From positions 1-39,242 of the forward strand of contig JANWWA010000019.1 of NCBI GenBank assembly GCA_025056565.1: 39,242 nt of DNA, read 5' to 3'. The notes under the pieces are model-generated. The model did not search any database. It was not told where the DNA came from and saw only the letters and a list, made by a program, of their open reading frames with translations. Positions 1 to 39,242 of the stretch are shown piece after piece; position 1 is the first letter of the stretch; every line of letters starts with the position of its first letter. The position numbers and the translations under genes were made by a program. Origin of the DNA: Chloroherpetonaceae bacterium (GTDB taxonomy: Bacteria > Bacteroidota > Chlorobiia > Chlorobiales > Thermochlorobacteraceae).

Positions 1-2538
1 ATCAACCAAACGGTCGGCACGTCCAACATTGACCTTCAGATCGGTTTCAACATTGCTCAGCCAACGGCGACTTCTTCGCCCTTCACATCGGTGGATTACA
101 GTTTGAGCGGCACCGCCGTGGCGGGCAATGGCAATGATTACATCATTTTGCCAAGCGGCACAGGACCGCCAACGGACACAAAGAACGAGGAAATTACGCC
201 AAATGCGCTCGGACGGGTGACATTTGACGACGGCATCACAAGCGACAATGTGCTAATGCTGCGCATTTTTGGCAGTTCGGTCTATAAGACGCCGCGCACG
301 ATTGTCCTAACGCTTCAGAATCCGCAGAGCGGCACGCTGGCGACGACCAACACGGTGCTGACCATCAATCTGACTTACTCGGCGCCGCAGCCGACGGTGC
401 AGTTTGCGGTGGCATCGGGTTCGGGGCTTGAGACCAGTTCGCCCGTAAGCATCACGGTAACGCTCTCGGCAGTTTCAGGTTCGCCCGTTACGGTGAATTT
501 TTCGCAAACGGGCGGCACGGCGACAAGCCCAGCGGATTACAGTTTCATCACGACCAGTCCGCTGACGATTCCTGCGGGGAGCACGACGGGAGCGATACAG
601 CTGAGCGTGGTGAATAACCCTGCTGACCAACCTGACCGAGACATACAGATTACGCTGAGCGCGCCCAACGGCGCAACGCTCGGTTCGCCATCGGTTTTCA
701 CCTATACGATACTGGATGTGCCTGCGATTGGCGATGTGGGTCCGGGTGGAGTGGGCAGTAGCAGCACAAACCTATTGTGGTTGCGGGCGGATGCGGGGAC
801 ATCAACAACCACAAATAACCAGCCCGTTAGTCAGTGGAACGACCAATCGGGCAACGGTCGCAACGCCACGCAGAACGCAGCGGCTCAACAACCGCTCTAC
901 CTTGCCAACGCCGTCAATAATCGCCCCGCTTTGCGCTTTGACGGCACCAATGACATACTGCTCCTGACCGGTTCCAATTCCATCAGTAACCAAGTGGGCA
1001 CGCTGCTGATAGTGGCGCGTCGCAATCCGCCAGGTCAGAACAACTGGCAACCGCTGTTTGTGTCGCCGTATTTTTACCCGTTTGTGCGCACGGATGCGCA
1101 AGTGGCTTTTGGAATGTGGGCGAGCGGACCATCAACGCAGTATTATCAGCCGTTTCCGACGGATGTTGGGACGGCGTTTCGGGTGATGGGGTTTCGTCAA
1201 GCGGGCGGGGGAACGGGGAATCTGCGAATGTTTTTGGATGGAGCGGAGAGTGGAGCGACGCATGCTGGGGCGACGGCGGCATATGGGGCGGCGACGGGGA
1301 TTGGAGGGGACCCTGTCAGCACAACTTGGTCGTTTCCAGGGGACATTGCGGAGGTGATTTTTTACAACAATGCGCTCAATGTGGCAAGACGCATCATCGT
1401 GGAAAATTATCTGTCAGCGAAGTATGACATCAACATTAGCGGCAGTGGCAATGACCGTTATGCTGGCGATACGCCCGCCAACGGCAATTACGACTTTGAT
1501 GTGCAAGGCATCGGCACATCCGACGGCACATTTGCCAACCGCCACGCCAGCGCTCGGCGAGGCGGCGGCTTGCACTTGCAACAGCGCAACAATTCTCTCA
1601 ATGCGGCAAACGAGTATCTCTTCTCTGGGCATAACAATGTGCCTGCCGTGCCACTTTCGCAATCCGATTTGCCATCGGGCGTAACGGACCGATGGTCAAG
1701 AATCTGGTATCTGGACAAAACAGGCTCAATTGACGCTCAACTCATCTTTGATTTCGGCGACGCAGGCGTGAGCATTATGCCCGGCAATCCCACAAACTAT
1801 CGCTTGCTCTATCGTTCAGGGCTTGCTGGCGCGTTTGCAGAGGTTACCGTCGCCGCAACGCAGGTTCAAGGCGACCAAGTGATTTTTGATGTTGATAATG
1901 CGAATCTTAATGATGGTTACTACACCATCGGCACGACGAACCCCGTAGATAGCCCGCTGCCCGTAGAACTCGTCTCCTTCACGCTTACGCCCAAAGAACG
2001 CGGCGTGCTCGTGGAGTGGGAGACGGCCTCAGAACTCAATAATGCAGGCTTTATTTTGCAGCGTAGCATCAGCCGAGAAGGTCAATACACCGAAATTGCC
2101 TCTTATCGCACACACGATGCATTAGTCGGGCTTGGCACTTCTCCCACTGGAAAAAAGTATGCTTACTTCGATAATGACCGCTTACAAGCTGGACAGACTT
2201 ACTTTTACAAACTTGCCGATGTAGACTTCAACGGCGTCATCACTGAGCACTCGGTGAGAGAAATTACGCTGCCTCGTGAGTATAGCCTTTCACAAAACTA
2301 TCCCAACCCATTTAATCCAACGACAACCATAGAGTTTTCATTGCGTCAAGATGGACGCACGGTTTTGGAGGTTTTCAATGTGTTAGGTCAGCGCGTCGCT
2401 GTGTTAGTAGATGGTGAGCTGAAAGCAGGGACCTACCGATATGTGTTTAATGCATCAGGACTTTCCTCAGGGATGTATTTTTATCGCTTGCGTAGCAGCA
2501 CTTTTGTCGCAACGAAGAAAATGTTGCTCTTGCGCTAA
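1..2538 (+). CDS. T9SS-secreted adhesin-like protein, 3' part
   Basis: The frame is open from base 1 with no stop, so the gene begins outside the window; the GTG at 91 is merely the first start-like codon. Order of parts: two Calx-beta-like segments (about bases 60-360 and 390-710; the second has the typical GGTATSPADYS wording), a LamG/concanavalin-like segment starting with LLWLRADAG (about 770-1400), a module common in such secreted proteins (YLFSGHNN, WSRIWYLDKTG; about 1430-1930), and a last 85 residues with NYPNPFNPTTTI and MKMLLLR-like ending, the type A T9SS sorting domain. Inferred role: large surface or released protein exported by Sec then T9SS; binding partner unknown. Bases 1000-1340 carry G-rich runs unlike the neighbours. 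A strong hairpin follows the stop. Confidence 0.85.
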   Translation: MNQTVGTSNIDLQIGFNIAQPTATSSPFTSVDYSLSGTAVAGNGNDYIILPSGTGPPTDTKNEEITPNALGRVTFDDGITSDNVLMLRIFGSSVYKTPRTIVLTLQNPQSGTLATTNTVLTINLTYSAPQPTVQFAVASGSGLETSSPVSITVTLSAVSGSPVTVNFSQTGGTATSPADYSFITTSPLTIPAGSTTGAIQLSVVNNPADQPDRDIQITLSAPNGATLGSPSVFTYTILDVPAIGDVGPGGVGSSSTNLLWLRADAGTSTTTNNQPVSQWNDQSGNGRNATQNAAAQQPLYLANAVNNRPALRFDGTNDILLLTGSNSISNQVGTLLIVARRNPPGQNNWQPLFVSPYFYPFVRTDAQVAFGMWASGPSTQYYQPFPTDVGTAFRVMGFRQAGGGTGNLRMFLDGAESGATHAGATAAYGAATGIGGDPVSTTWSFPGDIAEVIFYNNALNVARRIIVENYLSAKYDINISGSGNDRYAGDTPANGNYDFDVQGIGTSDGTFANRHASARRGGGLHLQQRNNSLNAANEYLFSGHNNVPAVPLSQSDLPSGVTDRWSRIWYLDKTGSIDAQLIFDFGDAGVSIMPGNPTNYRLLYRSGLAGAFAEVTVAATQVQGDQVIFDVDNANLNDGYYTIGTTNPVDSPLPVELVSFTLTPKERGVLVEWETASELNNAGFILQRSISREGQYTEIASYRTHDALVGLGTSPTGKKYAYFDNDRLQAGQTYFYKLADVDFNGVITEHSVREITLPREYSLSQNYPNPFNPTTTIEFSLRQDGRTVLEVFNVLGQRVAVLVDGELKAGTYRYVFNASGLSSGMYFYRLRSSTFVATKKMLLLR

Positions 2539-2558
2539 CCAGTGCATTTTTTCTTGTC

Positions 2559-2588
2559 AGGCAGGTCGAATACCTGCCTTTTCTTTTT
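2559..2588 (+). terminator. Rho-independent terminator
   Basis: An 8-bp perfect stem (AGGCAGGT / ACCTGCCT) with a 5-base loop is followed by TTTCTTTTTC. It lies 21 bases after the stop of the T9SS protein. The T-run is on the plus side only, so it should serve the plus-strand gene and not the convergent receiver gene. Confidence 0.8.
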
Positions 2589-2593
2589 CACAT

Positions 2594-2971
2594 TCAGGCC
2601 GGATTGAGCAGGGCTTGGAGGGTTGTGTGCAGCTTTTCAATCTTGAAGGGCTTTTGCAGCGTTTTGATATTGCCACTTTTTTGAATGCTCAGCAAGTCTG
2701 TTTCGCGCTCGTAGCCGGTGATAATCAAAATAGGCATTTCGGGTGCTTTCTGCCGAATGTGCTGAATGAGTCGGTCACCACTGAGCTTTGGCATCACCAA
2801 ATCAGTAATCACGCCCGAGAGGTGATGAAAGTGCTCATCAAATTTTTTCACACCCTCTGCACCATCTTTGCATAAAATCAGGTTGTAATTTTCAGACAAA
2901 ATATCGGCTAGCAAATCCCTGATGAGGTCTTCGTCATCAACAACGAGCAGCGTTTTCTTTGGGGCACTCAT
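2594..2971 (-). CDS. Single-domain response regulator (CheY-like receiver)
   Basis: A stand-alone receiver domain of 125 residues, the usual size. The acidic pocket is D12/D13, the phospho-acceptor D57 (VITDLVMP), the switch threonine T85 (IITGY) and the lysine K107 (QKPF), so phosphorylation chemistry looks intact. There is no output domain, so it probably works by protein contact or in a phosphorelay. No kinase gene is adjacent, so its partner cannot be told from here. Start ATG at 2971 has a weak AAGG upstream. It converges on the T9SS gene and is divergent from the TPR gene. Confidence 0.9.
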   Translation of the reverse strand: MSAPKKTLLVVDDEDLIRDLLADILSENYNLILCKDGAEGVKKFDEHFHHLSGVITDLVMPKLSGDRLIQHIRQKAPEMPILIITGYERETDLLSIQKSGNIKTLQKPFKIEKLHTTLQALLNPA

Positions 2972-3131
2972 TTTGCCTTGGAAAATTGATTAGCAAATGA
3001 GCCGCAAGTTATGGGCTTATTGCATTTTTTTCAAGTGCAAACTAAATTGGCGCTCTCACAAAGTCGCCAGCACAATCCAAAGGTAACTGTTAATTCCTCG
3101 TCGAATGAACGCTCGGCTGAAAGGATTAGAA

Positions 3132-4625
3132 ATGATGCTGAAGTCGACCCCAAGCCTGCAGGGTCGTGTCGATTTAATCAACCGCGCTGCTTGGGACCTT
3201 CGCCACTCTGAACCTGACACTGCGCTTTCACTATGCGACGATGCAATTAAGCTCTCTCAAAGCTCCAACTACATTCAAGGCTTGGCCGAAGCCTTTAGGA
3301 TTCGTGGCTACTGCCGCTGGCGCAAGGGCGACTATGATGCTGCGCTTCAAGATACGCTTCAAGCTCTCAACATCTTTCAAGACTTGGACAATAAATCGGG
3401 GCAAATTTCCTCGCTAAATACGCTCGGTCACATCTACTACAAGAAAGGCGACGCCAAACAAGCCTTAGAGCACTATCAAAAGTCTTTGGCACTTAACCAA
3501 GCAATTGGCGATAAGAAAGGGGAAGCGACCGCCCTCAACAACATCGGTGGCATCTATGCCAGCCTTGGCGAACATAGTCAAGCCATTCAGTATCACGAAA
3601 GCAGCCTCAAAATCCGCCAAGCCATACGCGACCGTGTCGGTGAAGCCAATTCACTCAGCCACCTTGCTGCATCATTTGCACATCTTGGTGACTACAAACA
3701 GAGCTTGGACTACCACGAGCGCAGCTTGAAACTGCGTATCTCACTCGGCGATAAAAAAGGCGAAGCAACCACCCTGCAAAGCATCGCCAACATTTACTAC
3801 AACTTGGGTCAATACGCTAAATCTTTGGAGTATTACGAGCGCACCTTAAAAATCAAAGAGGCACTGGGTGAAGAGCAAAGCGCTTGCTACATCTTAAACT
3901 GCATCGGCAACATCTATGCCTACCTTGGCAATTACGATAAAGCGCTGGAATACCATCAGCGTAGCTTGAAATTACAAGAAGCCACTGGCGACAAGCAGGG
4001 AGAATCCGATACGCTCCTACGCATTGGCAAAATCTTTTCACGCCAGCAGAATACGGAGAAAGCCAGTGAGTTTTTCCAGCGCGCACTCAGTCTTGCTGAA
4101 GAAATCAAACACAGCAACTCTGCTCGCGCTGCAAAACCTGCTGCTTCGCCGCCAACCGAACTGCTTTCTTCTGAGGAATCCACTCTGTCTGAGCTATTGC
4201 CCACTCTGAATCGTGGCACTCTTGGCACAACTGAACTTTCTTTGTCTTCTTCTGAGCTGAAAGGTTACAGCTCACCTACACCTGACACAGCCGATGCACT
4301 TCCCTCACCAGCCTCTCCTGAGTCCAGCGAACACGCTGCGCTTTCTTCGGCAATAAAGTCCACGCTTACGCCCACGCCTTCACCGAGCGTGCCTGCAGCC
4401 AGTGCGTCACTCAATTCATCGTCTGCGGCTGAACCTGTTAAGCGTAAGCGCGGTCGCCCAACCAATGTGCCAGAGGGTGTTAAGCCAAAGAAAATTACCT
4501 ACTACCTAAAAAACCCTGTCTTGGAAAAAAAGTTGAAGCTACTTAGCGTCGAAACCTCACGCGACCTTTCTGACCTTACAACTGAAGCCTTAGAAGACCT
4601 TCTTAAAAAATACGGCTTTACATAA
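3132..4625 (+). CDS. TPR protein with AT-hook-like and RHH-like C-terminus
   Basis: The frame opens earlier (ATG 3105), but ATG 3132 has AAAGGA six bases ahead and is chosen; this gives 497 residues. About residues 10-320 are some eight tetratricopeptide repeats of the 40-residue kind (GNIYAYLGNYDKALEYHQRS and similar), as in LGN/Rapsyn-type and regulatory TPR proteins. Residues about 323-436 are a low-complexity Ser/Pro/Ala linker. Then comes KRKRGRPTN (437-445), like an AT-hook, and a last stretch with KKITYYLK and SRDLSDLTTEALEDLLKKYG that reads like a CopG/ribbon-helix-helix unit. Inference: a DNA-binding regulator whose TPRs sense a protein partner. The pentapeptide gene starts 3 bases after its stop, so the two are probably co-transcribed. 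The TPR call is firm; the DNA-binding call is moderate. Confidence 0.85.
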   Translation: MMLKSTPSLQGRVDLINRAAWDLRHSEPDTALSLCDDAIKLSQSSNYIQGLAEAFRIRGYCRWRKGDYDAALQDTLQALNIFQDLDNKSGQISSLNTLGHIYYKKGDAKQALEHYQKSLALNQAIGDKKGEATALNNIGGIYASLGEHSQAIQYHESSLKIRQAIRDRVGEANSLSHLAASFAHLGDYKQSLDYHERSLKLRISLGDKKGEATTLQSIANIYYNLGQYAKSLEYYERTLKIKEALGEEQSACYILNCIGNIYAYLGNYDKALEYHQRSLKLQEATGDKQGESDTLLRIGKIFSRQQNTEKASEFFQRALSLAEEIKHSNSARAAKPAASPPTELLSSEESTLSELLPTLNRGTLGTTELSLSSSELKGYSSPTPDTADALPSPASPESSEHAALSSAIKSTLTPTPSPSVPAASASLNSSSAAEPVKRKRGRPTNVPEGVKPKKITYYLKNPVLEKKLKLLSVETSRDLSDLTTEALEDLLKKYGFT

Positions 4626-4628
4626 GCG

Positions 4629-5009
4629 ATGCGTCATCTTTCCGACCGCGACATTTGGATGCTGATTGCCCTTTCATCATTTGGCGAACACTTTCGTCCG
4701 CTGAATTTGCAAGGTGCTGACCTTTCAGGCGCTGACTTGAAACATGCATTTTTGCAAAATGCAAATTTCACAGATGCAAACCTTTCCTACGCCAACTTGG
4801 AAAAAGCTAACCTGTATCAAGCTTATTTGCATGACGCCAATTTCTCTTATGCTAACTTGCAAGGTGCTGATTTAAGTAATGCATACATTCGTGGCACGAA
4901 TTTTCAAGGAGCAGATTTGCGGGGTGCCAATTTCTCTGGCGCGCTTATCAAAGACGCAAACTTCACTGATGCTCAGATTGACATCAAAACAAAAGGGCTT
5001 ATTTACTGA
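4629..5009 (+). CDS. Pentapeptide-repeat protein
   Basis: The 126-residue product is nearly all A(D/N)LXX repeats (about residues 23-117: GADLS, GADLK, NANFT, DANLS, YANLE and so on), predicting a right-handed quadrilateral beta-helix of four to five coils. A short helical leader (MRHLSDRDIWMLIALSSFG) precedes it. No signal peptide, so cytoplasmic. Some relatives, such as MfpA and Qnr, mimic DNA and bind gyrase, but most have no known role, and nothing here proves that activity. It sits 3 bases after the TPR/RHH gene with no clear ribosome site of its own, suggesting translational coupling. The convergent subtilase stop lies 11 bases beyond. Confidence 0.85.
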   Translation: MRHLSDRDIWMLIALSSFGEHFRPLNLQGADLSGADLKHAFLQNANFTDANLSYANLEKANLYQAYLHDANFSYANLQGADLSNAYIRGTNFQGADLRGANFSGALIKDANFTDAQIDIKTKGLIY

Positions 5010-5020
5010 GACACAACTTC

Positions 5021-6835
5021 CTACTTTTGCAATAGCATCTTTTTTGTCTCCGAAAATGCGTCTGCTTGAAGCCTGTAGAAGTAAATGCCACTTGGGAGCG
5101 CTGTGGCAGAAAACTGCACCGCATACCGCCCTGCTTGCTGCATGCTACTCACCAGCGTTGCGACTTCTCTGCCCAAGGCATCATACACTCTTAGATTGAC
5201 CGCACAGGGATATGGCAGCTCGTAGACAATTGTGGTGCTTGGGTTGAATGGATTGGGATAATTCTGCTCTAACTTGAATTGGCTTGGCTTTGCCACGTGC
5301 TCACGCACCGATGCAATTCCTCGCACACGGTTTAGGGCATCGAGCGCATTCACGATTCCCCAGCCCATCTCACGATTTGGTGTGCGGTGCAGACTTGCTG
5401 TCTCACGCAGCGCCGTGCGTATCTCTACGGGTGTCAGAGACGGATTGGCTGATAAGAGTAGCGCGGCCACACCGGCTACAATCGGGCAAGAGAACGATGT
5501 GCCATTCACGAAGCCATAGCTTGTTGGACTGGCTGCGCCCACGGTCAACACTCCCGCACCCATTGCCATCACATCAGGCTTGATGCGTCCGTCGGCTGTC
5601 GGCCCCACAGAGCTGAATGCCGCACGCACGCCTTGACTGTTGACGGCGCCCACAGCAATGACCGTGTCTGCATCAGCGGGTGCGACAAGGGTGTTCGCAG
5701 GCAGTGCTACCGTTCCACCGTTGCCTGCACTATTCACGACCACAATCCCTACTTGCGCAGCACGTGCTGCTGCTCGGGTTGAGATAGCCGTGCGACCGTT
5801 CATTTCTCGCCACGTGTAAGGCGGAAAAGGCGGATCAAAGACACTATACCCCAGCGAACTTGTAATAATGTCGGCTCCGAGACTATCTGCCCACTCTGCA
5901 GCAGCCGCCCAGTTGTCTTCTTCAATCGGTGTTTCGCTTCGTGCATCTTCAGTGCGTGCTAGCGCATAGTGTGCATTGAACGCTACGCCAATGAGTCGCC
6001 CAGCTTGATACCCTGCAAGAACCCCCATTGTGGCCGTGCCATGTGAATGTGCCCCCAGCTCTGGTGAGCGTGCAACAAAATCGTAGCGCGCTACCACGCG
6101 CAGTGAGCGAAATGCTTCGTGCGAAAGATTCGCAAAGCCAGCATCGAAGTTGGCAATTAAGACCCCTTGCCCTGTAAAGCCTAATCGATGCACTTCAGGG
6201 ATTCTGGATAGCGCCAGTTGCGTTAGCGATTGCCCATAGTCCAATTGCGACAGAGCGGGTTGTTCTGGCTCTCTGCCCACTGCACTGGGCAGTGTTTTTT
6301 CTAAGAAGAGCGCCTCAATTGGTTCGTTGTCATCTATGTCTTTTCTGCGCTGTGCGGCTTTGCTCGGCACCAGCACCTCAGCGTGAGTTACTTCCTCCAT
6401 GCGTAGCAGCTCAGGCAAACGTGCTGACGCGATTTCACCACTTACCAAGTTCAAGGACTTGATGCAGTGCCGAATTTTTAGTCCAGCCTGCCTGAGTTTT
6501 TCAAGATCGCTTGGCTCAAAGGGTAAATCCTCAGGTGTGATAAGACTGGGTAACACCCCAGCCTTTACCATCTTTTGACGCCGCTGAATCGCTCTCTGCG
6601 AAAGTAACTCCTCAGGCTTGTAGGCTCGAACTGACTTGCGAGAGAGTTCGACTGCCACCTTCAGCGGCTCGTTTAGCTTTGCACGCTGCCAAATGTTCAG
6701 CAAAGCTGGCGAGCACTTTTGCAAGAGACTTTTTTGCACTGTGCCCTCAATAGGCTGCGCTTGCCCCACACTGGCTTGGAAAAGCCCGTAACTACAAAGC
6801 ACGAATTTTACAAGTTGCGTAACCCTCATGCGCAT
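5021..6835 (-). CDS. Subtilisin-like (S8) serine protease, T9SS cargo
   Basis: The frame is open back to 6913, but ATG 6835 starts a signal peptide (hydrophobic LVKFVLCSYGLF, then QAQ) and leaves 87 bases for divergent promoters, so it is preferred (604 residues). Residues about 30-190 form a propeptide-like region. The S8 catalytic triad is Asp231 (NFDAG, where DTG is usual), His265 (HSHGTATMG) and Ser447 (NGTSFSCP), with oxyanion Asn372 (NSAGN). The last 80 residues hold NYPNPFNPSTTI and end in KKMLLQK, a type A T9SS sorting domain. Inferred: exported by Sec, then passed to T9SS and attached to or released from the cell surface as a degradative or processing protease. Converges on the pentapeptide gene. 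Confidence 0.92.
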   Translation of the reverse strand: MRMRVTQLVKFVLCSYGLFQASVGQAQPIEGTVQKSLLQKCSPALLNIWQRAKLNEPLKVAVELSRKSVRAYKPEELLSQRAIQRRQKMVKAGVLPSLITPEDLPFEPSDLEKLRQAGLKIRHCIKSLNLVSGEIASARLPELLRMEEVTHAEVLVPSKAAQRRKDIDDNEPIEALFLEKTLPSAVGREPEQPALSQLDYGQSLTQLALSRIPEVHRLGFTGQGVLIANFDAGFANLSHEAFRSLRVVARYDFVARSPELGAHSHGTATMGVLAGYQAGRLIGVAFNAHYALARTEDARSETPIEEDNWAAAAEWADSLGADIITSSLGYSVFDPPFPPYTWREMNGRTAISTRAAARAAQVGIVVVNSAGNGGTVALPANTLVAPADADTVIAVGAVNSQGVRAAFSSVGPTADGRIKPDVMAMGAGVLTVGAASPTSYGFVNGTSFSCPIVAGVAALLLSANPSLTPVEIRTALRETASLHRTPNREMGWGIVNALDALNRVRGIASVREHVAKPSQFKLEQNYPNPFNPSTTIVYELPYPCAVNLRVYDALGREVATLVSSMQQAGRYAVQFSATALPSGIYFYRLQADAFSETKKMLLQK

Positions 6836-6922
6836 CAGTTCGCTTTCCGCTTCGATTTTCTTGTTTGAACAACTGAGTTTTATTTTCTTAAAGTCTCTTT
6901 CAAAATAACTCATTTAAGCACA

Positions 6923-9346
6923 ATGAAGCGCACTACTTTCATTTTCATACTCGTGCTTTCCCCCGCTTTGCTTTTTGCACAAACGCTTTCCGTCAAAGAC
7001 CGTGAAACAGGTCAGCCCTTAGCGTCCGTTAAAATTTTTAGTCAGTCACCGCCCTTCTCAGGCACTACAAATCGGCAAGGGCAAGCTGACATTTCTGCTC
7101 TAAAAGAGGCAAAGCAAATTCGCATCTGGCTGTATGGGTATAAGGCACTCACGCTAAGCTATGCGGCGTTGCAAGAGAGAAATTTCGAGGTGCAGCTCGA
7201 ACCGTCATCGTTTTCCACAAGTGAAATCGTCGTGAGCGCAAGCAAGTGGAGCCAGCAAAAACGCGATGTGCCAAACAAAATCACGACGATTTCTGCTAAG
7301 GATGTTGCACTCTACAACCCGCAGACCGCTGCCGATTTACTGGGTGTGTCAGGCGAGGTCTTCATTCAGAAAAGTCAGCAGGGAGGCGGTAGCCCAATGA
7401 TTCGTGGTTTTGCGACGCATCGCTTGCTTTACTCTGTCGATGGCGTTCGAATGAACACAGCTATCTTTCGCGCCGGCAACATTCAAAATGTCATCTCGCT
7501 TGACCCTTTTGCGATTGAGAATACCGAGATTTTTTTCGGTCCTGGCTCTGTGATTTACGGCAGCGATGCAATTGGCGGTGTGATGAACTTTCAGACGCTT
7601 TCGCCAAAGTTGGCTCCAACCAGTGAGTCACCAATTATCACAGGTTCTGCCGTTGGGCGCTTTTCTTCTGCTAACCGTGAACAAACTGGACACCTTGACT
7701 TGAATGTGGGTTGGAAAAACTTTGCACTTCTTACTAGCTTCAGCAGCCACTCTTTTGACGACCTTTTGATGGGTCGGCACGGTCCGCAAGAATACCTGCG
7801 CACTTTTTATGTGCAGCGCATTGACAGCATCGATAGAATTGTTACCAACGATAATCCACTTTTGCAGCGCCCCAATGCCTACTCGCAAATTAACTTGATG
7901 CAAAAAGTGCGCTGGCAACCGACCGAGAACTGGGATGCGCAGTATGCCTTTCACTTCTCTGAAACTTCTGAGTATGCCCGCTACGACCGCTTAATTGAAA
8001 CCACTTCTGCCGGTGTGCCGCGCAGCGCCGTCTGGAACTACGGTCCGCAAAAGTGGGTGATGCATCACTTAAGCCTATCGCACTCGCAGCCGAATGCGCT
8101 CTATGATGCGCTTTCGCTCAGTCTTGCACTTCAATTTTTTGAGGAAAGTCGCATTGACCGCAATTTTAGCGGTAGCCAACGCTTCCGATTGCGCACGCAG
8201 CTCGAGGAAGTCACAGCCTACTCCATCAACCTTGACTTTTCTAAATCAATTGGAGACCATCAACTCTACTACGGCGTTGAAGCGGTCTTCAACCATGTGC
8301 GTTCTACAGGCACGGGGGTTGATATTCGCACCAATACACCTGTTGCGGTTGCAGATCGCTATCCCCAGTCGAATTGGTCGTCGCTTGCCGCCTACCTTAG
8401 CTACCAGTATCGCTTTTCAGAGCAGGTGTTGTTGCGCGGCGGTGTGCGTTACAATCAGTTTGCCAATGTGTCTGACTTTACGCGCAATCTTCCCTTCTTC
8501 CCGTTTGATTTTACCAGTGCATCGCTGAACAATGGAGCAATAATCGGCAGCCTTGGCGCCATCTTTACGCCTGGCGATGGTTGGACAGTTAGCCTTAATG
8601 CGTCATCAGGTTTTCGCGCGCCAAATGTTGATGACATTGGCAAAATCTTTGAGCAACCGCAGCGCACAGTGATTGTGCCAAATCCGAACTTGCGTGCCGA
8701 GTATGCTTACAATGCCGAACTTGGTCTGAGCAAATCATTTGGCGATTTTGCCAAAGTGGAGCTTTATGGCTACTACACGCTTCTGGAAGGTGCACTGGTG
8801 CGACGCGATTTTCAGGTCAATGGACGCGATAGCATTTTCTACGATGGCAGCTTGCAACGCGTGCAAGCTATTCAAAACGCAGCATTTGCACGCGTCTATG
8901 GCTTCAATGCATCAGTCGATGTGCAATTTCCGCTGGGCTTTCGCTTCTCCTCTCGCCTAAATTATCAGCTCGGCCGTGAAGAAATGGACGACGGACAGGT
9001 TAGCCCTTCACGGCACGCAGCGCCGCTTTTTGGTCTCTCTCGCCTTGCTTTTACGGCACAGAACTTGGACGCAGAATTTTATGCAATGTACAGTGGCGAG
9101 GTAAGCTTTGAGAACCTAAATGTAGAGGAGCGTGGAAAGCCACACATCTACGCCCGCGATGCCAGCGGCAATCCGTATTCTCCCAGCTGGCTTACGCTCA
9201 ATTTCAAGGCACTTTATCGCTTCTCAGAGACGCTGAGCGTCAGTGCAGGCATTGAGAATCTTGCCGATGTGCGCTATCGCCCATACAGCTCAGGGTTAGT
9301 TGCACCCGGCAGAAATTTTATACTGTCGCTTCGAGCGGCTATTTAA
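6923..9346 (+). CDS. TonB-dependent outer-membrane receptor, haem type
   Basis: An 807-residue receptor with a signal peptide (cleavage near LLFAQ), a CarboxypepD-like domain (about 20-95), a plug (about 105-230: VVSASKW, MIRGFATHRLLYSVDGVRMN, GSDAIGGVMNF) and a 22-strand-type barrel to the end. It carries the FRAP (564-567) and NPNL (587-590) boxes known from haem/haemoglobin receptors such as HemR and HmuR; the histidine usual between them is missing. It would import haem or a related ligand with TonB/ExbBD energy. No TonB, haem oxygenase or ABC importer gene is adjacent. Start ATG has no clear ribosome site. The subtilase gene is divergent and might supply haem by degrading proteins, a speculation from position only. 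Confidence 0.9.
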   Translation: MKRTTFIFILVLSPALLFAQTLSVKDRETGQPLASVKIFSQSPPFSGTTNRQGQADISALKEAKQIRIWLYGYKALTLSYAALQERNFEVQLEPSSFSTSEIVVSASKWSQQKRDVPNKITTISAKDVALYNPQTAADLLGVSGEVFIQKSQQGGGSPMIRGFATHRLLYSVDGVRMNTAIFRAGNIQNVISLDPFAIENTEIFFGPGSVIYGSDAIGGVMNFQTLSPKLAPTSESPIITGSAVGRFSSANREQTGHLDLNVGWKNFALLTSFSSHSFDDLLMGRHGPQEYLRTFYVQRIDSIDRIVTNDNPLLQRPNAYSQINLMQKVRWQPTENWDAQYAFHFSETSEYARYDRLIETTSAGVPRSAVWNYGPQKWVMHHLSLSHSQPNALYDALSLSLALQFFEESRIDRNFSGSQRFRLRTQLEEVTAYSINLDFSKSIGDHQLYYGVEAVFNHVRSTGTGVDIRTNTPVAVADRYPQSNWSSLAAYLSYQYRFSEQVLLRGGVRYNQFANVSDFTRNLPFFPFDFTSASLNNGAIIGSLGAIFTPGDGWTVSLNASSGFRAPNVDDIGKIFEQPQRTVIVPNPNLRAEYAYNAELGLSKSFGDFAKVELYGYYTLLEGALVRRDFQVNGRDSIFYDGSLQRVQAIQNAAFARVYGFNASVDVQFPLGFRFSSRLNYQLGREEMDDGQVSPSRHAAPLFGLSRLAFTAQNLDAEFYAMYSGEVSFENLNVEERGKPHIYARDASGNPYSPSWLTLNFKALYRFSETLSVSAGIENLADVRYRPYSSGLVAPGRNFILSLRAAI

Positions 9347-9353
9347 CTTCGGG

Positions 9354-9378
9354 TGCCCTCTCCTCAACGGAGAGGGCA
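9354..9378. terminator. Hairpin between convergent genes
   Basis: A 10-bp perfect stem (TGCCCTCTCC / GGAGAGGGCA) with loop TCAAC lies between the stops of the TonB receptor and the molybdoenzyme. There is no T-run on either side, so it may be a weak or factor-assisted terminator. A close relative of the stem occurs at 19265-19291. Confidence 0.5.
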
Positions 9379-9414
9379 TATCGCAATGCCTGTCTTCATC
9401 AGTTTTCCAATCTT

Positions 9415-11895
9415 TCAGGCATTCAGCTCTACTAACTCAGCCTCTCGCTCAACATCTTTGAGCGTGCCCTGCGAAGGGTGAACGGTGATGATGACAAATT
9501 TTGAGGTCGGCGTCTGGCTCTTTTCTGCAACGCTATCAATCGGCACTAGCACATTAGCTTCGGGGAAATAGGTTGCGGTGCACCCTCTTGGAATCGGGAA
9601 CGGCACGGCTACAAAATGCTTCGCCCAACGCTGCTGACCATTGTAGTGGCTACAAAGGTCTAAAATGTCGCCCTGCTTAATGTGCGCCTCGTTCATATCA
9701 TCGGGGTTCATCAAAATCACGCGCCGACCATTGTAAATGCCACGATAGCGGTCATCTAAGCCATAAATGGTGGTGTTGTATTGGTCGTGCGAACGAATGG
9801 TCATCATAATGTATTGACCCTTTTCCAAGCGGTGAATTGGAATATCGTGCAGTGTAAAATGCGCTTTTTTATCCTTTGTGTTAAAAATGCCTTCACGTGC
9901 ACCGTTAGGCAAATAGAACCCGCTTTTTGCGCGCACCCGCTCATTGTATCGTTCAAAGCCCGGAATAGTCTTCTCAATCAGGTCTCGAATGCGGTCGTAG
10001 TCCTCTACCAGCCAATCCCAGTCGACAGTGGATTTTTTGCCCAGTGTGGCCTTTGCTAAACGTGCCACGATTACAGGCTCGCTCAAAAGATGCTCTGATG
10101 CAGGCGGCAAAGACCCCCGAGAAGCGTGCACAATGCCCATTGAGTTCTCCACGCTGACGAACTGCGGTTTGCCGTTTTGAATATCCAGCTCAGTGCGCCC
10201 TAAGCACGGTAGAATCAAGGCTTCTTCACCTGTAATCAGATGTGCACGGTTTAGCTTTGTGGAAACATGCACGGTGAGCTTGCAGCGGCGCAATGCCGCA
10301 GCCGTGTAGTTTGTGTCGGGCGTTGCAGAAAGAAAATTGCCACCCATTGCAAAAAAGACACGCACCTTGCCTTCATACATCGCTTTGATGGCATCGACCA
10401 CATCATAGCCCCAGTGGCGCGGTGGCTCAAAGCCAAAGTTTTTCGCCAGTCGGTCTAAGAAGGCTGGATCGGGGCGCTCGTAAATGCCCATTGTGCGGTC
10501 GCCTTGCACATTGCTATGTCCACGCACAGGGCACACCCCTGTGCCCGGCTTTCCAATCATTCCGCGCAAGAGGTGCAAATTGACCACTTCTTGCACATTC
10601 GCCACGCCGTTCCTGTGCTGCGTTAGCCCCATTGCCCAACACGAAATCATCCGATTGGCGCTGGCAATCATCTTTGCCGCTTCTCGAATTTGCTCGCGCA
10701 ATAGGCCACTTTGCTCCAAAATCACGTCCCACGACTCTGACCGCAACTTTTCAATGAACGCTTCAAAGCCAGTCGTGTGCTCGGCGATGAAGGCTTTGTC
10801 GAAAACCTGACCTGTTCGCTCTTCTTCAGCCAAGAGTTCTTTCATTATACCTTTCAGCAGTGCCACATCACCATTGATGCGCACTTGTAAAAAGAGCGTG
10901 GCAAGCTGCGTGCCCTTGCCGAGCAAGTTCCATACTTCTTGCGGATGCTTGAAACGCTGCAGCCCTGTCTCGGGCAGCGGGTTGATATGAATAATTTTCG
11001 CACCATTGCGCACTGCTGATTGCAACGCACTTAGCATTCGTGGGTGATTAGTGCCTGGATTTTGTCCAATCACCAAAATGAGGTCAGCTAAGTCGAAATC
11101 ACTGAGCTTGACCGTGCCTTTGCCGATGCCAATCGTCTCTTTGAGCGCCACGCCACTGGATTCGTGGCACATATTAGAGCAATCAGGTAGGTTATTGGTG
11201 CCAAACTGGCGCACGAAAAGCTGGTAGAGAAATGCGGCTTCGTTGCTGGTTCTGCCAGAAGTGTAAAAGACAGCTTCGTCAGGCGAGCTACAGGCATTAA
11301 GGTAGCTTGCAATCATCTGGAACGCATCGTCCCATGAAATGGGCTCATAGTGCGCTCGTCCTTTGCGCAGCACCATTGGGTGAACAAGTCGCCCTTGCTT
11401 GCCTAACCAGTAGTCCGTGCGTTGTGATAGCTCAGCGACGCTATGTTTAGCAAAAAATTCTGGCGTCACGCGCTTAGTGGTGGCTTCTTCGGCGACTGCC
11501 TTTGCTCCATTTTCGCAAAACTCTACAATTGAACGGTGGTCATCAGGGTCCGGCCACGCACAGCCCGGGCAGTCAAAGCCATCTACTTGATTAACCTGCA
11601 GGAGCATCTTCATTCCACGCACGACACCCATTTCTGTCACGGCATGCTTCATTGCCGACACGACAGCGGGCACACCTCCTGCCACCGTTTTGCGTTTGCC
11701 TACCGACAAGTGCTCATCGTCTGGTTTTTCTGGTGTGGTTGCACGGGGCAGTGACGCTACGTCAATTGTCTCCGTAGCCTTCTCGCTTGGCTCAAGTGGA
11801 GCATGATTCTCCGCCGCTTTGCCATTCAGTATGTCGCTTGACGGCTTCTCTGGTACTGACATGCTTTTTTCCTCAAAATTTGTGTATGCACCCAT
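9415..11895 (-). CDS. Formate-dehydrogenase-like molybdopterin oxidoreductase (FdhF/YdeP family)
   Basis: The start is ATG 11895, which has a near-perfect AAGGAGG six bases ahead; the earlier start at 11925 would run into the upstream gene. The product is 826 residues, with about 80 extra low-complexity residues ahead of the family's usual beginning. Cys109 and Cys112 (DCPGCAWPDP) and Cys127 (FCENG) are the visible iron-sulfur ligands. Cys243 (NMCHESSG) sits where E. coli FdhF has selenocysteine followed by His, so it is the likely Mo ligand. The C-terminal molybdopterin-guanine-dinucleotide domain begins near YIMMTIRSHDQYNTTIYG. No twin-arginine signal, so cytoplasmic. The family includes E. 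coli YdeP and CbbB-like proteins; most have no proven substrate, so formate is only one possibility. Its neighbours, an FdhD and a small DUF7009-like gene, fit maturation. Confidence 0.9.
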   Translation of the reverse strand: MGAYTNFEEKSMSVPEKPSSDILNGKAAENHAPLEPSEKATETIDVASLPRATTPEKPDDEHLSVGKRKTVAGGVPAVVSAMKHAVTEMGVVRGMKMLLQVNQVDGFDCPGCAWPDPDDHRSIVEFCENGAKAVAEEATTKRVTPEFFAKHSVAELSQRTDYWLGKQGRLVHPMVLRKGRAHYEPISWDDAFQMIASYLNACSSPDEAVFYTSGRTSNEAAFLYQLFVRQFGTNNLPDCSNMCHESSGVALKETIGIGKGTVKLSDFDLADLILVIGQNPGTNHPRMLSALQSAVRNGAKIIHINPLPETGLQRFKHPQEVWNLLGKGTQLATLFLQVRINGDVALLKGIMKELLAEEERTGQVFDKAFIAEHTTGFEAFIEKLRSESWDVILEQSGLLREQIREAAKMIASANRMISCWAMGLTQHRNGVANVQEVVNLHLLRGMIGKPGTGVCPVRGHSNVQGDRTMGIYERPDPAFLDRLAKNFGFEPPRHWGYDVVDAIKAMYEGKVRVFFAMGGNFLSATPDTNYTAAALRRCKLTVHVSTKLNRAHLITGEEALILPCLGRTELDIQNGKPQFVSVENSMGIVHASRGSLPPASEHLLSEPVIVARLAKATLGKKSTVDWDWLVEDYDRIRDLIEKTIPGFERYNERVRAKSGFYLPNGAREGIFNTKDKKAHFTLHDIPIHRLEKGQYIMMTIRSHDQYNTTIYGLDDRYRGIYNGRRVILMNPDDMNEAHIKQGDILDLCSHYNGQQRWAKHFVAVPFPIPRGCTATYFPEANVLVPIDSVAEKSQTPTSKFVIITVHPSQGTLKDVEREAELVELNA

Positions 11896-11900
11896 GGTTC

Positions 11901-11907
11901 CCTCCTT
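11901..11907 (-). promoter_or_regulatory. Strong ribosome binding site deciding the molybdoenzyme start
   Basis: AAGGAGG on the minus strand lies five bases before ATG 11895. It fixes the start 30 bases downstream of the longest frame and leaves 14 bases after the preceding gene's stop, as expected for an operon. Confidence 0.85.
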
Positions 11908-11909
11908 TC

Positions 11910-12326
11910 TTACTGCCCCTCGCAAGCGTCAATTGTAGCTTGATGCCCAACTGCCGCCATCGGATGCGGATAGTTGTCGGATTCATCTTCGTTGGGACGC
12001 GCCGTGAGGCATTGGAAGTCTTTCTCTATCAAGATGCTAAGCGTCTTGCCTTCGCCTACGGACTGCTGTGCTTGCACTCCAACTTGCTCCGTCAGCGCCC
12101 AAGTTTTGGCGATGGCTTCTGGCACCGTAACCGTGATGGTGCAGTGGTCAAATGTGGCGAAAATTCTTTGTGCATCTTTGTCGCTTTTCAGGACATAGCG
12201 CATTGCTTGTGAAGCCTCTGTTCCAAACTCAATGCGGTCTTCGACTTGCCCTGTTTCGGCGATGCGTCGCACTTCACTTTGCGACAGGCGTAGTCGCAGC
12301 GAATTTCCTTTAATGCGTAACTTCAT
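11910..12326 (-). CDS. DUF7009-like protein paired with the molybdoenzyme
   Basis: A 138-residue soluble protein with no signal peptide. Its start (MKLRIKGNSLRLRLSQSEV), the middle ITVTVP and the end LIEKDFQCLTARPNEDESDNYPHP match, from memory, the DUF7009 family of unknown function that is often next to formate-dehydrogenase-like and FdhD genes. AAAGGAG at 12333-12339 sits six bases before the ATG. It is first of a two-gene unit with the molybdoenzyme. The conserved Cys and acidic tail could point to a chaperone or cofactor-insertion helper, but this is inference from position. Confidence 0.75.
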   Translation of the reverse strand: MKLRIKGNSLRLRLSQSEVRRIAETGQVEDRIEFGTEASQAMRYVLKSDKDAQRIFATFDHCTITVTVPEAIAKTWALTEQVGVQAQQSVGEGKTLSILIEKDFQCLTARPNEDESDNYPHPMAAVGHQATIDACEGQ

Positions 12327-12383
12327 TGGTGTCTCCTTTGTCGGTTTGGTTGATAGCCATCACAAAACTCCACTTAGTTTTCC

Positions 12384-12401
12384 ACTGAGGCTGTCCTCAG
12401 T
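12384..12401. repeat. Short inverted repeat upstream of the DUF7009-like gene
   Basis: ACTGAGG-CTGT-CCTCAGT, a 7-bp stem with a 4-base loop, lies in the 100-base gap between the FdhD-GNAT stop and the DUF7009-like start. Neither side has a T-run, so it is not a canonical terminator. It could be an operator or attenuating hairpin for the molybdoenzyme unit. Confidence 0.35.
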
Positions 12402-12426
12402 TGCTTTGCCTAAGGCTTTGGAATGC

Positions 12427-13833
12427 CTACGTCTCTGACGAGGCGACGAAGTACATTAGGTCATCGAGCTTGCCTTTCTCCACGTGGTCAAAGCGCATAC
12501 CAATTTTTTCCAAGACTTTCCTCGAGGCCACATTGCTTTGGTCTGTTGCCGCCATTACGCGTTGCAGGTGTAGCTGCTGCAGAGCGTAGCGCAAAACGGC
12601 TTGACTGGCTTCGGTGGCATAACCGTGTCCCCAGAAATTGGTTTCAATGCCATAGACCAGTTCGACGCCTGTGTGGACTGGATTGAGTCGAAGGGCGCAA
12701 AAGCCAATGCGCCGCTCTTCATCTTTGAGCCAGAGCGTCCAGATGCCAAATTGCCTTTCCTGAAAATTCTTTATGCTCTCTTCAATTTGTGCACGGATAA
12801 ACTCTCTTGCCACGGGCTCATCGTTAAACAGGTAGCGCCGAAACGCAGGGTCGTTCCATGTCTCAAAGAAGTAGGCTTCGTCGTCAGGACGAATCGGCTG
12901 CAGCCGCAAGTGCACGGTTTCCAGTATCCATTGGCGATTGACTTCGGGGGCAATCGGTGCATAGACACTATCGGAGCGCACACGCCAAGCACTGCTGTAG
13001 ATATTAAATCGCTCGCCTCTCAGGAAGCCAATGAGCGTCATATCGAATTCATCAGCTAACTCAATTGCAAGGCTCGAGGGTGCACCCACTGCTGCTAAAA
13101 TTGGAATGCCTGCCATCAAGGCTTTTTGCACCAGTTCAAAACTGGCGCGACCGCTTACCAACACCAATTCGTTATGCAGTGGAAGACGTTGCTCCAAGAA
13201 CGCCCTGCCGATGAGCTTGTCGAGCGCGTTATGCCGCCCGACATCTTCACGCATCAAGAGTAAATTGCCCCGCACATCAAAGAGCGCCGCTGCATGTAAG
13301 CCGCCTGTCTGGTCAAACACGGCTTGTGCTTTGCGCAGCGTCTCAGGCAATCGGCAAATCACGCTTTTCTCAAAAAACGGTCGATTTTTCGGGAAAGTCG
13401 GGCACGCATTCGCTTGGACGGCTTCAATTGAGACCTTGCCGCACACACCACAGCTCGAGGTAGTGTAAAAATGCCGTTCCAGCCGCTTGAAATCAATTTG
13501 GACATTTGGCTTGAGCTCCACACACACCACATTGCGGTGCAGCACACCTTGAATGGGTCTATCTGTGTAGGCAATACGACTAATTTGGCTGGGGTGCTTC
13601 AAGATGCCTTCCGTGAAGAGAAACCCGACTGCCAGCTCTGCATCGTGCCCAGGCGTGCGCATCGTAACCGCTACGCTTTTCGCTTCCTTTTCGCCCTGAA
13701 TGGCTAAGCGGATTTCCAGCGGCTCTTCAACCGCTACGGTATCTTCGCTCAGTACAATGCCGCCGCTGTGCATTTTTTGCACTTGCACCTTAGCCGTCGG
13801 TTGCTGCGGCGCAACCACCATCTCCTTACTCAT
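12427..13833 (-). CDS. fdhD: FdhD sulfurtransferase fused to a GNAT acetyltransferase
   Basis: The longest frame starts at a GTG (13860); ATG 13833 is preferred because it is the first ATG, although no site has a good ribosome signal. This gives 468 residues. Residues about 10-285 are FdhD, which passes sulfur from IscS to the molybdenum cofactor of formate dehydrogenases: it has the paired cysteines in SSCGVCG (Cys128 and Cys131), REDVGRHNALDK, VSGRASFELVQKA and the usual end GFLRGERFNIY. After a 15-20 residue linker, residues about 302-468 are a RimJ/RimL-type GNAT domain (ETVHLRLQPIRPDD, GIETNFWGHGYATEAS, SNVASRKVLEKIGM). The frame is continuous, so this is a true fusion. It lies directly upstream of the molybdoenzyme pair on the same strand. 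Confidence 0.9.
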   Translation of the reverse strand: MSKEMVVAPQQPTAKVQVQKMHSGGIVLSEDTVAVEEPLEIRLAIQGEKEAKSVAVTMRTPGHDAELAVGFLFTEGILKHPSQISRIAYTDRPIQGVLHRNVVCVELKPNVQIDFKRLERHFYTTSSCGVCGKVSIEAVQANACPTFPKNRPFFEKSVICRLPETLRKAQAVFDQTGGLHAAALFDVRGNLLLMREDVGRHNALDKLIGRAFLEQRLPLHNELVLVSGRASFELVQKALMAGIPILAAVGAPSSLAIELADEFDMTLIGFLRGERFNIYSSAWRVRSDSVYAPIAPEVNRQWILETVHLRLQPIRPDDEAYFFETWNDPAFRRYLFNDEPVAREFIRAQIEESIKNFQERQFGIWTLWLKDEERRIGFCALRLNPVHTGVELVYGIETNFWGHGYATEASQAVLRYALQQLHLQRVMAATDQSNVASRKVLEKIGMRFDHVEKGKLDDLMYFVASSET

Positions 13834-13947
13834 TGCCACATCTGGAAAAGCGTTCAGCACTAATTAAAACAAAACAAATTAAGCATAGAAAGTTCCACCT
13901 TAACACTTCGGCAATCCAGAGACGAATCTACTTGTTTTCAGTGCAAC

Positions 13948-15222
13948 TTAGTTCGACGCAGGACTTTCCAGCTCAAAGATGCTGCGAATCAGATTGAGCT
14001 TGCTTAGCAGTGTTTGCGAGGTATCAACAGGTGATTTCAGTGTGGAGATGGGATAGTGCAAAATTTTCCTAATAATTCTATCAGCCAGCTGCTCCATTCG
14101 TGCAAATTCTTCAGGCGAAACCTTATGCCTTAGGCGCTCGAGTTCGGCTTGCTTGACGGCTTCAAACTTCATCTGCAACTCGCGAATAGTTGGCGCAACT
14201 TGTAGTGCATTGTGCCACTGCTCAAATGCAATAAGCTCTTCTTGTACGATGCGTGCCACTTTGGGCAGCTCTTCTCGACGCGCCTGCAGATTTTTCTCAA
14301 CAATAAGCTTTAGGTCATCAATGTCTTTAAGAAAGAGGTTGTAAATTGAGCTGGCTTTGGGGTCAATGTTGCGTGGCACGCCCAAGTCTAAGACCAGCAT
14401 CGGCTCGCTGCGCCGCTTTTGCATCGCCGCTTGCAGTTCTTTTGCGGAGACGACCTCACCGACATTTGCCACCGCAGCAATGACGATGTCAAATTCCGCC
14501 AGACGCTCTTTGAAATAATCGAATGTGATGACATTACTTGTGCCAATTTCGCGTGCTAGCGCTTCAGCCTTCTCCTGCGTGCGGTTCGTGATTGTAATAT
14601 GCGTTGCTTTCTTTTCGCGCAGGTGCATTGCAGCCAGTTCTGCTGTCTCGCCTGCCCCAATCAGCAACACGCGCTTTGCTGACAGGTCGGAGAAGACCTT
14701 TCGTGCTAGCTCTACAGCAGCGTAGCTTACAGAAATTGCGCCATCGGTTAGTTTGGTTTCGTTTCGCACGCGCTTGGCTACGCTGAATGCAGCATGGCAA
14801 AGTCTATTGAGCACTGCACCAGTGGCTTTTTCTTCTGCCGCCAGCTTGTAGGCCTCTTTGACTTGCCCCAAGATTTGTCCTTCGCCCAAAATCATTGAGT
14901 CTGCACCGCTCGCCACCTCAAAAAAATGCTTGACGGCACCGCATGCCCAGAGCGAAAAAAAGTGCTTGCGCTCTACGAACTTGCGCGCACCTTTGTATTC
15001 AACAAGGAAATCTTTGAGATAGTCAGCACTCACTTCATCACTGGCGGGCACGGCGTATAGCTCGGTGCGGTTACAGGTTGAAAGCAGCAATGCTTCAGCC
15101 AACACTTTGCCGTCGCACACTGTGCGCAAAAACTTGCGTGTCTCGTCATCGGTGAAGGCCAGCCGCTCACGCAATTCAATTGGCGCCGTGTGGTGATTGA
15201 TTCCAACTGCAATGAGATTCAT
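13948..15222 (-). CDS. hemA: Glutamyl-tRNA reductase
   Basis: First committed step of C5 tetrapyrrole synthesis: NADPH-dependent reduction of glutamyl-tRNA to glutamate-1-semialdehyde, feeding haem and bacteriochlorophyll. ATG 15222 is chosen over the longer frame (15267) because it places the catalytic Cys at position 50 (LLSTCNRTELY), the same number as in E. coli, and starts MNLIAVGINHHTAP like Chlorobium HemA. Also visible are EGQILGQVKEAY, the NADP-binding LIGAGETAELA and the helical dimerisation tail. The product is 424 residues, the normal length. A CcsA/HemX-like gene sits just upstream on the same strand, the usual arrangement in Chlorobi and in Bacillus-like hem operons. hemC is not next to it here. 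Confidence 0.96.
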   Translation of the reverse strand: MNLIAVGINHHTAPIELRERLAFTDDETRKFLRTVCDGKVLAEALLLSTCNRTELYAVPASDEVSADYLKDFLVEYKGARKFVERKHFFSLWACGAVKHFFEVASGADSMILGEGQILGQVKEAYKLAAEEKATGAVLNRLCHAAFSVAKRVRNETKLTDGAISVSYAAVELARKVFSDLSAKRVLLIGAGETAELAAMHLREKKATHITITNRTQEKAEALAREIGTSNVITFDYFKERLAEFDIVIAAVANVGEVVSAKELQAAMQKRRSEPMLVLDLGVPRNIDPKASSIYNLFLKDIDDLKLIVEKNLQARREELPKVARIVQEELIAFEQWHNALQVAPTIRELQMKFEAVKQAELERLRHKVSPEEFARMEQLADRIIRKILHYPISTLKSPVDTSQTLLSKLNLIRSIFELESPASN

Positions 15223-15278
15223 TCCTGATGGGTTCATTTCAAGTGAGCGCACTGACCACGTCATCATACTTCTTGACG

Positions 15279-16103
15279 CTAGTTAAGATGGTGAAAGCGC
15301 GGCGAGAAAAAATTCAGCGCCGTAATTGCCAGAAACGAAAAGAGAAAGCTTAGCGCCAGCATCACGGCTGTTCGCTTGCCTTGCCAGCCTAAACGCTCCC
15401 TCAAAAGTATGTTTATTCCGTAAATCAACCAAACTACGATTAGCCCCAAGAGTTTTGCATCTTTGAAACTAAACCGCCCCTGCGACTCAGGAATCCAGAG
15501 CGCTCCCATAATGAACGCAAGTGTCAGAAAGAAAAACCCAAACCGCACCGCATAGAGGCTCATTTTTTCCAGCGTCTCCAAGTTTGGAAGTCTTTCAAAC
15601 AGCGTTCCAAACCGATTCGTTTGAATCTGGCGCAGTAGCGCCATGTAAAGCAAGCCGTAGATACCCGCAATGGAAATGGCACTATATCCTAAAAGTGCAG
15701 CAATGATATGCAATGCCAGCACAGGACTGGTTACGCTGGTCTCTACTGGCACTGCTACCGACACGAACATTGACGATAGCGCTTGGAACACCAGTGCCAC
15801 ACTCACTACAAACGCTCCTGTGCTGCTTTCCCCTGTTGCAAGCTCAATAAAGAGGTAGGTTACTATCAGCGTAAGCGCAATCGTGCTCATCACTTGATAG
15901 ACACTTAGAATAGGTAGCGACTGATGCGCCCATGCCAGTAGGCAAAGGTAAAGCAAATGCACGCCTGCTGCCAGATACAGCGCATAACGCTTTGCCCGCT
16001 CTACTTTTGTCTCGCTTTGCAAAAAGGCAACGGCGTAGAGTATGACTGCAAGGAGGTAAAGCAGTGGCACAAGCAAGTTCAAAGTAACTGCGCTTGCCCT
16101 CAT
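15279..16103 (-). CDS. CcsA/HemX-like cytochrome c assembly membrane protein
   Basis: A 274-residue polytopic protein with about eight hydrophobic segments. It has histidines where CcsA/HemX/CcmC-like proteins have them, including VHLLY near residue 50 and ALHIIAALLGYSAI near residue 130, but the tryptophan-rich WWD signature is not clear, so it is closer to the HemX side of the family. Likely role: haem handling in the membrane, either for cytochrome c maturation or by controlling HemA amount as HemX does in Bacillus. It ends 11 bases before the longest hemA frame and 56 before the preferred start, so the two are probably one operon. Confidence 0.82.
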   Translation of the reverse strand: MRASAVTLNLLVPLLYLLAVILYAVAFLQSETKVERAKRYALYLAAGVHLLYLCLLAWAHQSLPILSVYQVMSTIALTLIVTYLFIELATGESSTGAFVVSVALVFQALSSMFVSVAVPVETSVTSPVLALHIIAALLGYSAISIAGIYGLLYMALLRQIQTNRFGTLFERLPNLETLEKMSLYAVRFGFFFLTLAFIMGALWIPESQGRFSFKDAKLLGLIVVWLIYGINILLRERLGWQGKRTAVMLALSFLFSFLAITALNFFSPRFHHLN

Positions 16104-16165
16104 TTCTTTTTCAAGTCTATGCGCTCCCTTCGTTCAGCGTCTTTTGCCCTGACTTTCCGTTGCAC

Positions 16166-16639
16166 TTATTCAATGGTGATTTTTAGCCTGACCTTCGGCG
16201 AGTTATTCTCCACCAAATAAGCGCAGAGCCAATATGTGCCTGCAGGTAAAGCTCCTTTGGTTTTCGGGTGGCGTGGCAAAAATGCAAATGGATAGACTCG
16301 CCTTTGATTGCTTGCCAGCTCAAACATATTTGCGGCACGCCGCCCTTGCACTGGCATGGCGTCAGCTACCTCACCATTCTCATACTGCACCTCTAACGCC
16401 AAGTGCTGCTGGCTCAGAAAGAAGAATGTGCGACGAATGGCAGAATTGTTCCACATCTCAAAGACGCCTGTTATCGTATCTCCTACGCCAAACTTTGCCC
16501 TTGCAGCACGCAGCGTATAGATTACACCGTTCAGCGATACACTTGCCTCTGGCTCTCGGGCAGCAGCAGGTGGCTCGCTGGGTCTCTGGCAACTGCATAG
16601 GCTGCACAAAAGCAGTGCAAGCATTAGTTTTCTACGCAT
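16166..16639 (-). CDS. Lipoprotein, BsuPI-like fold (copy 1)
   Basis: A 157-residue lipoprotein: MRRK, hydrophobic stretch, then LCSC with the likely lipidated Cys17. The mature part is all beta and has the wording of the intracellular proteinase inhibitor BsuPI family (VGDTITGVFEMWNNSAIRRTF, then YTLRAAR before it and PAGTYWLCAYL near the end). Function is unknown; the family name is historic and does not prove inhibition. The next gene upstream is a related lipoprotein of exactly the same length, so this pair is a tandem duplication. It reads toward the hemA unit but is separated from it by 62 bases. Confidence 0.75.
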   Translation of the reverse strand: MRRKLMLALLLCSLCSCQRPSEPPAAAREPEASVSLNGVIYTLRAARAKFGVGDTITGVFEMWNNSAIRRTFFFLSQQHLALEVQYENGEVADAMPVQGRRAANMFELASNQRRVYPFAFLPRHPKTKGALPAGTYWLCAYLVENNSPKVRLKITIE

Positions 16640-16738
16640 CTGATAGCAGTTTGCATTTGGGTATGTTGAACAACCTGCCTTACAGTTACAGTTGAATTGA
16701 ATTAGCGTCCTCTGACGCAGTCTTCTCGAGCAGAAGTG

Positions 16739-17212
16739 CTATTCTCGGATCTCAATGCCCAGACGCACGCGTGGCGAGTTATCGTCCAACAAGTATGCAC
16801 TTAGCCAAAACCGTCCCGTCGGTAATGGATGACCTGTTCGCCAATCTATCAAAAGTGCTTGCAAGACCAGTGTTCTGCGCTGGTTCGGTTGCAGGACAAA
16901 CCTGCTTGCTGCTGGTTGAAACAGTATAGGCCACTGCTGCACAGTTTCGCCATTTGGGCGCTGAATCTCAAATCCAAGTTGCTGTTGATTGAGAAACTCA
17001 AACGCTCTCTCGCTGTTTGTGCGATTCCAGACCTCAAATGTGCCCTTGAGCGTGTCGCTTAGCCGCAGTTGCACCTTTTCCAAGCGCAGCGTAAATTCTA
17101 CGCCATCTCTTACTGCACGCGCTTCATTCTCTCCGACAGTTGGTTCAACTGGCGCACTGCAGCCAAACGCACCAAAGAACAGAAGCAGCACAAAATTCCA
17201 TCTTTTCGTCAT
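16739..17212 (-). CDS. Lipoprotein, BsuPI-like fold (copy 2)
   Basis: A 157-residue lipoprotein with a signal peptide ending in GAFGC (Cys18). It parallels copy 1 throughout: FTLRLEK, LSDTLKGTFEVWNRTNSERAF, FLNQQQLGFEIQ, LQPNQRR, PTGRFWLSAYLLDDNSPRVRL. Identity is moderate, so the duplication is old. Probably anchored in the inner or outer membrane facing the periplasm. It starts 145 bases from the divergent typA, and that gap would hold both promoters. Confidence 0.75.
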   Translation of the reverse strand: MTKRWNFVLLLFFGAFGCSAPVEPTVGENEARAVRDGVEFTLRLEKVQLRLSDTLKGTFEVWNRTNSERAFEFLNQQQLGFEIQRPNGETVQQWPILFQPAASRFVLQPNQRRTLVLQALLIDWRTGHPLPTGRFWLSAYLLDDNSPRVRLGIEIRE

Positions 17213-17357
17213 AGCTGGTGCCGTATGCGTCTATGCCTACACTGTGCAAAACGGTGGAGCGCTTTGCATCGTTAGAATATCTGTGCTCAAAGCACTATCT
17301 TTGCGCCCAAAATTTGCTCAAACTTGTAAAAATACGCAATTGTCAAACAAGGTTTCT

Positions 17358-19208
17358 ATGTCTGAACTCCGCCGAGATGATATTCGCAACATTGCCATTA
17401 TTGCTCATGTTGACCACGGGAAGACTACGCTGGTCGATGCAATCTTGAAGCAAACAGGCACTTTTCGCGACAATCAAAAAGTCGAGGAGCGCATTTTGGA
17501 TTCCAATCCGCAAGAGCGAGAACGCGGTATTACGATTTTCGCCAAAAATGCGGGCTACTTCTACAAAAATCACAAAGTCAACATTGTCGACACGCCCGGA
17601 CATGCCGACTTCGGTGGCGAAGTTGAGCGTATTCTGAAAATGGTCGATGGCGCCTTGCTTTTGGTCGATGCCCTCGAGGGCCCTATGCCGCAGACAAAGT
17701 TCGTCTTGCGTCGAGCGCTGGAAGCTGGACTGAAAATCATCGTGGTGATCAACAAAGTCGACCGACCCAATGCCCGCCCGCTGCAAGTCATTGATGAAGT
17801 CTTAGACCTTTTCATTCACTTAGGCGCTAATGATGAGCAAATTGACTTCCCCTACATTTTTGCATCGGGTAAGCAAGGTTGGGCAAAGTATCGCCTTGAA
17901 GACGAAAGCAAAGACATCACGCCGCTTTTAGATATGATTCTGGAAAAAATTCCCGCACCTGTGGTCGACCCTGATGCACCCTTCAAGATGCTCATCAACT
18001 CACTCGACTACAGCGACTATTTAGGCAAAATTGTCATCGGCAAAATTGCTTCAGGCAAAGTGCGCGTCGGCGATTCACTTGTGGCATTAGATGGCAAAGG
18101 GAAACTGGTGAAGGGAAAAGTTGCCAAAATTTTCCTCTTTGAAAAGCTTAGCAGAACGGAGGTCTCAGAAGCGATAGCCGGCGACATTGCGGCCATCACT
18201 GGCTTTGAAGAGGCTACAATTGGTCAGACGCTCACCGACCCTGAACACCCCGTCCCAATTGAGCCTTTTGCCATTAGTGAGCCGACCGTTTCAATGTTTT
18301 TCTCGGTTAATGACTCTCCCTTTGCTGGTAAGGAAGGCAAGTTTGTAACCAGTCGCAATCTGCGTGAGCGACTCTACAAAGAAGCGATTACTAATGTTGC
18401 CCTGCGCGTGGAAGACACTGACAGCCCCGATACATTCAAAGTCTCTGGCAGAGGCGAATTACACCTTTCTGTTTTGATTGAAACTATGCGCCGTGAAGGC
18501 TATGAACTGCAAGTCTCCCGCCCAGAGGTGATTTTGAAAAAAGATGAAAGTGGTCGCTTGCTCGAGCCATATGAGAGCGTTACGATTGATGTGCCGCAGG
18601 AGTATGTTGGCATTGTAATTGAGAAAATGGGGCAGCGCAAAGGCGATATGAAAAATATGATTACGCTTGAAGGCGGTATGACGCGCTTGGAGTTTGAAAT
18701 CCCCACGCGAGGACTTTTGGGCTACACCACTGAATTTACAATGGACACCAAAGGCGAAGGCATTCTTACGCACGTCTTCAAGAGCTATGAGCCTTACAAA
18801 GGCGAGATTAACTCACGTACGACTGGTGCTCTCATTGCCGCTGAGCAGGGCGAAGCGGTTGCCTATGCGCTCTCTCAACTGGACGACCGCGGCACGTTTT
18901 TCATTGAGCCAGGAACACCCGTCTATGCAGGGATGATTGTAGGGGAATCGTCTCGCGATTTTGATATGGTGGTTAATGTTTGCAAGACGAAGAAACTTAC
19001 CAACATACGTGCTTCTGGCTCCGATGAAGCCCTGAAAATTACCCCTCCGCGCAAGCTCACGCTTGAGCAAGCGATGGAATTTATCAATGACGATGAGCTG
19101 GTAGAAGTTACGCCCAAGTCTATTCGCTTGCGCAAGAAAATTCTTGACGAAACTGTGCGCGCTCGTGAAGCTAAACGTAAAAAGCAAGCAAGTGAAGCGG
19201 CAGCGTAA
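17358..19208 (+). CDS. typA: Ribosome-associated GTPase TypA/BipA
   Basis: A translational GTPase that binds the ribosome and helps in 50S assembly, low-temperature growth and stress. The frame is open back to 16989, but ATG 17358, with AAGG eight bases ahead, gives 616 residues, the family length. Motifs: G1 AHVDHGKT (16-23), switch [10 protein letters not shown]3 DTPGH (78-82), G4 NKVD (132-135), then EF-G-like domains III and V and the BipA-specific C-terminal domain ending in a lysine-rich tail. It stands alone as a single-gene unit and is followed by a hairpin. Confidence 0.97.
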
Positions 19209-19264
19209 GAAGGCTGCTTGCTACTCGGCTCTCAGAGTTGCACTTGCAAGTCTTACTTAGCTCC

Positions 19265-19294
19265 GCCCCTCTCCTTAGCGAAGAGAGGGGCTTT
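19265..19294 (+). terminator. Hairpin after typA
   Basis: GCCCCTCTC pairs with GAGAGGGGC (9 bp, extendable by CTT/AAG with one bulge) and is followed by TTTG. It lies between the convergent typA and T9SS genes. The stem resembles the one at 9354-9378 in sequence, which unrelated terminators would not need to do. Confidence 0.6.
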
Positions 19295-19320
19295 GTGGTT
19301 CTCTCTTGTTGCCTTCGCCT

Positions 19321-20421
19321 TTATTTCACCAGCATCATTTTGCGCGTCTCGGAATATGTGCCTGCTTGCAGGCGGTAGAAGTAAATGCCGCTCGGTAGCC
19401 CTGCCGCGTTGAACAGCACTTCATAGCGTCCAGCCGCTTGGCGTCCACTCACCAGCGTCGATACCTCACGCCCTAAGACATCGAACACTTTCAGGCTTAC
19501 TTGCTCGGTGCTTGGAATGGAGTAGCGAATCATTGTGCTGGGGTTAAAGGGATTGGGATAATTTTGCTCAAGCGCAAAGGTAGTTGGCTTTTCTCCCTCC
19601 AGCTGGCGCACCGAAAGTGGCGAGAAGGTTGAATATGAGACGGATAGCGTGCCAAAGCCGGGTATGGGTATCAGTCCAGGCACTTCTGCGATGTCAGCCA
19701 CGGCATTTCCGTTTGCGTCCAGAAAATTATAGATCACCGATGTTAATGTTACAGGTATTCCAACTGCCGTCGTTGCTACGGTGAGGCGCAGTCGAAGCAC
19801 TTGCACGCCGTTTGGATTTGCGGGTGTTATCACTGTCCCCCAGCCATCGACAGCATAGTCATAGCGTGCATCCACTTCCTGTGCTGGAAGACCTGGTGTT
19901 TGCTGCCGCACTCGTGTAGTCGTGGTCCAGCGACTTGTGCTTGTCACTGGGAATTGGACGAGTGTAACTGGCGGTGTTAGAGCCTCTGTTATACCAAGAA
20001 AAGCATTTGTTCGGAGGTTGAACAGTCCTACCGCAACATTTGATAACGCGTTATCGGTCAAATTCAAGAATGACAGGGTTGCGGTGTCACTTCCGACTTG
20101 CTCTACACGCTGCACAATATTTGCGCCCGCTACACTTGCGCCTGGAATAGCAGACGGAGCAAGGTAGCGATACCTTAATGTCCCTGAACTCGCAAAAGTG
20201 CGCCCTCCTGCACGCAAGTCCCAAGTCTGGTTTGCGCCAGAGCGGTTAATCAGCGCGCGAATGCCTGCTGTATCTGTAGTGCTGGTAAAACGCTGCACGG
20301 TTCTCGATTGCCCGATAATGCTTGTGCCTGGCGGAAAGGCACTCGCTCGTGTAATGGTAATTTGTCCAAAAGCCGATACTGAAAGCAGCAGCGCAGTGAG
20401 AAGTAAGCATAATGCCCTCAT
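19321..20421 (-). CDS. T9SS-sorted secreted protein of unknown function
   Basis: A 366-residue protein with a clear signal peptide (MRALCLLLTALLLSVSAFGQ) and a type A T9SS sorting domain at the end (NYPNPFNPSTMI, then GIYFYRLQAG and RKMMLVK). The 250 residues between are beta-rich, low in cysteine and rich in Thr/Ala, with no motif I recognise. Such proteins are common in T9SS-bearing Bacteroidetes/Chlorobi. Exported to the surface or medium; role unknown. Confidence 0.85.
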   Translation of the reverse strand: MRALCLLLTALLLSVSAFGQITITRASAFPPGTSIIGQSRTVQRFTSTTDTAGIRALINRSGANQTWDLRAGGRTFASSGTLRYRYLAPSAIPGASVAGANIVQRVEQVGSDTATLSFLNLTDNALSNVAVGLFNLRTNAFLGITEALTPPVTLVQFPVTSTSRWTTTTRVRQQTPGLPAQEVDARYDYAVDGWGTVITPANPNGVQVLRLRLTVATTAVGIPVTLTSVIYNFLDANGNAVADIAEVPGLIPIPGFGTLSVSYSTFSPLSVRQLEGEKPTTFALEQNYPNPFNPSTMIRYSIPSTEQVSLKVFDVLGREVSTLVSGRQAAGRYEVLFNAAGLPSGIYFYRLQAGTYSETRKMMLVK

Positions 20422-20580
20422 CGTCGTGCCTGATTTAGGGTTAAATGAATGAAGTTACATCCAAGTGTAAGAGCGGGACACATGGGCAGCGCTTGAAGGT
20501 AGCAAGAATCCAGCAAATCGCAAAAACGGTTGGACAATTAGCCAAACTTTCTGAAATTTTAGTCCAAAGGATAGGGAGCC

Positions 20581-21708
20581 GTGAAGGAGAAAGATAAGGA
20601 GACTTCTGCGCTGGCTACCAGCGAGCAGCGCAAGCTCTCGGCAATTATGTTCACCGATATGGTAGGCTACAGCGCGCTGACACAGAAAAATGAAAAACTT
20701 GCGCTTGAGCTTCTCGAAGAACATCGCCGCATTTTGAGACCGCTTTTTCAGAAGCACCATGGCATCGAAATCAAAACAATTGGTGATGCTTTTCTTGTCT
20801 CCTTCGACAACACGCTCGATGCAGTTAGCTGCGCTCTCGAGATTCAAAAAACCCTGATTGAATACAATGCAGCCTCGCCAGAGACGGTGCAAATCAAAGT
20901 GCGCATTGGTATTCACTTAGGTGATGTGGTGCATCGCAGCGGCGATGTTTATGGCGATGGTGTCAATATCGCCGCTCGCATTCATACGATTGCAGACCCT
21001 AATGGAATTGCTATTTCTGAAGATGTCTGCCGCCAAGTTGTCAATAAAATCAATGCACGTTTCATCAAGCTAGGCAAAGGTGATCTCAAAAACATTGCAA
21101 TGGGTATTGCCATCTATAAGGTCGAGCCGCACACGGAAAGCTATTTTCGCACCTTTTTAGCCCAGCTTAAATTCTATGCTCGCCAGCGACGCACTCAATA
21201 CCTTGCGCTTGCTGTAGCGGGAATTTTGCTTCTGGCATTTGCTTTCTCTCAGAGCCTGCATGGCAAAGGCGATCGACCGGAGCTTCTTGCCGTAGTAACG
21301 GATTTCGTCAATGAAACAGGCGAAGGCCGTCTGGAAAAGCAGCTTGGCACGCTGCTCCGCTCCGTTTTAGATGACTCGCCTGACTTGGAGGTGATGACCG
21401 AAGCCAAAATGCAAAGCGAAGCCAAAAAACTTGGCAAAGACAAGCCCAAGCGAATCGATGAAGAGCTGGCAATGGAAATTGCCAGCTCAACCAAAGTTGA
21501 CATTATCGTTACAGGGCTTATCAAAAAATTTGGCAATACCTACACAATCGACCTAAAAGCGATTGACCCTGCACGCCAACGTTATCTTGTTACTGCTGTT
21601 GAGATGACAGACAACCGAGATGACATTCCTGCTACCCTGCGCAAGGCCGCTTCTAAGATTTGCAATAAGTTAGAAAGCGAGAGCGACAAACTTCGTAAAG
21701 GTCATTAG
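20581..21708 (+). CDS. Membrane-anchored class III adenylate/guanylate cyclase
   Basis: Start is GTG 20581, with an in-frame TAG three codons upstream and AGGGAG just ahead. Residues about 18-180 are a class III catalytic domain with all key residues visible: metal-binding Asp26 (FTDMVGYS) and Asp69 (IGDAF), Lys65 ahead of it, Asp126 (YGDGVNIAAR), transition-state Asn129 and Arg133. Lys with Asp favours ATP over GTP. One membrane span (about 205-221) follows, and the last 150 residues look like the FlgO/TolB-N-like domain (LLAVVTDFVNETGEG). The catalytic part would face the cytoplasm and the C-terminal part the periplasm, so it may turn an envelope signal into cAMP. No cAMP-binding protein is adjacent. 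Confidence 0.88.
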   Translation: MKEKDKETSALATSEQRKLSAIMFTDMVGYSALTQKNEKLALELLEEHRRILRPLFQKHHGIEIKTIGDAFLVSFDNTLDAVSCALEIQKTLIEYNAASPETVQIKVRIGIHLGDVVHRSGDVYGDGVNIAARIHTIADPNGIAISEDVCRQVVNKINARFIKLGKGDLKNIAMGIAIYKVEPHTESYFRTFLAQLKFYARQRRTQYLALAVAGILLLAFAFSQSLHGKGDRPELLAVVTDFVNETGEGRLEKQLGTLLRSVLDDSPDLEVMTEAKMQSEAKKLGKDKPKRIDEELAMEIASSTKVDIIVTGLIKKFGNTYTIDLKAIDPARQRYLVTAVEMTDNRDDIPATLRKAASKICNKLESESDKLRKGH

Positions 21709-21740
21709 CTGTGCGCTTTATCACATCACCGATTTATTGC

Positions 21741-21769
21741 TTGACAAAGTTTGATCCGCTTGTTAAATT
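21741..21769 (+). promoter_or_regulatory. Sigma-70-type promoter
   Basis: TTGACA (exact -35) is followed after exactly 17 bases by TAAATT. It is the best promoter-like match I found. Transcription would begin near 21776, about 200 bases before the 73-residue gene, giving a long leader. Confidence 0.55.
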
Positions 21770-21924
21770 TTCCATACTTTCCAAACCAAACCAGCAAGCT
21801 ATTGAGACAAGTTCTACTGCATCTGCACAGCTGTTGTCAAGAAGAATTTCACTGCTGTGCTCTTAACACAACATGCTAAACTGAGACGCACAAGCCATCG
21901 GAAAACTGTTACGCTTCTTTGGGT

Positions 21925-21946
21925 GCGCTCACCTCGAGTGAGGCGC
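21925..21946 (+). other. Hairpin in the leader of the small gene
   Basis: GCGCTCAC pairs with GTGAGGCGC (one bulged base) around loop CTCGA, ending 31 bases before ATG 21978. A second weaker pairing in the leader is GCACAGC with GCTGTGC (about 21825-21860). There is no T-run, so it is not a terminator. It may shape translation or mRNA stability; no riboswitch class is recognised. Confidence 0.3.
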
Positions 21947-21977
21947 GTGTATCTCGTAAACTAAACCGACGGTTAAA

Positions 21978-22199
21978 ATGCGTAATCCAATCAGAGAACT
22001 TGTCTCAGACGATGCATTCATCAAGCTGCGTGAGCATCGCTTGCTTGATGAAAAACAACTGCGCGACTATCATATCCGCCAACTCTTCAAACAGGCACGT
22101 GACCGCAAGCTCTCTGCCGCTGACGCCATTGAGCAGGTGCAGAAGGAGTATCCCTACTTGCAGTTTGACACCATTCGCAAAATTGTCTACAAGAAGTAG
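21978..22199 (+). CDS. Small conserved-looking helical protein
   Basis: A 73-residue charged protein (MRNPIRELVSDD, then LREHRLL, DYHIRQLFKQAR, LSAADAIEQVQKEYPYLQFDTIRKIVYKK). It is predicted mainly helical with no membrane segment or cysteine. The ending, with its patterned FDTIRKIVY, reads as a folded helical domain and I believe similar small proteins occur across Chlorobi, but I cannot name a family. It has no clear ribosome site, but the frame has better coding character than the competing +1 frame of 21919-22344. A promoter 200 bases upstream would serve it. Confidence 0.6.
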   Translation: MRNPIRELVSDDAFIKLREHRLLDEKQLRDYHIRQLFKQARDRKLSAADAIEQVQKEYPYLQFDTIRKIVYKK

Positions 22200-22358
22200 C
22201 GCTGCGTTAGGTTTTGTGATGTGCCCGAGCCTTTCCTCATCACCAACTTCGTCAGGGTATGTTGTGCCCGTTGGTCTCTTGCATCTGTTTTTGAAAGCGG
22301 CTGGTTCTTTTTACTTTTACTTACCAGCATGTCTTGAACCTTAGAAAGGAGTAAAGCA

Positions 22359-23612
22359 ATGAGCCACCATCGGGCTACAACCTCTGCCCCTTTGCCGAGT
22401 CTGCCAGTTGTCTCTTCACATAAAGAAACCCTTTGTAGCCAGTGCGGACTTTGCCAAGTTCGTGCTTGGTCGGCAAAAGAGAGCTACGAGAGCTGTGTGT
22501 TTGAGCTTGGCTGGCTCGGCGACGCTGAGTCTTTTGTGCATGGTCGGCAGCGCTCACTTGCAGACCTTGAAGAAATGCGCTTTGGCATTATGCGTGCTCG
22601 CTACATTGCGCGCCTTCGGTCTCCGCTTCCCGATGCACAGTGGAGCGGCATCATCACACGCCTTGCTGCCAAGGCATTTGAGCATAGGCTGGTTGAAGCT
22701 GTTGCCGCTGTTAAACGTAGTGCTACTCATTATTTTGTTCCAGAGCCTGTCTTAGCGCGTTCTACAGATGACATTTATGCTACTCGTGGCAATAAGCCAG
22801 TGTTATCTCCCACGCTGAGAAGTCTCGAGGTCGCTTACCGTCAAGGTATTCGCAAACTGATGGTGATTGGTGCTTCGTGCCATATTCACGTTCTGCGAGA
22901 TTTTCAGCGTCGCTTCCCCTACCTGTCAGATGTGGACATTTTTGCAGTAGGGCTTCCTTGCGTAGATAACATCAAGCCAAAGATGCTGCGCTGGGTTTTG
23001 ACACGGCTCTCCAAGTCACCTGATACCGTGCGTCATTACGAGTTTATGCAAGATTTTACGGTGCACTTTAGGCACGAAAATGGCGAGCTCGAGAAAGTCC
23101 CTTACTTTTCACTTCCGCAAGAGCTTTCGCAGCCTGAAGTATTTGCCCCGAGCTGTATGAGCTGCTTCGACTATATGAACAGCCTTGCTGACATTACCAT
23201 TGGCTACGTTGCTGCGCCACTGGTCAAGGACGAAAAGCGACAGATGATTTTAGTGCGCACGGAAAAGGGTGAACAGCTCTTTCAACTTATTAAAGATGAA
23301 CTGGAATTTTTCCCCGAAGTCTCCTCAGGCGACTGCACGAGTGCAGTTAAGGCAAATGTGAAAGCCACTTTAGCGCGCTGGCAATGTGCAGAAAAGCCCA
23401 CTGGTCGGCGCATTCCAATCTGGCTTGGTAAAGTGATGGCGTTTTTGCTCTCGCACCTCAGCTTCAAGGGCGTGGAGTTTGCTCGCTACTCTATTGATTT
23501 TCATCTCATTCGCAACTATTACTTTGTCAAAATGCGCTATCCTGAAAAGCTCCACACACTTGTGCCAAAGCATGTGTATAAACTTTTGGAGCGATATGGC
23601 TTTGAGGCATAG
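22359..23612 (+). CDS. bciB: Divinyl chlorophyllide 8-vinyl reductase, F420-type
   Basis: Reduces the 8-vinyl group of divinyl (proto)chlorophyllide to ethyl in chlorophyll/bacteriochlorophyll synthesis, probably using reduced ferredoxin; a flavoprotein with iron-sulfur clusters. The 417 residues follow Synechocystis Slr1923 closely in my memory: CSQCGLC (Cys26, 29, 32) near the start, AQWSGIITRLA, NKPVLSPTL, GASCHIHVLRDF, GLPCVDNIKP, HYEFMQDFTVHF, FAPSCMSCFDYMNSLADITIGY and ARYSIDFHLIRNYYFVK. AAAGGAG at 22345-22351 precedes the ATG at good spacing. It implies a phototrophic host. It is convergent with the next gene with no base between stops. No other pigment gene is in the window. Confidence 0.92.
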   Translation: MSHHRATTSAPLPSLPVVSSHKETLCSQCGLCQVRAWSAKESYESCVFELGWLGDAESFVHGRQRSLADLEEMRFGIMRARYIARLRSPLPDAQWSGIITRLAAKAFEHRLVEAVAAVKRSATHYFVPEPVLARSTDDIYATRGNKPVLSPTLRSLEVAYRQGIRKLMVIGASCHIHVLRDFQRRFPYLSDVDIFAVGLPCVDNIKPKMLRWVLTRLSKSPDTVRHYEFMQDFTVHFRHENGELEKVPYFSLPQELSQPEVFAPSCMSCFDYMNSLADITIGYVAAPLVKDEKRQMILVRTEKGEQLFQLIKDELEFFPEVSSGDCTSAVKANVKATLARWQCAEKPTGRRIPIWLGKVMAFLLSHLSFKGVEFARYSIDFHLIRNYYFVKMRYPEKLHTLVPKHVYKLLERYGFEA

Positions 23613-25139
23613 TTACTTTAGCAGCAGCATTTTGCGCGTTTGACTGAATGTGCCTGCTTGCAAACGATAGAAGTAAATGCCCGAAGACAGTGAATTTTGG
23701 CTTACTGCAAAGTTCACTTCATAGCGTCCTGCGGTCTGACGCTCGCTGACTAATGTTGCCACTTCTCTGCCAAGCGTATCATACACTTTGAGCGTTACAG
23801 GGCTTGCTACAGGCAATTCATACACAATTGTGGTCGAGGGATTAAATGGGTTTGGGTAGTTTTGCTCCAATCGGTAGGAGTTCGGCAGTGTCCCCTCGAT
23901 TTTTCTGACGCTTGACACGGTTCCGAAAAAATACGTGAGCATATCGCTTAGCAGAGCGCGCCAGTTCCCCCACGAGTGTCCCTCGTTCACCTCTCGGTAG
24001 CGAACTGGGTAGTTTTTTTCTTCCAAGATGCGTTTGAAGGCTCGCGTGTTGGTTTCACCGTCAAAGATTGTTCCAGTTGAGAGAAAAACTTTGAGAGGCA
24101 AGCGCGGTTTCTGTTGATACTCCGTCATTAAAGATGTCGCTGTCCAGAGCGCTGGTGATTGGATTGCGATTAAACCGAAGGCGTGTGATGCATTCAGTCC
24201 AAAATATGCCGCACAGACACCACCTAGCGAAGTACCCAAAATCGCACGGCTTTCTGGACGGCGGTCAGCGTGGTATAGTGAGTCAATGCGCGGCATCAGT
24301 TCCTCCGTCACAAATGCTAAGTAGTTAGGGTTCATTGTAAGTTCAGACATTCTTCGATTTTGAGACAGGTTGTCTGGATTTCTGGGGTCAATGAACACTG
24401 CAATGACAGGACGAATGCGCCGTTCAGCAATTAGGTTGTCCAGTACAATGACCATACTGCCCATTGCGTCGTTGGCGTATTCATGCCCATCGGTTACATA
24501 GATAGTTGGTAGCTGCGCAGCCCCCCGCTCATAGCCAAATGGTGTATAGACGCGGTATTGCACAGTGTAGCCCAGCCGCAGGCTTGAAATGCGAAAGTTA
24601 TCGGAAAGCTGCCCACGCTGGGTTGTGCGGAGCGTTACATCAGGCGATGGCTGATAGTTCGGCATTCGAAGTTCGGAATTCAGTCCGAACCCACTCATTT
24701 GCACCAGCGGATTGTTCGGGTCTAAAATCCAAGTGCTTCCGTTGAGCACAATTTTGTAATCGAGGCGTGCATCGCTTGGGAAGCGGTGCTCCAGCAGCCA
24801 GATGTCGGTGTTGTTAAGTCTCTCACCACTGGAACGGATGTGGCTTGCGCTACCCCAGCTGTTGAAATCTCCGTTCCATCTTACACTGTTAGCCACCCCC
24901 CGATAGAGAAATGCCACTGAATCGCCCAGTGCGAATGGCACTTTTCTTGCTTGCACCAGTGCTGCCCAGAATGCGTTCAGCCTTGCGCTCCCTGCTGCTT
25001 CACGACTTTCTTCAGCTAACTTCATCAGTGTATCTTTAAAGGCGTGAAATGAAGTGAAACTCGTTGGTGAGGGTTGTGCCGCTATTTGCACCGTCGAGAG
25101 TAGTCCGATGCTTAAGCACAGAATAAATTTTTTAGCCAT
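23613..25139 (-). CDS. Esterase (enterochelin-esterase-like), T9SS cargo
   Basis: ATG 25139 gives a clean signal peptide (MAKKFILCLSIGLLSTVQIAAQ), while the longer frame (25172) adds a lysine-rich lead. Residues about 60-175 look like the CBM48-like N-terminal domain of the family (FLYRGVANSVRWNGDFNSWG). The alpha/beta hydrolase follows: nucleophile Ser304 (ILGTSLGG), probable acid near Asp360 (FDGETNT) and His388 (EGHSWGNW). The last 85 residues are a T9SS type A sorting domain (NYPNPFNPSTTI). It belongs to the Fes/feruloyl-esterase group, so substrates might be siderophore, sugar ester or feruloyl ester. Surface or secreted. The haem receptor at 6.9 kb is the only iron-related neighbour. 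Confidence 0.88.
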   Translation of the reverse strand: MAKKFILCLSIGLLSTVQIAAQPSPTSFTSFHAFKDTLMKLAEESREAAGSARLNAFWAALVQARKVPFALGDSVAFLYRGVANSVRWNGDFNSWGSASHIRSSGERLNNTDIWLLEHRFPSDARLDYKIVLNGSTWILDPNNPLVQMSGFGLNSELRMPNYQPSPDVTLRTTQRGQLSDNFRISSLRLGYTVQYRVYTPFGYERGAAQLPTIYVTDGHEYANDAMGSMVIVLDNLIAERRIRPVIAVFIDPRNPDNLSQNRRMSELTMNPNYLAFVTEELMPRIDSLYHADRRPESRAILGTSLGGVCAAYFGLNASHAFGLIAIQSPALWTATSLMTEYQQKPRLPLKVFLSTGTIFDGETNTRAFKRILEEKNYPVRYREVNEGHSWGNWRALLSDMLTYFFGTVSSVRKIEGTLPNSYRLEQNYPNPFNPSTTIVYELPVASPVTLKVYDTLGREVATLVSERQTAGRYEVNFAVSQNSLSSGIYFYRLQAGTFSQTRKMLLLK

Positions 25140-25264
25140 CGCTTTTTTTTTGGCTTTGGTTATTTGGTGCATAATGTTGCCCTATTGTGCACTGGATTTT
25201 GTTTATGAATGACCCGTTTTAGGGTAAACATTTCTTTCTTCAACAAAATTTTTGTGCCGCTCCA

Positions 25265-26434
25265 ATGTATCGTGAGCACTATTCTCGGTTTCTTTCTGCT
25301 TCACCCCATCGCTTGCACTTTGCTGCGCATAGTCATCACCTTTGGCTTGATGTAACGCGTGCCGCGCAGTTACAATATTGGGACGACTCTGCCAAATATG
25401 CTGATAAAAAGTGGGAATATATTTTTTCTACGGTTGTCCCCAAAGCGCAACGCCATACTGCACGCATCCTTGACCTTTCTTATCCTGAGCAGATTGTTTT
25501 TGCACCAAACACGCACGAATTTGTTGCACGTCTTCTCTCATGCTTAGATTGGTCTAAACCTATTTATGTGCTCACAACAGACAGTGAATTCTACAGCTTC
25601 ACGCGTCAAGCAATGCGCTTATGTGAATGCGCACCCGATATATTTCACTTGCAGATTGTACCTGTTGAGCCTTTCGAGACTTTCGTGGAGCGGTTTTGTC
25701 ATACCATAAGACGCCGAAATTTTAATATGATTTTTTTCAGCCATGTTTTTTTCAATTCAGGATTTGTAGTAGAGCATCTGGAAACTATCGTGTCCAGCAT
25801 TTCTTCGCCTGAGACCATAATCGTGATTGATGGATATCACGGCTTTTGTGCTATTCCGACTTCTCTTAAGCAGATTGAGCATCGCATTTTTTACTTATCA
25901 GGCGGATACAAGTATGCCCAATCTGGTGAAGGTGTCTGCTTTTTAGCTGTTCCTAAGACTTGTTCTTTTCGTCCTATTTACACAGGCTGGTTTGCCGAGT
26001 TTGGCAAATTATCAGATTCTCCCTCCGATGCAGTCGCATACAGCGAAGATGGATTTCGTTTCGCAGGCGCTACATTTGACCCCAGCGGCTTATATCGCTT
26101 TAATGCGGCAATGGACTGGCTACAGGCGCAAAATCTCAGCATTCAACACATACACAAATATGTTTCCGACTTGCAATCATACTTCTTAGACTGTCTTGAC
26201 AAAACTCCCATCTCTTTCTTGCCACTTTCTTCGCTTTGTCCGCCCCTCTCAATCAGAGCACGCGGACATTTCCTTACTTTTGAGCGACCCAATGCGGCTG
26301 AAATTTTTACTAAGCTCTCCGAGCAAAACATCTACATTGACCGCCGTGGCAACCGTTTGCGATTTGGGTTTGGTTTATATCATACAAAAGAAGATATTGA
26401 CGAGCTATTTGAGCGTCTTCGGCTCATCTCTTAG
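25265..26434 (+). CDS. Class V aminotransferase/kynureninase-like PLP enzyme
   Basis: A 389-residue PLP-dependent fold type I enzyme, kynureninase-like in its opening (HSHHLWLDVTRAAQLQYWDD). Asp189 (VIDGYHGF) would bind the pyridine nitrogen, His192 follows, and Lys216 (SGGYKYAQSGEG) would be the Schiff-base lysine. Cofactor residues are complete, so it should be active; it may be kynureninase-like, a cysteine desulfurase relative or another class V enzyme. The substrate cannot be read. No tryptophan-degradation partner is adjacent. The start has no clear ribosome site. Codon use looks AT-richer than in the preceding genes. Confidence 0.8.
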   Translation: MYREHYSRFLSASPHRLHFAAHSHHLWLDVTRAAQLQYWDDSAKYADKKWEYIFSTVVPKAQRHTARILDLSYPEQIVFAPNTHEFVARLLSCLDWSKPIYVLTTDSEFYSFTRQAMRLCECAPDIFHLQIVPVEPFETFVERFCHTIRRRNFNMIFFSHVFFNSGFVVEHLETIVSSISSPETIIVIDGYHGFCAIPTSLKQIEHRIFYLSGGYKYAQSGEGVCFLAVPKTCSFRPIYTGWFAEFGKLSDSPSDAVAYSEDGFRFAGATFDPSGLYRFNAAMDWLQAQNLSIQHIHKYVSDLQSYFLDCLDKTPISFLPLSSLCPPLSIRARGHFLTFERPNAAEIFTKLSEQNIYIDRRGNRLRFGFGLYHTKEDIDELFERLRLIS

Positions 26435-26482
26435 GCGAAACAGCTGCCTGCGCATACTTTCTTCAAAAAAAAACGCTCACTA

Positions 26483-27295
26483 CTATGCTCTTCTCTTCTT
26501 TCGTGCATCATAGCTTAACTCAAATTCAAAAGTTTTCATTAAGCGTATTTCGGGATACTGGGTTTGCACGTACATTTCCACCTCTGGTGAAAAGACATAA
26601 CCAATCAGAATCGGATACACTTCTAATCCTGTTGCCGCTCTTAGTCGGCTCAGCATATCTGAGAATCTATCCACATCTTTTTTGCCCGGCTGTGCTTTGC
26701 ACTCTGCTATGATTAAGCACACTCTATCGCCTTTTACACCTTCTGCATAGATATTCACCTCATCGTATCTGCCGTCTGGGTAAATGTAGTTGCGTCGGTC
26801 AAGACTTTTCAAGGTTATTCCATAATCTTTTTCTGCTAAGTCATAGAAATAAGGCATAATTCGGTCTTCAATGCCATAACCAACTGCCATTGAAAGTCCC
26901 CCAAGCTGCTGGCGAATGTCTTTAATTTCAGCATAGAATTCACGTCGCATCTCCGTCATTTCGTGCGCCAGCTTGTCTAAGCGCTCCTCTGTCCGACGCT
27001 GTGCTTCGGCTAACTCGTTGAGGCGCTCCTCCGTCCGACGCTGTGCCTCTGCCAGCTCATTGACCCGTTCCTCTGTCCGACGCTGTGCCTCCGCTAACGC
27101 ATTCAGCCGTTCCTCCGTCCGACGCTGTGCCTCTGATAGCTCTTTTATTGCCTCTTTTAGCTCACCTAATTCTTGCTTTGTTACGAGGCGGTCGAAATCC
27201 AGAATTGTTTCGCTGATAATGTTGGTTAGTGCTTCAGCCTGCTCAGCGGAGAAATTTGCTTTGAGTGCATTGTATATCTTGTGCGTATCAATCAT
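26483..27295 (-). CDS. Coiled-coil protein with PD-(D/E)XK-like C-terminus (DUF3782-like)
   Basis: ATG 27295 is preferred ([19 protein letters not shown], the typical family opening); the longer frame (27352) would overlap the upstream gene's stop. The product is 270 residues. The N-terminal 50 residues are followed by four 14-residue repeats ([14 protein letters not shown]), a predicted long coiled coil encoded by 42-bp DNA repeats. The C-terminal 130 residues carry a PD-(D/E)XK-like pattern: [10 protein letters not shown], then [18 protein letters not shown], with Glu and Lys in the expected spacing. Such proteins are common in cyanobacteria and other phototrophs, frequently in AT-rich islands, and their role is unknown; a nuclease-like or nucleic-acid-binding role is inference. 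Confidence 0.75.
26981..27148 (-). repeat. 42-bp coding repeats, four tandem units
   Basis: Units begin at 26981, 27023, 27065 and 27107, each 42 bp and sharing the core CTGTCCGACGCTGTGC with few differences. They encode the coiled-coil heptads of the protein above and keep the reading frame, so unit loss or gain would change coil length by 14 residues. Confidence 0.85.
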
Positions 27296-27338
27296 CTTCC
27301 GAAGTTTAAGCTTATCTCTGCCGACCTGCTGATGTACT

Positions 27339-28448
27339 TTACATAACCTCAACTTGTTGAGATTCTATCTTTTTTGCTACAAACTCTATCATTTCTTCTG
27401 TCAATTCAGGATACATCGGCAGTGAGAGAATTTTTCCCATCTGCGATGATGCTACTGGAAAATCTTCTGGCTTATGTCCAAATCGCTGATAAGCCTTCAG
27501 CAGCGGCAGTGGCGTTGGATAGTGAATTCCTGTCTCAATCCCCTCTGCCCTAAGCGTGTCTATGATTTTTTCTCGATTCGTCACACGAACTACAAAAAGA
27601 TGATATACATGGCGCGAATACTCTGGTTCTTTTGGTAGCACCACATGCGTTCCTGAGAGATATTTTCGATACAAATTTGCATTTCGTCGTCGCGCTTCTG
27701 TCCAGTTTTCTAAGTGTCGCAACTTCACGCTTAGCACTGCGGCTTGAATACCGTCTAAGCGGCTATTTCGTCCTTCTATTTCGTGTTCATTTTTTCTTGG
27801 CTGACCATGATTTGCAATTAATCGTGCAATGCGCGCAATTTCATCGTCGTTTGTAACCATTGCTCCCGCATCTCCATATGCACCTAAATTTTTACCCGGA
27901 TAAAAACTGAATGAGGCACAGTCGCCAAATGTACCCGTCATTTTTCCTTTGTAAGTCGCGCCGTGCGATTGCGCGCAGTCTTCCAACACCCTTAGCCCAT
28001 ACTTTCTTGCAATTGCCATAATTTCATCCATCTCTGCTGGCAATCCATAAAGGTGAACTGGAATAATTACCTTCGTGCGCGGTGTAATTTTCTCTTCAAT
28101 TTTGCTCGGATCTATCGTGTAGTAGTCTGGTAAAATATCTACGAATACAGGCGTTGCCCCTACAGTCGTAACTGCTTCAGAAGTAGAAATCCAAGAATTT
28201 GCTGGTACAATTACCTCATCGCCATGACCAATCCCCATCGCTTTTAGCAAAATCTCTATGGAATCTGTGCCATTTGCACAGCTAATACAGTGCTTGATAC
28301 CGATATATGCTGCAAACTCTTCTTCAAACGCTTTCGCATATTTACCGCTAATAAAGGCGGTTTCTGAAATGACATTTGCAATCGCACTGTCAATTTCAGA
28401 TTTAATACTCTGGTACTGTGCCTTGAGGTCAACAAAAGGAATTTTCAT
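27339..28448 (-). CDS. DegT/DnrJ/EryC1/StrS sugar aminotransferase
   Basis: A 369-residue PLP enzyme that makes aminosugars from nucleotide ketosugars. Typical pattern: FISGKYAKAFEEEF, CANGTDSIEILL, EVIVPANSWISTSEAV, PVHLYG, Asp157 (EDCAQSHGA), Lys186 (FSFYPGKNLGAYGDAG) as the Schiff-base lysine, and the closing GIHYPTPLPLLKAYQ. It resembles FdtB/QdtB/VioA-like enzymes acting on dTDP-hexoses for O-antigen or glycan building. No other sugar-nucleotide gene is nearby, but a truncated methyltransferase lies far downstream. ATG 28448 has no clear ribosome site. Its composition is AT-richer than the window's middle. Confidence 0.93.
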   Translation of the reverse strand: MKIPFVDLKAQYQSIKSEIDSAIANVISETAFISGKYAKAFEEEFAAYIGIKHCISCANGTDSIEILLKAMGIGHGDEVIVPANSWISTSEAVTTVGATPVFVDILPDYYTIDPSKIEEKITPRTKVIIPVHLYGLPAEMDEIMAIARKYGLRVLEDCAQSHGATYKGKMTGTFGDCASFSFYPGKNLGAYGDAGAMVTNDDEIARIARLIANHGQPRKNEHEIEGRNSRLDGIQAAVLSVKLRHLENWTEARRRNANLYRKYLSGTHVVLPKEPEYSRHVYHLFVVRVTNREKIIDTLRAEGIETGIHYPTPLPLLKAYQRFGHKPEDFPVASSQMGKILSLPMYPELTEEMIEFVAKKIESQQVEVM

Positions 28449-28472
28449 TGATAATCTGGTTTTGTTGTTACG

Positions 28473-29216
28473 CTAGGCTAATCGCCCGTGATAAGCGTTG
28501 TAATCTTTGATGAGTGTCTCTAAAAAAGCCTGCGTTGATTGCTCAGTTTTGACACCTAATTTCTGCTCAAGCACGGCTTTGGTCCTCTCCTTTAACTTTT
28601 CTGCTAAATCAGGGCTTACTTGCCCTGCAGTATTCAGCACCTCTTTAATTACTTCCACATCGCTTTCAGTTAGGCGAGACACTTCACTGTAAGTTAATGT
28701 ATGTGAAGCGTCTACTGCCTCAAATATGGTATCTTTTAATTTCACCCGCTCAGTTAGCTTCACGACGGTCGTATTCGCAGCAATATCTCCAATACGCTGC
28801 CCTTTGCCGTTAATAAGAATTGCTAAGATGGCCACAGCTGGTGTGAAAAGGATAATATCCACGATGCGCAAAATCCACCTCAGGAAGTAGCTACCGATAC
28901 TTGGCTCTGTGCCATCTATCTTGACTACCTTTATTTTCATTGCTTTCTTGCCGAAACTTTGCCCGTCCATAAAGACTTCGCAGAGAAGGTCATAGAAGAG
29001 TGCCACTATGTACAGCCCAAATAGGATGATAATCCCTACGCTGTTGCCTAAGTCCAGTCCAATTTCGCTAAGCACATAAAGCACTGTGCTGACAGTAATG
29101 AAATATGCAATGATTATGCACCCATCTACTATAGCAGCCAGTATGCGGTCGCTGACGCTTGCAACTTCGTAGCTAATTTCGACATTCTGCGTTGTTTGAA
29201 CCTTGACAGTATGCAT
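28473..29216 (-). CDS. RDD-family membrane protein
   Basis: A 247-residue protein with an RDD domain in the first 150 residues: opening SYEVASVSDRILAAIVDG, hydrophobic helices at about 27-50, 60-85 and 120-137, a FGKKAMKIKVVK loop and GQRIGDIAANTTVV. The C-terminal 90 residues are a soluble helical, charged tail with no known motif. RDD proteins occur in many envelope loci; some are ion antiporters, others unknown. It is divergent from the SpoIIM/MoxR operon with 113 bases between, a common pairing in related clusters, so it likely works with it. It lies 24 bases before the aminotransferase start, perhaps co-transcribed by chance. Confidence 0.87.
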   Translation of the reverse strand: MHTVKVQTTQNVEISYEVASVSDRILAAIVDGCIIIAYFITVSTVLYVLSEIGLDLGNSVGIIILFGLYIVALFYDLLCEVFMDGQSFGKKAMKIKVVKIDGTEPSIGSYFLRWILRIVDIILFTPAVAILAILINGKGQRIGDIAANTTVVKLTERVKLKDTIFEAVDASHTLTYSEVSRLTESDVEVIKEVLNTAGQVSPDLAEKLKERTKAVLEQKLGVKTEQSTQAFLETLIKDYNAYHGRLA

Positions 29217-29329
29217 AGCCCTCTACATTTTGCGATTTGAGCGCTCGTTTCGTTATCTTCCTTTCAACCAGCCTACATTGTTGCACACTATTTTGCGCTA
29301 ACTTCGACAAATTTAACCGCTGTTTCTGA

Positions 29330-30301
29330 ATGACCGAAGTGACCTTCATCAAATCGCGCCGAGACACTTGGCAGGCTTTTGAGCAGATGCTTCACCAACC
29401 GCAGCAAGCCTCGCCCGACGCACTTGCGGATGCTTTTGTTCAACTTACAGACGACCTTGCATATGCTCGCACTTTTTTCCCCAAGAGCAAAACCACTGAA
29501 TACCTCAATGCTTTGACGGCTAAGGCGCATCAGCAGCTATACCGCAATCGGAAAGAGCCTCACACACGCCTTTTCCATTTTTGGCGCATAGAACTACCGC
29601 TCGAGGTTCGCGCCGCTCATCGTGAAATTTTCTACTCGCTTATCATCTTCTCCATCGCTGCCTTTATCGGTGCACTCTCCACCGCCGGCGATGACAGCTT
29701 TGCGCGACTCATCTTAGGTGATGCATATGTGAATATGACACTGGCTAACATCAAACACGGCGACCCGATGGCTATCTACAAGCAGGCGCGTGAGCTCCCG
29801 ATGTTTCTTGGTATCACTCTGAATAACATTCTTGTTTCGTTCTACGCTTTCGCAATGGGCACGCTTTTCTCGTTTGGCACAGGCTATGTTCTGCTCCAAA
29901 ATGGCATTATGGTTGGCTCATTTCAATACTTTTTCCATCAGCATGGGCTGCTTCTCGAGTCAGCTTTGGTCATCTGGATTCATGGTACGCTGGAAATCTC
30001 TGCTATCGTAATTGCGGGTGGCGCTGGACTTACAATTGGCAATAGCATTCTTTTTCCCGCATCATACACTCGCCTTGAGTCTTTTTTGCGTGGCGCTAAG
30101 CGCGGCGTCAAAATCATCATTGGACTTGTGCCTATCTTCGCCGCTGCTGGCTTTCTTGAAAGTTTCGTTACGCGCTACACCGAGATGCCGATTTTCCTCA
30201 GTCTTTTTATCATCTTGAGCTCTCTTGCATTTGTTCTCTGGTATTTTGCACTTTACCCGATTCAACTTGAACGCATGCTTTATCAATCCACTAAACAATA
30301 G
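29330..30301 (+). CDS. SpoIIM-like integral membrane protein
   Basis: A 323-residue protein: a soluble first 100 residues, then about five or six membrane spans. The family signatures are visible (FLGITLNNILVSFYAFAMG, WIHGTLEISAIVIAGGAGL). SpoIIM in Bacillus belongs to the engulfment complex, but in non-spore formers this gene is part of MoxR/DUF58 membrane loci, so it is not evidence of sporulation. It opens a run of six genes in which neighbours are spaced 6-11 bases apart or overlap, so a single transcript is likely. It faces the RDD gene, its usual companion. Confidence 0.88.
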   Translation: MTEVTFIKSRRDTWQAFEQMLHQPQQASPDALADAFVQLTDDLAYARTFFPKSKTTEYLNALTAKAHQQLYRNRKEPHTRLFHFWRIELPLEVRAAHREIFYSLIIFSIAAFIGALSTAGDDSFARLILGDAYVNMTLANIKHGDPMAIYKQARELPMFLGITLNNILVSFYAFAMGTLFSFGTGYVLLQNGIMVGSFQYFFHQHGLLLESALVIWIHGTLEISAIVIAGGAGLTIGNSILFPASYTRLESFLRGAKRGVKIIIGLVPIFAAAGFLESFVTRYTEMPIFLSLFIILSSLAFVLWYFALYPIQLERMLYQSTKQ

Positions 30302-30307
30302 CCCGCT

Positions 30308-31171
30308 ATGCTTGAAAAAATTGAGTTCCGGAAGCGCCGTGAAGTTGGCGACCTTATCTCTGTTAGCCTTGAGTTCATTCAGCAGAATTTCAAGACCTTA
30401 GCCCTTAGCTTGCTCTATGTGGGCTTGCCCCTTTCTGTTCTGCAAGGCACTATCACGGCACTCTATCAAAGCCGAGTGATGGATACTCAGGACGCAACCA
30501 GCGTTCTTGACCTCTTTGCAACTGTCTTCGGCCCTGAGTTTTTTCTCTCGCTCTTACTTTCAATGGTACTTTATGCGGGCGTTTCTGCCACAGCATATTC
30601 CTTTGTGCAGCGATACATCTCGCAGCCTGACCCCTCGCTTATTCAAGTTAGCGAAGTTCTGAACGATACGCTCAGCAACACCTTGACGATTTTGGTCACA
30701 GCGCTTCTTCTTGGATTTCTTCTGGGCATGGTTGCCATTCCCAGCCTTTTCCTTCTTTTCATTCCTGTGCTCTACCTTGGCGTTGCGACTGCACCGCTTA
30801 TCTTCATTCGGCTCTATGAGCAAAAAGGCTTCTTCGAGGCATTTCTCCGCTCTTTTCAGCTTGTGCAGGGCAATTGGTGGCGAGTGTTTGCAACGCTGTT
30901 TGTGTTAGTGCTGGTCGGATATTTGATTTCGCTTATCTTTTCAGTTCCGGGCTTCGTGATAGGGTTAATTGTTGGGTTTAACTCTTCTTCACCAAATTTT
31001 TCTGACTACACGCTTTTCAATGCAATTTTCTCTTCGCTCTCCACGCTTGGCTTCGTTGTGCTGAACGGGCTTCTTTCAATCGGCATTGCATTTGTCTATT
31101 TTGACTTGGTAGAGCGCAAAGAATCGTCAGGCTTAATGCAGCGCATTGAGCAAATGTCAACCCCAAACTGA
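30308..31171 (+). CDS. Multi-pass membrane protein of the MoxR locus
   Basis: The 287-residue product has about six hydrophobic segments (near 28-50, 75-100, 117-150, 155-168, 192-222, 245-268), with the conserved-looking FIRLYEQKGFFEAFLRSFQLVQGNWWRVF between them. It resembles glycerophosphodiesterase-membrane-domain/YciC-like proteins that sit in the same cluster in Bacteroidetes. No catalytic motif. Starts 6 bases after the SpoIIM stop. Role inferred only from the cluster. Confidence 0.75.
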   Translation: MLEKIEFRKRREVGDLISVSLEFIQQNFKTLALSLLYVGLPLSVLQGTITALYQSRVMDTQDATSVLDLFATVFGPEFFLSLLLSMVLYAGVSATAYSFVQRYISQPDPSLIQVSEVLNDTLSNTLTILVTALLLGFLLGMVAIPSLFLLFIPVLYLGVATAPLIFIRLYEQKGFFEAFLRSFQLVQGNWWRVFATLFVLVLVGYLISLIFSVPGFVIGLIVGFNSSSPNFSDYTLFNAIFSSLSTLGFVVLNGLLSIGIAFVYFDLVERKESSGLMQRIEQMSTPN

Positions 31172-31182
31172 AGTTATTCAGA

Positions 31183-32058
31183 ATGTACACTCAAGCTGCT
31201 CAGCGCACTGGCAGCATTGTGCTCTGGCTTCTGCTTTCTGCCAGCACAAGTGTCGGACAGCTCTCACACGGGATAGCAGATTCGGTCGCTGTGGATTCTT
31301 TGCCTAATTTTAATGCAATTGCCTCCAAGATTATTGACTCGCTACACCTTCCATCGTCTGATATAGATCGCTTTCAGCCTGACGCTGCAGTTTTAGGTGA
31401 AGTTTTGCCCGACTCTATTTCGGCACAAGCTTTTGATGCCTCGCGCATCACACTGCGGTGCTTTGACTTAGAGGCTTTATCGCAGTTGCGTGCGCAAAAG
31501 GAGTTTCAATACGACCGTCCGCCTCCGCCCCCTCCTGTTTGGCAGAGAATTCGTGATTGGCTTGACCAGAACATCTTGCGCCATATTTTCAGCGACGAGG
31601 TTACGGAGTGGATAGAACATGCGCTTACGGTTATCTCTGTGCTGGTTCTCATTTACCTTGTTCTCAAGCTCATACGAACTGACCTTCGCAGTCTTTTCTA
31701 CGGCTCGAAGACACTCCGCTCCGTAGCGTTTCAGGCTGAGGAGCACTTAGAACCCGATGCACTTCAGGCTTTGATTGAACAGGCGATGGCAGACAAAGAT
31801 TACCGCCGCGCTGTGCGTTATCTTTTCTTGCGCGTGCTCAAGCTCCTTGCCGCTAAGGATTTGATTGCTTGGCGAATTGACAAAACAAACCGTGACTACT
31901 TGTATGAACTCAAGCAACCAGAGCTTCGCACACCGTTTGCGGAGCTTGCACGCTTTTTTGAGTATGTCTGGTATGGTGGGTTTTGGCTCACGGAACAAGA
32001 GTTTGCCGCTGCCAAGCGTGCGTTTGATGCATTTACGACTCAATTGCAGGAGAGATGA
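31183..32058 (+). CDS. DUF4129-domain protein
   Basis: A 291-residue protein with an N-terminal signal sequence (IVLWLLLSASTSVGQ), a proline stretch (PPPPPP, about 110-116), one membrane span (about 147-166) and a cytosolic C-terminal DUF4129 domain: YRRAVRYLFLRVLKLLAAKDLIAWRIDKTNRDYLYEL and YVWYGGFWLTEQEF. DUF4129 is sometimes fused to transglutaminases and is typical of MoxR/DUF58 loci. Begins 11 bases after the previous stop; its stop overlaps the next start (ATGA). Confidence 0.88.
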   Translation: MYTQAAQRTGSIVLWLLLSASTSVGQLSHGIADSVAVDSLPNFNAIASKIIDSLHLPSSDIDRFQPDAAVLGEVLPDSISAQAFDASRITLRCFDLEALSQLRAQKEFQYDRPPPPPPVWQRIRDWLDQNILRHIFSDEVTEWIEHALTVISVLVLIYLVLKLIRTDLRSLFYGSKTLRSVAFQAEEHLEPDALQALIEQAMADKDYRRAVRYLFLRVLKLLAAKDLIAWRIDKTNRDYLYELKQPELRTPFAELARFFEYVWYGGFWLTEQEFAAAKRAFDAFTTQLQER

Positions 32059-33311
32059 AATCATACTGGAAGCCTCTGCTATTTTTTGCAGCCATCTTTG
32101 CTTTGCTGGTTGCAACACAGCTCTCTGCACCCAAGCCGCTCAATTGGCGTCCTTCTTTTTCAAATGAAGACAAATCACCTTTTGGCGCGTTTGTGCTTTT
32201 TTCGCGCCTTAGAGACCTTTTCTTCGAGGAGCGTATCACAGTTAGCCCCCAATCGCTCTATGAGCTTTTCCATGCTTCTCCCCAGACCTATCTGTTCTCG
32301 CTGCGCTCGAACATTATCTTCATTGCCGAAGACCTTCGTCTCGACAGCCTTGATGCACAGAGTTTGCTTGAGTTTGTCTCAGCTGGCAGCACGGCGTTCC
32401 TTGCTGCAGTCTGGTTTCCAGCTCCGATTTGTGATACATTTCGTCTGAGGACACGAGCGCAGTTTTTGCCTTTCTTGCACGTTGCTGATTCTCTGAACGC
32501 ACCAGATACACTTTACCTTTCCTTTCCTAAGGCAGCGCCCCAGCAAGGCACGCGATACGCTCTCCGTATGCCGCCTTACACGGCAAGCTTTTCTCGGTTT
32601 GATTCCTCACGTGCGACTGTGCTGAGCGTTGATACAGCAAATCGTCCGAACTTTATTCGCCTCCAGTTTGGTAAAGGTGCGTTCTACCTTTGTTCCAGTC
32701 CTTACCTTTTCACGAACTACTACTTGCTGACGCCCGATGGTGCGGAGTATGTTGCCAGAGTGCTTTCGCACTTGCCTGTTCAAACAACCATTTGGGACGA
32801 ATACTACAAACCGCTTTCTCGACGTGCCCAAACTCCGATTCGCTTTGTTTTAGAGACGGATACGCTGCGGTATGCTTACTATCTTGCGCTCACTGGCATT
32901 GTGCTCTTCATCTTTGCTTCTGGCAAGCGGCGGCAGCGTCCTATCCCCCTTATCACGCCGCCCCGTAACGCTACACTGGAGTTTGTGCAAACAGTTGGCA
33001 GGGTCTATCTTCAACACGGCGACCACAAAGATTTGGCCGAGAAAAAAATTGAGTATTTCTTTGATTTTCTGCGCACGCATTTTTATCTCCAAAACATTTC
33101 GTTTTCGCAGGATTTTTATCAATTGCTCTCAGAAAAGTCAGGCGTGCCTATCTCTGAGATTGCACGACTTTTTGCAGCGATTCAAGCGGCACGCAACTCA
33201 TCAAGCCTCTCCGCTACCGAGCTTTTAGCGCTGATGAAAGCGATTGAAAATTTCTACAACGCTACAACCGTGAAAGCCAATGTCCGAAACGCTCTTTCAG
33301 AATCGAATTGA
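32055..33311 (+). CDS. DUF4350-domain protein
   Basis: The 418-residue product has an N-terminal anchor (LLFFAAIFALLVATQL), a DUF4350-like periplasmic region (SPFGAFVLFSRL, NIIFIAEDLRLD, GKGAFYLCSSPYLFTNYYLL) and a second membrane span near 268-285 (YAYYLALTGIVLFIFA), followed by a helical cytoplasmic tail. DUF4350 genes sit next to MoxR and DUF4129 in many bacteria. Start ATG shares four bases with the previous stop and has AGGAGAG ahead. Its end overlaps the MoxR gene by 32 bases. Confidence 0.87.
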   Translation: MKSYWKPLLFFAAIFALLVATQLSAPKPLNWRPSFSNEDKSPFGAFVLFSRLRDLFFEERITVSPQSLYELFHASPQTYLFSLRSNIIFIAEDLRLDSLDAQSLLEFVSAGSTAFLAAVWFPAPICDTFRLRTRAQFLPFLHVADSLNAPDTLYLSFPKAAPQQGTRYALRMPPYTASFSRFDSSRATVLSVDTANRPNFIRLQFGKGAFYLCSSPYLFTNYYLLTPDGAEYVARVLSHLPVQTTIWDEYYKPLSRRAQTPIRFVLETDTLRYAYYLALTGIVLFIFASGKRRQRPIPLITPPRNATLEFVQTVGRVYLQHGDHKDLAEKKIEYFFDFLRTHFYLQNISFSQDFYQLLSEKSGVPISEIARLFAAIQAARNSSSLSATELLALMKAIENFYNATTVKANVRNALSESN

Positions 33312-34254
33312 CCTCAGCTCAATTCGTGATGCCGTTGAACGTATTAAGCGAGAACTGCGCAAAGTGATTGTTGGGCAAGACGAAATGATCGACCTTTTGT
33401 TAGCAGCACTATTCGCAAATGGTCATATTCTCATTGAGGGCGTACCTGGAATCGCCAAAACGCTTACGGCAAAAGTTTTAGCACGCACGCTTTCGGTAGG
33501 TTTTTCACGCATTCAGTTTACGCCTGACCTGATGCCTTCCGATGTGATTGGCACATCGGTCTTTAACCCAAAGACAGTTGAGTTCAAGTTCAATCCAGGC
33601 CCAATTTTTTCAAATTTTGTGCTGATTGATGAAATCAACCGTGCACCTGCCAAAACTCAGGCGGCACTCTTTGAGGTCATGGAAGAGCGTCAAGTTACAG
33701 TTGATGGCACCACCTATCCGATGCAGATGCCTTTTTTGGTTGTTGCCACGCAAAACCCTATTGAGCAAGAAGGCACCTATCGCTTGCCGGAGGCGCAGCT
33801 AGACCGATTCCTGCTCAAAATCGTGATGACATATCCTTCGTTGGAAGAGGAAACCAAAATTCTCCTTGCGCATCATCAGCAGCGCGCTGTGCCGACTGCT
33901 GCTGTTGAACCAGTCTTGACGGGTGAGCAAGTGTTAGCCTGCCAAGCCGCTGCGCGTAGCGTGCGAGTTGAGGAAGCGCTTTTGCGCTATATTGCTTTGC
34001 TTGCTGGTAAGACACGCACCAGCGGCGACATCTATCTTGGCGCCTCACCACGCGCCTCGATTGCGATTCTCAACACTGCCAAAGCAATCGCAGCCATGCA
34101 AGGTCGCGATTTTCTTGTGCCAGATGACATTAAAACTGTAGCGATTCCTGCGCTTCGGCATCGCATCATTCTTTCACCTGAACGCGAGATGCAGGGCATT
34201 GCACCTGACGACGTGCTTAAAGACCTTCTTGCTAAACTGGAAGTGCCACGATGA
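33280..34254 (+). CDS. MoxR-family AAA+ ATPase
   Basis: A 324-residue AAA+ chaperone-like ATPase of the MoxR group. Walker A is GVPGIAKT (54-61), Walker B VLIDE (114-118), sensor 1 Asn159 (ATQNP) and an arginine-finger region AQLDRF (173-178), so ATP hydrolysis should be intact. MoxR proteins work with VWA/DUF58 partners to assemble or remodel protein complexes; here DUF58 is the very next gene and its start overlaps this stop (ATGA). The start lies inside the DUF4350 gene's last 32 bases, suggesting coupled translation. Confidence 0.95.
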   Translation: MSETLFQNRIDLSSIRDAVERIKRELRKVIVGQDEMIDLLLAALFANGHILIEGVPGIAKTLTAKVLARTLSVGFSRIQFTPDLMPSDVIGTSVFNPKTVEFKFNPGPIFSNFVLIDEINRAPAKTQAALFEVMEERQVTVDGTTYPMQMPFLVVATQNPIEQEGTYRLPEAQLDRFLLKIVMTYPSLEEETKILLAHHQQRAVPTAAVEPVLTGEQVLACQAAARSVRVEEALLRYIALLAGKTRTSGDIYLGASPRASIAILNTAKAIAAMQGRDFLVPDDIKTVAIPALRHRIILSPEREMQGIAPDDVLKDLLAKLEVPR

Positions 34255-35585
34255 ATTTTCTCCAAAGCTACTTTCTTACGCCACGCTTCTTTCTTGCGCT
34301 TGGCGTGCTGGCTACGCTTTTTGTATTGGGTTACTTTTTCTCTGCCTTGACCACTCTTGCCACCATTGGCACGCCGATACTCTTTCTACTCACTTTGCTC
34401 GATACGCTTTTGCTGTATGCACCGCGCTTTACCGCTCCCCGTGCAGAACGCCTTACGCCTGAGCGCTTTTCGAACGGCGATGAAAACTTTATTACCGTCC
34501 GCTTGCAGAACCCTTACACTTTCACTTCACGCCTCGAGGTAATTGATGAACTGCCGCCTCAATTCCAAGTGCGTGATTTTCTCTATGTGCTTACGCTTCC
34601 TGCGCAGTCTCACAGAGCGTTTCAATACAGCGTTCGTCCTACTGAGCGCGGAGAGTATCACTTTGGCGACCTGAACCTTTTCTTTGAAAGCCCACTGGGC
34701 TTGGTGCAGCGGCGCTTTAAAATCCCTGCCTCCACGATGGTGCCCACTTATCCATCTTTTCTGCAGATGCGTCGCTATGAGCTTCTTTCGCTTTCTGCCA
34801 GAGCTACTGAATTAGGTATCAAGCGCCTGCGCCGCTTAGGACACACGCTCGAGTTTGAGCGCATTAAGCCTTATGCAATTGGCGATGATATTCGCTCTAT
34901 TAACTGGAAAGCCACGGCGCGGCGAGGCGACCTGATGGTTAATCAATATCAAGATGAGCGTTCCCAGCCTATTTATTCTCTTATCGATATGGGGCGCATG
35001 ATGAAAATGCCTTTTGAGGGGCTGACACTGTTGGACTATGCGATTAATGCTTCACTGGCAATTTCCAACATTGCCTTGAAGAAGCAAGACCGTGCTGGAC
35101 TGATTACTTTTTCCAACCGCATTCATTCCATCATTCCTGCTGAGCGACAATCAGCGCACCTTGCAAAGATTCTCGAGACGCTTTACAACCAACAGACTAC
35201 TTTTCAGGAATCAGATTATGAAACCCTTTTTATCACCGTTCAGCGGCGCATTTCACAACGTGCTCTTCTTCTGCTTTTTACAAACTTTGAGACGCTTTCT
35301 TCAATGCGGCGTCAGCTTCGGTATCTCCAGCGCCTTGCTGTGCGGCACTTGCTTATCGTGATTTTCTTTGAAAACACTGAACTGCGCTCTTTGCTTGAAC
35401 GCCCGACTAAGACGCTGGAAGATGCATATATCAAGACCATTGCTGAAAAATTTGCCTTCGAGAAACGAGAAATTGTCTTGGAGCTGCAGCGCAACGGCAT
35501 TCAATCTGTCTTAACGGCTCCTAAAGACCTGACACTCAAAACCATCAACAAATACCTTGAACTGAAAGCACGCGGAATGATTTAG
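34251..35585 (+). CDS. DUF58 (VWA-like) protein
   Basis: The 444-residue product has two membrane helices at the start (about 10-50), a beta-rich region (YTFTSRLEVIDELPPQF, RPTERGEYHFGDL) and the DUF58 core (RRLGHTLEFERIKPYAIGDDIRSINWKATARRGDLMVNQYQ, SLIDMGR, AGLITFSNRI), a VWA-like fold. It is the partner and last gene of the MoxR operon. Only the tail after position 35585 lacks an obvious terminator. Confidence 0.94.
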   Translation: MNFLQSYFLTPRFFLALGVLATLFVLGYFFSALTTLATIGTPILFLLTLLDTLLLYAPRFTAPRAERLTPERFSNGDENFITVRLQNPYTFTSRLEVIDELPPQFQVRDFLYVLTLPAQSHRAFQYSVRPTERGEYHFGDLNLFFESPLGLVQRRFKIPASTMVPTYPSFLQMRRYELLSLSARATELGIKRLRRLGHTLEFERIKPYAIGDDIRSINWKATARRGDLMVNQYQDERSQPIYSLIDMGRMMKMPFEGLTLLDYAINASLAISNIALKKQDRAGLITFSNRIHSIIPAERQSAHLAKILETLYNQQTTFQESDYETLFITVQRRISQRALLLLFTNFETLSSMRRQLRYLQRLAVRHLLIVIFFENTELRSLLERPTKTLEDAYIKTIAEKFAFEKREIVLELQRNGIQSVLTAPKDLTLKTINKYLELKARGMI

Positions 35586-35639
35586 CATCAAGTGTTGCTG
35601 TGCCACATTTCTTGTGTAATGCTGGGAGCTGACTTGCCT

Positions 35640-36437
35640 TCAAATCTGATTGACGCCCAGCGTGATGCATTCTTGCAGCAAAGTCTCTTCCACTTTTTGT
35701 GATAGGGAATATGTGCTGAGCGCAATCATCTTCAGGTTATTGAGCATCACTCGTGCCAGCGCAACTGTGCTTAGCAAATTTCTGCGCTCCATTTTGCCTT
35801 CTCCGTGCAGGAAAAGAAAGGTGAAAGCCTGTGTGCGGTCTTGAAACTCACGCAGTCGAGCCAAATGCCGCACCTTTGCCTCATCGCTTGCACCCAGAGG
35901 TAGCCACACACTTGCTTTGATGCCATATTTTTGCAGCATCATCACTGCGCTGAAATACTCATCGACGGCTGCATCATCTTGCAGCCCACCTTCCAGCTTG
36001 CCCTCGACCAATCTCAGCCCCGACTCTGCTAACTTTTCTGCTGCTTTCAGTACCCTTAGTTTCTCACTTGCTGCTAACCGCACTACTTGTTGCGGCCAAA
36101 GGGCACAGACACTTGCCCTCTCTGCCACTGTTCTAACACACTGACAGACTTCAAGCAACTTCATTTCAGTTGGCAACTCCAAATACACCAGCGGCTTATT
36201 GGGTTTTTCTGACTGACTGCTGTGGCGCCGCTCTACATCGAGCGTGGTGAGCGAGGGATTGCGTGCTGCGAGTGCTTTTGTTGCCTCAATTAGTGCAGAT
36301 GGTCGCTCGCTTCCAAGTGCTTTTCTTGCTTCTTGCAAAAATTTCAAACCTTCATCAAAGCCGATGCGCTCATCTTTCTCCAACTTTTCTAAAATGCGCT
36401 CTATTGAAACAGAATCTTTGGGCATCTCAAAAGTCAA
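35640..36437 (-). CDS. Radical-SAM-like (MqnC/MqnE-like) protein lacking the cluster motif
   Basis: A 265-residue protein whose beginning (VSIERILEKLEKDERIGFDEGLKFLQEA, residues 10-37) and end (VRHLARLREFQDRTQAFTFLF at 189-209, LSTVALARVMLNNL at 222-235, then SQKVEETLLQECITLGVNQI) read like the outer parts of the menaquinone-futalosine enzymes MqnC/MqnE, in which RLRELQDETGGF and LAIARLFLDNI are standard. The CX3CX2C motif expected near residues 60-80 is absent; the place holds DVERRHSSQSEKPN. The protein is about 100 residues shorter than MqnC/E. The only cysteine cluster is C98-C100-C111. So catalysis as a radical SAM enzyme is unlikely. Its start overlaps the upstream GNAT gene by 11 bases, so they form an operon. 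Confidence 0.65.
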   Translation of the reverse strand: MTFEMPKDSVSIERILEKLEKDERIGFDEGLKFLQEARKALGSERPSALIEATKALAARNPSLTTLDVERRHSSQSEKPNKPLVYLELPTEMKLLEVCQCVRTVAERASVCALWPQQVVRLAASEKLRVLKAAEKLAESGLRLVEGKLEGGLQDDAAVDEYFSAVMMLQKYGIKASVWLPLGASDEAKVRHLARLREFQDRTQAFTFLFLHGEGKMERRNLLSTVALARVMLNNLKMIALSTYSLSQKVEETLLQECITLGVNQI

Positions 36438-37560
36438 CTTGATAGATAAGGTATTCCTTGTAAGGCTCTGCGCCGATGGCTTCGGCTAATTTTTGCATCG
36501 GTATATTGCTTTTGAGCACCCAACTTAGCTCCGCTTCCCAGTAGCCCTTTCGAATACCTACTTCAACCGTTTCTGCATTCATCAACGAATCGACGCCTTT
36601 GTTTCGGTATTCAGGGATTACCCCCATTACAATGGTGCGAATGCGATTGATTTTTCGCGCATACCAAAGGTATTTCAGGATTCCGATTGGCGAGGTTGGG
36701 TTACCGTTGACGTGCTTCAAAGCGATGTTGACATCAGGCAGCGAGAGCGAAAAGCCAACATAGTCGCCTTTTTCATTTTGCACAAAGTAGATAAACTCTG
36801 GATCTGCGATTTGCTTTAAATCCTTTGCGAGTGTGTAAAACTCCTTCTCGGTAAAAGGCACAAACCCCCAGTTGAGTTCCCACGCCTTGTTGTAAAGACT
36901 GCGAATGATTTTCGCTTCGTTCTGCCAGTCTTTCAGGTTAAGGTAGCGCAGGCGCAGTTTCTCACGCTTCTTAACCAATTCGCTAATGCGTCTCAGGCGC
37001 TCACGGTCAATGGTCTTTTGATTGACCAGCCATGCGACCAGTTCTTGCTCCACGCGAAAGCCATAATCTTTGCAAAGGTCGTGGTAGTAAGGCGGGTTGT
37101 AGGTCATCAGGAATGTCGGTGGAGAATCATAACCTTTGCAGAGCATACCCAGTTGGTCGTTGGTAGAGGGACTAATTGGACCGCGCATTGCAGTGAGTCC
37201 ACGCGCTTGCAGCCACGCCTTAGCTGCATCAAAGAGCGCTCGTGAAACCTCTGTGTCATTGATGCATTCAAAAAAGCCCCAAAACCCTACCTTGTCTTTG
37301 TGTAGCTCGTTATGCGTATAGTTGATGGTCGCTGTAATTGTGCCGCACATTTCACCATTTTTCCAAGCCGTAAAGCATGCGCGATCAGCATGCTCCCAAA
37401 GCGGATAGCGCTGCTTGTCCAGCGTTTTTTCGTAGTCGGCAATCACAGGCGGCACCCAGTTTTTTTTCAGCTCAGGGTCACGCGTATAAATTTTCCATGC
37501 AAATTTGATATAGTCTCGAATCTCTTTGGGCGTTTTTGCTTCTCGGATTTCAACAGGCAT
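36427..37560 (-). CDS. GNAT-fold conserved protein (YghO-like)
   Basis: The 377-residue product resembles a conserved family annotated as GNAT/YghO-like: opening EIREAKTPKEIRDYIKFAW, GTITATINYTHNELHKDKVGFWGFFEC, GPISPSTNDQLGMLCKGYDSPP, MTYNPPYYHDLCKDYGF and VMGVIPEYRNKGVDSLM. The last has the pyrophosphate-binding turn typical of GNAT enzymes, so acyl-CoA binding is likely, but the substrate is unknown. Widespread in Bacteroidetes/Chlorobi. First gene of the overlapping pair with the radical-SAM-like protein, and divergent from the lipoprotein at 37716 by 155 bases that show no recognisable promoter. Confidence 0.82.
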   Translation of the reverse strand: MPVEIREAKTPKEIRDYIKFAWKIYTRDPELKKNWVPPVIADYEKTLDKQRYPLWEHADRACFTAWKNGEMCGTITATINYTHNELHKDKVGFWGFFECINDTEVSRALFDAAKAWLQARGLTAMRGPISPSTNDQLGMLCKGYDSPPTFLMTYNPPYYHDLCKDYGFRVEQELVAWLVNQKTIDRERLRRISELVKKREKLRLRYLNLKDWQNEAKIIRSLYNKAWELNWGFVPFTEKEFYTLAKDLKQIADPEFIYFVQNEKGDYVGFSLSLPDVNIALKHVNGNPTSPIGILKYLWYARKINRIRTIVMGVIPEYRNKGVDSLMNAETVEVGIRKGYWEAELSWVLKSNIPMQKLAEAIGAEPYKEYLIYQVDF

Positions 37561-37715
37561 TTGTGCCTCTTTTGTTTTTGTTTGCAGTTTTTTGAGGGCG
37601 AAAAATACAGCTTTTCTTCGCTTTGAGTATGTTAGGGTGGTCTCTGTCAGAGAAAATTTTCAGATGGGAAACAGTGTTGTAGCCCAAGCTTTGTGTTTGA
37701 GCACTCCTTAGAACC

Positions 37716-38330
37716 ATGCGGACAGTCTTTCTCACAGTGAGCCTCTCTTTTAGCCTCTGGGCGATAAGCGCGTGTAGCCTTTTTTCGCCACGCACACCTG
37801 AGCCTCCTGAAAGCCTTGCGCCCAGTGTTCCTGTCTGGCGACCACCTACGCTGGCTGATATTGTGCTGGAGAACCTTACCAACGCGTTTGCCAGTGTCAA
37901 CCCTGTGGATTACACGCGCACTTTTTCACCTGCGCCTACGACCGATAACCTGCTCGTTTCAGATTATCGCTTCATTCCTGCGCCTGAGACTGCGGGCACA
38001 GCAGGCGCTATATTTCAGAACTGGAATATCGTCTCAGAGCGGCGATTCTTTGAGAACTTCCGAGCGCAGTTGGAGCGTGGCGCTCGACCGCAGTTCCTTT
38101 TCACGATTGATACGCGCCTACTGAACTCCCCAACGGAGCTTCAGCTTTCACTTTCCTACCGCATTGTTGCACGCTACACGTCGCCTGACATTCCTGAAGT
38201 CACGCAAGGTCGCTCGGTGCTGCGGCTATTGCAATCTACGCAAGGTTTCTGGTATGTGCAGGAGTGGCGCGACTTTCGCAGCGATGCTGATTTTACGCTG
38301 AGCGAACTCAAGCGCCGACTTGCAAATTAG
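37716..38330 (+). CDS. Lipoprotein of unknown function
   Basis: A 204-residue lipoprotein: hydrophobic leader to lipobox ISAC with Cys20, a short proline-rich spacer (TPEPPESLAP), then one beta/alpha region. The segment with ALFN-like NAFASVNPVDYTRTF and the end GFWYVQEWRDFRSD resemble a NTF2-like or membrane-lipoprotein fold. Function unknown. Nothing suggests an operon with its neighbours. Confidence 0.7.
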   Translation: MRTVFLTVSLSFSLWAISACSLFSPRTPEPPESLAPSVPVWRPPTLADIVLENLTNAFASVNPVDYTRTFSPAPTTDNLLVSDYRFIPAPETAGTAGAIFQNWNIVSERRFFENFRAQLERGARPQFLFTIDTRLLNSPTELQLSLSYRIVARYTSPDIPEVTQGRSVLRLLQSTQGFWYVQEWRDFRSDADFTLSELKRRLAN

Positions 38331-38480
38331 CCTCATCCCCTGTCTCGACTTCAATTGGCTTGCACCCTGCCCTGCATCGGCATTGCACAGGGCTGGCGCG
38401 CTTGGCACTCGCCATTTCTGTTCACTGCATCCCTGATCTCGTAATTTTTCTTAGATTTGTTGATTACAAACTTTACGGTT

Positions 38481-38873
38481 ATGCCACGACTCAGCGATAT
38501 GTTGAACTCTCGTGCAGCAATGCATCAACTGCAACGCCTCTTTACTGCACGCACTTGGCGAAAACTGCGTCTTCGAGCACGGCTGCGCTGGTTTGCCAGA
38601 GACGCCATGCGCTCACCACTCAAATACGTGCGCCTTGCTTTTCTCGGATTGATTTTGTTCTACACCGTGTTTGGCAACTACGGCATCTTAGCTCGGCTCC
38701 GTCTGGAGATTCACAAGTCGCATCTTTCTGCCGAGCTTACGCGCGAAACACAGCGCTCCAATGAACTCCGAAGCGCCATTCAAAAAATGCAAACTCTCGA
38801 GGAAATTGAGCGTTGGGCACGAGAGAAGTATAATCTCTCGCTCCCTAGTGAGATAGTTTATGTGATCAAATAG
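38481..38873 (+). CDS. FtsB/DivIC-like septum formation initiator
   Basis: The frame begins at TTG 38457; the ATG at 38481 is preferred. The 130-residue product has a cationic N-terminal tail, one membrane span (about 50-66: VRLAFLGLILFYTVFGN), then a periplasmic coiled coil ending in EEIERWAREKYNLSLPSEIVYVI, a typical DivIC/FtsB closing (EEIER-A-EKY-L). FtsB-like proteins link FtsQ and FtsL in the division complex. The N-terminal tail is longer than usual and basic. The 150 bases before it hold a GCCCTG/CAGGGC inverted repeat (38369-38393) but no clear promoter. Confidence 0.78.
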   Translation: MPRLSDMLNSRAAMHQLQRLFTARTWRKLRLRARLRWFARDAMRSPLKYVRLAFLGLILFYTVFGNYGILARLRLEIHKSHLSAELTRETQRSNELRSAIQKMQTLEEIERWAREKYNLSLPSEIVYVIK

Positions 38874-38961
38874 TGTACAACTAGATGCAAAAGTTTACAC
38901 TTTTCATACGAGTTATCGTGAAGTAACAGAAGTAACACTTTGCAGATTCACGGTTTTGCTG

Positions 38962-39242
38962 ATGAAGCCTATACGACTTTACTCTGATTCAGAAAAACTA
39001 AGGGTTAAGAGACTCCTTGCTGAGTTTTACTCAAACAAGCCACCAGAGTACGGGCGCTTCGATCATCGCGCAGGCGAGTATCAGCAGTATGCTGATTTCA
39101 TTGAAAAATATGCGCCTCTGAAAGGAAAGCATCTAGAGTTAGGTTGTGGAGACTGGCAAATTCCGCAAGCTATTGCTGATAAGGGATTTGAAGAAGTAGT
39201 TGGCTGTGATTTTTTCTCTGATGAGTCTCTGGCGAGCTATCG
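38962..39242 (+). CDS. SAM-dependent methyltransferase, 5' part
   Basis: An open frame from ATG 38962 runs to the window end with no stop, so the gene is cut. The first 93 residues have the class I methyltransferase motif I (LELGCGDWQIPQAI, with the GxGxx-like turn as GCGDW) and the acidic residue of motif II (EVVGCDFF). The first 45 residues are helical with LRVKRLLAEFYSNKPPEYGRFDHR. Substrate unknown; such enzymes are common in glycan or polysaccharide loci. Confidence 0.75.
   Translation, partial: MKPIRLYSDSEKLRVKRLLAEFYSNKPPEYGRFDHRAGEYQQYADFIEKYAPLKGKHLELGCGDWQIPQAIADKGFEEVVGCDFFSDESLASY

Follow-up and report, generated by a model that had tools for sequence, protein, structure and literature searches.

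A Conserved Fusion of FdhD with a GNAT Acetyltransferase Domain in the Family of Candidatus Thermochlorobacter

Introduction

FdhD is regarded as a protein devoted to the transfer and delivery of sulfur. In E. coli, the sulfur that it delivers to the bis-MGD cofactor comes from a cysteine desulfurase, and the cysteine pair of its CGVCG motif has a functional role in the protein.

A described locus of related composition is that of Pseudomonas putida PP_0256-PP_0257, where a YdeP-family gene is co-transcribed with fdhD; according to the available part of PMC10308882, deletion of the pair impaired growth with formate, and the same part cites a previously described fdhD mutant that oxidised formate almost normally. 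Among GNAT acetyltransferases, a point of reference here is PA3944 of Pseudomonas aeruginosa, for which the available part of PMC8072286 gives S148 as essential, E102 as more likely involved in substrate recognition, and T141 and N145 as a proposed oxyanion hole.

In this work, we analyse a gene in which FdhD and a GNAT domain occur on a single polypeptide. It is encoded in a 39,242-nucleotide stretch of a Chloroherpetonaceae bacterium (assembly GCA_025056565.1, contig JANWWA010000019.1), the whole of which is hereafter called the window. The original prediction for this DNA knew of no described FdhD-GNAT fusion, and none was found in the open-access literature, as far as its available text goes.

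A Single Reading Frame for FdhD and GNAT

The fusion gene occupies positions 12427-13833 of the minus strand and encodes 468 aa from an ATG start; a GTG codon upstream, at 13860, gives the longest version of this single minus-strand frame (12427-13860, 477 aa), the ATG being the likelier start of the two. Its FdhD domain, which includes an N-terminal leader (12997-13833, minus strand), carries the cysteines C128 (13450-13452) and C131 (13441-13443) in a CGVCG motif that aligns with that of the E. coli structure 4pde, and ends with the residues FNIY at residue 279 (12997-12999). A linker of about 28 residues (12913-12996, minus strand) leads to the GNAT domain (12427-12912, minus strand), which starts near residue 308 (12910-12912). 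Residues 273-336 of the fusion protein lack an in-frame Met codon, which leaves no sign that the GNAT has an ATG start of its own.

Family models recognise both parts of the window protein. For FdhD, the only gene of its kind in this genome, the scores are 234.7 bits with Pfam FdhD-NarQ (PF02634, cut-off 27.2), 311 bits with the NCBIfam equivalog NF001943 (cut-off 269) and 172.8 bits with TIGR00129 (cut-off 140.9), whereas the GNAT scores 107.5 bits with Acetyltransf_3 (PF13302, cut-off 25.4). An FdhD fused to a full GNAT, as first proposed, is thus what the window encodes: one open frame with both domains complete and above their cut-offs. The accompanying description of the GNAT as of the RimJ/RimL type holds at the level of Pfam Acetyltransf_3 (the RimJ/RimL/SpeG kind) but not at that of the curated single-function models, where the domain misses the cut-offs for SpeG (NF011709, 33.4 vs 218) and for RimJ, the ribosomal protein S5-alanine acetyltransferase (NF008072, 21.8 vs 190).

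Conservation of the Fusion within the Family

The family of the window, a small one akin to the green sulfur bacteria that includes Candidatus Thermochlorobacter, was sampled with nine genomes from four genera: g1 (the window's genome, G007 and G008), g2 (G001), g3 (G002) and g4 (G003, G004, G005 and G006). FdhD is present in seven of the nine, and all seven frames are FdhD-GNAT fusions of 461-496 aa with the GNAT at the C-terminus. The two genomes without FdhD are G002 (99% complete) and G003, where a completeness of 84% makes the absence weaker.

All genomes compared are draft assemblies, which is what could favour an assembly or sequencing error that deleted a stop between two genes. The joined frame, however, is also open in the two other g1 genomes and in every one of the seven FdhD-bearing members of the family, and the GNAT halves of g1 share 70-76% protein identity. 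The missed stop that had been raised as a concern is therefore rejected, its remaining probability being negligible, and the fusion is almost certainly genuine and conserved.

A recent joining of two adjacent genes, also put forward in the original prediction, is not supported either, since the fusion spans three genera and unfused FdhD genes have no conserved GNAT neighbour: searches near them with models of both GNAT kinds (see below) yielded no more than two matches, both of them weak (E 0.001 and 0.0056).

Rarity outside the Family

Within Bacteroidota, a phylum sample of 394 genomes contained FdhD in 46, of which the 39 that lie outside the family have frames of 264-372 aa. In a second sample, drawn from one order, FdhD occurred in 118 of 331, eight of which were already in the phylum sample. 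From the resulting 149 FdhD-bearing genomes outside the family, two with short fragments only (83 and 123 aa) were set aside; in three of the 147 assessable ones, a stop interrupts the FdhD match. A C-terminal FdhD fusion was found in none of these 147 Bacteroidota genomes. Frames of 376 aa or shorter are too short to hold a GNAT as well. The two longer frames, of G635 and G495 (547 and 535 aa), were considered as further fusions but turned out to extend at the N-terminal end alone, and none of five frames of 350-376 aa has a C-terminal domain.

A scan of named loci, limited to the best 80 of 556 confirmed matches and covering several phyla, gave two fused genes, both from members of the family: Candidatus Thermochlorobacter aerophilum (PHFL01000039.1) and an entry named "uncultured Chlorobiales bacterium". 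The other 78 of these best 80 loci carry no C-terminal domain on FdhD. An apparent tblastn match into the GNAT part on Taibaiella contig L110 was spurious and ran into a DUF7009 gene. Among plasmids, 80% of the query was covered by none of 584 records matching the window protein and none of 208 matching the g4-type protein. The 78 named loci and the plasmid searches are what represents phyla beyond Bacteroidota, where FdhD-GNAT fusions are possible. Searches of the two f3 genomes with the fusion protein matched GNAT genes alone, and a search of one of them (G095) with the FdhD model gave no match.

The Gene Neighbourhood

Downstream of the fusion gene lie a DUF7009 gene (11910-12326, minus strand; 138 aa; PF22668, 140.1 bits) and a gene for an FdhF/YdeP-family molybdoenzyme (9415-11925, minus strand; up to 836 aa, with an uncertain start codon), which scores 967.5 bits with TIGR01701 against a cut-off of 582.15. 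The YdeP-type neighbour originally proposed is hence confirmed, and the order FdhD-GNAT, DUF7009-like, YdeP-type is kept in six of the seven fused genomes, DUF7009 being assigned by Pfam in the window and by similarity to the window gene elsewhere. In the seventh, G005, the contig stops after the DUF7009-like gene, and YdeP is found at the start of another contig. YdeP exceeds its cut-off in the same seven of nine family genomes as FdhD, while G002 and G003 lack FdhD as well as any YdeP above that cut-off. The outer flanks of the operon vary between genera, and even inside g1.

Among the best 80 of 556 named FdhD loci, a DUF7009-like frame occurs in 35 within the stretch compared, and a frame matching the YdeP model in 50, some of them weakly; some of these weak matches are probably other molybdoenzymes. 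Since DUF7009-like frames are present in 35 of the 80 loci, DUF7009 is a common companion of FdhD, which the GNAT is not, and may be a third maturation partner.

Elsewhere in the window, two adjacent minus-strand frames of 157 aa (16166-16639 and 16739-17212) look alike by eye and have lipoprotein-like starts, a probable tandem duplication; a Pfam search with the first of them gave nothing at E 0.001.

Two GNAT Kinds in One Position

The GNAT half is not the same throughout the family. In the three g1 proteins, the best Pfam match is Acetyltransf_3, with 98-108 bits, whereas in g2 (G001) and g4 (G004, G005 and G006) it is Acetyltransf_1, with 52-56 bits. BLAST between the two kinds gives E values of only 0.032 (g1 vs g4) and 0.23 (g1 vs g2), against 63% identity between the g2 and g4 domains, and FdhD halves that are about 60-66% identical across the fused genera. 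Among solved structures, the g1 kind is nearest to PA3944 (3e-12), followed by SpeG (3e-9), and the g2/g4 kind to Thermoplasma PaiA (E 7e-21). Predicted models of the fusions (pTM 0.57 and 0.64, with an unreliable relative placement of the domains) give a similar picture: the fold matches of the window model include GNAT structures and, after the FdhD entries, lead to PA3944 (4.4e-13), and those of the g4 model to Thermoplasma Ta0374/PaiA (2.6e-14).

As Pfam, BLAST, solved structures and fold matches of the models all differ between them, the g1 and g2/g4 GNATs are two subfamilies of one superfamily, and not one drifted domain. They are not wholly unrelated, for Acetyltransf_3 also scores on the g2/g4 domains, at or barely above its cut-off (24.4-29.0 bits). 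The PaiA resemblance stays below the curated level: three of the four sister-genus proteins were scanned, and they miss both NF053587 (37.4, 36.1 and 43.3 vs 250) and NF041158 (51.2, 67.8 and 53.9 vs 225). No g4-type GNAT occurs in the three g1 genomes at E 1e-10 or better, and the nearest free-standing relatives in the phylum sample are distant, the best matches being 34% for the g1 kind and 30% for the g4 kind.

Evolutionary History of the Fusion

In a tree of FdhD with 108 rows, g1 and g2 are grouped (98/99) and g4 is placed elsewhere with weak support; trees in which all seven fused FdhDs were forced into one clade (p-AU 0.465), or g2 and g4 were forced together without g1 (p-AU 0.47), are not rejected. 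An RpoB tree of 12 rows also groups g1 and g2 (92/94), recovers g4 (100/100) and leaves g3 unresolved; G003, with no match, and G008, with rpoB in pieces, were left out of it. The rpoB matches of G008 (G008:C4:113939-117799) come in three pieces, one of them in a different frame, in a genome that is 96% complete, and are probably frameshift errors of its assembly. Because g1 and g2 are sisters in both trees, the simplest history is one in which the ancestral fusion probably carried a PaiA-type GNAT that was exchanged for an Acetyltransf_3 GNAT in g1. Two independent fusions, or a transfer of the fusion gene between genera, are possible alternatives.

The YdeP tree (window 9415-11925, minus strand, and L139-L143) disagrees with those of FdhD and RpoB: in it, g1 and g4 form a group (100) to which g2 does not belong. 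The operon is therefore a mosaic, and its parts may have been exchanged separately. Such mosaic histories, together with the lack of a conserved GNAT neighbour of unfused FdhD, would fit a pair of unrelated enzymes that were joined by chance and stayed so, each working alone; but fusions in three genera, with two GNAT kinds in one place, exceed a single chance event, and we consider this explanation improbable.

Constraint and Active Site of the GNAT

The two halves of the fusion change at comparable rates at the protein level. Between G004 and G005 of g4, dN is 0.076 in FdhD vs 0.075 in the GNAT half (dS 0.98 vs 0.78), and between G001 and G004 it is 0.34 in both. Within g1, where dS is mostly saturated, dN reaches 0.13-0.19 in the GNAT half vs 0.09-0.11 in FdhD, and the near-identical pair G005-G006, with very few changes, gives 0.010 vs 0.003. 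As these dN values of the GNAT half are comparable to those of FdhD, the GNAT is kept by selection, in the window's genus somewhat less strictly than FdhD.

The acetyl-CoA motif of the window GNAT aligns with that of PA3944. In the HMMER alignment, E391 (12661-12663) and S437 (12523-12525) correspond to E102 and S148 of PA3944, and T430 and N434 to T141 and N145, and the same letters occupy the four positions in both other g1 proteins. Judging from these residues, the GNAT half probably transfers acetyl groups. The retained acetyl-CoA motif would equally suit an acetyl-CoA-binding sensor or a structural module in which acetyl transfer is not under selection, a role that any GNAT could serve, consistent with the exchange; the residues for chemistry in PA3944 are retained as well, however, which makes a module of this type rather unlikely.

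A Proposed Role in Molybdoenzyme Maturation

The explanation we favour is that FdhD-GNAT is a lineage-specific bifunctional maturation protein. Its FdhD half would act as E. coli FdhD does, relaying sulfur between a cysteine desulfurase and the bis-MGD of the YdeP-type enzyme; given the known task of FdhD and the YdeP neighbour, cofactor sulfuration for YdeP is its likely job. The tethered GNAT, held near the FdhD/YdeP complex, would use acetyl-CoA to acetylate an amino group there, on a lysine or at the N-terminus of a protein that may be YdeP, FdhD or a partner, and the maturation or activity of the formate-dehydrogenase-like enzyme would thereby be tied to the supply of acetyl-CoA. The probable exchange of GNAT subfamilies at one and the same tether suggests that nearness to this complex selects the target; the GNAT subfamily would be replaceable, with the tether, more than the pocket, setting what is acetylated.

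Our main reading, to which we give a probability of roughly 0.4, is that the fused GNAT has an acetylation target among the proteins of the maturation complex. Against a protein target, the characterised GNATs closest to the fused ones have small amines (SpeG and PaiA) or polymyxin (PA3944) as substrates. Lysines specific to the fused lineage number none among nine lineage-specific sites in YdeP and two among five in FdhD. These two, K88 and K158 of P0001 (K79 and K149 in the 468-aa numbering), are present in 7/7 fused FdhDs and in 10% and 7% of 101 unfused ones, and as candidate acetylation targets they are too few to carry meaning.

A serious rival, if on balance an unlikely one, is that the GNAT acetylates a polyamine or another small amine, the fusion only securing co-expression or a local supply. 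Polyamine acetyltransferases are among the solved or named proteins closest to each subfamily (SpeG for the window, PaiA for its sisters), and if one such kind had replaced the other, the chemistry would be unchanged. Neither kind, however, reaches the curated SpeG and PaiA cut-offs, the best solved match of the window GNAT is PA3944 and not SpeG, and we know of no link between polyamines and FdhD.

A broader idea, that acetylation is built into the maturation of molybdenum-cofactor enzymes in this family, so that FdhD's own GNAT would modify its formate-dehydrogenase-like client or the complex according to acetyl-CoA and could be exchanged as proximity, and not the pocket, sets the target, is tentative and less likely than not. 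Even so, a GNAT seemingly kept on FdhD through an exchange would hint that acetylation, or control by acetyl-CoA, has a part in the making of a molybdoenzyme, and the presence in one genus of a different GNAT version than in its sister genera suggests that the acetylating activity joined to FdhD is of importance there. The fusion also puts an enzyme and its probable place of action on one chain, which makes the proposal directly testable.

Comparison with Known Systems

The fusion resembles E. coli FdhD (4pde) in having a whole FdhD domain above the Pfam and NCBIfam cut-offs, with its cysteine pair, and an FdhF/YdeP gene in the operon. It differs from unfused FdhDs, 101 frames of which end no more than 25 residues after the domain, in that the window protein continues into a GNAT. 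The pairing of a YdeP-family enzyme with fdhD is shared with P. putida PP_0256-PP_0257, for which the available part of PMC10308882 mentions neither a GNAT nor DUF7009.

On the side of the acetyltransferase, the window GNAT shares with PA3944 the fold, the acetyl-CoA motif and, in the active site, the four aligned residues E, T, N and S, but at about 25% identity the substrate is not transferable from one to the other, and its solved relatives are separate proteins with chains of 168-301 aa. The PaiA N-acetyltransferases (PDB 3f0a, 3k9u and 1tiq) are the closest to the GNAT that the sister genera g2 and g4 carry; they are not of the window's kind, and the sister GNATs themselves fall below the PaiA equivalog cut-offs. 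Finally, the ACT-GNATs of actinobacteria offer a precedent for a GNAT fused to a second domain, which, in the available part of PMC6434083, is an amino-acid-binding regulatory domain, whereas the partner in the fusion reported here is a cofactor-maturation protein.
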